64,000 nt of DNA, taken from the NCBI GenBank assembly GCA_022496205.1, contig WTXD01000067.1, forward strand, positions 1-64,000, written 5' to 3'. The stretch comes from Gloeopeniophorella convolvens (taxonomy: Eukaryota > Basidiomycota > Agaricomycetes > Russulales). How positions within the stretch are numbered: the first letter of the stretch is position 1; each line of letters starts with the position of its first letter. The notes under the pieces are model-generated. The model was not told the origin of the DNA, ran no database searches, and saw only the letters and a program-made list of their open reading frames with translations. Both the position numbers and the translations under genes were made by a program. Positions 1-64,000 of the stretch are shown here, piece after piece.

Positions 1-163
1 ATGTACGTCTGCTTCAGGTCCTGGGCGCCTCCAAGCATGTTCGCGTAAACTTGGCGAACAAGATGCACATTCGGGCCTCTCTGGAATAGGCTCTCAGAGT
101 GGTAGTTCTGACCGTGCGGGAACAGGTCGTTCTAAGGACGTATAAGCTCAGCGGGATTCCGGA

Positions 164-978
164 TCAGGTGACGGGATCGAAAACGACGGTGCCCGCGAAG
201 ACTGTGCGGCGCTGCTCGTGCAGTTTGAGAATGAACTCGGTGCAAACGCCGGGTTGGAGCTTCCACCGTGAATCCCCCAGAAGAGCTCCGGATTCTCATC
301 CTTGCTTGCAGTAAGGAGGTTACCGGAGGCTGTGACCACGGATACCTAGGGAAAAAATAAGACATAGTCATGGAATATATAAAGCATACGGACCTGAATC
401 AGATTGTCAATGGCCAAGCCGTGTTGGCCACTGAGGTAACCGAGTCCGCCACCAAGAAGGAAGCTATATGGGAAGGTTAGGCTTGCGACTCCGCCAGGAA
501 AGAGTTATTACTTGCCCTCCGACATCAGTCTGCTGTTATGGGTAAGCAGCGAAGAGATAACTCGGTGAAAGGTAGAACCTACATGGTTGAACTTGCCGGC
601 GACGGCGGCCAATCCATGCTTGATAGCGGCTTTGTCGACCGTGGACCAGATGGCTCCTCCGCCAATGCGAGCCGTGCGTACTTCTGCGTCAACGAACGTA
701 TAGTCCAGGTAGCGGGAAAGGTCGACAACGAGCCCACCCTCGACTGAGGAAGAGCCTGCGTGGTTGCACACACCTCCGCGAATGGCGACAGAAAGGCTGT
801 TGATGCGCGCATACTGAAGCGCGAGGCTGACGTCGTCCGCATCCCTCACGAGCGCGACGATGCTTGCGCGACGCTCAGTGTTCGCTGCCCAGCGAGCAAT
901 GACTTGGGAATAGTCAGGATGATCAGGAGTGACAAGATCACCTTTGAATAAGTTCTTAAAGGAGGAGAAAGTAAACAT
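164..978 (-). pseudogene. Berberine-bridge-like FAD-linked oxidase, frameshifted
   Basis: Flavin-dependent oxidase of the BBE-like / PCMH-type FAD-binding family, N-terminal FAD domain. Reading leftwards from ATG at 978, the exons are 978-583, 529-516, 463-394 and 345 onward. Family hallmarks are AIRGG..NHAG in exon 1, NHTDVGG followed by LLGGGLGYLSGQHGLAIDN across exons 1-3, and NPELFWGIHGG in exon 4. The second intron (515-464) has a GC donor (GCAAGT) and the first ends in a CAGCAG tandem acceptor. At about 250-254 one base is missing, so the expected SNFGVCTEF continues only in the next frame, and that frame stops at 166-164. I therefore call it a pseudogene, although a single sequencing error could explain the shift. 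Nothing further left matches convincingly, and the C-terminal domain is not visible before the window edge. Confidence 0.75.
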
Positions 979-1819
979 GCTGTGTATGAAGAGGACCTGG
1001 CGATGCATTTCCTCCAAAACATGCAGCCCTTTTATAATGGGAAGCTTGAATATCAGGGTACCGGCCAAAGCATCGAGGCGGCGGGCTGAGAAATTCCGCT
1101 CGTTAATTCCGATGCCATTCTGTATAATCATGGAAGTGTCAACTTCTAGGACGTGGAAGTAGATTAAGAGATGGGTACCTGCATATATCAGCCTTCGGTG
1201 GTGCTGCCATCGACACAAACTCCTATCGCGACGAGAAGGACATTCTTATTGAGATACCCTAGTCCCAAAAGCCCAGCCGACTGCCAGGTTCGTTCCTCGG
1301 ACAGAAGTCAGGCCCGGTGCACGTGTATACCATGCGCAAAGGCGTATATGAGAATCTCTGTAAGGATCATCCTCTGCGACGTCGTATGCGTTTTCGACAC
1401 CTCGACAAGACTTCGCCCCATGACAAAAAGCACTTTTTGGTCAAGACATTACCATAATACGCGGCTAATGAACGATCGAGTGCGGGGAGATGGCGCACGG
1501 ATGAAGTGCAACACTTACTGGAAGGTGTCAGACGTCAGATGTGTAAAATGATGAATGCTGCAACCGCCTTGTTCTCCACGCTAAGTAACGCGGAGAGGCG
1601 GCATTCGAGAGCCACTGGACCGCCGTCTTGTCACGTTTATGGCGCGTCGGGTACAGGGCGTGGCGTATAAGAGTGAAGATGCGCCCCTACTTTTGCATGC
1701 CTCATGATGGGACGTCTTCAGAATAATCGGTGAGAATAAATTAAGGGATCTGCGACTCAGAAGTTAACCCTATTTCTGATCACAGAGAGCATAGCTAGAT
1801 CGGCGTGGGCTGTCATGTC
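979..1819. other. Spacer upstream of the FAD oxidase
   Basis: Open frames here are short and unlike known proteins. The stretch lies between the start codon of the minus-strand oxidase and the target duplication of the KDZ transposon, so it probably holds the oxidase promoter. No convincing TATA motif stands out. Confidence 0.4.
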
Positions 1820-1827
1820 AAAATCGG

Positions 1828-1953
1828 CACCTGTCATTCCCCATTGATACGCTATATCTAGCCTGTCGTATCGATCAAGCGTCGTGCTAATTTCAGCGTA
1901 AGGTTTTTCCCCTCCCCCTCGACGAATAGCTCGATGATTAATTCGTCGACTCT
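1828..1953 (+). repeat. Left terminal inverted repeat of the KDZ element
   Basis: It matches the reverse complement of 11378-11503 over 126 bp with scattered substitutions, and the first 57 bp are identical. Target duplication AAAATCGG lies immediately outside at 1820-1827. Confidence 0.93.
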
Positions 1954-2458
1954 GCCTCGCTCCCCTAAAGTAAGAACGACCGTTCCTTCCCTGTCAACGT
2001 CTTGTCAACGTGGCCTTCCGAATCCGTCATCGGAACTTCGGTGCGGTTCCGCCTTGTCACCGGTCGCCTGTGGCTGTGACGTCCGGGTCTCGGGAGTCTA
2101 ATGCAACCCGAGGCGGCGAGGCCGGGACCTTCCGCCATTTGCCGAAAGCAGCGCGCGTTCACGCGCAGCCCTCACGGGAGTTCACACGATCCCTGCAGTA
2201 GAAATGCGTAGTTTTATTGTGTCCAGTGGATAATACTGTTGGTTTATTGGGTCCTAGTGTGACTGTTAATAGAGCGTACTAAGGAATGTGCATGTACAGC
2301 TGTTTGTTGATCACCAACATGAGTGCACGTGCTCGTGGGTCTGTTGATTGTTGATCGTTGATCGGTCGCCGCACGTGATCTGTGTTTAGCCTCGACGCGT
2401 CCCACGCCCGCATCCCCTAACCTCACGTCCCTAACGCCTCACGCTCCTCCCCAGCAAG

Positions 2459-5400
2459 ATGGATAAGTTCAAGGGAAAGGGGTCCTCGCGCAGGTATGCT
2501 GTTCACACATCGCGCTTGAACTCCCTCGTTCCGTCTGTCAACCGCACAACCCACAATATGTCAGCGCGTCGGGGACGGATGGCAGCAGCAGCAAAGCGGA
2601 GGGCGGAGGCCATCAGAGGTGAGCACTGCCCTACATATGAATACAGCTGACCTATGTATCCCATGCTCTCAGAGCTGGGTGTCTCTGACAGGATGGACGT
2701 CGAAAATATGGACGCGAGTGGCCCAGTAACCGAAATCATCGAAGAATCTTCGTTTGCCTTTGGCCTGGTGGCCCCGGGAGATGAAGGATTCGACTTCAGC
2801 CACGAGGGAGGTGAGTTCGAAGTCTACGAAACAGTCGCGGATGAGGTCGCGGGCCTCTATAGTGATAAGTAAGTCATCTCCGCGCAGTGCAACCACCTTC
2901 CACCAAACACGAGGATTTGCCAGGCCGCGTTACACCGACCGACGCAATCGACGTAACCGCGTTGAAGCAAACACTTCGAACTGGTTACTGCAGATTGAGG
3001 ACTTGGTTTCGGCCTACCTGTACTATCAACACAAATCTTCCAAGACGCGCGCCAGCCCCGACGTCGCCTCAGCAGAAACTGAAGGAAACATCAATGTTGA
3101 TGCCTCTGCAAATGGTGAGGCATCCCTCGGATGCCTTGAAATCGAAGTTGTAGACATCTTCGGTGAGTGCAATGCCTCGCGCGGGACCTGTCATTGATAA
3201 TATGGCCGCCAGATCGTAGCTCGCGACGCTTCGTGTCCGAGCTTACTGACAAGTTCCCAAATGTCACCCTCCTGCGAGGTGGCTGCTTAGGGACTTCTCC
3301 ACTCCACCCGACTGTAGCGTTGTCCGTCCGAACACTTGAGCTGTACCGTCAGACGCACCGCGTCTGCCCCAAGCTCAGCATACAAGCACAAGTCCGCATG
3401 CTTTGTCACATGCATAATGTGAGTGAGACCTTGATGTGTTTGCTCATGACAGTGACTGACGCCGGTCCAGGTTCCCTATCGAAGCTATCTCTGCCATCAA
3501 TTTTCCGAAGCCTTCGACATATATCTTGAGATTCTCCACCGCGTCGATTTACGTGTCAACACAGTGCTCAAGCGTGACACCTCCGATTGGCGGCTGCGCA
3601 ATACATGCCCTGCCTGCTTCTACAAACTCAAGGACGAGCCGTTGCTTCAATTCTCGTTCTTATGTGAGATGGATGGCAACAATTCACTCAAACGTGTGGA
3701 CATGTCAAACAGAGGACAAATAGAGCGTCCTGACACGCGGACATTCCGCACGGACTACTGGCTCACGCCCCAGCAAGTCGATGTCTTCAAGGACGAAGTC
3801 AACAACTCGGTAAGCGTGCTCTATAGTGGTCGGTCTTCGATCATTGTATCACCCTTCGCTTGGTTTGCAGCACAGCAATGTCGGCAACGAAGTCCCAAAT
3901 GACGACGCGCACGGCGTGGTGGATGATACCGACGCATGGGTGGATGATGACGACGCGCCCCCAATTACCATGTGTCAAGAGCGCTGGCGTAACGCTGGCC
4001 CAGAACAACGCAAACGAATGTTCGCGATGTTCGCAGAAAGTGGGATTTTTGTCGTCGCATGCCGCCATGGTAATATCCTGCTTGCATGCGATATGATCCG
4101 CAGCGGCGAATTGTAAGTTGCCCCTTCCACTTTCTATATATACAAGTACTGAATGGCGCGCGGAAGATCAAAGTACCCCCTTGCCCTGGTCGACAAGCTC
4201 ATGAACGTCCACGGAGCCAACATCGCATGTGGCTACGACATCGGTTGCGTCTTTTCGAAGACACTTGCATCAAGTTCGCTGGGTCCACGCGCTCGCGACC
4301 TCAATCTGCGGATGGTTGTGGGTTCGTTCCATGGTCATGCACACAATCGCGTGTGCCAGTTGGACTGGCACCCGCACCATGTTCCAGGGATGGGCCGGGC
4401 TGACTTCGAGGGCTGCGAGCGCATCTTTGCGTCCTCGAACGCCTTGGCGTCTGGAGTCCGTTACGCGACAACGTTCCATCGCCACCAGGCTATTGAACAA
4501 CATTTCACGTTTTGGGACGAGGAGAAGTATGCGGCACTCAGTAAGTGGCCATGGTTCCTCGGGTTTCAGTTGCTAATCCACATCGAGGTCGTTATTTATC
4601 GAATCACTATCGGCAGGCACTCAAGATCGTCGAGGACCACCCTGCACGGCTGAAGCAGATTCAAAGCGCGCACAACATCTCAGACAATGACTTCGAGCGC
4701 TACTTGAAGGCTGAGAAGACGTATCTCGAAAGTCTAAAAGCCGAGCCGCCGGCGGACAGCCTTCAGTTCGAATACGTTGAAGCCCTGGATGCCCTCGAGG
4801 TGCACCGGTACGTCCCATAGCATCTGATCTCTGCGCATATAGTAACCTGTCCAGCATGAACTGGGCGGCCACGCAGACGAGCATCAGGTCGATGTACGGC
4901 GCGATTGCGACCGCCACTATAGCTACTGCCATGAACAAAGCGGTCCGGAAAGCAAACTCGCTGGCAAAGCGAATTGACAACGCCGAGGCGCACGCCGCAT
5001 TTCTTGAAGAGCAAATAGAGTTGAGTGGTGAGCGTTGGGCGGTGACTTCGCCCGAATACGTCGCAACGAAGCAGAAAATCGCGGAACGGAACTACCGGAA
5101 GGCCCTGGACGAGCTCGAACGCCTCGTCGTCCAGCGGCTTTTCGAATTGTCCAAGCTGAACGTTTCAGGAACAGGTACGCCCCCCCCCCCCCGGTTCGAA
5201 GGACGCTTGAGTCTTAGTAGATGGGGAACCTCATAGGCTACAAACTTCGTACGCACATAGCTAAGGCCCTCACCCGCCGCTCCGAGGCTATTCGGAAGGC
5301 CCTCGCGCGATATAACGAAGAGGCGCGGCGGCTCAGCCCTCCGCGGCCTGCTCTGAGTTGGAAGGAGATCGTTGAGTACTCGTTCCTTGGCGAGTTCGAC

Positions 5401-5883
5401 CTCCTGCGACATTCACGGCGCGATGTACGCCAGGAAGATTGGGCGCGACCTGCGAATCGCGAGGCGACAATCCAATATCTCGAACTCCAGCGCGCGCATG
5501 AAGAACTTGCCCGACTGGAAGTCGAAATCCCTCGGCTCCGCACCCGGATGGTCGACGAGCGTCGTGAGTATGAGGCTGCAATAAGTGCCATTGAGCACTC
5601 TGACGCGCCGCTCGCCCACGAGTTGCGAATCCGCTGGGCACGTCGGCGGCTGATTAATGAGTTGCACGAGAGTCGTTTGCACTGGATCGTTACGCTCCCC
5701 ACATACAAGGGAGCCCGCAACACAGGTGTCAGGTTGGGTAGTGCCGCTGAGCCAGCCAGCGACGATGTACTTACGCGCGAATCGTTTGCGGAGCCGCCAG
5801 ACGACGTACTTGAGGAGAATGAGGATGCGCTCGCTGAAGAGGTTGAAGCTTTGGATATATTCATTGATAACATTGTAGACTAG
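2459..5883 (+). CDS. KDZ family transposase, 980 residues, 10 exons
   Basis: Presumed cut-and-paste transposase that moves this element. Exons: 2459-2618, 2673-2868, 2924-3162, 3213-3418, 3471-3809, 3871-4112, 4167-4540, 4588-4807, 4855-5174, 5237-5883. They sum to 2,943 bases, all phases agree and there is no internal stop. Family features in order: a basic RRYTDRRNRRNR stretch (about 118-130), the cysteine motif CPACFYKL (about 313), MDGNNSLKR (about 334), CGYDIGC (about 482), FHGHAHNRVCQLDWHP (about 515-530), MGRADFEGCERIF (about 536) and the coiled-coil tail beginning GTGYKLRTHIAKAL. The aspartates in MDGN and YDIG and a glutamate in DFEGCE are the likely RNase H-fold catalytic residues; that assignment is inference from the family. 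Introns are 47-62 bp, and the ninth contains a 13-base C run. The ATG at 2459 is the first in frame. Confidence 0.93.
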
Positions 5884-6669
5884 CTGTATCCCCTTGCAAT
5901 GGAGTTTTGATTCTCTCGAAACTCGTATAGTTAACGTATCAGACGACCTCGAATAACGTTACATCGAGATGCGCACGCGACTGTCTTGCATACGCTCGCC
6001 GAAACAATTGCAAGGTGCAACGGTGCTATGCGAATGTGCCAGTGGTGATGTCACCTCAGAGTGCTACCGAGCACTCCGACACGCCGGTGCATACCGTGGC
6101 GCATCACGCCTTCGATGCGGGGGTCCTGGGGACTTCCTCCACCCGCTGTGTAAGGCTCGATGAACGTAGGGACAAGCCTGTGATGGGTTATTTGAACGCG
6201 GGTGACACCGCCCTTGGTAACAGGGGTAGTGACAGAGACCGAAGGGCCACTGAGACCGATGGCCGTGAAGAGCCTTGAAGCGGTGTCTTGGATGCTCTTC
6301 TGCATGTTCTTGCAAATGTGACGCATCCTGGTTGGGCTGCCAGGATCCGAGCTAACTTCAGGCAGAGGACTCGCTGCTGCATGGCCCAAGCGGATTGCGG
6401 AAACCTCAGCAGTTGTGTGATACAGCCAACACAGCATAGCGGGGGGCCAGTTGCATGCTCAGTGATGTTATCATCATAGTAAGATTGTTATACACATAGG
6501 TTGTATGCACAACCAAGGCTTTAGTGAGATTGCAATCGTGTAACGAGATTGTGGTCTCGCGTGGCGTTGGGCCGGCGTTGACAGCTGCAGTGACAGGTCG
6601 AGAGTTAGTGCAGATCCCAAGAAGCATGTTCAACAACACACCTCGTTGAACTCCTTGTTGCGCACCACC
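5884..6669. other. Spacer between KDZ transposase and second gene
   Basis: About 790 bp separate the transposase stop from the next ATG. It must hold the transposase 3' end and the promoter of the second gene. On the minus strand it also carries the small open frame listed separately. No inverted repeats or other known motifs were seen. Confidence 0.4.
6051..6326 (-). CDS. Candidate small antisense gene inside the KDZ element, 91 residues
   Basis: Open frame from ATG at 6326 to TGA at 6051 between the transposase and the second element gene, on the opposite strand. Third codon positions are mostly C or G with typical fungal codons (AAG, ATC, GTC, ACC), which argues for real coding. The protein is basic, includes RLFTAIGLSGPSVSVTTP near the middle and has no recognised motif. 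An upstream exon is possible, because the frame stays open to 6437. No homologue is recognised. It could also be a chance frame or a relic of an inserted gene. Confidence 0.3.
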   Translation of the reverse strand: MRHICKNMQKSIQDTASRLFTAIGLSGPSVSVTTPVTKGGVTRVQITHHRLVPTFIEPYTAGGGSPQDPRIEGVMRHGMHRRVGVLGSTLR

Positions 6670-8312
6670 ATGTCCCAGCCCCTCGTCTCCTCCTCCGGCC
6701 GCAAGATCAAGTATACCCCATCCTCGTTCCAAGCAGTCTTGCAAGGCCGTGGCCTGGAGCCGCAGCGTGCAACGGAAGCAGGAGCAAGAGCAGAGGCCCG
6801 CGAGGGTTGTCGTGCTGACGAGCGCCACGACAAACTTGCAGGAAAAGGCGTCCACGTCAGTTACTTGGAACTGCGAAAGGATACGCGTGGAGTCCCATAC
6901 GAGAGCGATGGCTCACATGCAGGGGTGGTCAGGAAAACGTTTGCGGATGCCCTGGATTGCGTAAGTTCGAACTGCTCTCGATCTACGCGGTCCGACTTAC
7001 ACGTGCAAGGTCACGATGCTCGATCGCGTGGGCGGCGGCTTCTCGTTGCTCCTGCACGCTCCCGGCTTTTTGCCAGCAAACCGGACTCTCACGCCGGACA
7101 ACATTGTCGTTGACGGGTACATCCCCCCTCGCGAGGCTACCAACCACAAGGACGCTCTGCAAGAGCCCATCAAAAACATTGTCGAGATCTTTGCGAGAGA
7201 TGTCGCTCTGCCATACCTGCATCGCACGCAAGAGTACTACGAGGCTTCGCTGATACCACACGAGTTGACGCATGTCTCCGACCCCGCCAGCATAGCCCTT
7301 GCCCCAAGCAGTGGCAGTTCTCACATCCGTTTTCGCCCAATTCCGCGCCTCCCCTTGTTCGAGGATGACAATGACGACGAGGAGATGTTTTCCTCGTACG
7401 ATCGACAGATGGGCTGGGACACCCTCACCGCCGAGCTCCTGCGTATGGGTCCCCGTGGCTCGACCCCCCCGCGTGAGTGCTCAACCATCAATTAACTTTT
7501 CAAGGCTGACCACTTGGCACTGCACCTAGCTCCGGCCTCTTCGAGCAGTGTGGAGACCCCCAGATCAAATAACGTGACCGTCCGACCGCAGCGCGTGCGC
7601 ACTCGCTCTGAGCCACCCATCCTCGAGCCAACCCCCCCCTTGCAGTCTTCCAACGAGTCGTCGTTCAAACGCACTCCCACTCCTGCACAGCGGCGTGCTG
7701 CTTTCGTGCCAACTCGTCTACTCACCTCCGACACTCTCGCGCCAACGAACAAGTCGGCCCGCAATGCGTTCATTTCTCCGGGCTCAGAGGACTCGCTCCC
7801 ACCGCTCCGTTTCGAACCGCCTCGTGCAGCTGACGCATCTCAGCTCCGCCACCGTGGCACAGAGGCCCCGGATACACACCGCGAGCACGACTGGAACGTC
7901 GCTGCTGCTGTGAGAACATCAACTCTCACGCATGACGATGGTCAACTTTACTCGGGCATTGGGCCCATAACGGATGGCGTCCTCAAGAAATTGAAGGTCC
8001 CAGCTGACGTCTGTTCAAGATTACGCATCTTGGCAGGGTCTCATCCATCATCGGAATGGATGGCGCGGCTTCAAGCCCCACTCTACGGGCTCAATGCCGG
8101 TCAGGCTACCGCCGTTTCTGTCGCGATAGCAGCAGACTTTGGCATGGACCTCGCCTTGGTGCACGGGAAAGTGAGTACTTGAAACTATCTGTGGGCTGAG
8201 ATCGTAACTAACACATCCCGTTTAGAATCGCACCTCCTCCTGCCTGATCTTGGTCGCAGTTATGATGACTGTAGCTTTCTTCTCGCTCGTCGCGTTCGTG
8301 TTTTTTGCTTGA
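6670..8312 (+). CDS. KDZ-element accessory protein with C-terminal membrane helix, 493 residues
   Basis: Unrecognised protein encoded by the transposon. Exons: 6670-6960, 7010-7472, 7530-8170, 8226-8312, totalling 1,482 bases with consistent phases. Introns are 49, 57 and 55 bp with GTAAGT or GTGAGT donors. The protein starts MSQPLVSSSGRKIKYTPSSF. The middle has an ordered-looking part (about 97-200, including VDGYIPPREATNHKDAL) and an acidic patch FEDDNDDEEMF. Residues about 255-350 are rich in Ser, Pro and Arg. The last 28 residues come from a separate exon and form a hydrophobic segment (SCLILVAVMMTVAFFSLVAF), so a tail-anchored or single-pass membrane protein is likely. No transposase or nuclease motif is visible. 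Its place between the transposase and the third gene suggests a role in the element's life cycle; that is inference. Confidence 0.82.
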
Positions 8313-8508
8313 TCTCAATATACTCAGCTCGCCGGTTTGCCCTTCTTGTCCAGTTTTCTTGCTTGCAGGTTACAATCACGTGCGTTCGTTGGTTGACAGG
8401 TCTTGAGCTAGTGGCTTGGAGGATCCTCGCGGGTCCTCACCCTTCTTTTTTTTTTCACCCATCACGACCACGTAGGCCCCCTGCTGTACCCCCTCCATAG
8501 TGTTGAAC

Positions 8509-10496
8509 ATGTTGTCTAATCCTACCGCGCAAAAACGAAAGCAAAGACAGGCATCGCGGCCACACGCGACCCGGCCCAAGCTCACGCAGACGGCACTTGA
8601 GGATGTTCGCGCGCGTCGACAGGAAGCAAACAACGCGTACGCTGAGAGTCTCCATGCCCTGGCATTAGACATCAAGAGCAAAATCAATGACATCGCAGCG
8701 AAGTACAAGAAGAGCTACGACACAGTTGAGAGCAACCTCAACCTTGGCACTGGCCGCTTTGGTAAGGGGAAGCACGAGAAAGCGAGTGCCTGGCACGCGT
8801 ATCAATGGAAACTTGGTCAGAACTCAAAAGAAAACAAAGGTAAGCGTTGCAGGTCATTCGCCGTACATTACCGCGTTGAAAAAAAAACCCCTTAGACGCG
8901 TCTGAGGAGGTAGAATTTGCCCAGCGTCCAACACTGCGAGCTGTCGAGTATCATGCCCTTACTCAAGAGGAGAAGAACGAGATGATCAAAGAGTATGAAG
9001 AGTACCGAGAGACCCGACGCGTTGGAGAATGGATGACAGCACAATCAAAGACGAACGATGTAGTCTCCACTTTATCAAGGGTGGAGCTCGAGGTAAGGCC
9101 TAGTCATAGCACATAGCACGCAGCGTAACTAATACATCAATCAGCTTGCCAACCTTGAGGCGCGTACGAAAGCCGCAGCCCTACTCTTTGTTGTCCGAGG
9201 GGATGTCGACCATCCAATGAAGCCAATCACGTTCGCAACCAAGGGCCTCTTACAGTTCATCGACATGGCCCTTGGGATCGACACAGGTGATTTTTTGTCA
9301 CGTCTTGAAGGTTTTGCAACGCATGGCATCAAAGGTAATCTATGCCAGCATCTCTAGCACTAACCCTCATAACTAATGTCCTCTTAAGGTGCCGCAAATG
9401 CTCACGCAAAAATGAACTTGACGCTCTTGCGACAGACCGTCAACACCCTGATCACAACAGGGCTTCGTAAGTTTGTGCCCTGCGTACATGTCGTGCCCTC
9501 ACTTACACCAGCATACAGGGAACGTTACTGGTGACGCAGATATTGACATGAAGTGGGGCGCTGGGTACTGGCATAAGATCGTGAAGACTCACCGCGTGAT
9601 CATCAAGTGCTGGCCCCCCAACATCACGTTTGCGTGCCTCACCAAATCTTGTGGCAGTATTGGCGACCTCCGCGTGCTGCTAACTGAGTGGGAGGAGGGT
9701 AAGACATACTGGGCCAAACTTACCGATAGAGAGTTTTCCGAAGAGGAACGCGAGCGCAACAACAAAATCAAGGCAGGTTTGCTTCCACCCGACAAGCGGC
9801 GCAAGTCTCGTAATGACAAGGGGAAGAGCCGCGAGAAGTCTCGCAAGTCTTCATCCAAAGTCCCGCGGCCACATCCTATAAGTGCAGCAATTATTGATGA
9901 CTCCGAGGACGAGGATGAGAACGAGAACGAGGGTGAGATTGAAAATGGAGATGAGGCCGAGGACGGTGAGAACGATGCTGCCAAAGACGACGACAGCAGC
10001 AGCAGCAGCAGCGACAACAACAACAACATCAACATCAACATCAACGGTGGCGGCAGCGGCAGCGGCGATCATTCCCTCAGTGGTAGTCCCTCAAAGAAAC
10101 GGCGGATCGAGAAGGAGAACATCCCACCCAACGAAAGTAGCCTAGGTCCGTCTGTGCCATTTCCGTCACGCGATTATCATCTTACTTGGCCTATCAGATC
10201 TCTTTTTGCCTGCTCGCACAGTGGTGGCCCCAGCAATCAACGACTTGCCCCATCAGCTGCAGTCTGGTGGCGCACTCATGCAGACCTTCGGCAGTCATTC
10301 AATTGCTAACGGCGCACATCCTCCCTCGCTCATATCCCCATATTCCACCACCAGTCTTTGGGACCCCTCCAACTCACTACTCGGCCCCCCTTCTGGCAGC
10401 CTGCTGGACGAATTGTATGACACAAATTGGCTGGCCTCAAACGCACCCGCTACCCCCACAAGTAGCCTACACATCCCTGGTGGCATGCAGTTCTGA
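8509..10496 (+). CDS. KDZ-element accessory protein with WP-type motif and acidic tail, 573 residues
   Basis: Unrecognised protein, third gene of the KDZ element. Exons: 8509-8839, 8896-9092, 9145-9334, 9389-9466, 9519-10145, 10198-10496, totalling 1,722 bases in phase. The N-terminus is basic (AQKRKQRQASRP), followed by a likely helical region with charged runs such as TQEEKNEMIKEYEEYRE. Residues about 291-334 hold a compact motif, HRVIIKCWPP then about 15 residues then GDLRVLLTEWEEG and YWAKLT. Residues 350-385 are very basic (DKRRKSRNDKGKSREKSRK) and are followed by an acidic Glu/Asp stretch and Ser, Asn and Gly runs encoded by trinucleotide repeats near 9995-10060. PSKKRRIEKEN looks like a nuclear localisation signal. 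A nuclear DNA- or chromatin-associated role is plausible but unproven. A gene at 39.8-41.7 kb on the minus strand shares the WP-type motif. Confidence 0.82.
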
Positions 10497-11377
10497 CATG
10501 GCGGCCGGTTCGTTCCCTTGCTGATTCTTCCACGTTCTTGACTGATGCACGCAAAGATCTCTTGAAGATATGTTTTGTAGGAGGATCTCAAGTATGTGAT
10601 CCGTCTCGACCATGTATGTGCATACACAACATCCATATTCCACTGGCAACCCTACTGACACGCTCGTCTTGCGCTCGCCATCCAGCCATTGAGTCTTGTC
10701 CAGGTCATAGCCGCGTTCCAGGCATCCCCCTCCCTTCCTCCTTGTTTGTCTTGCCAGCGTCACAGCACGCATCTATCGTATCTATTACTTAATAAACTGG
10801 CCATCTATATGCATCTGTATTTATGTATTATATAGTTCTTGAATGCGGGAGGGTGTAGGCCTCTCCGCGCTGCGTCTCAATGCCATTGTGTTCGACTTAT
10901 TAAAGTCCGCATAGATCACGTGTGCGCACTGTTGATCAATCAACAAGTGGCGCGTTTCGGTTCGGCGGCCCGGGGTATCAGCAGCGGAGAACAAACCGTG
11001 AGAAGTTCCACTTCTGTTGATTGGGTAGTACATGGTTGCACAATTTCTATATAGGTTCTACACCGCTCCTCAACACTATTATAGGCATATTTTGAGCTCC
11101 TGAAGGACTGGTACCCCTTCGTGAGTCGCAGCCACGTAGGTGCCAGAGGGGAACACACAAGGAACGCATGCAGCGGGACGGAACACCCCACGTGAGCGGA
11201 AGTAGACTCCCGAAGCTCCCGAGGTCTCTTCCGAGGTCCGGAAGCTCCCTCGCGGAAGCCACGTGTACGGAACAGAGCGCACCGAGAGCCCATGACAGAG
11301 AAGCCCGGAGGCTGCCGGGAAACAGTGACAGAGAAGACAGGGACCAACGATGCAGGTTCGTTTAGATGGGATGGGAT
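10497..11377. other. KDZ element 3' non-coding region
   Basis: No gene seen between the third element gene and the right inverted repeat. The AT-rich stretch around 10785-10850 (AATAAAC, TATGTATTATATAG) could serve for transcript ending. Around 10900-10945 GATCACGTG and GTTGATCAATC occur; similar words (CACGTGATC, GTTGATCG) lie inside the left end at 2340-2380 and may be subterminal protein-binding sites. Confidence 0.35.
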
Positions 11378-11503
11378 AGAGTCAATGAATTAAACGTCGA
11401 GCTATTCGTCGAGGGGAAGGGGAAAACCCTTAGGCTGAAATTAGCGTGACGCTTGATCGATACGACAGGCTAGATATAGCGTATCAATGGGGAATGACAG
11501 GTG
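11378..11503 (-). repeat. Right terminal inverted repeat of the KDZ element
   Basis: Reverse complement of 1828-1953, same 126-bp length, ending in CAGGTG. The second copy of the target duplication AAAATCGG follows at 11504-11511. Confidence 0.93.
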
Positions 11504-11639
11504 AAAATCGGTCTGGCTAAAACAGAAGCTTGGACATACCAGGCCGCCATCATAAATCATCGTCGATGCCAGCTCAACGAGGCACTAGGCATGCGTCAAA
11601 TGACAAGTGATGGGGTTGCACCGGAATGAGGCGTCGACG

Positions 11640-12056
11640 CACGAGAGCTCTACGACATCACACCGCTTCGATTATGACAAGCTAGCCGAACAGGAAGGAA
11701 GAGAGCAGGGAGCAGGGCGGAGAGGAGACGCGGGCGGCGGCAACGGTGGGAGACCGGAACCGCGCGCGCAGGCCACGAATGAGGCGACGCGGTAATGCGC
11801 GGAGCGACAACAACCGCAGCTCGTGACGACGGGCGCGCGCGGAGCACGATCACGCACACGACCCGGCACACCAAGCATCGGCGAGAAGCCGATAACCCCT
11901 CGACATTCACACCTCACCAACGACGATGCGACCACAACGTTACGCAACGCCAGCTCACTTGGCGCGGCTCATGCCGCGCAGGGCTGGGGGGGGCGGGACA
12001 GGGAGAAGGATACATGGACGCGAAGATACGCTGAAAGGAAGGGGTAGACAGACATC
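11640..12056 (+). repeat. Dispersed repeat, copy 1 (partner at 41866-42430)
   Basis: Shares scattered but clear identity with 41866-42430 in the same orientation, for example CGCTTCGATTATGACAAGC against CGCTTCGACTACGAGAAGC, then CGCGGTAATGCGCG in both. In both places the retroposon-like tail described at 12057 and 42431 follows, so this may be the body of a longer non-LTR element. Confidence 0.45.
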
Positions 12057-12112
12057 CGTGCTACATGGGGTTCTGTACCCACAGGTGCACGTTAATGGAT
12101 TAAAAAAAAAAA
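12057..12112 (+). mobile_element. Short retroposon 3' end with poly-A tail, copy 1
   Basis: Core CGTGCTACATGGGGTTCTG, then a variable part and ACGTTAATGGATT, followed by 11 A. The same core with an A-rich or simple-repeat tail is found at 26584-26717, 42431-42500, and reversed at 34957-35012 and 53288-53348. The 3' tail is typical of SINE or LINE retroposition. Confidence 0.6.
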
Positions 12113-12700
12113 CGAACATGTAAACAGGTAGTGACTAGCGCTGGAGCTGAGTAACCGGGAGCGGGAATCGTATAGTCAGCCGCCCGTCAGAGAGAATTTG
12201 TAATGAGATGGCACTGCAAACCGAGGAGATCACCAGGGCTAACGAAGGTGCGCGATGGCACGTCTCGGGAGCGTGGGTGCGTAGGGCAGATCCCCAGGCC
12301 CATTGGGCGAGTCGGGCCTAAGCGGAAGGTAGGCCTTCCACAACATGGGAGATACACCGTTCTTCAGCCCGACTTGCGTTGTAACAGGGACTGCGAGGTA
12401 CCAAGCAAATTGCCGGGAAAAAAGACGTTCCGGCTGTGGGAATCGCTTGTCGTCTCGCATCGGGCTGCAGCGGGTGAGCGTCCGGGGAGAACCGGTGGCT
12501 CAACCCCTTTCGGAAAACACAATCACGTGCAGCATGAACCCGAGCGTTCATGCGGAATGTGCCGTCCCGCATCCTGCACTGCATCCGACCGAGTCCCCCT
12601 TGAGCGGCACCGCCATAATGAATCCCCGGCGCAGACTACTCTCACCATACTATCAGCGGGGACATGGATATCTGTAATGCCGTGGATGACCGTCGGTACG
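12113..12700. other. Spacer without recognised gene
   Basis: Frames up to 171 codons exist on the plus strand but have no recognisable motif or splice pattern. No repeat shared with other parts of the window was noticed. Confidence 0.3.
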
Positions 12701-12712
12701 TATACTGCCTGT

Positions 12713-12722
12713 GCATAAAAAG
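12713..12722 (+). promoter_or_regulatory. TATA-like promoter of the formate dehydrogenase relic
   Basis: GCATAAAAAG about 110 bp upstream of the ATG at 12831, followed by a C/A-rich leader (CCCACCCATAACAACACTC) typical of fungal 5' leaders. Confidence 0.45.
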
Positions 12723-12830
12723 ACGGGCAATCGGGGAGGACCAACTAACGAACACTCCTCCAGCCCGCCCACCCATAACAACACTCAACCATTCAAAGAA
12801 AGCTTCTCGACCCAGTCAAGTTCTCATACC

Positions 12831-12929
12831 ATGAAGGTAGCTCCCGCTCATCGTGACTTTAGCCATGACTGACTCTGTCTCTAGGTTCTCGCCATCTTGT
12901 ACAACGGCTTTGAGGCTGAGCCTCGTTAA
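12831..12929 (+). pseudogene. First two exons of a probable NAD-dependent formate dehydrogenase, truncated
   Basis: ATGAAG at 12831-12836 is followed by a 48-bp intron (12837-12884, GTAGCT...CTAG). An exon then encodes VLAILYNGFEAEPR before TAA at 12927. The joined start MKVLAILYNG and the EPR motif resemble fungal formate dehydrogenases, which begin with a KVLAVLY strand and continue EPRLLG. Here the expected Leu codon TTA reads TAA and is followed by CTG, so LL became a stop plus Leu. After that the sequence turns into CG repeats with no homology. Promoter and leader are preserved, so transcription may persist. The identification rests on about 16 residues and is tentative. Confidence 0.45.
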
Positions 12930-13706
12930 CTGCGCGCGCGCGACACCGACGGAGCAGGGAGATATGTGAGGGGGTACGGGGAGGGCTTGGACGCGCGTGC
13001 TGCACGCGCGATCCCCGATCGCAACACGTATGGCTCACGAACCACACCTTCGAACTCGTAGGACTGATCCCAGTATGAAGCTCACGGGGGGAACTGTGGC
13101 AGTGACTCGCTGAATACAACGCGTTGTAAGTTTGATGCATTCTCAGATCTTGGGAACATATCTCGTTCCGCGGAATGAGTACCACGTGCGAGGCTTGGGT
13201 TGAACTTACTGGTCGTGGAAAATCATGCTGGTGCGTGAGTAGATCACGTCGGAGAAGGACCCCTCTGAGATTCTGTCTGTTTCATGCTCAAATAACGTCT
13301 CTCTGCAATCCGTGGCTCTCACAGCCATCTGAGCTTCGCTCTGAATGGGGGTCGGTGAGCCGCGAGCGGGGGCTGCTGACGGAAACAAGAGACAAAAGCC
13401 AACAACCCTACGTGATCACTCCAAACTTAGCCCTTCTTAAGCTTCACGTCTTCCGTGATGTAGGAACAGGTAGTGCAGCATAGGGTGCAGTGCGGCACGA
13501 ACCAAAACCAATACGAATGCGGAAACTCTACCGCCCGGCGCCCTCTTACCATTTCCCTCATTTTCCCGCAGTGGTGGTTCCGTCAAGAGGGCTGCAAACG
13601 CGCTGAGTCCGTTGGTTGGACCCCTCCCTGCTGGGGGATCGAACCTTTCCCTCTGCCCATCCGTTTTTTGTCGCATTTGGCATTCGAACGCGGGACCACA
13701 TCTGCC
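12930..13706. other. Spacer between formate dehydrogenase relic and first secreted-protein copy
   Basis: Starts with an alternating CG tract. No further formate dehydrogenase exons were found. The last 200 bp should contain the promoter of the gene at 13707. Confidence 0.35.
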
Positions 13707-15368
13707 ATGCGCCTCATCGAGCTCTTTCTTCCTTCTTTTTCGTAGGCAACTTCCCAGATATTGATATAGCATGTCAGCTAATCCGCTCTTCCTAGCCTTC
13801 TCGCTCTCGTTGTCGCACAGGCTTTCCCAGTCCCCAGTCCCAATCCACCCGCTTTGATGTTTGCCTTCCAAGCCGAAGTGGTGCAACTCGCGCAGATTGA
13901 ACCCCTCCAAGACGATTTGGTGGCAGATCTCAACAATGCTGCAGCTCTGGACATTGGAATGGTCTCTAATTTCACGGAAATCGGAGAACTCCTTTCGGTC
14001 ATCGATAGTCTTGACCTTGGGCCCACAAAGTTTGCCCCAACTTGGAACGCTTTAGGAGGCGTGAGTGAGCCTTGCATTGCTCACGGCCATGACTGAACCC
14101 TCTCGTCTCAAGCAATACGAGCTGTTCCTCACAACATTCCAAGGGTTTACGAGCTTGATGGCAAAATTCGCCAAGTGTACGTGGTTTTGCCATCACATAT
14201 GAGCCACTGTCTCACGAAGTCGCACCAGTATTTGGGACATCCGTTCTACCGCTTGTCGTCCAGCCTGGGATTTCAAATTCGGTCAAAGCCGCAACTTTAC
14301 AGTCATTGCTAGTCAATGTGGGTGCAGCTTCGCCACTGCAGCGTCAAGCATCAACTCACTCTCTGTTACCATAGGAATCTGCGGTTTTATCTCCCGCTGC
14401 ATTAGGGCTCGGCAGGGAATTCTCCGAGCTTGTGGGAAACCTTTCGGATTTCTCCATCGCATTTGGGACCTTCTCTGAGACGGTGGATCCGATGCGCGAT
14501 ACTCAGCAGATTCTCGACTTGCTACAAGTGAGTCTTTTCACTCCTATCTCTCGCTCGTTGGCCGAGCATATGTCAGCAAATTTCCACCCTCGAGGAAGAG
14601 CTGGATTCGATTCGTGAATCGGTAAGTTTTGACTCTTGAGTACGTATATGTTCTCGTCACAAGGGGCTCCCGACAATGATGGCGGGCTTCTCTCACGGGT
14701 CTTCAGATTGAAAATCTAGGAAGTGCAACGGGAACAAATCCTATGATCTTACTGGGGTCTCTCATGTTTCCTATGTTCATCCCCAGTGTATCCGTGAGTG
14801 CATACCTTTACTGTTATCGGATCTGGCGTGTATCTCACGAAACACCTCCGCTTGACGAAAGCTCGCGTCGGCTATCTTCACGGGGGTACTCCCGAGTAAC
14901 GTTCTACCATTTATTGATAAGGTGGAGAGTAAGCATGTTGCAAGTGTGCTTGCACAGAGTATATCCCGTTTGAACCAGCCCATCAGGTCTTGTTTCCGAG
15001 ATTCAAGGTCTTCAAGGATAAGTACAGACCCTACGCAACCAGCTCTCGCTTTTATCCTCTGTGCGAGGATCTGTGAACAGGACGTCCACATTCGACGTGG
15101 GCTTGATCGCGGGTCAAGTCACCTTGATTCCCGATATATTCGCCCTTGGATTGCAGACGGAGACGAACAACCTTATCACTTTCCTCGAGTCGGGGGCTAC
15201 AATTCAAGTGGGCCTCCGTCCATCTTCGTCAGGCTTGGCTAATTGCGTATCTGCCTACCGTAGCCACTTATTCTGCAAGTGTTTCTCAGCCAGAACACAA
15301 CTATATACGACACCTGCTTTTCTGCGTTGACTCAATTCGCAAATCTGCTCGTCATGCTAAGCCTTTAA
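13707..15368 (+). pseudogene. Secreted protein of unknown family, copy 1, one in-frame stop
   Basis: Ten exons: 13707-13741, 13796-14060, 14113-14176, 14229-14317, 14375-14527, 14577-14621, 14707-14793, 14862-14928, 14987-15207, 15264-15368. Phases agree throughout. The start encodes a signal peptide, MRLIELFLPSF then SLLALVVAQAFPVP. The mature part has no recognised domain; typical segments are FQAEVVQLAQIEPLQ, DIGMVSNFTEIGELLSVIDS and VLPLVVQPG. The paralogue 3 kb downstream has identical lengths for five exons (89, 153, 45, 87 and 67 bases), which confirms the model. One TAA at 15019-15021 interrupts exon 9 where the paralogue has ATG (GLQG-M-IQSLRNELS). It is therefore a pseudogene, a truncated protein of about 280 residues, or a sequencing error. 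Confidence 0.72.
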
Positions 15369-16883
15369 GTGGCCTTATTACAGGTTCGGTTGTACACCCT
15401 CCCGGCTTGGTGTTATCGATGGTCTGCCTCAGTTACTCTTGTACAGTGTGTTGTGTCGTTCCATTGCCATCCACTCCGGTGCCGTGTGTTGTATGTTTCC
15501 ACCTCAGACCTTTACTGAAAAGGCGCTCTCACGTTTCAATATAGTCTCAAGTACTTCTCCTGACGTTTTCTGCTGGCCTTCTGCGCCTAGTCATGCATCA
15601 TGTGTCGGGTTGACAGGACGGGTCGTTCAGGGATGCAGGGCGGGGCTGTCCGGTCTCACGACCAAGTTCCTCCACACACCAGACCTTCGTCATGGTAGCG
15701 CCGACTATAAGCTTCCTCTTAGTGCCCGCAGGCCCGCGCCGACCTAGTCACTTCCCACCATTCGAAATGAGCTTCTGGTACTCAATACCTACTCTCCGCG
15801 CTCGCCGCTTCCCCATGGGAGCCTATGAACATGCCTCTACCACCTTGGCCTTTTCGCCCGCCGAATCGAGCAGATCGTCCCCGGTGAATTTGCGTGCATC
15901 GTGCCCTTGCTGGTAACCTTTTGGGTCAAGGCAAGACGTGGTACGTTCTGCGTGTGAGCCGCCCACATGGAAACTCAGAGAAGATTTCTCCTACAGTGCT
16001 GCTCCCACCTTGACTCCCACCAGATGGTTCTCTGCGGGCGCCGGGTGCATTTCTTCAACACCCCTGAACTATTCTGGCACTGAGACACTCAGAATATCTG
16101 ATGATGCGAAGGGCTCGGCGCAACAGCGGTCATAGAACTTCCGTTTATGCGCTCTTCGCCTGCATTCTTTTCAAGCCGTAGTGGCGAGCTGCTCGCGTGC
16201 GGAGTCTATAGAGCTGAGTTAAGGTACGACGCCCGTGTCTTTCGTTCCTTGTGTTTGGTTGCCTCATTATGTCGCGCACCTTCAATGACCTATGCTCTCC
16301 ATCACTTTGATTTGGCTATTTCTGTCCTTCGAATCCCATCCTCTCGTTACCATCGAAGACTGGGAACTTTCTCTCTGGAACTCGCTGGTCCAATTCGGAG
16401 AGCACAGGTCTACGAGAAATAGACTGGTATTTGCTATTATCTTCAAGTGGCGGCGATTGTCAAGGGAAAATGTGTTGTTTCCAACTGATACACCCCACCC
16501 GCGGATATCGTACGCGATGGATCCTACGCAGCAGTTAGCCCCAGGCATCGCTTGAGTCATGGCCGTTCAGGCGGCGGAAGGCCATTCCGATCGACGTTCA
16601 TGTTTTGAAACATGTATCATTGATTCGCTCGACGATTCAGGACCAGTCCTCTTTGGCTGTGGGAATTGATAGGGCACCATCAAGTCGTGACTGTGGCTGT
16701 AGAACCGACTTCGGTCCCAGTTTCCCTCCATTCTGAGATACTATTCTTGGCCTTTTGCCATGGCTGATGATATCGGGAAGCGCGTATATACGAAGGCCTT
16801 TGACGTTTTCACCGCCCTTCTAACCCTTACTCCTTGCTTACGTTTATCGGGATCGCCCCCGGCATTGTTCCAGATCCGCTATC
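15369..16883. other. Spacer between the two secreted-protein copies
   Basis: I looked for a third decayed copy and for other exons and found nothing with conserved residues. A frame at 16292-16555 has a hydrophobic start (LSITLIWLFLSFE) but no family resemblance. Confidence 0.3.
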
Positions 16884-18575
16884 ATGCGTGTCGTAGAACC
16901 CGCTCTTATATTGTACGCAGCAATCCTCGCGACTGGATAATCGATACTTGCAACTGACTCTTCTTTGCAGCACATGCCTATCTCATATCGCGTGTGGTAA
17001 CTTCAGTCACCTTCCTTGGCCGTACTCAGCTGACACCAGCCGCCCTAGTTGTCGCGCAAGGCTTCCCAGTTCCTACGAACATATCTTCGGCACAGGCGCT
17101 TGAATTCCAGAACGAAGTAGTGCAGCTTGCGCAATCGTCGAACGGGCAAGCGGAGTTGGCTTCAGATGTCGTCAACGCTGCAGGATTCAGCTCGGGGATG
17201 GTTACAAACTTCACCGTAATTGGTGACCTCCTCGCGGTGATCGACAGCCTAAATCTTGGGCCTGTCAAGTTTCAACCCGGGTGGAACAACATAAGCAACG
17301 TCAGTTTTCGCTGCGTCCGTGCCGGCCCGCATGATTCTTGATAGGTATCAAAGCAATTCACCCAACTTCTCACCTTGTTCAAGAAGTCTGCCAGTCTAAC
17401 GGCGTCAATTGCAGACCGTACGTCCCAGTTCCGCTGCGCGTATAACCATCAGATGCTCAAGTTTACTCCAGAAATGGATACCACCGTCCTGCCATTTGTC
17501 CTCTCGACAGACGTACCGAACTCGTTCAAAGTCCCTGCCTTGCAGGTTTTCATCGCGAATGTAAGTATTCAGGGAGCTGGCGACGTGCCAGGGTGTCACT
17601 GTTAACACCGTCTTTGTAGATCACCACAGTCGCGTCTCCGTTGAGCTCGGCTATCTCTTCGGCATTCAACACTTGGAATGACAATCTCACGAGTTTCTCG
17701 AATTCATTCGCCAGCTTTGCTGCGGAGGCAGATCCAGCTCGGGACACGTCGTTAATTTTGACCCAATTGCAGGTGTGTTTACCTTTCCTGTTCACCCCAA
17801 ATCGTATTGAGTCTCACCAGTAACCCATCAGTCGCTTGCGCTTCTAACGCAAGACTTGAACAATTTCACCGCGTCGGTACGCTGAATATGTTCGGGCGCG
17901 TTTTCAGCGGTAGTACAGTAAATCTCATTTCGGTCCTGAAGACACATACACTGGCCGTCGCCACGGGCACGAACCCAGTGGTTGGTGCCGGTAACAGAAT
18001 GGTTCCCACCTTCTACTCCCAGGTGACAGTAAGTGCGATCGCCTCACAATCGTCTCATCTGTAGTTCTTACAGGGCATCCGAGATTGGCGCGGCAATTCT
18101 TGCAGAAATACTGCCATCAAGCTCCTTTTCGCTGATTTCTCAGTATCAAAGTATGTGCGCGGACCCTGCTGGTGGATGCAGTGCTCACCACGTGTACGGC
18201 GCTCAGACCTTGGGCTCAAAATTCTCGGTCTCCAGGGAATGATACAGAGCCTGCGCAACGAGCTCTCCCTGATTTCCTCGGCGCGGGGTTTCATCAACTC
18301 AACTGCAACGTTCAACAGAGATGCCTTCTCTAACCATATTGGCTTCGCCAGCGCGACCGGGTCTTTTGCGCTCTCCGAGATCAACAATCTCATAGCTTTC
18401 CTTCAACTCGGCGGTCCTCAGGTAGGCGCCTCTCTCAGCCTCTCTCGAGTCCGCTGCCACGGCTGACCACCGCATCAAGCCGACCGTCCTGCAGGTGTTC
18501 CTCACCGAGGGCACAACAATCTACAGCAGCGTCGCCTCTGCACTCAACAACTACGCGCAGTTGCTCGTATTTTGA
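16884..18575 (+). CDS. Secreted protein of unknown family, copy 2
   Basis: Paralogue of 13707-15368 in the same orientation. Well-supported exons: ...-17299, 17345-17417, 17472-17560, 17620-17772, 17832-17876, 17942-18028, 18084-18150, 18207-18421, 18480-18575. All are in phase without a stop. The main exon reads LVVAQGFPVPTNIS at the signal-peptide end, then FQNEVVQLAQS and SGMVTNFTVIGDLLAVIDS; the last ends ALNNYAQLLVF. The ATG at 16884 (MRVVEPALIL) matches the paralogue's exon 1, but I cannot join it in phase to the second exon. A start at ATG 16976 with a 38-bp intron is the alternative, so the 5' end is unresolved. An amphipathic, helix-rich extracellular protein is suggested; function unknown. 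Confidence 0.7.
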
Positions 18576-18768
18576 GAGCGACATTGCGTGCTTGCTATGA
18601 TTTCTTTCAACTGGGATTTGCACTGGCGCACAAGGTCTGAAGTCCAGCACACACGTGTATGAAGAAAGCTTCGAATATGCAGTTCATTGTAACGGCTCTG
18701 CAAAGTTACTAGTACAATTTGTATCAAACTATGGTCACTCTTTGTGTTATCGATGTTGCTTTCGTTCC
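18576..18768. other. 3' region of the second secreted-protein gene
   Basis: Short convergent spacer between the stop at 18575 and the end of the minus-strand oxidase relic. Nothing else was seen. Confidence 0.4.
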
Positions 18769-19014
18769 CTAAGCCATGACCGATGGCTGCGCCATGAACC
18801 ACTTGGTAAACATAGCCGCCGCGTCATACTCTGTCTTCACGCGCTGCATCCTCTCGTAGTTCTTAGCGAGCAGCTCGCGCGCCTTGTCAGCACTACAGTC
18901 AGAGTCTGCGTACAGGTCAATGTGATGCCTTGCTATAGAAACGCGAGGGTGGACAAGACGTACTGTAGTTCCCGTAGCCGGTATTGCACGTGATGCAGTC
19001 TTCAGCTGAGGCAA
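18769..19014 (-). pseudogene. C-terminal relic of a berberine-bridge-like FAD oxidase
   Basis: The minus-strand frame encodes YADSDCSADKARELL, KNYERMQRVKTEYD and MFTKWFMAQPS before TAG at 18769. This is the usual C-terminus of BBE-like oxidases: a Tyr-Ala-Asp substrate-loop region, then NY.RL..LK..YDP..VF..W. A possible short intron with donor GTACGT lies near 18930-18960, upstream in gene direction. The rest of the gene is missing: beyond 19015 the sequence becomes a diverged repeat array. The N-terminal half of a similar gene lies at 164-978 on the same strand, but the KDZ element and the secreted-protein pair separate them, so they are more likely two relics than one split gene. Confidence 0.6.
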
Positions 19015-19059
19015 CCATCACCTTAGGCAGCCCATCAATCCCTTATGTCATCGTCTCTG

Positions 19060-20170
19060 AGGCCCATTCTTGTCAGTGTGGGAATGATACCTCGGAGGAC
19101 CCAACTACAAGATCATCTCCGATGAGCGTCCCTACTGCGGCCCTACTGCGGCCCACTGAAGTAGCTGTGAGATTGCCTTAGGATTATACCATGTATGCTA
19201 TGTATCCTCCAAGATGATCCCATTGGCACCTTGGGATTATCTTGACCCTCGCGAGATCACCCCATTGCTTCAGAGATTATCCCACCGTGCTGGCAGCTTC
19301 CATCCCGAACCCGGACGCCTGACTAGCCGTAGCGTCGCGATCGGATCACACGCGCATGGGCCATGGCCGTCATTCCCGCACTCACCGTCCCTCCTCCCTT
19401 GTCAGCGTCGCGCGGACCGCTCTCAAGCATGCACGCACAACTAAGTACATATAGCAATAAGAATATATTTATTACAAGTATCTTCTGGTAGACATGTGGG
19501 TCATAAAGCAAGGGCTTGCAAAGACTCCGAGCGCCTCGAAGATTTGAGTGTGTGTGCTGGGCTCTTATACAAAATGTTCGTTGATCTGCACGTGATCTCA
19601 ACACGTCGTTGATTCGCACGTCGTGGGAATTTACTCACCACCATGTTGTCCAAATCAATCTACCCCGTTGGGCTCACCGTGCGCCCCAAACTGCACATGG
19701 CGTCTCAAAGGCGCCATTGGGATCATCCTGTGCACCACTTGAGATTATCCTGCTGCCCAGATCCGTGGGGTTATCCCGCATAACTGCTTGAGATTGGACC
19801 TGCGCGCTACGGTCCGGATCCCGTCTCAGTGCGTTGTTCGCAGGCCACAGCTCACTTCGTTCTGGCGGGGCGACGCAATAGTTGCGTTGCAAGGCTGGCC
19901 AGACGACTGCTTTATGTGATGAGATTGTCCTGCGTGGTTCTGCAAGATTGGATAAATCTTGGGATCATATATCCTGCACAATCTTGAGATCATCCTGTAC
20001 AGCGCACAGCAGCTCCGAGTCTTTGAGATCATCCCGTGTAGTTCCTTGGGATTATCCCGTCACCCGTGTAACTCCTTAAGCTTAAGACTATCTCGTGCAA
20101 TCTTTGCTGATACCCAGAGATTATCTCAGCCTTGTGTAAGGTGAGATCATCCCGCGTCCGCAGGATAATC
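19060..20170. repeat. Degenerate array of GATTATCCC / GAGATCATCC units
   Basis: The word GAGATNATCCYG or its variant GGGATTATCCCG recurs at irregular spacing (for example near 19220, 19270, 19740, 19990, 20040 and 20150). It resembles an eroded version of the arrays at 30656-31080, 33701-34235 and 56940-57600, which contain GAGATCATC and GGGATNATC blocks. No coding potential was seen. Confidence 0.45.
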
Positions 20171-20219
20171 TAATCTCAAGGATAGACATCTAATAGACTT
20201 ATGTTGCAATCCCAAGCTG

Positions 20220-20410
20220 TGCTCCACCGGTGTGCCGTCCATCTCCCGCTCACCCATCGTCCCACCATTCCGTTCTGTGACCTACTTTCCCGTCCCCCCA
20301 ACTCTTCAAGAATCGAGCTATAGACTCCTTCACGGCTTTCTGACACTCCATACTAATTAGATCCGAGTGCAACATGATTTCCGTGCACACATGTAAAGGT
20401 TTCCTCTCCT
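20220..20410 (+). repeat. Diverged dispersed repeat, partner near 51080-51260
   Basis: Shares CCATACTAATTA, a Pro/Thr-like C-rich stretch before it and GTGCACAC/GCGTGTAA after it with 51080-51260 in the same orientation. Probably old LTR-like sequence. Confidence 0.35.
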
Positions 20411-20553
20411 ACTATGGTCTCCATACTTACAAAATGGACTCCATACAGCCTTTGTCTCCTATGTAACTGATGTATAAAATCATGTAGCCTTGCGCACTTT
20501 GTCTAATCTGGTACACTTTGCGCAGCTCCTCGCCCTCCATCTCGTGGCTGGGG

Positions 20554-20895
20554 TGCTGGAGTGCAAGTCGCGTTCCGCGCTCGGACTCCCGAGCGGGCCG
20601 ACTTCCCGAATCCTTTCCCAATGCCCCCGCTAACTCCCACTTCCGCCTCGTTCGACCGCATCCTCCCTAGTTCCCGCATACAAAAATTGGCTCCCAGTCT
20701 CGCCTCCACTCAATGACAATGTGCAGCAAAACTACACAATGAACGACGCAGTTATGACGGACGCGCGATCATTATAGTACGTTTCTCTTATGTCTGGCCT
20801 TTTGTGCCCCAGCTCCCGAAAATCCATGTGATTGCCCCATTGTAAATATACTAGAACTACCATACAGTCCTGTAGTATAAAATATAGTATGTACA
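20554..20895 (+). repeat. LTR-like dispersed repeat, copy A
   Basis: Begins TGCTGGAGTGCAAGTCGCG and contains GGACTCCCGAGCGGGCC, a TATA-like ATACAAAAATTGG and CATTATAGTACG. It ends around TAGTATAAAATATAG. Nearly the whole 340 bp is repeated in reverse at 46125-46475 and more weakly at 56350-56600 (reverse) and 35336-35430 (forward). The TG start, internal TATA-like box and length suggest a solo LTR, but the 3' border and target duplication are not clear. Confidence 0.6.
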
Positions 20896-21560
20896 GGCTA
20901 CGAATAGCAGCGTTTCCACTTTTCACGCTGCCCTTTTCCCTTGCGGTCCCTTTACTTGCCCTACCCCTTCTTGACTTCGCTTCGCGCCACTGCGCATCCT
21001 CGTTCCGGACCTCCACATCGCACCATGGGGCCCAAGGTGGTGGTGTGACTTGCCATGTCCAGGCGTCGCTGACACGCCCTCGGCATACCAGTTGCGCGCT
21101 ATCCTCCGTCAGCGGTCCTTCTCCGGCTCGAGCTTCATCAGGCTCACGGCACCGACTCATGCCCACACTGGGGCTCTAAGAGTCTGTAAGGCCCACGGCC
21201 CACTGTGAGAGCCAAGCCCTGAAGGTCTTACAGAGTCGCCATGGCTGGGGAGCTTCTTGCTGTTGGTATTGCTGCCGCCCATGGGCGACATGTTCGAGCA
21301 CACACAAAGCGCGCTGTTGATGGCAGCTACAGTCAGGGTGGACAAGGGTCGCTGGAGCGGAGGCGGAGATTATGGCGGCGATGGCACCACGTGAGATCGC
21401 CGGGAGCCTCGATCCAACCAGACCAGAAACTAAGAAGCGGTTCCCTTTCGAGTAGGGCGGTGTAGAATGTGCAGGCGTAGTATATAATATCCTGGAAGTA
21501 CTCCGTGGCAGTCTTGGAGCTGAGTGAGGACCGACAGAGGTTCTTGAGCAACCTGTTTAG
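20896..21560. other. Spacer with no recognised gene
   Basis: Several minus-strand frames have coding-like stretches near 21330-21550 but no identifiable motif. GAGCCCCAGTGTGGGC-type words around 21160-21235 give a local inverted repeat. Confidence 0.3.
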
Positions 21561-21933
21561 TGTTAGAACTGGACATTCATATTTGTTTTGACTTTCGTTT
21601 CGTGGCGCGCGCGTGCGGACAAACGCGCGCGCAGTCTTTCGCTATGTTGACTTTACGACCCGGGCCGGCGGCCCGGGGTTTCGACTTGTGCTTCTTTGTG
21701 CTTTCGCACACCGTTCGGCCTCGGTGTGAGGCCGATACCTTTATTTCCATTGGACCGATCGCGCTGGTACTGTACAGTTCTGATGCCCGGGGGTCAAGCC
21801 ACTGTCCCCGAAAATTTCGTCCCTCAGTTCCGTGTCTACTAGAGCGCACGAGACTGAGACGGCGATTCGTTCTGATCAGAACCGCCCGCGCGCTTTCGAG
21901 AACCCACCCCTACCGGGCTGTCTTATTTCTACA
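21561..21933 (+). mobile_element. Solo LTR, family 1, 373 bp
   Basis: Starts TGTTAGAACTGGAC and ends TATTTCTACA. Carries the perfect palindrome CCCGGGCCGGCGGCCCGGG at 21659-21677, preceded by GCGTGCGGACAAACGCGCGCG. Closely matches 63040-63524. The flanking five bases (TTTAG and TGGAG) do not match, so this copy may derive from recombination or an old insertion. Confidence 0.75.
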
Positions 21934-24867
21934 TGGAGGCCGTTCAGCCAGAGATGGTGGGTGATGGCGCTGTATTTCTCGAGTATGTTGTGCACGGAAA
22001 CGGGTAGTCCAGGTGCTTGTGAGATCCCCAACAGGCTGAGCATCATATCTGCAAGCGTGCAGCCACATTCAAGTCAGCGGTGGCTAAGTAAATGGGTGTG
22101 CTCATCCTCACCGCCTTCGTTGACCCATTGCCATCGCGGCGGCGCCCTGGAGCATTGCACGGCGGGGTGCCGTCGCCGCGCGGCACGCTGGCGCTGGGAA
22201 CGTGGTTCCCTGGCAGTTGCGGCGGCCTCGGGCGCTCACTGTGGCCGGGGTTCCTTATCGCTCGGCGGTGGTATCCTTGTCGGGCTGCGTGGCACCGCGC
22301 GTTTCGAACCGTGGGCCGTGCGGATGCTCGCGCAAGGTCAATGGGCGGGTGGGTTCCATGCCACGTGGCACGTGCGAGGAGGAAATCATGTGGCAAGAGT
22401 CCCCCTCAGCTAGTGAGTCTGTCATGAGCATCGAATTGAGTGCTGACGTGCCGACAATAGGCTCCATCCGGCGATCCGTGGAAGCAATATTGTCCTGTGA
22501 TGACTTTGTCGCTGACGCCTAAACTCACTATAGCAGATGAGATGGCCCAAGCTGTGGTAAGGCGAGCACGCTTCACCGTCTCACGCATGCCAGCTCGCCG
22601 GACGCGGTCGGATTAGGGATGGAGAGGGCGGGGATAGCGGTGGCCAGGAGGTGGGAAGGTGGAGGATGAGATCCGGGCGGGCCGCGCAGGGGCATGAGCT
22701 GGTGGGAGCGTGGTCAGCACGGAGTCGAGCTGAGGCACGGCGATACGCACCTGTTTCAGCCAAAGACGATCGTTCCGGCCTACGCCGTGATGACAGAAAG
22801 GGGGAGGAGCTGGGGCAGCACGAGGGAGTGAAAGTACGGGTCACTGGAACCCCTGTGCCAAGCTGCAGCACGCTGGGCCTGGCGGGGCCCCGCAGCGCGC
22901 ATGCTTTGCACAGGCAGAGTGGGAATGCGCAATATGTTACGTGGCACGCGTGGCGAGCCACACTTCACTGCCTCACGGGCTCTTGGGGTAAGGGTGAGGA
23001 GAGGGTGGGGAGCAGGGCTGAGAGGGACGTGCGTGGGTGGGATGAACAGAACCGAGAGCTGCCCTGGGCGACGGATGCGAGGCGGGCGACAGTGGGAGCG
23101 GTGCAGTGCGGCGACCGTTTTTACCGTCTTCGCCGCGCCACGCTGCCGCGGCGTTACACGACGGTCACCGGGCGGTTTAAGCATGGGGACGAGCTTCCGC
23201 GCCTGGGCTCTCTGTGCGTCCTGCCACTTGGTGGTGGCACGGCGGTGTCGGCATCGGCACTTGTACCTGTGACCCCGCCGCACGCACCACTTGTGTCGGC
23301 GCAGCCCGCGGTGTCGCCGTCCGCAGTAGGCGCCGAGCACCACTCCTGTATCGTCGCCTTTCGTTGGGGCAGCAACCCCCTCGCCTCAAAACCCAACATT
23401 CACTGTTGGCGTTCCACCTCTGCGTCATCGCTCTTTGCCGCCGTGCGGTTCACGCCTGTTTTGTAGCACGAGGCGCTGCGCCGCTCAGGTTGCCTTGTGC
23501 GTGATTGCGCATCGATCAGGGCGATGTGCGGCGGGGCGTGGGTGCGGCAGGGCATTGGCAGGGCAGTGCACGGGCGGGACGATGCAGGTGCAGTGCAGCG
23601 GGGGCAGGGCACGGGGCGGGCATGCATGCCATCGGTGGAGTGTGGGGGCAGCGGGGCATGATATGGACGGGGGTGTGAGGTCAGTGGGATGGGGCACACG
23701 TGGGGCGAGGGTCGCAGGACAGTGGTGGCGACAGAAGCCGGAGAGCGACGCCGGTGCGAATACGGCATCCGCAGGGGCGGTGCGAAAGCAGGTTGAGTGC
23801 GCTTGGGCGCGGATGAGCAAGTCGCCAGCGAAGGGGTAGGGTGTGGTGCCGACGCAGTTGATCCGAAAACCCTCCCCCTTGGCGTGCAGGGAGTGACCTC
23901 AGCGACGCAGGTTGCGAGATAGTCATTATGAAACTCCTGACGGCAGAGACTGGTGAAGGCAGTTGCGATGGTGGTGGAATGATGATGGAAGCAACAGCAC
24001 GTCGCCGTAGATACGGAAGTGAGCAGGGGCCTGAACGGGAACGGTTACGGCGTGGGCGCGCGCCGCGGATGGGGACATCGAGCAGTTCGCTTCTAGACGC
24101 GGCGAAAAGTGACGACAGGAGTGCGCAAATGATGACGACAGAAGTAGTGCTGAGCGAGAATAGATGTTGCAACGTTAAGGGGCCGAGGAGCGACGGCGGC
24201 GTGCAAGATCGAGAGCAGCGCCAAAGCAGCGCAGGCCCACGGTGCGGGTGATGCTGAGGTAAACACGAAACCGAGAACAGACATTCGCGCGACGTGGCAG
24301 CCGATTGGTGTAATGCGTCAACTTAGGTCAGTGCGTGCGTTAATTTGAGTCACCTTCCCGATCGGGGGCTTGCGCACGCGTTTTCGGTAGCTCAGTCTCA
24401 CGCTCTCCCCAACCCGCGAAACTTTGCACGACTCTGGAGTCCGACTCGAATCTGCATGTAGAACCGGAGATAGACATAGTTATAACAGATAAAGAGGTGT
24501 TCTAAGATGTCTAGAATGCAGTTGGATCACAGACTCCTACATTACTGTGAAAATGCAAGCCTCGTCAATCTTATCAGTTGCAGAAGGGGTGTCCTGCAGT
24601 TTTCAAACACCTTCTAAAGCAAGTGTTTTGAGCACAGCAACCTTGTCCTCATACACTTCATGTCCCTCGCCTTCCGTGCTTGGATTGACTTCCAACTCAG
24701 CCATAGCTTATTGAGTCTAGATACCATATATGCCCCAGCGACCCCGGCCGCTGACCCAACACAAGGCTGTGAGACTGAGCTACCGGAAATGGATGCCGGA
24801 GGTTCCCGATTGGGAGGGTGACTCGGATTAACGCACTGACCCAAGTTGACGCATTTGACTGATACAA
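21934..24867. other. GC-rich spacer with long chance reading frames
   Basis: About 2.9 kb, very GC-rich from 22100 to 24100. Frames up to 271 codons are open on both strands and in several phases at once, as expected from base composition. No conserved motif or credible splice pattern was found. 24360-24420 (TTTTCGGTAGCTCAGTC) resembles 59885-59910. Confidence 0.4.
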
Positions 24868-25520
24868 GCACCACTCGGGGGCGCCGCTTTCAGCGGCAGA
24901 AACCTTGCTTGCAGTCATGGGTCACCTACAAAATATTATGTAAGTAGCCTGAGCCTGTAGTCAACGCTTATCTTATCGCGGACTTCCGCGATCGGCATAA
25001 GGTCGGCAACGGAGATTAGTAGTCAACATATAGTGCCCGTTGCTTGTTGTCATCGCTCCTCGTCTTCCCCGCCACGCGACAACACCCCCACCTCATGCAC
25101 CCTCCTGCTCTACAACGACGCCGACAGCGACGTGAAGACAAGTGGCTGAGCGGCAATGATGTGCCCACACGCCGGGCGCACGAATCGTGCGCTCGCTATG
25201 CCGCGTCATCGCCGTCTAGCCACGACGTAGCGCCACCGCACGCTCTACCTCGCCACTCAGGCATCACGACGACGCCGACCTGGGCGCGAAGACAAACGAT
25301 CGACCGACGACTGGCGACGACGTGCGCGGTGCGCAGGCCCACGCGTGTGCACAATTCGCGGTGGCCACGGTCGCATCATCTTGATGTGGTCGCAGATGCC
25401 GTGAATTGCGCACACGCGCTACCGCGTCGTCGTTGTCGTTGTCGTCGCAGTGCCCCTACGACGGCGTGGCACTGCAGCCGCCGGGGTAACACAGCGCGTG
25501 CACGACTCGCGGCAGCAGCG
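24868..25520 (+). repeat. Dispersed repeat about 650 bp, copy 1 (partner 42790-43400)
   Basis: Both copies begin CTCGGGG.GCGCCGCTTTCAGCGG, then CCTTGCTTGCAGTC. They share further blocks such as GACGTGAA.ACAAGTGGC, TAGCCACGACGTAG, CAATTCGCGGTG and GACGGCGTGGCACTGC. Same orientation in both places. The type is unknown and no open frame is conserved between the copies. Confidence 0.65.
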
Positions 25521-26570
25521 TCGCCTCCTCAGGCCTCCCGCCGCGCCTTCTCCTCCCGCACCTCCTCCTGCGTGTTCTGTGTTGGCTGCAAGTGACGACG
25601 TCGCACGACGAATGCACGAGTTGCGGCGGTGGCAGAAAGTGGCGACGTCGCACGGTGTGTGCGCAGCACGCGGGGCAGCGCGGGGCGCCGGGCAGGGAGG
25701 CACGGGTTCGCTGATGTGGTCGCAACCACCGCGAATTCTGCGTCCGCGCCTGCACGCACCGCCATCGCTGTGCCTCGACGGTGGTGCCGCACTGCAGCTG
25801 CTTCTCCTCCGCCGCAACCGCGCCGCCGCTCAACAGCGCGTGCGGGAACTGCACGTTCAGGTGGTCCGGCAGCGTGTCGTGGACGCGCGTGGCGCACCTC
25901 CCGCCCGCCCCGCGCTCGTGCTCCGCCGCGAGCACAATCGTCGCGTCCCTCCAGGTGTAGTACCTGCGCCTCCCTTCTCCGCACGATCCGCCGGATCACG
26001 CCCCTGCATGCAGGATGCGACCGCATCCTGCTCATCAGGGACGCGCAGGTCCCTGCGCCGCCGCTGGAGGGGCAGACACATTCCAGCCTGCTCCGCAGGA
26101 TATTCATGCGCCGCTGCCCGTAGATGGTGGTCTTTCTCGGGGACATGGTCACGTACAGGCGCGCGATCGAGTCGGACGAAGACTGAGTGCGCAACCTGTG
26201 TTCACTGATTACGCGCCGTCTGCGCTGAGCATGTCCTGTCCGCAGGTTCGTGTGCTAGTATGTGCATATTCCCGCTTGACATGGGGTCGAGGGGCTGTAC
26301 ATTCCGAGTAACGTGGGCGTCGGGCAGTGAGCCTCTCTCCTACATGGTCAAGTGCGTTGTCCTAACGTGATCATGGACTTGTATTGAATGCATCTGGCGC
26401 GCCTGCGTGCACCACCAGCGCGCTCCCCCGGTCCCCAGCGCCACCTACGGGCATTTCTCGCCACCGCGAGACGCGCGGCACGGTCCTGCGCACTCCAGCA
26501 CTTTTCGAATTCACCTTCGTGCACCTCGGCGTAGAACCCCACGCAGCACCGTAGATCTACTTCTCCAACT
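25521..26570. other. GC-rich unassigned stretch
   Basis: On the minus strand 25700-25930 there is a coding-looking run (VHDTLPDHLNVQFPHALL) and at 26100-26190 another (LYVTMSPRKTTIYGQRR), in different frames. They may be exons of a decayed gene. I recognise neither. Confidence 0.25.
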
Positions 26571-26821
26571 AATTGATAGTCCCGCGAGACGGAGGGAAGG
26601 CTAAGAAACAGGGAGTTTATTGATGGGGCGAGATACTGAAGGAGAGACCGTGCTAAGTACCGTATGGGGTTCTGTACGCCGAGACGCATGTTAATGGATA
26701 ATAATAATAATAATAATAATTGATAGTCCCTACCTTCAGTAGCCTTCCCCCAGTCTCCCCCGGTGGTGTCCGTTGTGGACCGCGTGAGCCCAGCTGGCGT
26801 TGAGCATCGCTGTGGCCACAT
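26348..26821 (-). CDS. Unrecognised open frame carrying a retroposon insertion
   Basis: Frame from ATG at 26821 to a stop at 26348. Removing the retroposon at 26584-26717 and one copy of its target duplication joins GKATEGRDYQ directly to LVGEVDLRCCVGFYAEV, so the host frame was open before insertion. The insertion plus duplication adds 147 bases and keeps the frame open, adding about 49 residues that include a Leu run from the repeat tail. Downstream residues (HEGEFEKCWSAQDRAARLA, then Arg-rich) resemble nothing I know. It may be an exon of a larger gene or a GC-driven chance frame. Confidence 0.3.
   Translation of the reverse strand: MWPQRCSTPAGLTRSTTDTTGGDWGKATEGRDYQLLLLLLLSINMRLGVQNPIRYLARSLLQYLAPSINSLFLSLPSVSRDYQLVGEVDLRCCVGFYAEVHEGEFEKCWSAQDRAARLAVARNARRWRWGPGERAGGARRRARCIQYKSMITLGQRT
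26584..26717 (+). mobile_element. SINE-like retroposon with 14-bp target duplication, copy 2
   Basis: 134 bp ending CGTATGGGGTTCTGTACG, CATGTTAATGGATA and a (TAA)n tail. It is flanked by direct repeats TAATTGATAGTCCC at 26570-26583 and 26717-26730; the first base is shared with the tail. Tail plus duplication is the signature of target-primed reverse transcription. No internal gene and no clear polymerase III boxes were seen. Confidence 0.75.
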
Positions 26822-28500
26822 CGTCGAAGTCTTGAAGAACGGGAAGTTCCCATCGGGTGACGCTGTTGGTGTGTTCGGTGAGGGTGTGCGAGTGTCGAGC
26901 GCCTCGGCGATACGAGCCCTGTTGCTTGGTTACCCTACTCCTCCGTATTTGTTGACAGTGTCATCTTTGTGGTCAAGTCATTTTCTCGTGTATTATCGCG
27001 ATCCAGCAACCTCACGTTCAACGCCTTCCTCAACACCTGCCATCCTTCTGCTTTGCTCTCCTTTCATTGTCTCCTGGGTCCGCACTATGCTCCATCCTGT
27101 CTTAACGGAGTATGCACTCGTATTCGAAACACTGCGTGGCCTTCACGTAGTTTGCTAGCAGTTTCAGCATCTTCAGATTGTTGGGAATGCTCTTTCACAT
27201 CAGGCCACCAGTTTTGAGATGAATTTGTAGCTGCCAACGCCCGTGTGCGTACCCTTGAACATCGCAATGGGCCAAACTCCGTACCTGTAGCAGCTCAGTA
27301 GCAAATGTTATGTTCAATCAGATGCAAACTTGGTGGCAGGGCAGGTGGACTACCCATATCCCGTTGGTCCACAGGAGGGACTCGGACATGCTGCAGCAGG
27401 CTGTCGCCCACAGAAGCCACAGATAGAGTACTGCTGGCAGAAATGCCAGCAGGTACAGCAGCTGTGCCTTCTGCGGGAGCTGTGGAGCCATCAGTCAGGC
27501 ACGACAGTGGCGGGCGGCACACCCTGCAGCGTGCTGCCGGCGGCGACGATGGCGGCCCGCGGCGTGCCCCGCAGGATGTCGCTGCCGGGCCCCGTAATCG
27601 CGGTGCTGGGCACCGTGTGCCGCACACGGGGTGCCGCCGACAGCCCGCAAGTTGCACGGCGCGCAGACGACGATTTACGGCGCGCCCTGCAGCCCGCGGC
27701 CGCCGACGACATGCCCCACGAAGCGCTGCCAACAAGAGCACACTGCTACGCACGTTGGTGGTATCTTGTGGGGTGTGGCGTGGCTGGCAGCGCGTCGGCG
27801 GCACGTCTTGCGAGGGCTGCCAATGTCTTGCAGGGCGCGCGACACGCTGGCGACGACAGCATGTCCCGCGCCGCGAGCCGCGCGTCGCAAGACCGCGACA
27901 GCAGACCTTACAACGCGCCTCCGACAGTGGGCGCAGGGCGTAGCGCGCGGGGTATGGGGGCTGGCGTGGACGGCACGCGCAGTGACACACATAAGAGCAC
28001 TAGAAAAAGGTTGTCAGTGAAGTATAATACAGAGTACTTGCCTAAAAACCCTCCCTCCACACCATCTTTATAGGAATCGTTGACATGTTGAAACCCAGGA
28101 CCACAGATGATATAGAAACCAGCAGCATATATGCTATGATCTTGTGCGCGATTGGCAAGTTCGAGGCGTGTATGGTGGAAAACATGTGATAGGGTCATTA
28201 TTTGTCCTTATTGACAATGTACTCGAGTACAACGGGCACTATTAATTACGGATTGTGAGAGATCTTGCAAGCAAGGTGAAAACAATCACATTAGGACCTA
28301 TCACACTGCTGACTCAATCACAAAGGAGGCAAAAGGAACACACCACCTTGCAAGAAGCAGGGGATCATTATAGCCTCAGACAGGCCCTTGTAAAGGTTGC
28401 AATGTGCTCCATGTAGATTGCCAATCAATGCACAGATCTCCCTTTGCAATTGGACCAGCATATTATAATTCCGGAGCCGATCTGTTAAGTACATATCCGG
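26822..28500. other. Spacer with GC-rich core, no recognised gene
   Basis: 27480-27990 is GC-rich and open in several frames on both strands, so reading frames there are not evidence of genes. The AT-richer flanks show no splice pattern or known motif. Confidence 0.35.
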
Positions 28501-28985
28501 ACTTCTAATCTACAACAATCCTAGATAAGCGCATATCAGATCTTGCGACCCCGGCCGGACCGGCAAGGGGCCGCAAGGTTTTGCCGGTTTTGCTAACTCG
28601 AGAAGGGCCGCCTGCGGCAGCATGTGCCTTTGCTTGCCTCGGCGTTGTGAGATTTTATTCGTCAAGAATGCTTTCATGTGCATAATACTCAGCACAAGGC
28701 TTTCAGCTATCGTACATACAGCACAACTGCGATCTGATGACCTGAGTGCGTTTTGACCTGCCTTAATGATAGAGATGTACCAGTACTCGTACAGTACATT
28801 GGTATTGAATATCAACTTCGCATGCGATTTCCTCTTTCTGTCGCTCTCATCGCCACTCCAGTGTGACCATGCACCTCCATGACCTCCCTCATTCTCGGAG
28901 AATGAACTCAGCATCTGGAGAAGAGCATGGTGGTGACTCAAGGCGGCATGCAGCACTGCCCGGGATGTGAAGGAGGCATGCACGA
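28501..28985. other. Spacer, no recognised gene
   Basis: A minus-strand frame from 29085 to 28510 lacks any motif. GACCCCGGCCGGACCGGCAAGGGGCCG near 28545-28570 is a local GC-rich inverted repeat. Confidence 0.3.
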
Positions 28986-29820
28986 AATCACAGCAATGGA
29001 GGTGGCGTGAGGACAGGGCTGCCGCCCTCGTCTGTGGGAGTGCCACCGTGCTCTGACAAGCGCGGGCGCGCGGTGAGGTGCACATTGGTGGCTTCGTTTG
29101 CTATGGAAGTGTCATGCGCAAGACAGCGGAGTGGCGAAAGCATCAGATGTGACATGGGGACGGGCTCGCCGCCCTCGGTCTGGTCCTTAAAGCTACGCCT
29201 GCTATAGCGTAGCTGCGTCATAGTGGGGTGCACGTTGATGTGCCTCGTCACTAGTCACTTCTTCATCGCGATGTTCGGAGGTTCGTGGTGACGGCGGCGT
29301 GGCGGCTGTCGACGTTCATAGTGACGGAATCGCGCGGTGCAAGTTCCGTTGGCCGGGTCCACGCGCACTAAGGTGACGTTGCAGGCCGTAATTGGGCGCG
29401 TTGCGACGTCTGCAAAGTGCGGTGTACTGTATGTGGGAGAAGGTGATTGGTGTGTTTCGCCGCCCTCGGTGTGGCCCTTGGAGCTACGCTTGCCAGAGTA
29501 TTGGCTAGCTGCGTCATAGCGAGGTGCGTGTTGACATGGCCTGTCACTTCTCCATTTATGCGTGAGGTTCATGGTGGCGACGGCGTGGCGGCTGTCGATG
29601 TTTGTGGTGACAGACTCACACAGAGTGGATGCCTAGCAATTAAGGACGGGAGCTGTCACCGGACCGGCGAGGGCCTGGAAAGACGGCGGTGCCTCAGCAG
29701 CGAGAGCATCGTGGCAGGAGTGATGACGTGACGTGATGTCGTGGTTTGTGAAACAGCGCGTAGTAACGTCCGCAATGTGCGCTGTACTGTATGCGGGAGG
29801 GGGGAGTCTGCACCAACGCG
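28986..29820 (+). repeat. Degenerate copies of the hairpin minisatellite unit
   Basis: Blocks such as GGGCTGCCGCCCTCG, CCGTGCTCTGACAAGCGCG and GCCGCCCTCGGTCTGG recur here (near 29015, 29050, 29170 and 29460). They match the tandem units at 54890-56130 and single copies at 35430-35580 and 47900. Confidence 0.5.
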
Positions 29821-30655
29821 CTGAGAATTCAGACTCCGATGCACAAGAGATGCAATTCAGGACGCAGAACGAAGCCTCATTGAATGAGACCAAGAACTGC
29901 TTTGGACCCGGGTGCCGTTCCAGTGAGTCACAGGCTGAAAAGCTGTGCAGTTGCATACGGGACGCCAAGTGGGAAGAGCGAGCACGGGAAGAGCGAGTCC
30001 AACAGCACGCAGGTCAAGGCACCCAAGACCATAAGTTGGCTCACCTGAAAAGTCAAAACTCTGGCTATGCACCACGTCCTGCGTTCGGTGGGCCATATGC
30101 AGTGGATGTGCTGACTAGTGTTCGTTGGTTTGCTTGTCGTTGTTCGACGCACCCGGTTGAGCTTGGGGAGTAGTCCGGGGCAGCGGGAGCTGGCCGGAGC
30201 GGTCCGGCGTGGGAACGAGGGAAAGCATCTGATTGGAGGAGTCTAGGCGCCCGGAACAATTATGACCGTGAAAGCACCTTGCAAGCAAGGCAATGCGCCA
30301 ATGAGGGTGAAGAGAGTCGGATCCGCGGGAGTACGGGGACGCCAGATCGAATCGTTATCGGCGCAGGTGCGATGTGCAACTTGGCGGCGAGCGGTGGGAA
30401 CGCGAGATCAAACGTGTAGACAGCGGGTTTCCGAGAACAGAGGCAGGATGAACTAGTGCGTTTTTACTCGCCCTCTAGCCTTCGTTTCATGTTGCGAGCT
30501 CGGGCGTCTCGGGCACCTTTTGCACAAAACTACATGTACATCACACCAGAGCCGTACAGCTAATATAATGGCTTTAATGGGATCATCTCGATACCTTTGG
30601 GATCTCATACTCGGCGATCAATGTCAGTACTTTGGCGGATCATCCCAAAGCACGC
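29821..30655. other. Spacer, no recognised gene
   Basis: One plus-strand frame (29733-30173) is moderately long but has no motif. Nothing else supported. Confidence 0.3.
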
Positions 30656-31080
30656 TGCCTGGCCTCCATATGCGCGCGATTCAGTTGCAGACGAAATCAC
30701 CTCACGCGACTGCGAGATAAAATCTTACGGGAAGTCACCCACTCTCAAGGGTAGGCCCTGGGATCAACGACTCTCATCCCGCGCAACCTTGTCAGATCAC
30801 CTCATCCTGCGCAACCTTGTCAGATCATTCCATCCCAGTGACAGGCTGGGATCTGCAGTGCAGACGGAACCACCTTGCGCCCGCGCAGCTCCGCGAGATG
30901 ATCTCAAGGGTAGGCTTCAGGGTCATCGATCACCCTGCACAACCTTGTCAGATCAGACCACCCCATCCCACCGTCTCAAATGGCGGGCTGGGATTTGCAG
31001 ACGGGATCATCCCGCACGGCTCCGCGAGGCGACCTCGAGACTTCGGGTCCCGGGACCATCAACCACGCTGCAAATCGTGA
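30656..31080 (+). repeat. CAACCTTGTCAGATCA repeat array 1
   Basis: About three irregular units containing AACCTTGTCAGATCA, CAGGCTGGGATYTGCAG and GATGATCTCAAGGGTAG. The first 150 bp (30656-30806) reappear almost unchanged in reverse at 57475-57625. Confidence 0.7.
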
Positions 31081-33690
31081 GAAACTTGGTCTGGCGGAAA
31101 TCTGGCCTGGCCGAAAGCAGCGATTTTTTCGTCCTCACCTTGTTCTAGCTTATACCGGAAGTGAGCTTGGAAGAAATTGTCAACCGCCTGCGATCACTCC
31201 CGAGCGACGAGCATGCCAGATTTCAGCATGGTTATTACACCGGAATCATAGCCAGATTCTGCTCATCAAAGATCTGGTCGTTTGAAGGGATTTCCAGTCT
31301 TTCGGCGATCTTTCGGACGGCTTTCGGGTGTCTGAAAGCTTCGTACACAGCACACTGGATTCTTGGTTCTACGGCACGCTAAAACACGACTATGTACCGT
31401 TTGCAGTGCCGCCCAGCTCCAATCGCTCCATCCCTGAGTTGTGCAGCAGCGTGGGATGGATGGAGGGAGGGAGGAAGGGGGTCGACGCCCCGAGATCCCC
31501 GTCTGCGTGCGGCGCAGCGCGGCACCCACACGGTTCGGACTCTCGGGCGGCAGCAGGTTGCTGCACGCGTCAAGTGGTACGGCGGCACGGTGCTGATCGA
31601 CGTGAGCAATGTAAAGCGCAGGTAGATATAGATGCTAGGACACAAACCCTGGTTGAAAGGTTCCCGCTGTTATTGATTGAAAATAAAACGGTGACGTGTC
31701 TGTGCATAGCGCATACATGGACCTGGTGATGAATGAGGCGACTGGATTCGTCATCTTGAAACCAGAGATCTATTGCAAGGTGTGAGCATAGATACAAATG
31801 TGATAGAGAGGTGACACCAAGTGCTTGTCATTGCGCCGGCTCTTTCGGGGGTCCCGATTGCACATTTATTAGGCTGCTGAGGGCAAAATCGCTGAGGAAC
31901 AAGTCGAACGTGACCGCCAGGGTTATAATGGTGCAAACCAGGGCAGACCTGGAGCTATTTTGACTGATCCACCTTGCGGAGGGGACGCAGGGGATGGATG
32001 CGGGCATTCGTATGGACTGGTTGCAAGCCCTGCAATGGGACAAAGCTCACGCGGAGACAATACCGCTGAAGATAGGGGCTGTAGGGAATACTCATCAGCC
32101 ATGACAGGTTCAAGGGCGAGAAACAAGAGTCCTAACCTGTAAGATTTGACTGACCTGCATTAAAATGGGTGAGAAATGCACTGCGTAAGGGACTGGGGGG
32201 AAAGGAGCCGCAGGTGGTAGGAGGGAGGACGCAAGAGTGGGAGGAGGGAGAACGCGAAGTCACAGTCGTGCCGTGCGCCATTATTTGTGCCCGGAGTTAG
32301 CCGCTGGCAAACACCGGACGACGGATTTGGGCATTCCACAGCCCGCCCTCGCCGCTGCGATCGCCGCGACACTTGGTGGGCTGCACATCGTGCTCGACAC
32401 TCTCTTCCGGCAGCCTGGCTGGGTTCCGATGCCCGACGCTGCGTTCCGTGTGCGGCCGGGTGCTGTGCTTGCCGGGTGTCCTCGCGGGTGGGCCACCCCA
32501 CTGGCAAGGACGGACAAATCTCAACGAGGAACACGCCGTGCAAATGCACTTCTCCGACCATACACCGGATTGTGGCACCATGAAAATATCCACGCTCGCG
32601 TTCACGCCAGCGCTCGTGCATGCGCACGCAGGCAAGGGTGGGATCGCCCGGGCGTGGAATAGCTTTGCATACTATCACAGCGGTCTCGGGTCTCGTTGGG
32701 TCTGCAGCGACGCCGATTCTCTGCTCGTGCAACATTGACTCTCGTCTCTTTTTCGTCTCGACTATCTATTTGCGCTCTGTCTCGGTTTGTGGCATCTATT
32801 CTACATCATGCTACTCTCTCGGGTGTCTCGCGCATGTAGTCCTTCTCTTCGCGACCCTGGCTGGTCACCTTCGCCCTGGACTTGTGCATCGCGTCGAACG
32901 CCGCGCCTGTAGTCGTAGCATATTTAGATTGCCTAATGCGAGCGTGTGAACCCATACTAGCTGCGATTGCAGCTGCTGTTCGTCGACCCGGCTCTATTGG
33001 GAACAGGTGGCGAGGGGTGAGCGAGTTGGTATTTTATGATAAGACACGGTCAGGATGGTCGGGTAGTGATCGTGGACAAACAGCGAGGATCATGCCCTGA
33101 TCAGACACGAACGGCGAGGATTGTGTCCTGATCATGGACGAACACCTGTAGGTGTGCTCAATCATAATGAATTGAATGAGGTCGACGCGACGCGACGCGA
33201 CTCGAGGCCGACCATCCTGCTATCAGCGGCTGATCAGCTCCCTCCCGCTCGGATCGCCGCTGATCAGGGCCGGTCAGTGCTGACCGGACCGCTCAGCTTG
33301 ATCATTGTTGGGAGGACTTGCTGATACCGTGTTCGTGTCTCCCCGTTGTTAGTTCTCACTGGGGCAGACTGGGGTTGAGCACAGCAACTTAAAGTGAGCG
33401 CGCTTACGGGCGCTTCCATCTTGGGCCGTGCACATAGCAAACACCTGTTCCGAACCGACATCAACAAGGGGGCACTTATGGCTTTGAATGCTTGCCGCTG
33501 TAAGAGTTTTTCGACACAGTCGATCCCCATCACATGCACGCATCTCAGCTTGAGGAAATACGGCGATAACCTCCTGTTGCCTTATAACCTGGGGCTCTCA
33601 GCCATGCTCGGGCTGAAGCGCTGAAATCTGGCCGAAGTATTGTATTTCGGACAGCTTTCGTCTGCTAAAATTTTCGCATGACTTGCAGTG
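31081..33690. other. Spacer, no confidently recognised gene
   Basis: A plus-strand frame at 32237-32662 has a plausible stretch (TTDLGIPQPALAAAIAATL) but no family match. 33180-33310 is rich in CTGATCAG palindromes. 33090-33140 holds a small direct repeat (CAGCGAGGATCATG and CGGCGAGGATTGTG). Confidence 0.3.
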
Positions 33691-33700
33691 CCGGCCTGCG

Positions 33701-34235
33701 CAACCTTGTCGAATCATCCCATCCCAAATGGCAGGCTGGGATCCCGTGCGGCTCTGCGAGATGATCTCAAGGGTAGACTCCGGGATTATCGATCACCCTG
33801 CGCAACCTTGTCAGATCATCCCATCCCAAGTGACAGGCTGGGATCTGCAGACGGAATCGAACCATCCCGTGCCCGCGCGGCTCCGCGGGATGATCTCAAG
33901 GGGTATGTTTCGGGGTCATCGATCACCCTGCACAATCTTGTCAGATCAGACCACCCCATCCCGTCCCAAGTTGCAGGCTGGGATCCTGCGGCTCCGCAAG
34001 ACGATCTCAAGGGTAGACTTCGGGCCATCGATCACCCTGCGCAACCTCGTCAGATCACCCCATCCCGGATGACGGGCTGGGATCTGCAGAAGGAACCATC
34101 CCGCGCCCGCCCATCCCGCGCCCGCGCGGATCCACGAGATGATCTCAAGGGTAGGCTTCAGGGTCATCGATCACCCTGCACAACCCTGTCAGATCAGACC
34201 ACCCCATCCCATCCCAAACGGCAGGCTGGGATTTC
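33701..34235 (+). repeat. CAACCTTGTCAGATCA repeat array 2, five units
   Basis: Unit starts at 33701, 33803, 33933, 34042 and 34181, giving spacings of 102, 130, 109 and 139 bp. Each unit has CAACCTTGTCAGATCA, CAGGCTGGGATC, CTGCAGA.GGAA, a GC-rich block and GATCTCAAGGGTAG before GATCGATCACCCTGC. The same unit occurs at 30790-31080 and reversed at 56940-57600. Confidence 0.8.
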
Positions 34236-34699
34236 ACCCACCGTTGTTCGCCGCGATTTCGTTCGTGCTCCTCCGTTCTCAAGACGAAGCCCATAGTGTG
34301 GGTTTAATTGGAGGCCTCGACTTGAAGACATCTTCCAGACTGCATTTTAAGACAGGCCAACCGTTGAAGCTGAAGCTTGAAGCGCTGAAGAACAACACCC
34401 ATGCCCTTACACGGTTTGCCGTTTCATCGCTGCGTATCTGGGTGCATCTAAATGCTCCGCCCGTTCCTCTGCGCTGGGGCCCACCGCCCTCGTACTCTGC
34501 CCGCGAGTACGCCCCGCACCGAGCTAAGCTCCACGAGTGCGGCGCCCGCTATGCGCACCCGCCGATACATACTGACCCATTCGACTAAGGTATGCCGCCC
34601 TGAAACGCCGCTGCAGCTGGTGCAGCAATTCAATGTCCACGCGCCGCTGGCACAGTGGTGATGGAGCGCCGCGGCCCCTTGAGGCCTACCTCAAGGGTA

Positions 34700-34956
34700 G
34701 ATCGGTGAAATCTGCGCTGTTGCGATCGAACGTCGCTCGCGCTGCGTGCGTCCGAGCTCCCCCGCTCACCCTATCACCCTTCCTCCATCAGTGCTGCGCG
34801 CGCGCGCTTTCAAGCGTGCGCGGCGCCCAATTGGCAAGCACCTGTCACAGCATGGGTGGTGGTATAAGCGAATTGTATTCACGAGATGCAAACGCACAGC
34901 GTTTGCTGCGAATCGATTAAGCGTCATATTCAAAGGTTGGGTACCTACCGGCGTGC
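34700..34956 (+). repeat. Dispersed repeat, partner at 42265-42420
   Basis: Shares CTGTTGCGATCG, TTTCAAGCGTGCGCGGCGCCCAAT, GTATAA..AATTGTATT and CTGCGAATCGA with 42265-42420 in the same orientation. The GTATAA block looks like a TATA box, so the shared piece may be a promoter-containing part of a transposable element. Confidence 0.5.
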
Positions 34957-35012
34957 TTTTTCTATGTTCATTAACATGCATCTTAACGCACAGGATCCCA
35001 TGTAGAACGGTA
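34957..35012 (-). mobile_element. SINE-like retroposon 3' end, diverged copy (reverse)
   Basis: Reverse complement reads GTTCTACATGGGATCCTGTG, then GATGCATGTTAATGAACA and a short A-rich end. It matches the core of the retroposon family with several substitutions. Confidence 0.45.
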
Positions 35013-35335
35013 CCCCTTCAGTTACCCCGCCCAAACAACATTGTATTCCCTTTCCAGTAGCTCCCCGCTCCTCCCAGACTGCCGCGTCAAGTGAAGTCGA
35101 GTTGCAACTTCATATCAACTTCAATATCCGAAGTCACGCAAAGCTGACTCCGAGTCAAGTCAGAAGCTGATCGTCTCCTGGCCCGGTGATCCTAGTCAAT
35201 GAAATAACGAGCCAGCTGGTGCATGTGATATGAGTGGCCCGTGCGCCCACAAACCAGGGAGTGGGTGATGGCATGCTATATTGAACTGATCTCTATGCTG
35301 TAGCAGGTATAGCGTTTGGTAATATCTACATTGGT

Positions 35336-35620
35336 GTTGGAGTATAAGTCGCGCTCCGTTCGGACTCCCGACCGGGCCGGCTTCCCGGATCCTCTCTCGA
35401 CCCTCCTGCAGAGATGCACGGTGGCGGCACTGACTGTGGGAGGACGGGGCTCCCACCCTCGTCCGCAGAGATGCCATCGCGCTTTGTGAGCACGGCGGCG
35501 CCACGAGACGCGCATCGGCGGGAGCGCCGTCCTCGTCATGGGGAACGGGGCCGCGCTCGTCAGAGCGCGGCGGAGTTTTGAAGGGGCGCCTGCTGGCGCA
35601 CCCTGCTGGGATCTTGTAGG
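35336..35620 (+). repeat. LTR-like start plus hairpin minisatellite units
   Basis: TGTTGGAGTATAAGTCGCG at 35336 matches the start of the LTR-like repeat at 20554. It runs after about 80 bp into GGGCTCCCACCCTCG and CGCTCGTCAGAGCGCGG blocks of the minisatellite family found at 54890-56130. Confidence 0.5.
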
Positions 35621-36332
35621 GTCTTGTTGCTGCGTGACGCAGATCGCGGCGGAGCGCCGGTGGCGGGACGCGCATTTGTGCGCCATTTCATGTTCACCAT
35701 GGCACGGAACAGCGGCGGCGTGCGCTAGGGTGATGTTGTCAGGCGTGCTCATCATGGGCCGCCGGACCGGTAGCCGCGCGCCCGGCCTGTTCGCATGGCG
35801 GGCCCGCCTGAGTGGCCGACGGGCAACGACTACGACCACACACGAGTGACCTCAAGATAAGAAAGTATTACGGATGTGGTCGCTGCTGCTCTGAATCGGA
35901 TGGGAAAGGCTGCGCGCGCAGTGGTGCGGCCGGTGGTGCATCGACGTTGATCAAATCAACGACGACAAGGTGTCCACTTGTGAACACCGAGGCCCCCTGA
36001 AACCACCGGGTAAGGTCGGACCCAGCCAACAGTCATTTTGGGGCATCTGTGGTGGACATTTCGAGGCCCTAATTCCGGCGCGATTATCTGATCCGACCTC
36101 GAAAAAATACAATACATTCCCCAAAAATGGCAAAGATAATCCACAAAGCGGTTACTTCCCCCTCGCCCGAGTCTTTTGACGTGAGCTTCTTGCAAAGATT
36201 GTCGGGAGAGTGCATGGTTGTTGTTTGTGAGATCCGCGATCTATCGAATACATTGGTGATGAATGTCGCGTTCACCTTGAGGGCGCCACGATCAGCCCTT
36301 GAAGTAAACCCAACTGGCAGCATATATAAGAA
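35621..36332. other. Spacer upstream of a solo LTR
   Basis: No gene recognised. A plus-strand frame at 36127-36468 (CMVVVCEIRDLSNTLVMNV) is coding-like, but it runs into the LTR and I cannot name it. Confidence 0.3.
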
Positions 36333-36337
36333 GTTAT

Positions 36338-36751
36338 TGTTGAAACGAATCCTGTATATTCTCTCATTTACTATACACTTCATATTCTATGCGCGCGAGT
36401 CCTTTTTACCTTCGTACTTACTGTGCCGGTGGCCCGGGCCGGGCCCCAGCGTTTCGTATTCGCGCTAAGTCGTGCGCGTCGCAAGGGCTTGCACATTTGC
36501 TTCCGGGTGGCTTGAAAAACCTGGTACTGTACAGTGGCTGATTTCCCGTTAATAGCCACCGATTCGAGCACCTGCCACTTCAGTTCTCGGCTTACTAGCG
36601 CGCGAGTATACTGTGAGCATACTTTAGTTGCTTTGATTGCCAGACCTGTGCTTAACTGCCACGGCTTGGCCCCGGCGGCGCTTCCGTTTCGTACAGAATT
36701 GCATCGCACACTTTCGAGAACCACCCGATACCCGGGCTATTTATTTCTACA
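36338..36751 (+). mobile_element. Solo LTR, family 1 variant, 414 bp
   Basis: Starts TGTTGAAACG and ends TATTTCTACA. Flanked by GTTAT (36333-36337) and GTCAT (36752-36756), a five-base duplication with one mismatch. Contains GGTGGCCCGGGCCGGGCCCC in place of the family palindrome, CTGGTACTGTACAGT and GAGAACCACCC, as in the other copies. Confidence 0.75.
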
Positions 36752-37049
36752 GTCATTTACACTGAGATGTGCGAGGCGAGAGACGCCAAGCTTTGTTGTA
36801 GGACCATGTGAGTTTTTGAACTGTGTGCACGGGTGAATTAGCTCCCATAGCTGGACAACGACGCAAGACAGCGAGCCCACAGACGTTGCTTTATCGGTCC
36901 ATCCGTGACGCGTGACGGATGACTTCGCCAGAGCCGGTCTTTGCGTACACCCCTATCACTGCCAGGTGTACAAGGTTGTAAGGCGAGGTTGTAAGTAAGC
37001 AAATCATACATAGATGAAGCAGAACTACCTTGTCGTCGTCGCAGTTGAC

Positions 37050-37515
37050 CGACAGTTGATGACCGCACGATGGCAAGTTCCACCGGGATACACAGCACAG
37101 GATGACGCGGAAAACCAGATGGCACGATCGTCTCTCAAACGCCTGGGGGCTATGAACGCCAACCTATCTTGAATAGGGTAGGTTTCGGCTGAGTAAAGCG
37201 ACCACGATGGGCAGACTTCCGCAAGCGAAAGCGTCTGCAATAGCGTCGTAGACTTCTCCCGAGTAGGGGATACGGGGGTTTTGGCCACAAAGAGCCAGAA
37301 CGGGCCTTCCGATTGTGCGTTTTTGGAAACGGCAGAGCCGTGCAGTCTATCCGTGAATGGTGTGGTTTCGACTCCGTAAGGAGTCCCAACAGACTGGCCA
37401 ACACCTGGTGTGTACAAGTCTCCCGAAGAGACGCGAATGTAGGGCAGCATGCAAAAACATGGTGCATGTCCTCGCTGACTCTGCAGCCAAAACGACAGGG
37501 GGGAGATGAAGTGCC
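37050..37515 (-). pseudogene. LINE reverse transcriptase C-terminus, decayed
   Basis: The minus strand encodes a knuckle-like CRFGCRVSEDMHHVFACCPTF followed by ASLRETCTHQVLASL. Basidiomycete non-LTR retrotransposons end their reverse-transcriptase protein with a C..C...HH.F..C domain of this kind. Further along, LRDDRAIW is in another frame, so at least one frameshift and stops are present. The related end LRDDRAILPQGVGPRYLGIL occurs at 39239-39374 on the plus strand. Non-functional relic. Confidence 0.55.
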
Positions 37516-38018
37516 AGATCGCTGGTGTAGGGTGCGCGCGGTAGAAAGCTGAGATGTGTAGATAGGACGGGAATAGGACCGATTAGCGACCTCTACACCG
37601 TTCCTTTCCGAACTGCGTCAAGGCCGCCTTCATTGCGCTACCGCCCGTGCCCTTCTATTGGAGGGGTGAGCAATTCAGACACAGAGAGAAGAGGACAGAG
37701 AAACTGGGTACGTTAACATGTTTGGGATGTTTGTCCACACACGCGAGCGGAGAGAGGAGCGCCCATTTATATCTTCTCTCTGCGCCCTCGATTCGCCGTC
37801 TCTCTTCTCTCCTCTTACCACCACCTCTACCACCACCTTCGCTACACCTAGTTACCCCGAACGTCTACAAAGCATGATCAGTGCGCCCCACTGTTCCCTC
37901 CAGGTGCCAGGAAGCTGACTTGCCTGGAGGCTTGCCGTTCTCGTTGCAAGACTTCATCGACGGGGTGAGGTGGGTGGGTGCAAACGGAGGCGTCCTCTTG
38001 TTACTGGTGAGTCTCACC
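37516..38018. other. Spacer, no recognised gene
   Basis: CCACCACCTCTACCACCACC near 37818 is a small simple repeat. No coding evidence. Confidence 0.3.
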
Positions 38019-38365
38019 ACCCATATCTGCACCGAACACGACTGACATCAATCGGGAGGTCATCGCGCTGAAGTACACTTTTCCCAAAACGGGCATGGTG
38101 CGCGTGGGGGCGGACTCGTTCGACGACGCAGGGAGGCCACGCCGTTTTGGTGTCACCTGGGTGGCCCTCGAATACAGAGGCGTTGTTGATGATGGAGGAC
38201 TTCCCCCGGCTGGAGAACGGCTTCGTGGGGACGGCGGCGCAGGGGAGGCCAGAGTCAGGGAGGGCGGTGTTGCAGGAGTAGGAGAACAGCACCAGGGGGG
38301 CGGCGACGTGCAGGACAACGGCGAGGAGAACGAACGCGATGAGGTAGATGCTCAGCTCTGAAATA
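38019..38365 (-). pseudogene. Orphan exon of a membrane protein
   Basis: The minus-strand stretch is bounded by a good acceptor (ATATTTCAG before 38365) and a donor (GTGAGACTC below 38019). In one frame it encodes ELSIYLIAFVLLAVVLHVA, a clear transmembrane helix, and then a Cys-containing loop (YSCNTALPDSGLPC). I found no neighbouring exon that fits in phase, so it is probably a fragment. Family unknown. Confidence 0.35.
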
Positions 38366-38369
38366 TGCG

Positions 38370-39112
38370 AGCATTATCCAGCGGAAGAAACGTTCCTGAA
38401 CGCCCTTGTATAGAAAGAATTCATTGTATAGCGCCTGAGGATTTCCCGCGCCCGGCGTTCCACGAGGCGTCCCGAGCCACAGCTAGACCATCCAATTACG
38501 GCGTGCATTACGCCTTCAGAGAAACGTGCCTCTGCTATTGATTTGCTAAAACATAGCTGTGTAGGGGCACCGAAGGGCAGCTGGTAAACCGGACACAGCT
38601 CTCTGTGCATACTGCTAACCTGCAGGGGATTCAGAAGACATTGTTGAAGTGAGCATGCGCACATACGTCTACAAGCCGCGCGTGCTCCATGAGCGCGTCG
38701 CTTTATATGCACTCCGTGCCGGGTGCCTCGGAAGGCAGAGGCCACTTCAGAGAAGCAAGTCTCGCCGGCCATTCTCTCCCGCCAGCCCCAGTCCCACTAG
38801 GAAGTAGTAGGGAGACCAGCGCCCAAATAGACCTAACACCGCAGCGGCGTGACACCGCCCCTTCTCCATAGGGAGCTATATCAAGAGTTCACGATGCCTC
38901 TTAGCTTTTGAGGTTGGAGTTGGGTCAACGTAGAAGTCGAACCCCAACTAACTTGGATATCCAGTTTCCTTATATATGTGACCGACGCGAACGTCACGCA
39001 TAGGTGGGAATTGTGATTGGCCGAGAACTCCGATGTGTTACGCGTAGTGCGTGACTGGCACCGGAACGTGACATGCATGAACCTTTGGTCCGGACATCTG
39101 CCCCACGGTGTT
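38370..39112. other. Spacer, no recognised gene
   Basis: Read on both strands; only short frames without motifs. Confidence 0.3.
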
Positions 39113-39238
39113 CCTGAAAGCACAAGTCGAAACCCCGGGCCGGCGGCCCGGGTCGTAAAGTCAAGCCAAGCGCGTTTGTCCACACGCGCGCGCCACGAAA
39201 CGAATAGCAAAACGAAATACGAACGTCCGATTCCAACA
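39113..39238 (-). mobile_element. Truncated LTR, family 1 (reverse)
   Basis: Reading leftwards from 39238 it starts TGTTGGAATCGGACG, continues TTTCGTTTCGTGGCGCGC, carries the palindrome CCCGGGCCGGCGGCCCGGG (39134-39152) and breaks off after TTTCGACTTGTGCTTTC. About 125 of some 400 bp remain. Confidence 0.7.
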
Positions 39239-39374
39239 CTCATAGCCCCCAGGGTTTTACGAGATGACCGTGCCATTCTGCCTCAGGGCGTGGGCCCTCG
39301 CTACTTGGGCATTCTTCCTGTACTGCAAGAGAGGTTATTGCCGCCGCTGTATACGCTGACACAGTGTTCGAGTT
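39239..39374 (+). pseudogene. LINE reverse transcriptase 3' fragment
   Basis: Frame encodes IAPRVLRDDRAI and LPQGVGPRYLGILPVLQERL before a stop. The pattern R-D-D...LP.G...YLG.LP is common near the end of basidiomycete LINE reverse transcriptases. APR.LRDDRAI is shared with the relic at 37050-37515. It abuts the truncated LTR directly. Confidence 0.45.
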
Positions 39375-39787
39375 AGTGTGAGCACGCAGCTGAACCTTAG
39401 CACTAGCAACTGCCAACAATTGCGTGGCACAATGCATGCGTGTAGACTTCAAGTGGGCCGTATCTGAGGTGATTATATGCGGCGAACGCAGGCGAGTCTA
39501 GTGCATCTGCGGGAGCAGCCCCTGCCACCGAGATCACCAGTGCTTCCTTGCCTTTTCACATGAGACGACGAGTTCACTTGGGAGTTCCAGAAGGAAGCGC
39601 GACTACGGTTTGGTGAAGTCAAGCACGACGCTTCTCTTCATTTCCTCGATGAGTAGGCGAGATCTTGTGGCTTGAGTGGTTTGTGTCACGTTGTCGACCA
39701 ACGAGTCTATTTTATTACAACAAAGACAACAGAACGCAAGCTAATGGTGAACAAAGGTAGTCGAAACTGTCAAACAGCTTTGAAAGA
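39375..39787. other. 3' spacer of the minus-strand gene
   Basis: No gene seen. It should contain the 3' end of the gene at 39788-41704. Confidence 0.3.
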
Positions 39788-41704
39788 CTAAGCAACGCTC
39801 TGGAAGCCTGACCCGGCCTCCGACGGATCGCTTAAATGAAACACCATTCGGCGCACTGTAGGGCAAGAAGGCCGGTTGAACTCGCCAATAACTTGGGGGC
39901 CTGTGCCATCAATGAAGGAGCTATGACTGGGTCCACTGAGGTCTAGCTCACTGGAGTTGCCCATCGGAAAGTCTGTCAACGGCATTGGAAGGAAGGTATG
40001 GCTCCTAGTGGCATAGAGCATCAGGTCGGGGGGAGTTGTGCCACCGTTCAGGATGGAAGTCCTGGGCGTTAGGGCAGTCGTGGCAGCATTAGAGGGCGGT
40101 GCAAAATCTGTGATCGGTCCCGAACTGGCTTTGGTAAAAGCACCGTTTTCTTGAGTTTCAAGGTAGCTGGAAGTTGAAGCGCACACGCGCTTATTTCGTG
40201 GGACCATTGGAGCCGTAAAAGGGGAACTCTCCTCGCTGTCAATATCCCCAAAAGCCCGCTTGCAAGCCTGCCCTCGTCCGGTGGACCACTTCGCCTGAGT
40301 GCTGTCAGAGACGCGGACAAAGACGCCCCTGTGTTGGTGAGTAGGCATGAGTGCTGCTAACCCAGGGCGTTGAGTATATAGCCAACAGTCCGAGGAGGTA
40401 TGCAGTAGGACTTACTACGTGAATCACCCCGTGTGCAAGATGGTGCGACTGGCTCACAGTGCATCGGTGTCCTCTCGAAGAAGCAGGTCCCGGACTTGAG
40501 AGCACCACGTAGCGTTTTCAGCTCGTCTATATCGAGCATGCGGGCGGGCTGCCTTGGCTCGCCTTGCAGGGGCCATCCACGCAAGATAACGCCACGAGCA
40601 TCAGGCCTTCCCATTGCCCATGTGGACCAGCTCATACGCCAAGAGTCATCACCCACTATCCCTGATTTCCCTACGCATACCATCCCAGAGCACAATGAGC
40701 ACCGGAATAAACCGCGACAGACATTCAAGCCGTGAGGCACTCACCTAGGCACTCATGATAGAGGTCGCGCAGGAGGGCCACAATTTCTGGCCTTATTGCT
40801 GCCCTCGTATCTCTGCCTCGGGCATGGCTCTTCACCGCCCATCCAATAACGCCTTCTCACGGCTATCAGTGTACTGGTCCGGTAGATCCCAAGTTGGGCT
40901 TGAAAATAAAGAAGGAAAAAAAAAAAAAAAAGGGGGGGGGGGGAAGACCGGAACATTATAGTCATATCCCTTACCTCCTACACCAGAGGCTTGGTTCTCC
41001 AAATAGGTTTCGAAGCAGTCGGCTAGGTTCCTGGGTTCCTTCCCCAGGCAGTCCTTGAGGAAGCCGGATCCTGCTTCGGACACGAGTATGAATGGGAATG
41101 GGCGTGCGCCGTGGTCGGCTACACGGCGCACTCCGAGTAGAACATACTCAAATTGGCTTTGAATAGTCAAATTTGAAAGCTAGGCAAGGTAATGAGCGTC
41201 GCGAGTTAACCCATAGCGTGCAGTGAATAGTGAGAGCCATCTGCCAACCTCAGCGGAAACTCGACCCATCGCTGCATGTACCGCCTGTACATCTTGGTTT
41301 TGCACTTGCGGCTTGTGGTCGCCTCCACAAGCGGAAGGTTAGTGAGTCTGCCCACGCAGCTTAGAGGGAGTTCGCGTACATTCGATGAATTCGTACAGCA
41401 GAGGCCCTTCTCCTTTGATGGTAGGCCCTTTCTGATTTTGTCCATTACTTGAAAGCATAGTCTTCGTACGGCCACATTTCTTCTTGTTATCGGAGGTCAT
41501 CATGGAGTTATACACGACGCCGGGTGAGCAAAAAGTAGGCGCACGGTGGGTGCGCGGATGCAGGCCCTGCAAAGAAAACATGGTATATACGGTGTTACAT
41601 ATCTGTATCACCCAGCGCGAATCTTTGACAGAAATGGAACTCAATAGGGCATATGGAACGTTTGGGGATAAGACGGTGGTGCATTGCCATGTGTGGAGAC
41701 CCAA
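39788..41704 (-). CDS. Multi-exon hypothetical protein with WP-type motif
   Basis: Minus-strand gene, splice model only partly resolved. Good exons, in gene order: one around 41550-41210 (DNKKKCGRTK, then KCKTKMYRRYMQRWVEFPLRLADG); 41150-40973 (QFEYVLLGVRRVADHGARPF, CFETYLENQASGVGG) ending at donor GTAAGG; a short one ending near 40747 (EIVALLRDLYHECL); 40670-40390 (GDDSWRMSWSTW, then RGVILRGWPL and DELKTLRGALKSGTCFFER); and a last one to 39788 (Ser/Thr/Pro-rich, with KRAFGDIDSEESSPF). The motif VIL.GWP...L..L...GT.FF resembles residues 291-334 of the third KDZ-element gene. One intron holds adjacent poly-A and poly-G runs near 40918-40942. Function unknown. Some junctions do not phase, so partial decay is possible. 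Confidence 0.5.
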
Positions 41705-41865
41705 TAAATCGGTGCATTTAACTCAAACATTAGCGTGCATGTGAACAAAACTTCCTGCAGGGAAAGAGATGTGCTAAATTAGTCCACCAAAGAAACGATG
41801 GTCCCTCTGTTTAACCGCATATATCAACGACGCAAGATGATCAAACCGCTAGCGAACTACATAGC

Positions 41866-42430
41866 GGCCACGCACCGCTTCGACTACGAGAAGCAGGCAG
41901 AACAGGGAGGGAAACCGCAAAGAGGCGGAGAAGGAGGCAGAGAGAGGCGGTAGGATATAGGACCCAAGAAAGACGCCGCGCGGTAATGCGCGAGGCGGAA
42001 CGATGCACCACGCTCGCGCGCGGCCCAACTCAAAACACGCACCTCGCAGTGCAAGGCGCAGCGTCGTGTAGAGACTCCGAGTCGGTCACCAGTCTAATCA
42101 CCAGCATCAACGTGGCGCCGGCAACTAGTCGACAACCTTACACGCCGCACACGCCACGGCACTGCGCGACGCTACCCCACAAAGTGCGGCTCACGCTGCG
42201 TGGGGTTAGAGGAGCGAGACTGGGGATGGATACTGGGACAGCAAAGGTTATTGGAAGAGACTCGATCTGTTGCGATCGGACCGCGCACGCGGTTTCCAAG
42301 CGTGTGCGGCACCCAATCACAGTAGGTTTATTACGGACGCTCTGTAGTATAAATCAGTTGTATTTACGACGTGCAAATGCTGCGCGTCTGCCGCGAATCA
42401 ACGTACATTCAACAGGATCAAACGGTTATA
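41866..42430 (+). repeat. Dispersed repeat, copy 2 (partners at 11640 and 34700)
   Basis: The first half matches 11640-12056. The second half (42265-42420), with CTGTTGCGATCGGACC, AGTATAAATCAGTTG and CTGCCGCGAATCAACG, matches 34700-34956. It therefore bridges two repeats that are separate elsewhere, which suggests one longer element ending in the retroposon tail. Confidence 0.5.
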
Positions 42431-42500
42431 CGTGCTACATGGGGTTATGCACGCCGAGGTGCACGCAAATGGATTCGAAAAGAAAAAACAACCCCCCCCA
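42431..42500 (+). mobile_element. SINE-like retroposon 3' end, copy 3
   Basis: CGTGCTACATGGGGTTATG, then GAGGTGCACGCAAATGGATT and an A-rich tail followed by C runs. Same core as the other four copies. Confidence 0.6.
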
Positions 42501-42763
42501 CCCCCCGCATGTATAATCATCTTGAGCCTATAATCGGAGGGGCGCGGGCGGTTCTAAAAGAAGTGATTCACCGCCTAAGCAGCTGATACAAGTGGATAGT
42601 CAAACAAAGTACTGTACCCACCTCGGCCCTCGCATGCTCTGATTCGGACGACACGGAACTGAGGGACGGAAGTTTCGGGAGGGTGGCTTGGGTACAGTAC
42701 GGATTGGTCCATCGGGAGTAGAGATACGAATCTGCTCGCGCGGTAATCGAACACAAGTCACCC

Positions 42764-43400
42764 CGGGCCGCTGGCCCGAGTCATAAAGTGAACGAAACTC
42801 GGGGAGCGCCGCTTTCAGCGGCCTTGCTTGCAGTCGTGAGCCACCTAAGATAGGTCTTCAGTGCGACTTAAAGCTTGAGCGCCTGAGCTTGAACGTTGAA
42901 CACTCCCACCTCACTCCCCCCTGCTGCCACAACAACGCCGACCGTGACGTGAAAACAAGTGGCCGAGCAGCAACGATGATACCACACGCTAGGCACACGA
43001 TTCGTACTGGCAGCGACGACCGCATTGACTTGTCGCGACTGCCAGCCAGCATAAATCGTGCACGAATCGGGCACGCTATGCCGCATCATTGCAGATCAGC
43101 GCCGACTAGCCACGACGTAGTACCGCCGCACAGTCTACCTCACCACTCAGGCGCGGAGACGACGACCGAGCGACGACTGACGACAGCGTACGCGGTTTGC
43201 AGGCGCGCGCGTGCGTGCAATTCGCGGTGACCGCGGTCACATCGTCTTGATGGAGTTGCAGATGCCGCGAATTGCGCGCACGCGCCGCCGCGTTATCGTT
43301 GTCGCTGTCTCAGTGCCCCGAGGACGGCGTGGCACTGCTGCCACCAAGGCAGCACGACGCGTGCACGACTCGTAGCGACAGCGGCAGGTCCTTAAGCTTT
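42764..43400 (+). repeat. Dispersed repeat about 650 bp, copy 2, with LTR palindrome remnant
   Basis: 42790-43400 matches 24868-25520 in the same orientation. Immediately upstream, CCCCGGGCCGCTGGCCCGAG (42764-42785) is a degenerate version of the family 1 LTR palindrome. Confidence 0.6.
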
Positions 43401-43773
43401 CTGCGGCGCTTTCTCCTCTCCTCGCATTCCGTGCTGGCGGCAAGTGGGGACGTCGCACGGCATGTGCGCAGCACACAGGGCCCCCAGCAAAGAGGCACAC
43501 GTCCCCCGATAGCCGATATGCACGGAGACTCAATATACTATGGTTCAATTTTATACTAAATCTTGCCCACGGCTTCTACTAGGACCACACTCACAAGATG
43601 TACCCCTGCGCTAGCACCGGCCAGGCCACACAAAGACCTCGAGGCCAAGGGTGGATGCTGACTCGTTCTGCCGCTCACGCCCCATGGTCCTGCGTGCGTG
43701 CATCGCGAGCACGGGTATAGCAGGAACGAGGCAGAAGGGGCACGCACCTATACACGACAGCAACCATCGTCAT

Positions 43774-44845
43774 CCGCCCGGCGCGCCACTTGAACCGATT
43801 GTCCTCGTACCGGCTCATCTCGTCGACGATCTCCTCCGAGATGATCTCTTTGAGGTTGTCTGCATGTGCGCGGCATATGTGCGCGGTGTTATGAGCAGTG
43901 TGCGCGACTGGAGCGTACCTTCGAGTGTGGTCACGCCAATCGCGCCGCCGGCGGTGCCAGTGGTGTTGCTGACGAGCAGCAGGTGCGCACGGCCCGTTTG
44001 GTCCATGGGGTGCATCGGTCGGTCAGCGGGCAGGTAGCTCAGAAGAATGGGCACGTACAAGTAGTCGAGTGCCTGGAAGCAATTGATGGCCAGCTCAGCC
44101 TCGGGGAGAATTGACAGGCGGAACTTGGACATGTGTCAGCGTTGCGCCGGGTTGTATGTGAGCAGCTGCAGCACACGTGAATCAGCACGGCCTGGAACTG
44201 GACGGTCAGGGTAATAATAGGGCGTACCTTTTTCATGGACAGCAGGCCCACAAAAGTGAGTGGGTTGTCAGGCTCGTGGATCGGGAAGCACGGGTACCCG
44301 CTCAGCAGTCTGCAGTGCTACACGCGTCAGGGACCTGCGCTGTCGGGCTGTGCACGAAGATATGAACGTGTGCCCAACCGTTTTGGGCTTGAGGATCGTG
44401 TCCGACCTGATTGTCACAATGTCCTGTTTGGGCCGGGATCAGCTGCAGTGACGAGTGACGAGCACGCGGGGCACACGGCAGATGCGCGCCTTCATGGGTA
44501 CCGTGACCGCCTCGGCGCTCTTCGTGTTGAGCACGAGCACGCGGTTCAGGGTGCTGATCTCGTCGTCGCGCAGCGACTCCTCGCCCCTGCGGTGAAACTG
44601 CAAGAAGGATTTGAGCTCGGCCTTCTTGTACATGTCGCCCCACTCGCACCAAGGACGCAGCCAAGGAGCTTGGCCATGGACTGCGATCGGGGCTGCATGC
44701 CTCCGTGAGTTGACGGACATGGGGAAGGGAGCACAAGGGGGTGTGGATCGAAGAGGTACATACAGGTGAGGACTATGGGCGCGCAGCGGGCGCCGATGGA
44801 GGCTGTAGCACACGCCCACAGCCTGGGGAATAACTCTGCATGACT
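43774..44845 (-). pseudogene. MAM3/CNNM-like CBS-domain membrane protein, frameshifted relic
   Basis: Fungal MAM3-type proteins combine a DUF21 membrane domain with paired CBS domains. In gene order the minus strand shows RVIPQAVGVCYSL and SIGARCAPIVL (end of DUF21), MAKLLGCVLGA, MYKKAELKSFLQFHRRGEES, DDEISTLNRVLVLNT, DIVTIRSDTILKPKTVG, LLSGYPCFPIHEPDNPLTF (CBS 1), FRLSILPEAELAINCFQALD, QTGRAHLLLVSNTTGTAGGA and KEIISEEIVDEMSRYEDN (CBS 2 and its tail). Consecutive pieces switch frame at about 44830 and 44650, and a TGA interrupts the linker before FRLSILPEA near 44130. Introns are still visible, for example 44236-44176. The N-terminal membrane part and the C-terminus are missing. Pseudogene; the family assignment is from memory of the motif order. 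Confidence 0.75.
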
Positions 44846-45239
44846 CAAGGCAATCTGGAGAGGACCGACAGGGAGACGAGGTGGCCGAACAACAAACTGA
44901 GCACAGAGATCAGGGCCAAGGAAGTGCACAGAGAGTAGGATTGGGTTTAGGCATCTCCCAAAGCCTGTCCTGCATAATGTTGTATAAAACTGTGGGATAG
45001 CGGATGCAGCCACATTGTCCCATTGCTGGCCTGTGTCCGTGCTGTCAAAACTCATCTAGCACTCACTATGCATACTTCTCACCGTCTGGCCGTGCATTGC
45101 AAGTAAAGCGGGGGAGGGAGAGTAAGAGAAGGTGGTAGTTGAGGAAGGGAGGATGACGCGTCGACGCGTTGTGCGTGGCGCCGGGTTCTGCCGTCGTATC
45201 CTCATATCGTCATATCATTATATATAATAATTCGACGCC
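44846..45239. other. Spacer, no recognised gene
   Basis: AT-rich ATATCATTATATATAATAATT at 45210-45232 lies at the border of the next repeat. No coding evidence. Confidence 0.3.
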
Positions 45240-46110
45240 TCTGATTGGCTGTGGGGTCGACCGCGTGTTCTGTCGTGACACATGCTCGATGACTAATGAT
45301 CGTCCAGCTTCTCGATGTTTCCGCATCGTGCGCGTGCACTGAAGCGATATCCAAGCCATCCATGCGTATATGATCTACCCTGCGTGCCACTGCTAGCATC
45401 TTCGCGCTCCTCATCCTTTCCGTCGCCACCTCCTGCTCGCCTCTCCATCGCAGTAGTGGCTGCCATGAGGCATATCTTGGACCAAAATGGGTGTGTTCCA
45501 TCCACCTCCGAGTTCGACTGTGCACTGACATAGCCGACATGACCCTATTTCCACCTTGGTCCCCAAGTCCCAGTTTACCCCGCCTCTACTTCCACCACTC
45601 TTTCAGACGCCTCACATACCCACCTGCTCCCATGGACCCGACCCGTCCCCGTCCTGCGCACCTCGCATCGAATCCGTGCCTCTCAGCTGTCCGAGGTGCT
45701 TCCAGATCGTGAGCACCTCCGACGCATAATGAGGCACGTGCCTCGCAACTGCTGCACGGTATGCATGTTGACTGTCGCTCCACATGATGCGAGATGCCGC
45801 GTAATGCGAAATGGCTACAACCGCGACACTGAGGCAACGATGGCTGCGTAAACTGTACATGTAGCGGCAGCCGCATGGCATCAGAGAGTGCGTGGTGCCC
45901 GCCCGGGGTTGTATTGGGCTGGCTCAAGCCCATGGCTTGCAGCATGTGATGTGTGTATACCTGCAGAGTGTAAGTACGGAGAGGTGTTTCCCACAATGCA
46001 CATAGTCGTGGACATTGCTGCGCCGTTCAGCAGTTTGCACTCGGCCTCAGTGATCAGGTGCGTCTGTGTCTCTGTGTTCCACACCATGCCAGGCTGCCAC
46101 ACACAAGACA
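45240..46110 (-). repeat. Duplicated coding-like segment, copy 1 (partner 48770-49690)
   Basis: The minus strand encodes SVAVVAISHYAASRIMWSD and YASEVLTIWKHLGQLRG; the partner encodes ASEVLTLWKHLGQLRG at the same place. DNA similarity continues outside it (GATTGGCTGTG, GACCGCGTG, CTTCCACCACTC). Upstream in gene direction, ETQTHLITEAECKLLNGAA is coding-like too. Hydrophobic stretches suggest a membrane protein. Frames are broken in both copies. I cannot name the family. Confidence 0.5.
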
Positions 46111-46124
46111 TCAGGTTTAGAGCC

Positions 46125-46475
46125 CAGTATTTACTACATTTTATACTACAAAACTGTATGGTAGTTTGAGTGCATTTACAATGGGGAAATTACATGAAGA
46201 TTTGGGAACTGGGGCTCAAGTGGCTAGACACAACGAAAATGTACTATAATGACCGCGCGTTCGCCATAACTGCATCGTCGCTTGCGTAGTTTTGCTGTGT
46301 GTCGTAATACAGTAGAGACGGAACTTGGAGCCGATTTTTGTATATAAGTGATGGGGAAAATGCGGTCGAACGAGGTGGAAGTGGGAGGAGGTGGGGGCAT
46401 CGGGAAAGGGTCCGGGAAGTCGGCCCGCTCGGGAGTCCGAGCGCGGAACGCGACTTGCGCTCCACTCTAGCAAGT
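46125..46475 (-). repeat. LTR-like dispersed repeat, copy B (reverse)
   Basis: Reverse complement of 20554-20895 along nearly its whole length, including GCGTTCCGCGCTCGGACTCC, the TATATACAAAAATCGG box and CATTATAGTAC. Confidence 0.65.
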
Positions 46476-46544
46476 CACCGCGGCACGCGCACTAAGAGGC
46501 GGGGGCGTGCAGTGTACCTCAGTTGTAGCTTAGCCAATTGGGCA

Positions 46545-46660
46545 GGTCGAAGTCTGTCAGCTCGGCGATGACCACTACGAGCATGGTGAGGTGGCACGCG
46601 ATGTAGAGCTGCCCACGCACATGTGCATCTACCAGCTCACCCTCGCGACAACAGCTGAGC
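46545..46660 (-). other. Coding-like transmembrane fragment, related to 52440-52560
   Basis: The minus strand encodes VDAHVRGQLYIACHL then TMLVVVIAELTDFDLP. A similar frame, IDAHTQTALCCVHL then TTLAATVIELTRFNL, lies at 52440-52560. Both contain one likely membrane helix. Probably relics of one repeated gene; family unknown. Confidence 0.35.
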
Positions 46661-47100
46661 GCTGAGCATGCAAAGCATCAAACCAGCGCCCTCCTATTTT
46701 ATTTTATGTGATAATGACGGCAAATACTTCATCCCGTGCAGGGCACGGGCTTTTGCTACTATATATATGTGGAACCAGGGTCTGGCAGGGCCTCAAAAGG
46801 TTGCTAGCGATAAGTAGAAGCAAAAACTCGCACAATTGCATGCACACTGGACATCGATCGAAAATTCGGGGCGGAAAGTGCGATAGAATTGTTGGAATTC
46901 AAGCGTGTTTTAGGCCAGGAAGTGTAAAAATAGACTTCTGGTATCATTCGGTCGTACTTTTGCAGCATATACAGATAACGTGCAGAAGGCGGATTACGCA
47001 AACTCCGGAACCCAAGGCCCGAAGGGGCCGTAGTCCACGAAATCAGCCAAGTCGCGAGCTCGCTCTAGCCCCTAAGTCACACCCACTTCGCATCCTTGCC
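46661..47100. other. Probable promoter region of the frame at 47101
   Basis: TACTATATATATG at 46757-46769 is TATA-like. No gene seen. Confidence 0.3.
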
Positions 47101-47411
47101 ATGCCGCCCAAGTACGATCTCATCCCTGTCCTCTGTGACTTCCAGGAGTGCATGTCATCCAATCCACCTCTTGCAGCTCCCAAGGACCAAGCAGCTCCAT
47201 CTGAAACAAGAAATCACCCACAAGGCAGGCAAAGTGTACCGCGAGAACGAGCACCGTCAACGGACGAGCGCCCACGCTACACGAAAACATGCAAGCGAAG
47301 ATGTTCCTTCAGCATCTCCGAAGTGACGGCGCATACATGTGGACATTTTCGATGGAGGGGACGAGGACACAATGGGAGATGGCGAGGACCTAGCAGACAT
47401 CTCAGACGAAG
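47101..47411 (+). CDS. Candidate first exon of an unrecognised gene
   Basis: ATG at 47101 opens MPPKYDLIPVLCDFQECMSS. Near the end, another frame reads IFDGGDEDTMGDGEDLADIS, an acidic, coding-looking run before a GTGAGC donor at 47412, so a small unseen intron or a frameshift must lie between. The next exon could not be placed, since 47540-47700 is simple repeat. Could be a transposon gene or a decayed host gene. Confidence 0.3.
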
Positions 47412-47539
47412 GTGAGCTGATCACACATCGGGTGCAACATCCTTATTTCTGTCGCCTTGAGGAGCTTGGTCCTTTTTCAGTGACAGCATGCAGGCAGGAG
47501 CCCTGCAGCACCATCGCTTCTTTGACTGCCGTCATGGCA

Positions 47540-47700
47540 TTCTCGCTATGTATCTGCTCTCGCTTGTGCTCTCTCTTGCTAGCTCTCAGTCGCACTCTTG
47601 CTCTCGCTTGTGCTCTCGTTTGCTCTTATGTCTCTGCTCTCGCTCGTGGCTCTCTTTCTCTTGTCGCTTGTCACCGGTCTAGCTTTATCTTATCTCTGGC
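47540..47700 (+). repeat. CTCTCGCTTGTG simple-repeat tract
   Basis: CTCTCGCTTGTGCTCT and variants (GCTCTCGTTTGCTCT, TCTGCTCTCGCTCG) are repeated about ten times with drift. Confidence 0.7.
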
Positions 47701-48769
47701 TGTGCATGAGGGGTAGCCACTGGCTGTTCCACCCAAGGAAATGAGGTACTGGCCAGGTCCCGGTGAGCGCGCCTTCAGTAAGTGAGAGACTATACACAAG
47801 CTAGTGCTCATCGGAGACATTGCCGACAGCGATTCCTGTGCACGCACGTGAACAACTCGAGGGATTAATCGGTCACGGCAGTGCGCTGGAACCCCCCATG
47901 CTCTGACGAGCGCGGCCATGTCAGCACCGTGGACCTGAGTGGCGATGGCACGCCAGTGCACGCCGCCGCTCCGCCACATTCGCTGTCCCACATCGACGCA
48001 GCTTCGAATGGGCGCATCGCCCAGCGCGCCGTAGAACCGCGGTCCTGTCACCCTTGGGACCAGCGCCAGATTGCGGCACCGCGAATCCTCGCGTGTGATG
48101 TCGGCCTTCCGAGCTCAAGCGGCGACGACAGCACCTCAATACAACCCGTCACCGCTACGCTGTCGCCACCATCCCATGCTGACGTGGATCCGAGCTGGCA
48201 GCCAGGCACGCGCGTCGTCGGACTACTGTCATTGCGTTCCGGTGTGCGGTGCCTCCTCAAACCCGGGATGGCACGCAGCCTCCATGTTGATCATTCCCAC
48301 CCTTCCCATCGTGTCTCGAACATTTCGGGGACTTACAGAGGGTCTCCGCATGTACATACGTGTTGTAGAATTCAATTATGATCCCTGTATTGATGTGCGT
48401 GCTATAAATGTGTGTAGCGAAAGCAAACGCGAGCGTGCCGGTGACCACTGGGGTACAAAGCACCGGACCGGGGAGCACCTGACAGTAGAGGTGACTGAAG
48501 TACATGGTTTATTCGGCATTACTGTCGTGCTTTTGGTACACTTCCTGTGATCGGCGGTTCCAAAAAGGTGCTTGAATCGTAACAGAAGTAGCCACTTCTG
48601 TGCCACTTCCGGCGAGAATTTTCGATCGATGTCCATTGCAAGCCGAGGGTCAAACCCTCAATGTGACGCTGACTGCAAAAATCGTCATCCTTTATCATCC
48701 TCTATCCTCTATCTATCATAATCCTCTATCGTTACTTAATAAGAACGCGGTCCCCACCGTGTCGACATT
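47701..48769. other. Spacer, no recognised gene
   Basis: A single minisatellite block (CATGCTCTGACGAGCGCGG) sits at 47898. A CCTCTATC-type simple repeat is at 48680-48735. Other frames lack motifs. Confidence 0.3.
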
Positions 48770-49690
48770 TGAAGCTTTTGATTGGCTGTGATGTCAACCG
48801 CGTGCCCCGTCGTGACACTCGCTTACTGCGCTCATGAGACGCGGATTTTTTTCCATTCAAGGTGTTCCATGAAGGGAAGGTCTGACATGAGCCCGGCTCC
48901 GGTTCAAGTTGCTGCCCAGTCGCTCTGCATCATGCCCGTGCGCTGAAGTGGCATCCAAACCGTCGTGCATATAATCTGTTCAACCTCACCAACGTCCCGC
49001 CGCGCCGATCTACAGGGGGCCCTTCAGTGCCATGAGTGCACCTCCTTGGTGACACGATGTGCCAGGCGTGCCTCTCTTGCCCTAGGTCTCCCTTGCGTGC
49101 TGCTGCCCACATCTCTGTTCCCCATGCCTCCTGCCACCACCTCCTGCCTGTCTCCTCTCCATCACCGCGGTGACTACTGCGAGGGCTGTCTTAGATCAAA
49201 ATGAGTGTGCGTCACCCACCTTTGAGTTTGACTGCATTATGACACACCCACAGTCTCCGTTCCTATCCACCCTACTGCCACTTCCACCACTCCTTCCAGC
49301 CCCTTCACACGCCCGCCCGGCCCCATAGACCCATTCTGCTCCCATCCCGTCCCCATCCCGTGCTCCTTGCGCTGAACCAGCGCCTCTCAGCTGCCCGAGG
49401 TGCTTCCAGAGGGTGAGCACCTCTGATGCACAACAAGATACGTGCCTCACAACTGCCACGTGGTGCGCACGCTGACCGCCGCTCCATATGACTCCCGATA
49501 CCTGTGCGACGTAAATCGAATGCAACCGCGACGCGAAGGCAATGACGACTGCAATAACTGCAGCGGCGGCAGCGGTGCAGCACTGACTCGTGCTCAAGCC
49601 CATGGACCACAGCACGCAGCATACTGTACACTCACAGGGACGAGTACAGAGAGGTGCTGCCCAGTACACGTACATCATCACAAACCCGGC
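48770..49690 (-). repeat. Duplicated coding-like segment, copy 2 (partner 45240-46110)
   Basis: Same orientation as copy 1. The minus strand encodes SGVIWSGGQRAHHVAVVRHV and ASEVLTLWKHLGQLRG. Shared non-coding blocks are TTGATTGGCTGTG near 48780 and the CACTTCCACCACTC region near 49275. Frames are interrupted relative to copy 1. Confidence 0.5.
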
Positions 49691-51049
49691 GCGGAAATTG
49701 TGTGAGGTTTTCGGTGGTTCCGGTAGTTCCGGCCAGCTCCGGTAATTGTCAATTCGAGCCCGAGTTGCAAACCAATCGTGTCCCGTTTTGAACGGGTTGT
49801 GGTCAACTTGTGATTTCCCCGAAATATTTGATGGAACCAGGTGATAATTTCACGGATTGGAGGACCGCGAAATATTGCACCGGGCCCTCACCCGGTTTTA
49901 AGTAGTCTCGATCTTCCACGCGATATCCAACTGAATCGCAACCGGATCGGAATCATCTAGAATTAGTTGTGACTGGGTTGCAACAGGATTCCGTCGGAGA
50001 ACCGTCGGTCGGACGCCAGCGAGCAAATTGGCCAAGTCGAAAATGCCAAATCTGTCACCGTGGGATTGATGGCGGCTGATCCCGGACATCCGATTTCAGC
50101 GCCCGCCGCGAAATCTTCGACATCTCGCCACCTTTCTCTTCCCTGCGTTGTTCCCCTTCGCATCGCTCTCCCTCTCAGCGCGTCTCCCTGGCCTCAAATT
50201 TATCTTGACCTTGCGGTACTCCCATCTTCGACCTTAATCTACGTTTCTTGCATGATCACAAGTCGGACTCTGCCGTGGTGTGCTCGCTTTCAGCTCGGTT
50301 GTCTAGCTCGTTGCCTCCACTGGCTGGCTCTCGTTGCACCCTAAGGTTAGCCTTGCTTGCTGTGGGACTGCGTTGGACTTCCCTTTCGATTCACTTAGCT
50401 GTGGATCTCCTACGTTCCATGACCTGTGCTCCCAGACAATGTGTGTGACCGTCTCGGCAAGGCCGGATACCTGGAGCTGGAGGCCTGGCAGCTGGCAACT
50501 GGCATCTGTGGGTGGTTGCTTGGCTTGTTAGCAAATACAGTGCCCGCGAGGGGCCGTACGGATGCTTCATAGTGCCTCTCACTACCAGGTTCCAGCCCAC
50601 TCCACTTCCATGCATTTACTCTCGACAGTGAGCTGTAATATAAGCAAAGCCCCCGGGACTTTCCCGCTTCACGCAGAATCACCTTCATTGGCATCGGCAT
50701 GGTGTGGAAAAGGGTGGTGGGCGTACGTGCATGTTGCTGCGGGGTATCGTAGTGGGGTGGTTCATACTCTCTTTACCATACAAGGCAAATGTACTCTACA
50801 CTGCCAGCGGGCGCAACGCGATTTCTCATAGATTTCCGGTGTCTTCGAGAGTAGCCGGACAAATCGTCGGGTTTCGACGATTTCAATCTCGAGGTTCACG
50901 CGTTAGCGGCCCAAGCATGATTTTTATATGCCACGATCATCATAGCACCTTTTTCTCATAGATTTCCCCGTCATCGCAGATCACAAGCAATGCAAAATCT
51001 CGTTTTCGCAACGATGATTGGCACTTGGCGGATTTTGTTGGAATCGCAC
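49691..51049. other. Spacer, no recognised gene
   Basis: 49690-50000 contains repeated TTCCGGT and GGTTGC words that recur near 51960-52060. A plus-strand frame from 50060 has no family resemblance. Confidence 0.3.
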
Positions 51050-51260
51050 TGAGTCGCGCTCCACGGCCGGCACGCCTCGCTCCATCCCCCGCTCGTCTGC
51101 TGCCTCCTCACCACCTCATTCCGCGACACCCTTCCCTATCACCTAGCGCCCCAAGAGTAGACACGAAGACTCTTTCAAGACGTATCGACAGTCCATACTA
51201 ATTATTTACGAGCGCAATGCGATTCTGACTCACGCGCTTGTGCACGCGTGTAATCCCACC
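51050..51260 (+). repeat. Diverged LTR-like repeat
   Basis: TGTTGGAATCGCACTGAGTC near the start and CCATACTAATTATTTACGAG match the repeat at 20220-20410 and loosely the LTR-like start at 20554. Confidence 0.35.
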
Positions 51261-52316
51261 CAGTTGTTCTCGAAACGTCCCCCGCGTGCCTCGATCCCCC
51301 TCGCGCTCTGTTATTGCGTCGAGGCCAGCTGGTGAGGATGCAAAATAGCTTCCAAAGGAACCCAACTATACCCAAACTGCTATACTTATGGTACAATGTG
51401 AGGATTGTGTGTTGTGCTATAATGGTGTAATTGGAGCGCGTCATACTTGGTACGTGCATCCTATGTTCAATCCTCAACAGTGTAATATTTTTTATTGCTA
51501 CGGATCACCCGCAGTCTCGCATGGCTGATCAGATAAGCTCTTGTGCTGGTGATGGCGCCGGTATGCCATCCAAATGGGCAATATGAGAATTCAAGCCCAG
51601 CTGTTGCAATTGACAAATTTCATAGGTTTCATCGATATCCTCAACGTCTGGCCGCTAACTATGATTTTATGCGATCTGAGCGTATTTTATCAAGATTTCG
51701 GACATCGCTTGGAAACCGCGTTGCGCCTGCTGGCAGTGTACTTCTGAGAATATCACTGTTTGGAGATGCATTATATGTGATATGTGTGATTTGTCGGTGT
51801 CCCCTAATGGCAGCGCAAAGGTCTACAGGGATTGCTGCAGTCTTGTGAACTGATGGTGGTCTACTTGCAGCCCTGTTGAGGTCCACATGGGGTCAGGTTA
51901 AAACCGGGTTAGAACTTAATTTTGGTTGATATCAACTGCTACTCAAGGATGAGCATCAAGCCGCAACCCGACTTCCCTTGTTGCGGCTATTCCGGTGGTT
52001 GCAACCGGGTTTTATCTGATTTCGGGAGGTTGCAACTGATTTCGGTACCTTAAAATCTGGTAGAATCCGGGCGGCGGGTTCGTGATGATGCGCACACAGA
52101 GCAAGCTACAGCGCCGCACCAGAATTGGATCAACCTTTCCCACGTCACCATCCTCCTCGGCTCGCATACTACCTACGCACCCGAGCGTATCTTGCACGCC
52201 CCGAGGTACTCGAAGTATTGCTCACTCGGCAGTATGTGCATGAGCCACTTGAGTGGCAGCACACTCGAGAGCTCCATCGTGCCATGCCGCGAGGCTCGAG
52301 TTGAGATTGACCCCAC
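51261..52316. other. Spacer, no recognised gene
   Basis: No gene or clear element; GGTTGCAAC words near 52000. Confidence 0.3.
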
Positions 52317-52604
52317 TCACAGGTAGCAGCTGGACCATGTTGTAATCACTGGCCAGAACAGCTCCTGCACATGTCCGCCGTTGTCTATGCACTGATGCCG
52401 GCGGGCCGGGGCCGCACGGTGCACCCTGCAGCTTATCCGATAGATCAAGTTAAAGCGTGTCAGCTCGATAACGGTCGCTGCAAGCGTGGTGAGGTGGACG
52501 CAGCATAGAGCCGTCTGGGTGTGTGCGCATCTATCCTGCCATCGCACATGAGTAACACCAAGCATCGTGCGCGACGCCCGCCGACGGTCCAAGATACTGA
52601 GCAT
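52317..52604 (-). other. Coding-like fragment related to 46545-46660
   Basis: Open minus-strand frame of 95 codons with CCVHLTTLAATVIELTRFNL as a probable membrane helix. See the entry at 46545. Confidence 0.35.
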
Positions 52605-53282
52605 TGGAACAACATCCTCCTATTTGCAGTAATTTTCAGACATGTCTTAAATCTTCGTGCAATAACAATGATAACAACGATGTGAATATTTCCGTGACTC
52701 GAGACCAGATGGTGTCGCCCGTCGAGGTAAGAAGGGATGAATCCGTTCGTCTATACAGTTGTGTGTCAAACGGTAAGGAGCAGAAGGGTATACGCTACGA
52801 CTGATCTATGTCCGATTACCTTATCTTATCACTGTCCGACGATCATGAACTTGAATGGCATCCATCCACGGGCCTTTGCTAGTTAGCAATACACCACAAA
52901 CCAACCAACAATATATATAGTTCACTCTCTGCAACATATCCCATACGTCTACACCACGGGAGTCGGATTCGAAACCCGGAAAGTTTTCAAGTCGTTGCCT
53001 ACCTCTCACCCTCGTGTGTTTATGTAGTGTCATGACGCTCGACTTCACCCTCCCTCATCACAGAGATGACTCCTAGGCCTTGCCTCGGTGCGCGGATACG
53101 AACGACGGAACAACAGCGCGATCCGGATCTGCGTCACGCAGCTTCGCCGCCACCAATGTCGTCGCCAGCCGGGAGTCCGTCGCCGTTCAGATTCGCTTCA
53201 ATGCGCAGTGGTATGAATCTAGCGGTGCGTGTTGACGCATACCCTACCACAACATAGTTGTGCACTGACGTGCACAGCCCTA
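52605..53282. other. Spacer, no recognised gene
   Basis: Read on both strands; only short frames without motifs. Confidence 0.3.
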
Positions 53283-53287
53283 CTGAC

Positions 53288-53348
53288 GGGGGGGTTTTTT
53301 TGCATCCATTAACGTGCATCTCGGCGTACAGAACCCCGTGTAGCGCGG
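53288..53348 (-). mobile_element. SINE-like retroposon 3' end, copy 4 (reverse)
   Basis: Reverse complement reads CGCTACACGGGGTTCTGTAC, then CACGTTAATGGATGC, seven A and seven C. The tail mirrors the A and C runs of copy 3. Confidence 0.6.
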
Positions 53349-53880
53349 TGAATCCGACCAACGGTAACGGAAGTCCGGCGCACGCCGCCACCATTTCGCC
53401 CACGACGCCATCCCGCGCTGACACAGTCCTGGACTGGCGCACAACCATGTGCGTTATCGAACCCCCGTCGTCGCGTTCGGATGAGCGGCGCCCCTTCAAA
53501 GCTGCGAGGAATGACCCGCGCAGCCCCGCGGCACTGTCTCTTAACTCCCGAGCGTGCCCCGACGTACGCAGCCCCGCAAGCACGGCCGACTGCGCTGGCG
53601 CGCATGGAGCCTGCAAGGCTCCGCGATCACGACTGTTGTATCCGCAAGCCCCGTGTGTGATGCGGCGGCGGCGGCGGTGCTACCCGTGCTGCTACCATCG
53701 CCCAACCCTGTGAACGATGGGGCTGCTCGTAGTTACTGGTGGCATGCAGTGCCTTTTGTGATGCTTGAGATGGTTTACAATGTCCCATAATGAGTGCTAT
53801 GCAGTACAATGCCATATAATGTATAAAAGCTCAGATGAAACCGATAAGGAAGTCTGCTACTTATAAGGGATTTTAAAGAG
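53349..53880. other. GC-rich spacer, no confident gene
   Basis: A minus-strand frame (53616 to 53134) is open through the retroposon, but its protein (RGSFLAALKGRRSSERDDGG) has no known relative. GGCGGCGGCGGCGGTG at 53663 is a short simple repeat. Confidence 0.3.
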
Positions 53881-53882
53881 TA

Positions 53883-54580
53883 CTATGACCAATCGGGAAG
53901 TGGACACAAATATTCACTTCCTGGTAATCTCGGGTTTTTCCTCAATCAAATCTCTTGGAACTTTGCATGTGTATTCCTTGATGTGTTTTATATGTACCTA
54001 TTAAGTTCTAGATTTATTTGTTGAGATCTGAGCGTGCCAGAGCAAAGCCGAAGTCGAGAGAAAAGTGCCCGCAAGGAGTGCGCGCTTGTCACGGATTGTC
54101 ACGCCTGCTGGGATCATAGATCCGATCTTATCGTGGACCGGAACCCACTGATGCACATTCGCGCAACGCGTCGTTCACGCGCTCCGGCGGCGGAGCTTGG
54201 AACTCCTCTGTCACGCTTAGAGCTCCTCCGGAGGGAAAGCTTTCGCAGATGGTGTTCTACCCATGTGAATGACACAAAACTTGGAGATATAGTAGATATG
54301 TATAAGTGTATTGTGAATATCAGGTTTCATGGCGTATAAGCTATTTCTTACCTTGTTCCTGGAGGATTGGCAGCTGTCCACATCAGTGTCCCAGAAGTAC
54401 CGATTTCTCTAGCATCATCTAGCAGCTCAATCGGCTTAAAACTTCGCAAGCACGTAGAACGGATCTATGCATTCACTGGATAAAAATATCGACAAATGCT
54501 ATGCAGCCATTGTTGTGTGCGGAGTCAATCTTTCCAAAATGTTCACTTCCTGATCATGTTCACTTCCTGATTGGGCATAG
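53883..54580. mobile_element. Short TA-flanked DNA element 1, 698 bp
   Basis: The ends are inverted (CTATGACCAATCGGGAAGTG against CTATGCCCAATCAGGAAGTG) and TA lies on both sides (53881-53882 and 54581-54582). Inside the left end GGAAGTG pairs with a following CACTTCC. At the right end CACTTCCTGAT occurs twice. The interior (54030-54250) matches 60940-61180 of element 3. Tc1/mariner-like target preference is inferred from the TA; no transposase is encoded. Confidence 0.75.
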
Positions 54581-54717
54581 TAGTAAACCGAGATCAACCC
54601 CTGTAGACCGACCAACTCCTTGTGGCCCTTTTGGCCCTTATAAGGCATAGATAAGTTTTTGCGGGTTTTGCTGATGCCTGCCTCAGCAAACCAAACCAGG
54701 GCGTTGACTCCCAGGAG

Positions 54718-54860
54718 TGTATGGAGGCCGGGAGTGGACAGCTACAAACAAACAATTTTCATGCTCGATCGATCAGGTACACGCAATAAAAAAACTAAAT
54801 AATGGTGTAACCCTACACAAGTCCAAACGCATTTGGCTGTCGACGGTGTGACAGTCTCCG
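54718..54860 (+). repeat. Copy of the inverted end of the element at 56843-57651
   Basis: TATGGAGGCCGGGAGTGGAC, then CAAACAATTTTCATGC and GCAATAAAAAAACT, then CGCATTTGGCTGTC, all matching 57614-57735 in the same orientation. Confidence 0.6.
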
Positions 54861-54889
54861 CAGATATCGACGTCCGTCCGGGCCGTGCT

Positions 54890-56130
54890 CCATCACAGAG
54901 CACGGCAAACAGTTGGCGGCGCCGTCTCACAAAGTAAAAGAGATACCGTGCTTGTCAGAGCACGGCGGAGTCTCGGCGCAGCGTCCATCGGGGCGCGCGC
55001 CATAATGTAGCACCGGGATCGGTGAGAGCGTGGGCAGAGGCGGAGGCGACGAAGACGTCGGGAGGATGGGGCTGCCACCCTTATTCGTGAGGTCGGGACC
55101 GAGAACGGGGTCGCCGTCCTCGGTCGAGGGAAGATTACCGTGCTCTGACGAGCGCCGCGGCGGAGCGAGTGGGTCGTGCGCGAGAATGCGCGGCGGCGCC
55201 ATGAGGCGTGCGTTGTCGGCCTCGGTCGTCTAGTGGGCGTCGCGCGCGAGCCGGCATGGCGACTTCAATAGAGGTGCGAGGGCGGAGCCGCAGCCCTCGC
55301 CCGTGGCAGCATGGCCATGCTCATTTAAGCACAGCGCAGGTTCCTCGCAGCGCCCGAGGGCGCGTGGATGCGATTCGGAGGTGCCGCGCGCGTCATGGCA
55401 CGACGGTGGAGACGGAGAGTACGACACGAAAGCGGGGTCGCCGCCCTCAGTCTGAGGAGAGTTGCCGCGCGCGTCAGAGCGCTGTGGCGGAACGGGAGGG
55501 CTGCACGCGAATATGCACGGCGGCGTGGTGGTTGAATGAGATGCGGGAGCGCTGCATGCACGCTTTGCGTGCGGCAGAGGGGTGAACGACGATGTGGGGA
55601 CGGGGCTGCCGCCCAAGTCCGGGGTGTTGTGGCCCTGCTCGTTAGAGCACGGCAAGGATTCCATGCAACGCGCGATGGCACGCGGGTTTGAGTCGGAAGT
55701 GCCGCGTGCGGAGATGCGCAGCGGCGCGGACTGTGGGATGACAGGGCTGCCGCCCTGTCTGTGGAGATGCTGTCGCGCTGACGAGCACGGCGGCGTCGTG
55801 AGGCGTGCTTTGGCGGCGTCGTGAGGTATGGAAATGCCGGGCGCGAGGTGACGCAGCGGCGGCGAGGTTTATTTGAAGGCACGAGGGCAGGGCCTTGGCC
55901 CTCACCCGCAGTGATGAAGCCATGCTCGTTGGAGCACAGCGGTGGTTCCTTGCTGCGCGCGACGGCGCACAGATTCGAGTTGGTGTTGCTAAGCACATGA
56001 GGGCGCGGCAGCGCCGATTTCGAGTGAGACACGAGGACGGAACGGCCGTTCTCGCTCAGGGAAGAGATGCCACGCTCATCAGAGCGCAGCGGCGGGGGTG
56101 AGAGTGGCGCGCGCGAGAGTGCGCGCCGCC
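54890..56130 (+). repeat. Hairpin-rich minisatellite, about eight units of 135-190 bp
   Basis: Anchor blocks of the type GTGCTCGTCAGAGCACGGCGG (or GCGCT...AGCGC) occur near 54948, 55137, 55314, 55468, 55635, 55770, 55922 and 56070. Each anchor can fold into a short stem-loop and is usually preceded by GGGGCTGCCGCCC, a second hairpin. Frames are open on both strands throughout because of GC content. No gene called. Confidence 0.7.
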
Positions 56131-56164
56131 GGCGTTATGTTTGAGTGTGCTGCTCGTGCATGTA

Positions 56165-56349
56165 TGACCTCCATCTGCAGCTCTACGCCCCAGAGTCCAG
56201 ACGACAGGCTATTCTGGAGCACTAGCCAGCGTGCCTGGCAGTTTAAACTACATCCTCTGGTTGCAAGATATTAATGTTGCACACTCACGCGACGTGCACA
56301 ACTCGGACGCCACGCCGGTGTACAGCATCGATATGGCACGCATGTCCCT
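56165..56349 (+). repeat. Repeat pair member (partner 57960-58160)
   Basis: Both contain TTCTGGAGCACT, GTGCCTGGC, ACATCCTCTGG and CACAACCCGGACGCC or its variant, same orientation. Non-coding in both as far as I can see. Confidence 0.55.
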
Positions 56350-56600
56350 TTATTCACGATGTGGGCATCATAATTGAGTTATTTTATTGCGTAGTCTCTC
56401 TGCGCATCGTCTTGTCACAAGGGCGGAGCTTGGTGTCGATTTCGTGTGCAAGTGCTGGGGAGGAAAGGGTCGAGCGAAGCTGAAATGGAAGTGTGCAGCT
56501 TGAAGCATCAGGAAGAGGTCCGGGAGAGCGGCCCGGTTGGAAACCTGAGTGCGGAATGTCGCGCCTCGTCGTGCGACTTGCTATAGAGCCTGAGTAAGTT
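56350..56600 (-). repeat. LTR-like dispersed repeat, copy C (reverse, diverged)
   Basis: Reverse complement shares AACCGGGCCGC, TTCGCTCGACC and ACTACGCAATAAAAT with copies A and B at lower identity. Confidence 0.45.
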
Positions 56601-56842
56601 ACACGCTAGACAGCTCACCGTACTCGTGCTGTTCAACCTCCGTGCGCATGCTCTACAGATAGTCCAGCCATGGTGCATGCAGCATTCAATAAGGACCACA
56701 AAAGCATGAAAACTAACTTCAACTCGCGATTGTGTGAGTGCACTGTGACTATGTGACGGCCATATACCGATCAACGTTAGGTTCACAAACACGGAAACCT
56801 TTCCTCATCCATAATCACGTGTCCACCAGTTGCCATAATTGG

Positions 56843-57651
56843 TTTGTTTGTCCTTTCGATCGCAGCTGTCCACTCCCGGCCTCCATAGGAGTGATCAGCC
56901 CGATCAGCCTGATCATTTTGCGGAGGCGTCGATCATTCACAGGCTCCCGGATTACCCTTGAGATCATCTCGTGGACTCGCGCGGGCGCGGGATGGTTCCG
57001 TCTGCAGATCCCAGGCTGTCATCTGGGATGAGATAATCTGACAAGGTTGCGCAGGGTGATCGGTGATCCTGAAGTCCATCCTTGAGATCATCTCGCGGAG
57101 CCGATCCCAGCTTGCTATCTGGGATGGGACGGTGTGATTTGATCTGGCAAGGTTGCGCGGGGTTATTGAAGCATACCTTTGAGATCATCCCGTGGAGCCG
57201 CGCGGGCTGGGATGGGATGGTTCCGTCTGCAGATCCTAGCCTATCATCTGGGATGGGTCATATGTACTCGTACATACCTAGATCATAGCCATACCCCCGA
57301 CCCATAATTGTCGTAGATACTCGACGACTGCGTCTTAATGTAGCATCACTTGCTGCGGGATATAAATGCAGGTTTAAAAAAATAAATCATCTGGGATGGG
57401 ATGATCTGACAAGGTTGCGCAGGATGATCGATAATCCCGAAGTCTACCCTTAAGATCATCTCGCGGGGCCGCACGGGATCCCAGCCTGCTGACAAGGTTG
57501 CGCGGGATGAGAGTCGTTGATCCCAGGGGCCTACCCTTTAGAGTGGGTGACTTCCCGTAAGATTTTATCTCGCAGTCGCGTGGGATGATTCCGTCTACAA
57601 CTGAAGCGCGCGCGTATGGAGGCCGGGAGCGGACACCTATAAACAAGCGGT
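56843..57651. mobile_element. Non-autonomous element: inverted ends around a reversed CAACCTTGTCAGATCA array
   Basis: The left end (TTTGTTTGTCC...CTGTCCACTCCCGGCCTCCATA, to about 56887) and right end (TATGGAGGCCGGGAGCGGAC, from 57614) are inverted copies. Between them, reversed units (TGACAAGGTTGCGC, GATCATCTCGCGGAGCC, TGCAGATCC) run over 56940-57260 and 57385-57600, split by a short AT-rich piece. 57475-57625 is a near-identical inverted copy of 30656-30806. No open frame. Target duplication not determined. Confidence 0.55.
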
Positions 57652-57959
57652 TTTCGTGCCTAACAGATCGGGTACATGCAATAAAAAAAGTCGAGTGACC
57701 CTCTACAAGGCCGGACGCATTTGGCTGTCAACTGTGTGTGGGGTTGCTTTAGTGGTGAGAAAGGAAAGGAACGGAACTGGTGCAGAGTCAGGTTGGAGTT
57801 TGCGGCCCTCGTACGCATCCATTTATCGCACCTAGACCTCCTTGGCGCCCTAGCTTTCAGTGATGACAAGACGCTAGTGGTGCATCCCATTCATACACAC
57901 CCGCCCCCTCCCCACGCACTCGAGCTCAAGTAGGTAGTAGGTACTGCTCGCGCGTGACT
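57652..57959. other. Spacer, partly duplicated from 54760-54860
   Basis: The first 85 bp continue the similarity to 54760-54860. The rest has only a short frame (57721-57933) without motif. Confidence 0.35.
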
Positions 57960-58160
57960 TTCACCTTCAGCTCAGCTATAAACCAGGCAGCAGGCTTTTC
58001 TGGAGCACTGGACGGTGTGCCTGGCGGGATAAATTACATCCTCTGGCTGTAGGACATGGATGCACTGTTGCGCACCGTTGCGCACTTGCACGGCGCGCAC
58101 AACCCGGACGCCGTGCCGGTGCACAGCGTTGACACGCGCGTGTTCCTCGGTGCCTCCTTT
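57960..58160 (+). repeat. Repeat pair member (partner 56165-56349)
   Basis: See partner. Here the piece also holds GGACATGGATGCACTGTTGCG, open for 38 codons, but the partner frame is different, so coding is not supported. Confidence 0.5.
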
Positions 58161-59258
58161 ACATACCCAGACTAGAGGAGCAACGGAGAAGGAAGAAAGA
58201 GGCGGTGTGTGCAGGTTAGGGAGGTTTGAGGTTGTCAGTGGTCGATCGAACTCCGAAAGGCGGACCGGCGTCCGTGCGCGGCTCCTACGGCAGCCTATAG
58301 CCACAGCTTACCCTTGCGCGCAGACTTAGAGTCCTCTTCCGTGCCGCCGCTGGAATAGGGGAGCAGGAAGCAGGGGGTACTTAGAAGCGACGAGACGAGA
58401 GACCACGAGCACGAGCACGTACCAGACCCGTGGTTACACCGGGAATAGCCGAACCTCTTCACCCTTCTCTCGAGGTCGCGCCCGGCGGCTACGTCGCACC
58501 CACCGCCACCCTTCTACGTAGGCTACCCAGTGCACACACTCACTACCATTCTGCGTTACCCGCCCCCATTTCTGTATCGCCGTCTCCCCTTGTCATCGCC
58601 TCACCCTGGTCCCCCGCCCCCTCCAAGTCTTAGTGAGGGCGCTTACTGGGTTTCCCTCGGGTAAAAACAGGCGCGCGTCAGCCATCTTGAACCCAACGTG
58701 CTGGCCGTGCTCTGGCGCTTGCACCGGCCCCTGTCCCTGCACCTTCCGGTTTGTGCGCCGCGAGCCTTGCGACTGACTGCGTGCGCACCTTAGAAGACGA
58801 CACGCGCACTCCTCAATACGCACGCGTCTATTGACCTCTCAGTCACCTGCTACGTTTTCTCGATCACGCTCGGCCCTTCCTTTTGGAATTATCTCGTCTG
58901 CTTGCAGCGACATATTGTCTCCGACCCACGGCCACGGCCCTCGCCTGCCAGTGGTCGTCTCGGCCCTTGCGTTGGTTCCCGCATTTGTACCTGTTGGAGT
59001 ACAATCTCGTTCGGCGACACGTCATGACATGTGACATCGCAGCAAGTATATAGTTGTATCGTAACTTGTACAGTGCCGTTTCTTCACGCGTTTGTAAGGA
59101 GCTCAGTCAAACGCGATTTTCCCCGCTGTGACAGTCACTCGCTTTTCACAACAGTACCCACTCAAATCTCGATGCCACTCGCGACCGCTCCTTTCTTGTC
59201 GACTTCTCGCCGTGTGTAACGCCCTTCTTCTACAGTCAACTACGGCTGACCGGGTCAC
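58161..59258. other. Spacer, no recognised gene
   Basis: No motif-bearing frame. The last 30 bp (GTCAACTACGGCTGACCGG) belong to the duplicated target discussed at 60240-60410. Confidence 0.3.
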
Positions 59259-59260
59259 TA

Positions 59261-59842
59261 CTATCAGTGGCGCGGTGTTCGCCACTAAGCGCCGGAGCGT
59301 ACAGTGTTCGCCACCTGGCCTTGCACGCCGCAAATCTGCACCGATTCCCTTTTTTTCTTCTGTATTATATGTGTATTAAATGCCTATCATTGTGTATGTA
59401 GTGCGACACTGAGGAGTGATCTGAATCTCTGAATATCTGCAATATACTGCTCAAATGCTGCAATCTTAGGCTTTATTAGCACCCTGCTATGTTACTGACA
59501 CTTCCGGTCATCCTAAAACTTCATAGCATCAATCAAAAGCATATATATATTCTCTATGCAATATTTCTGAGGTGAAAAACCTGTTGAATCCACCTTCAGA
59601 TGTAGATTCATCCGGGGTATGGGTAAGTGGCGAACACTGTACCCTTTCGTCCGGCATCGCTCTGGCATCATGGTAAATGTATTTCTTCACTCCAAACCAA
59701 GACGAGAAGACTATTATACATACGGAGTACCTTCTGGAGAGATTTCATGACACACAGTATCGATTTGGGTGAGATATTGCAAGTACAAAAGCATGCACCC
59801 CGTGCGCGCGGGCCGGGGTGGCGAACACCGCGCCACTGATAG
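59261..59842. mobile_element. Short TA-flanked DNA element 2, 582 bp
   Basis: Perfect 25-bp inverted ends starting CTATCAGTGGCGCGGTG, with TA at 59259-59260 and 59843-59844. The left end is itself a palindrome (AGTGGCG...CGCCACT). The inner word ACAGTGTTCGCCAC near 59300 is repeated inverted near 59625. Joining the flanks across one TA recreates the sequence found uninterrupted, in reverse, at 60328-60360. No coding region. Confidence 0.88.
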
Positions 59843-59844
59843 TA

Positions 59845-60239
59845 CCTCTGCGCGGGTCACTTGCCTAATCTGGCCGCAGATTACCATTTTTGGTAGCTCA
59901 GTCTCACACCGTGACCCGTGGACAGCTGCTGCACAGGGCGAGATAAACATTGCCAGAGGGCCTAACTCGAGTTCAGCTCGTCTGAAGTTGTAGCACACCT
60001 AACATAGAATTATAGAGACCTCAAAAATGACAACAATGTATGAATCAAATTGGAAAGAGCTACAATACATATGCTATAGCTGCCAGTACTAGGTAGCCGC
60101 TGGCAATTGAAAGAGCCGCTGTTGCCATGCTATCAGGTCTTGAACCGAGCCAACTCATCACTCCTTATTCCCTCTTTTAAAACCATGGCTGTATGAGCAA
60201 GAGCCATGCTTGAAAAGCAGCCTCGAGCATCCCATCAAA
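59845..60239. other. Spacer, no recognised gene
   Basis: Starts with the right half of the duplicated target sequence. No gene seen. Confidence 0.3.
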
Positions 60240-60410
60240 AAAACGAAGCCCTCGGCGATAAAGTTGTCGAAGCCAGGTCAACAGAGGCCAAGCGTGAGAC
60301 TGATTACCGGATTAGGCAGACCGTGACCCGCGCAGAGGTAGTGACCCGGTCAGCTGTAGTTGACTGTATCTGTTGCAACGCACAGCGTGTCTCTCCATTG
60401 CTCTCCAACC
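60240..60410 (-). repeat. Inverted paralogue of the target of element 2 (empty site)
   Basis: GTGACCCGCGCAGAGG-TA-GTGACCCGGTC at 60328-60356 equals the reverse complement of the two flanks of element 2 joined at TA. The match continues outwards (AGTTGACTG on one side, CTAATC and GAGACTGA on the other). Confidence 0.8.
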
Positions 60411-60795
60411 CCGCTGCACAAACTCGTCTAATCTCGCCCGTCACGCGTCATCAGGTACCGTCAACCGGTGGACGGCGCTCGCGCCGGTCCCTATATTTCA
60501 CATTCTATTTCCGTGCTTGCCCCGGCCCGATGCCTCGCCTCCCACCCCCGCTAATCTTGCACTCAGTCCTCAAGGCCTCAATATCAATACCAACGTCCCA
60601 CCGCTGCGTCATTCACATCTTCTTCAAGCGGTGCCTTGTGCTTGCGCCCAGCCCTCAGTGAGGCGTGGAGAGATGGCAACCCCGGGCCGGAGCGGGGATC
60701 GGTGGCTTTAGGAGACAGCGGCCGCCGTGCATGTTGTATCCGGCCAAATCCCGGCTCCGTCCTGCATACTTCTTGCGTCGGAATACCGGCATAGA
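60411..60795. other. Spacer, no recognised gene
   Basis: The plus-strand frame is proline- and cysteine-poor without motif. Nothing supported. Confidence 0.3.
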
Positions 60796-60797
60796 TA

Positions 60798-61510
60798 CTA
60801 TCGAAGGACCCTCAATGGGATGAATATCCCATTGAGTGTCCCGGGGGCTTATTTTTCATTCCCATGCTCTAAAACCCCGTATATACATTCTAGTATGCGA
60901 TTCCGATGCGTTCCCCAACTCTGAGATTTTTCTGTTCAAGGCTGAGTGTGCCAAAGCGAAGCCGAAATCGAGGTCAAAGGCCCCGCGAGAATGACCAGGC
61001 ACGCGTGATGGTGTCACGACCCATCACATCAACCGTGCTGCAGTGCTGCCGGAGGCAAGCGGTGATTGCACCGCCGTGTCGCTCGTGTCGCATTGCATGG
61101 CTGCGATTAGATTGCGATTTGTGCGGAGCTCGAACTCAAATGTCACACTTCAGCTCCTCCGGAGGGGCACGTCGCGTTCAAGCATCCTTGCTCACCCAGA
61201 CGCCACGGAAACCACGCAGATACATCAGAAATAACCTTAACACTACGTCTACCGAGTTTGAAGCACTCCCAGGGACTGATTCAGTGGTTCCTGACCAAAT
61301 AATGGTCAGATTTGTGTACCCTCAGATACATGATTTATTGTGCAGCAGGAAGTGCTCGGATTCATTTGTGATCGCACAGGACAGATTGAATGGTACTACA
61401 GAGCATTGGATTAAAGTTAAAAATATATCTGATGAGTAGTTGTTGAGCGATTCGTGGATCTGCGTTTCATCCCATTGAGGGTCCCATCCCATTGAGGGTC
61501 CTTCGATAGT
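60798..61510. mobile_element. Short TA-flanked DNA element 3, 713 bp
   Basis: Inverted ends CTATCGAAGGACCCTCAATG, with TA at 60796-60797 and 61511-61512. The left end contains GGACCCTCAATGGGA facing TCCCATTGAGTGTCC; the right end has TCCCATTGAGGGTCC twice in tandem. The plus-strand frame 60906-61439 is open for 177 codons and includes CRSCRIAWLRLDCDLCG, reminiscent of half a zinc cluster, but the matching part of element 1 does not keep that frame. Confidence 0.8.
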
Positions 61511-61512
61511 AA

Positions 61513-62168
61513 TATTTGTTTCATAGCCTTACATGCACCGTTCTCGAAACCACGCAATGCAGTCAGATGAAATTTGTGAAGTCAGCCGTGTACAGCTGTG
61601 CGTGCAGATCCAGACGCGTAGCGAGGCGACATGTTCCACCTGCGAGCCTGGCAATGTCTAGCGCATTGATCAGCAACAGGGCGGACACATCCCCTCATTT
61701 GTGTGTGGTCCTGGCGTCGGCTCCACGGAGACAGGTGCCCTCTCACGCTAGCTTTGTCTTCGACTTCCTCCATGGCTAACTGTCAATCAAGAGTGCGTTG
61801 CAACCGGAGATTGTGCGCACGTCCATACCAGCCACAGAGCCCAGGGGGATGCAAGAGGGTAAATGAGTGGCCCTCGCCACCCCTTTCGGACTTTTTTTAT
61901 CCCCAACAACCCCATGCCGTTATCATTACAGAACGGCCCGAGCCAGAGGAAGGACGCCGAGGGACGAGTGCCGCCTTGACGCCTCTGGGGTGGCAATGGC
62001 GGATCCCAGAGGTGCATAACTACGGCTCCAACGCTCGCGGCCAACATTCAACGTGGACAACGCGCCTCGCCTCCTGTGGGAGACAACAGCGCGAAGCAAA
62101 CGGGCAAATGTTGTTTAAAGGTTAGGTGTAAACGGCCGGTTTTTTCACCCTAGCGCCATCTTCCTCCC
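61513..62168. other. Spacer and promoter region of the gene at 62169
   Basis: A frame at 61703-62125 lacks motifs. TTTTTTCACCCTAGCGCCATC directly before the ATG at 62169 may be leader sequence. Confidence 0.3.
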
Positions 62169-63038
62169 ATGGCTGAGGCGCCACAGCCGTTCTCCCTGGC
62201 GGGACCTTCACTTCCTGCACCTCCTCAGGGAATATCTCCAACTCCGCCTCCTGACAAACACTGTGACCCCCAGTCCTGTACGGCCGATACGAGTCCTTCT
62301 GTTTCCTCTGAGAGAACGAGTGAGTTCATTTGACTTTTCGAACCTGTGACCACTGGCTGATGTATTTAACAGGCAACGCATCTCATGCTCTCCGCCGCCA
62401 CGACGACCTCTGGCAACTTCCATCCGCTTCCCCGGGCACAAAACAGGCCGGGGCTTCACTCCTGACTGTGTCAGAACTGTACTCGGACCTGGATTCAGAC
62501 CCGGGTCTTTCCCTTGTCCCTACCAAACCCACGGCCCTGCGGCCCATGCCTCACCCCTCTCTTGGATACATGGGCGCCTCAGAAAACAAGAGTAAGCTCA
62601 TGGTTTACAAATCCTCATGCCCCATTTGCTTACATTCCCCCCACAGCTCGTATTGGTTCTCCCACGGAAGGCGGTGTGGCCACCTCGGACAAAAAACTCT
62701 TGCAACATCTGAGGTCTGCACTGCAGCCCGCCGACCGGGAGCACGCCGAGCAACAAATTCTCAGGCTGCTTAACGATGGATGCCCTGGAATACCCATCAC
62801 AGCCTTCGTCAGCGTCGTTACCCTCTGCCCTGGCTGTGATCTCCTTATGGCCTCACACCTCATGGCCATTCACGACTGCTATTATGGACTTTCTGGCCGT
62901 GCGAGGAAGAGGACACGTCACAAGCCTCGTAAATCACGCTGCTCACCGACTCCCGCCAGGATGAAGGGAGAAAGGGGAGCAAAGCCTTCGACCTCCACCT
63001 CTTCAGATGGAGAAGATCAACTCTGTGATGAGGTGTAA
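62169..63038 (+). CDS. Small hypothetical protein, 253 residues, 3 exons
   Basis: Exons 62169-62319, 62373-62591 and 62647-63038 total 762 bases in phase, with introns of 53 and 55 bp (GTGAGT...ACAG and GTAAGC...ACAG). The N-terminal third is Pro/Ser-rich (MAEAPQPFSLAGPSLPAPP). Exon 3 has a helical stretch (KKLLQHLRSALQPADREHAE) and FVSVVTLCPGCDLLMASHL with a CPGC pair. The C-terminus is basic (RARKRTRHKPRKSR), suggesting nuclear location or nucleic-acid binding. It ends TSSDGEDQLCDEV. The stop TAA lies inside the five-base target duplication of the solo LTR that follows, so the original C-terminus may have been longer. I do not recognise the family. Confidence 0.6.
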
Positions 63039-63039
63039 C

Positions 63040-63524
63040 TGTTGGGACTGGACGTCCGTATTTCGTTTTGCTATTCGTTTCGTGGCGCGCGCGTGCGGAC
63101 AAACGCGCGCGCAGTCTGCTTTCGTTATGTTGACTTTACGACCCGGGCCGGCGGCCCGGGGTTTCGACTTGTGCTTTCGCGCACGTTTCGGCCTCGGTGT
63201 GAGGCCGATACCTTTATTTCCATTTGACCGATCGCTTTGGTACTGTACAGTTGTGACGGCCGGGGGTCAAGCCACTGTCTCCGAAAATTTCCTCCCTCAG
63301 TTCCGTGTCTACTAGAGCGCGCGAGACTGAGGTGAGCTATAGTACCGATATTGCTTGTATTCACTTGTACTTACTTGCCTAGATGGCGATTCTATCTGCT
63401 TAGGTGAATAAACCATCAGTTCCGTGTCTACTAGAGCGCGCGAGACTGAGACGGCGATTCTATCTGCTTAGAATCGCCCGCGCGCTTCCGAGAACCCACC
63501 CCTACCAGGTTATTTATTTCTACA
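63040..63524 (+). mobile_element. Solo LTR, family 1, 485 bp, with target duplication
   Basis: Starts TGTTGGGACTGGACG, ends TATTTCTACA, flanked by GTAAC at 63035-63039 and 63525-63529. Palindrome CCCGGGCCGGCGGCCCGGG at 63142-63160. It is longer than the 21561 copy because CAGTTCCGTGTCTACTAGAG through GAGACTGAG and GGCGATTCTATCTGCTTAG occur twice (63298 and 63417 regions). The first repeat is followed by GTGAGC and a later GCCTAG, which by chance or design look like an intron. Confidence 0.88.
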
Positions 63525-63756
63525 GTAACTTCCTACCGTAGCCTCTAGCGCTACACCTGGTTGCCCAAAGAATGCCAGCTATATACCTTGCCCTTCCCTA
63601 TCTTTCAGCCTTAAGGCCTACAGTCTGTTGTCACTTGCGTAGTTTTCAAGGCTTTCAGTATCTTGACGTCATCTATCTCAGTACACCTCCTGACCACCAC
63701 CGCCTTATGAATAGACTTTTAATTTCAGGGGCTCTCAAGCACATAGTGAATATTGG

Positions 63757-64000
63757 TGTTGCAATGACACTGTGTGTTCTCGTTCACTTATTATACGCCT
63801 CATATTCTATGTGTGCGCATGTGGACGTGAGCACACGCGCAGTCCTTTGTTTTCTTGTTAACTGAGTCGGAACTCATACTTCCACCCGGGCCGGCGGCCC
63901 GGGTCTCGACTCGTGCGTGCTCGCACCTGCAGCCTTACCGGCGCCCAGAATGGTGCCACCTCCTGCAGCTCGTGGACGTGGTACGCAAGTAGCACCTCCG
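63757..64000 (+). mobile_element. LTR, family 1 variant, cut by the window end
   Basis: Begins TGTTGCAATGACACTG and continues CCTCATATTCTATGTGTGCGC, as in the LTR at 36338. Palindrome CCCGGGCCGGCGGCCCGGG at 63885-63903. Whether it is solo or the left LTR of a full element cannot be seen. Confidence 0.6.

Follow-up and report, generated by a model that had tools for sequence, protein, structure and literature searches.

A complete three-gene KDZ DNA transposon in Gloeopeniophorella convolvens (Russulales)

Introduction

Three mobile KDZ elements have been described in Cryptococcus neoformans. KDZ1, KDZ2 and KDZ3 are ~11, ~9.2 and ~10 kb long, carry terminal inverted repeats (TIRs) of 241, 139 and 169 bp, and jump into a reporter gene, with target-site duplications (TSDs) of 8 bp for KDZ1 and 4-8 bp for KDZ2 and KDZ3; a CxC1 domain is also reported (PMC12810828). 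The TET-bearing Kyakuja elements of Laccaria lack TIRs, duplicate 7 bp of target sequence and carry a TET/JBP dioxygenase gene, and TET-bearing Kyakuja occur in the Agaricomycotina, Russulales included, with 5'-CA..TG-3' termini (PMC12730594). For Zisupton elements, PMC12730594 cites TIRs and a TSD of 8 bp. Among the DNA elements of Marasmius oreades, KDZ and Plavaka together account for about half, and their TIR motif has been characterised (PMC8290104).

Here we describe a complete KDZ DNA transposon of 9,676 bp at positions 1828-11503 of a window of 64,000 nucleotides from the wood-inhabiting fungus Gloeopeniophorella convolvens (Russulales; contig WTXD01000067.1). It shares a KDZ transposase with the Cryptococcus elements, and its length of 9.7 kb, 126-bp TIRs and 8-bp TSD can be set beside theirs. 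However, jumping has been demonstrated for KDZ1-3, whereas the element in the window is described here from its sequence, and its CxC1 match is sub-threshold. In addition to the transposase (gene 1) it carries two further genes, here called genes 2 and 3, and the available text of the Cryptococcus description makes no mention of genes like these (PMC12810828). Kyakuja is similar in belonging to the KDZ superfamily, in its 5'-CA..TG-3' termini and in having an extra gene beside the transposase, but the element differs from it in its 8-bp TSD and its TIRs, and genes 2 and 3 have no Pfam match above cut-off to a TET/JBP dioxygenase. With Zisupton the element shares an 8-bp TSD, TIRs and a KDZ transposase, a likeness in described features. 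The features of the KDZ superfamily found in it are the PF18758 domain, an acidic core, and TIRs with an 8-bp TSD. Elements of this kind are already known, and the part worth following is the recurring pair of companion genes.

Extent, Ends and Target Site

A first-pass annotation of the window had proposed an intact three-gene KDZ transposon with exact ends and a perfect 8-bp duplication, and both proposals are confirmed. The duplication, AAAATCGG, is found exactly at 1820-1827 and 11504-11511. The TIRs, of 126 bp each, lie at 1828-1953 (plus strand, starting CACCTGTCATTCC) and 11378-11503 (minus strand). They had been called matching but are not identical: 117 of the 126 positions agree (93%), the first 56 bp are perfect and every one of the nine differences lies beyond position 56. 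When the left end was searched against the 36.68-Mb assembly, with only the best candidates scored, it matched the element's own two arms and nothing else (E 1.1e-59 and 2.4e-47), so the pair is not due to chance. Further copies with the same ends had been suggested as something to look for, and none turned up, either among these best candidates or with a 25-base end pattern run over the assembly at up to three mismatches, which found nothing beyond the element's own two ends. A weak subterminal inverted repeat pairs 2348-2384 (TTGTTGAT..CACGTGATC) with 10910-10946; its score of 27 was equalled in 15 of 1000 shuffles, and it is tentatively put forward as a possible transposase binding site.

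The left flank was found once in the assembly, with no empty site. Because the right flank holds a dispersed repeat, a search of the assembly with it gave 40 scored matches from 55 candidates, its own site included; apart from that site, not one of the 40 extends into the 152 bases next to the element, so they include no empty site. This repeat occupies 11656-12120, and of its 39 scored matches at other places in the assembly two are 91-92% identical along more than 430 bp. On the other side, a FAD_binding_4 domain (E 2.4e-14) is encoded on the minus strand at 508-1245, ~0.6 kb left of the insertion, and the element may sit in the upstream region of this gene. A tandem array of period 248 and 2.1 copies is present at 33715-34232.

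Gene Content and the Transposase

All three genes lie on the plus strand. As first described, their 20 exons (10, 4 and 6) join in phase without an internal stop; they are separated by 17 introns and encode proteins of 980, 493 and 573 aa. Introns were placed by hand and checked by phase and against relatives; an automatic intron finder over-called them.

Gene 1 (2459-5883) has exons at 2459-2618, 2673-2868, 2924-3162, 3213-3418, 3471-3809, 3871-4112, 4167-4540, 4588-4807, 4855-5174 and 5237-5883. Its product matches the Pfam KDZ family PF18758 at E 4.5e-79 (265.6 bits, cut-off 26.6) over positions 2-217 of 217. D335, D485, E542/E545, C313/C316 and an HGH.HNR.CQ..WHP block are invariant in all nine rows of an alignment that comprises the hand model, the public model of the same gene and seven relatives picked from 120 listed; the D/D/E acidic residues are those that we take to be catalytic. 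By profile match and alignment, the gene 1 product is a KDZ transposase that keeps the conserved KDZ core. A CxC1 zinc cluster is usual beside KDZ, and the candidate in this element scores E 0.023 and 15.3 bits against a Pfam cut-off of 26.9. The public model is a 745-aa "partial" protein that lacks the N-terminus and has three further differences from the hand model. The N-terminus of the hand model aligns with four longer relatives through a PG(D/E)E..SH.GGE block. Alternative acceptors for introns 5 and 6 were ruled out because stops result.

A protein search for relatives scored 7994 candidates, of which 206 reached E 1e-60 or better. Among the best 120 of these 206, the closest from outside the species are those of Auriscalpium (58%), Lactifluus (56%) and Heliocybe (55%); the top two proteins of Auriscalpium vulgare show 55-58% identity to the public gene 1 query across 91-100% of its length. 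With the same public protein, relatives in the fungus's own genome are at most 47% identical over stretches of ~190 aa, with 53% in one stretch of 114 aa, and no close sister of the element was found there by this search. Horizontal transfer was considered and is not claimed, the nearest listed outside relative being from Auriscalpium, which belongs to the same order as the source fungus.

This anatomy is very probably that of a KDZ DNA transposon that is autonomous, moves by cut and paste and arrived here in a single insertion. Its being a single copy in the assembly, and the nine differences between its TIRs, would also fit a complete but already silent insertion, its frames open only through youth and its transposition ended. 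We hold this to be a possible, though not the probable, state of the copy: all three frames are open, the TSD is exact, the TIR differences fall outside the first 56 bp, and the element shows neither an excess of TpA nor a loss of CpG relative to the rest of the window. On the reading as an autonomous transposon, the element may be mobile at present.

Related KDZ Families in the Genome

A search of the genome with the KDZ family gave 65 matches, which fall into at least 32 places when grouped by eye, a lower bound with only the best candidates scored. In nine of these 32, a transposase, gene 2 and gene 3 follow in this order on one strand: the window, which was counted from its own gene models, C368, C262, C367, C31, C257, C390, C366 and C385. 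The transposase stretches in the other three-gene places are mostly 34-53% identical to that of the window. At C208 the transposase is accompanied by gene 3 alone, at C382 a relative of gene 2 lies 5 kb downstream of a transposase match, and the C401 place is cut by the contig end; no companion gene was detected in the other 20. Such misses may reflect decay, truncation, divergence or true absence. Genome searches with the gene 2 and gene 3 proteins of a second family, described below as family B, gave 18 and 40 matches, respectively, family B's own included. These did not return genes 2 and 3 of the window, nor did searches with the window genes return those of family B. Relatives of gene 2 or 3 also lie away from any detected KDZ gene, at C157, C322, C382:64461-65523 and window 40351-41314; the last, on the minus strand, is a gene 3-related remnant (E 6e-9 with the family B protein). 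KDZ scores are the same or nearly so within the contig groups C31/C367, C1/C334 and C257/C390/C366/C401; these places may be recent copies, or haplotypes duplicated in the assembly. The three-gene content is not peculiar to the copy in the window, and its recurrence suggests that the two unnamed proteins travel as standard KDZ passengers or helpers.

The KDZ element of family B is present on C262, C31 and C368 in copies 97-99% identical to one another; C367 matches it at the ends and in genes 2 and 3. C262 and C368 are 97-98% alike from the exact left end of the element and have different left flanks, so family B, too, moved fairly recently. The copy seen from end to end (C368:4420-15889, 11,470 bp) begins CACCTG and has an inverted repeat, the first 131 bp of which align without a gap; it is flanked by TCCAACAT and TCCAACAC, which agree at seven of eight positions, and two genes follow the transposase on the same strand. 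The transposase region of C368 includes ~0.9 kb that is absent from C262, and we therefore make no claim that the C368 copy is intact. Between C368 and C262, gene 3 has a dN/dS of 0.45, from 12 synonymous changes and 17 others, and the gene 2 exon one of 0.67, from 10 and 18; neither value is decisive.

Family C, at C257:145637-156349, likewise begins CACCTG and has a long inverted repeat, and no target-site duplication was seen for it on C257. The CACCTG start is thus common to the element in the window and to both other families whose ends were reached. Families B and C resemble this element in their CACCTG ends, long TIRs and the order transposase, gene 2, gene 3. They differ from it in the stretch-by-stretch identity of their transposases (34-53%), in having more than one copy, and in a gene 2 that lacks the hydrophobic tail and gives no significant alignment to that of the window. 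The first-pass annotation had expected an undamaged copy to define ends, target-site length and gene content; it does so, and the end signature and gene content are now backed by families B and C.

The Companion Genes

Gene 3 (8509-10496; exons 8509-8839, 8896-9092, 9145-9334, 9389-9466, 9519-10145 and 10198-10496) encodes 573 aa of a KDZ-linked family, with runs of basic residues. The public model is of 565 aa and differs from the hand model in its last intron. No Pfam family scores above cut-off, and among the 7994 candidates sharing most words there is a single outside relative, from Mycena rebaudengoi (26% over 59%). Direct protein searches between the gene 3 proteins of the window and family B missed a link in both directions. 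A profile of the window and M. rebaudengoi proteins nevertheless matches family B gene 3 with an hhalign probability of 97.9 (E 3.5e-13, 265 columns). Introns 1-4 have phases 1,0,1,1 in both genes; the alignment places introns 2 (just before LANL) and 4 at identical columns in the two genes, with intron 1 offset by at most one column and intron 3, beside a gap, by at most three. Because of the profile match and the four introns in matching phase, homology of gene 3 across KDZ families can be argued firmly, and gene 3 is the firm part of the three-gene module.

Gene 2 (6670-8312; exons 6670-6960, 7010-7472, 7530-8170 and 8226-8312) encodes 493 aa, and the hand model is identical to the public model BC834DRAFT_974101 (Gloeopeniophorella convolvens). 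It has no Pfam match above cut-off and no relative in other species among the 7994 candidates sharing most words. Its C-terminal hydrophobic helix is coded by an extra last exon. A paralogue is located at C382:59862-61970, ~13.5 kb from the nearest KDZ match, with 74% DNA identity over the gene and its upstream region; the upstream regions by themselves (6189-6669, plus strand, in the window) share 81% identity. Over 488 codons dN is 0.189 and dS 0.58, giving a dN/dS of 0.33 (bootstrap 0.25-0.42), a ratio that shows past selection on the protein. In the C382 copy there is a 7-bp insertion at the first acceptor, its public model splices differently, and the hydrophobic-tail exon remains open. 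The gene 2 relative on C382 lies near the gene 3 relative at C382:64461-65523, which is on the other strand. An inverted 14-mer around the C382 copy was rejected as chance-level, other 13- and 14-mers being present in the same list.

Across families, gene 2 agrees in position and strand and has a GLNAG/GFNAG-type C-terminal block. In the window and in family B a phase-0 first intron precedes a similar-looking block, a visual match that is a hint only. Comparison of the window protein with those of other families by hhalign gave probabilities of 0.2 and 1.6 (P 0.032 for the latter). With full-length shuffles 140 of 400 scored as well (BLOSUM62); with block shuffles, 413 of 3000 did so for the exon-2 block and 5 of 3000 for the C-terminal block, the figures for the corresponding blocks of the C382 paralogue being 380 and 606 of 3000. 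Gene 2 of the window is the positional equivalent of gene 2 in the other families, and homology is likely but unproven.

Structure predictions from two-row alignments were poor for both proteins (mean pLDDT 34.9 for gene 2 and 42.0 for gene 3). Weak PDB sequence matches (transaldolase 0.15, Ku 0.038) were taken as noise. Database annotation gives both as hypothetical proteins only.

Both companion genes are contained within the element, but are they working parts of it? Host capture of one or both as passengers is unlikely. It would account for the second occurrence of gene 2 and its upstream region on C382, so far from a KDZ match, and for the scarcity of relatives in other species among the 7994 candidates scored (no match for gene 2 and a single one for gene 3), but relatives of genes 2 and 3 follow the transposase in families B and C and at C385, the link being by position only for gene 2 of the window. 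A composite, in which one KDZ gene and two genes of another element lie between chance repeats, is very improbable. In its favour, no KDZ gene was detected with the gene 3-like remnants at window 40351-41314 and C382:64461-65523; against it, all three genes lie inside unique 126-bp ends with an exact TSD, and the same gene order is found elsewhere in the genome.

Proposed Mechanism and Significance

For an autonomous KDZ transposon of this anatomy, the gene 1 transposase would bind both 126-bp ends and cut at CACCTG..CAGGTG. Joining of the element to target DNA at cuts staggered by 8 bp would then produce the AAAATCGG duplication. Genes 2 and 3 would be standard accessory genes of this KDZ clade, and the gene 3 protein is probably a nuclear partner of the transposase, working either on the ends or in import or assembly. 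Helper proteins are known from En/Spm, Mutator and Harbinger and offer an analogy. More tentatively, and with considerable doubt, the CACCTG-ended KDZ clade may move by a three-protein machine and not by a lone transposase, with the fast-evolving gene 2 protein and the gene 3 protein both needed and the gene 2 product of the window a tail-anchored membrane protein.

No description of the gene 2/gene 3 pair was found in the available text of the literature searched; an earlier mention is possible, the founding KDZ paper, reportedly that of Iyer et al. in 2014, lying outside that search. Through the undamaged copy in G. convolvens, the ends of an Agaricomycete KDZ family, the length of its target duplication and its set of genes are now fixed, and the recurrence of two non-transposase gene positions from family to family provides concrete proteins that can be tested for a part in KDZ movement.
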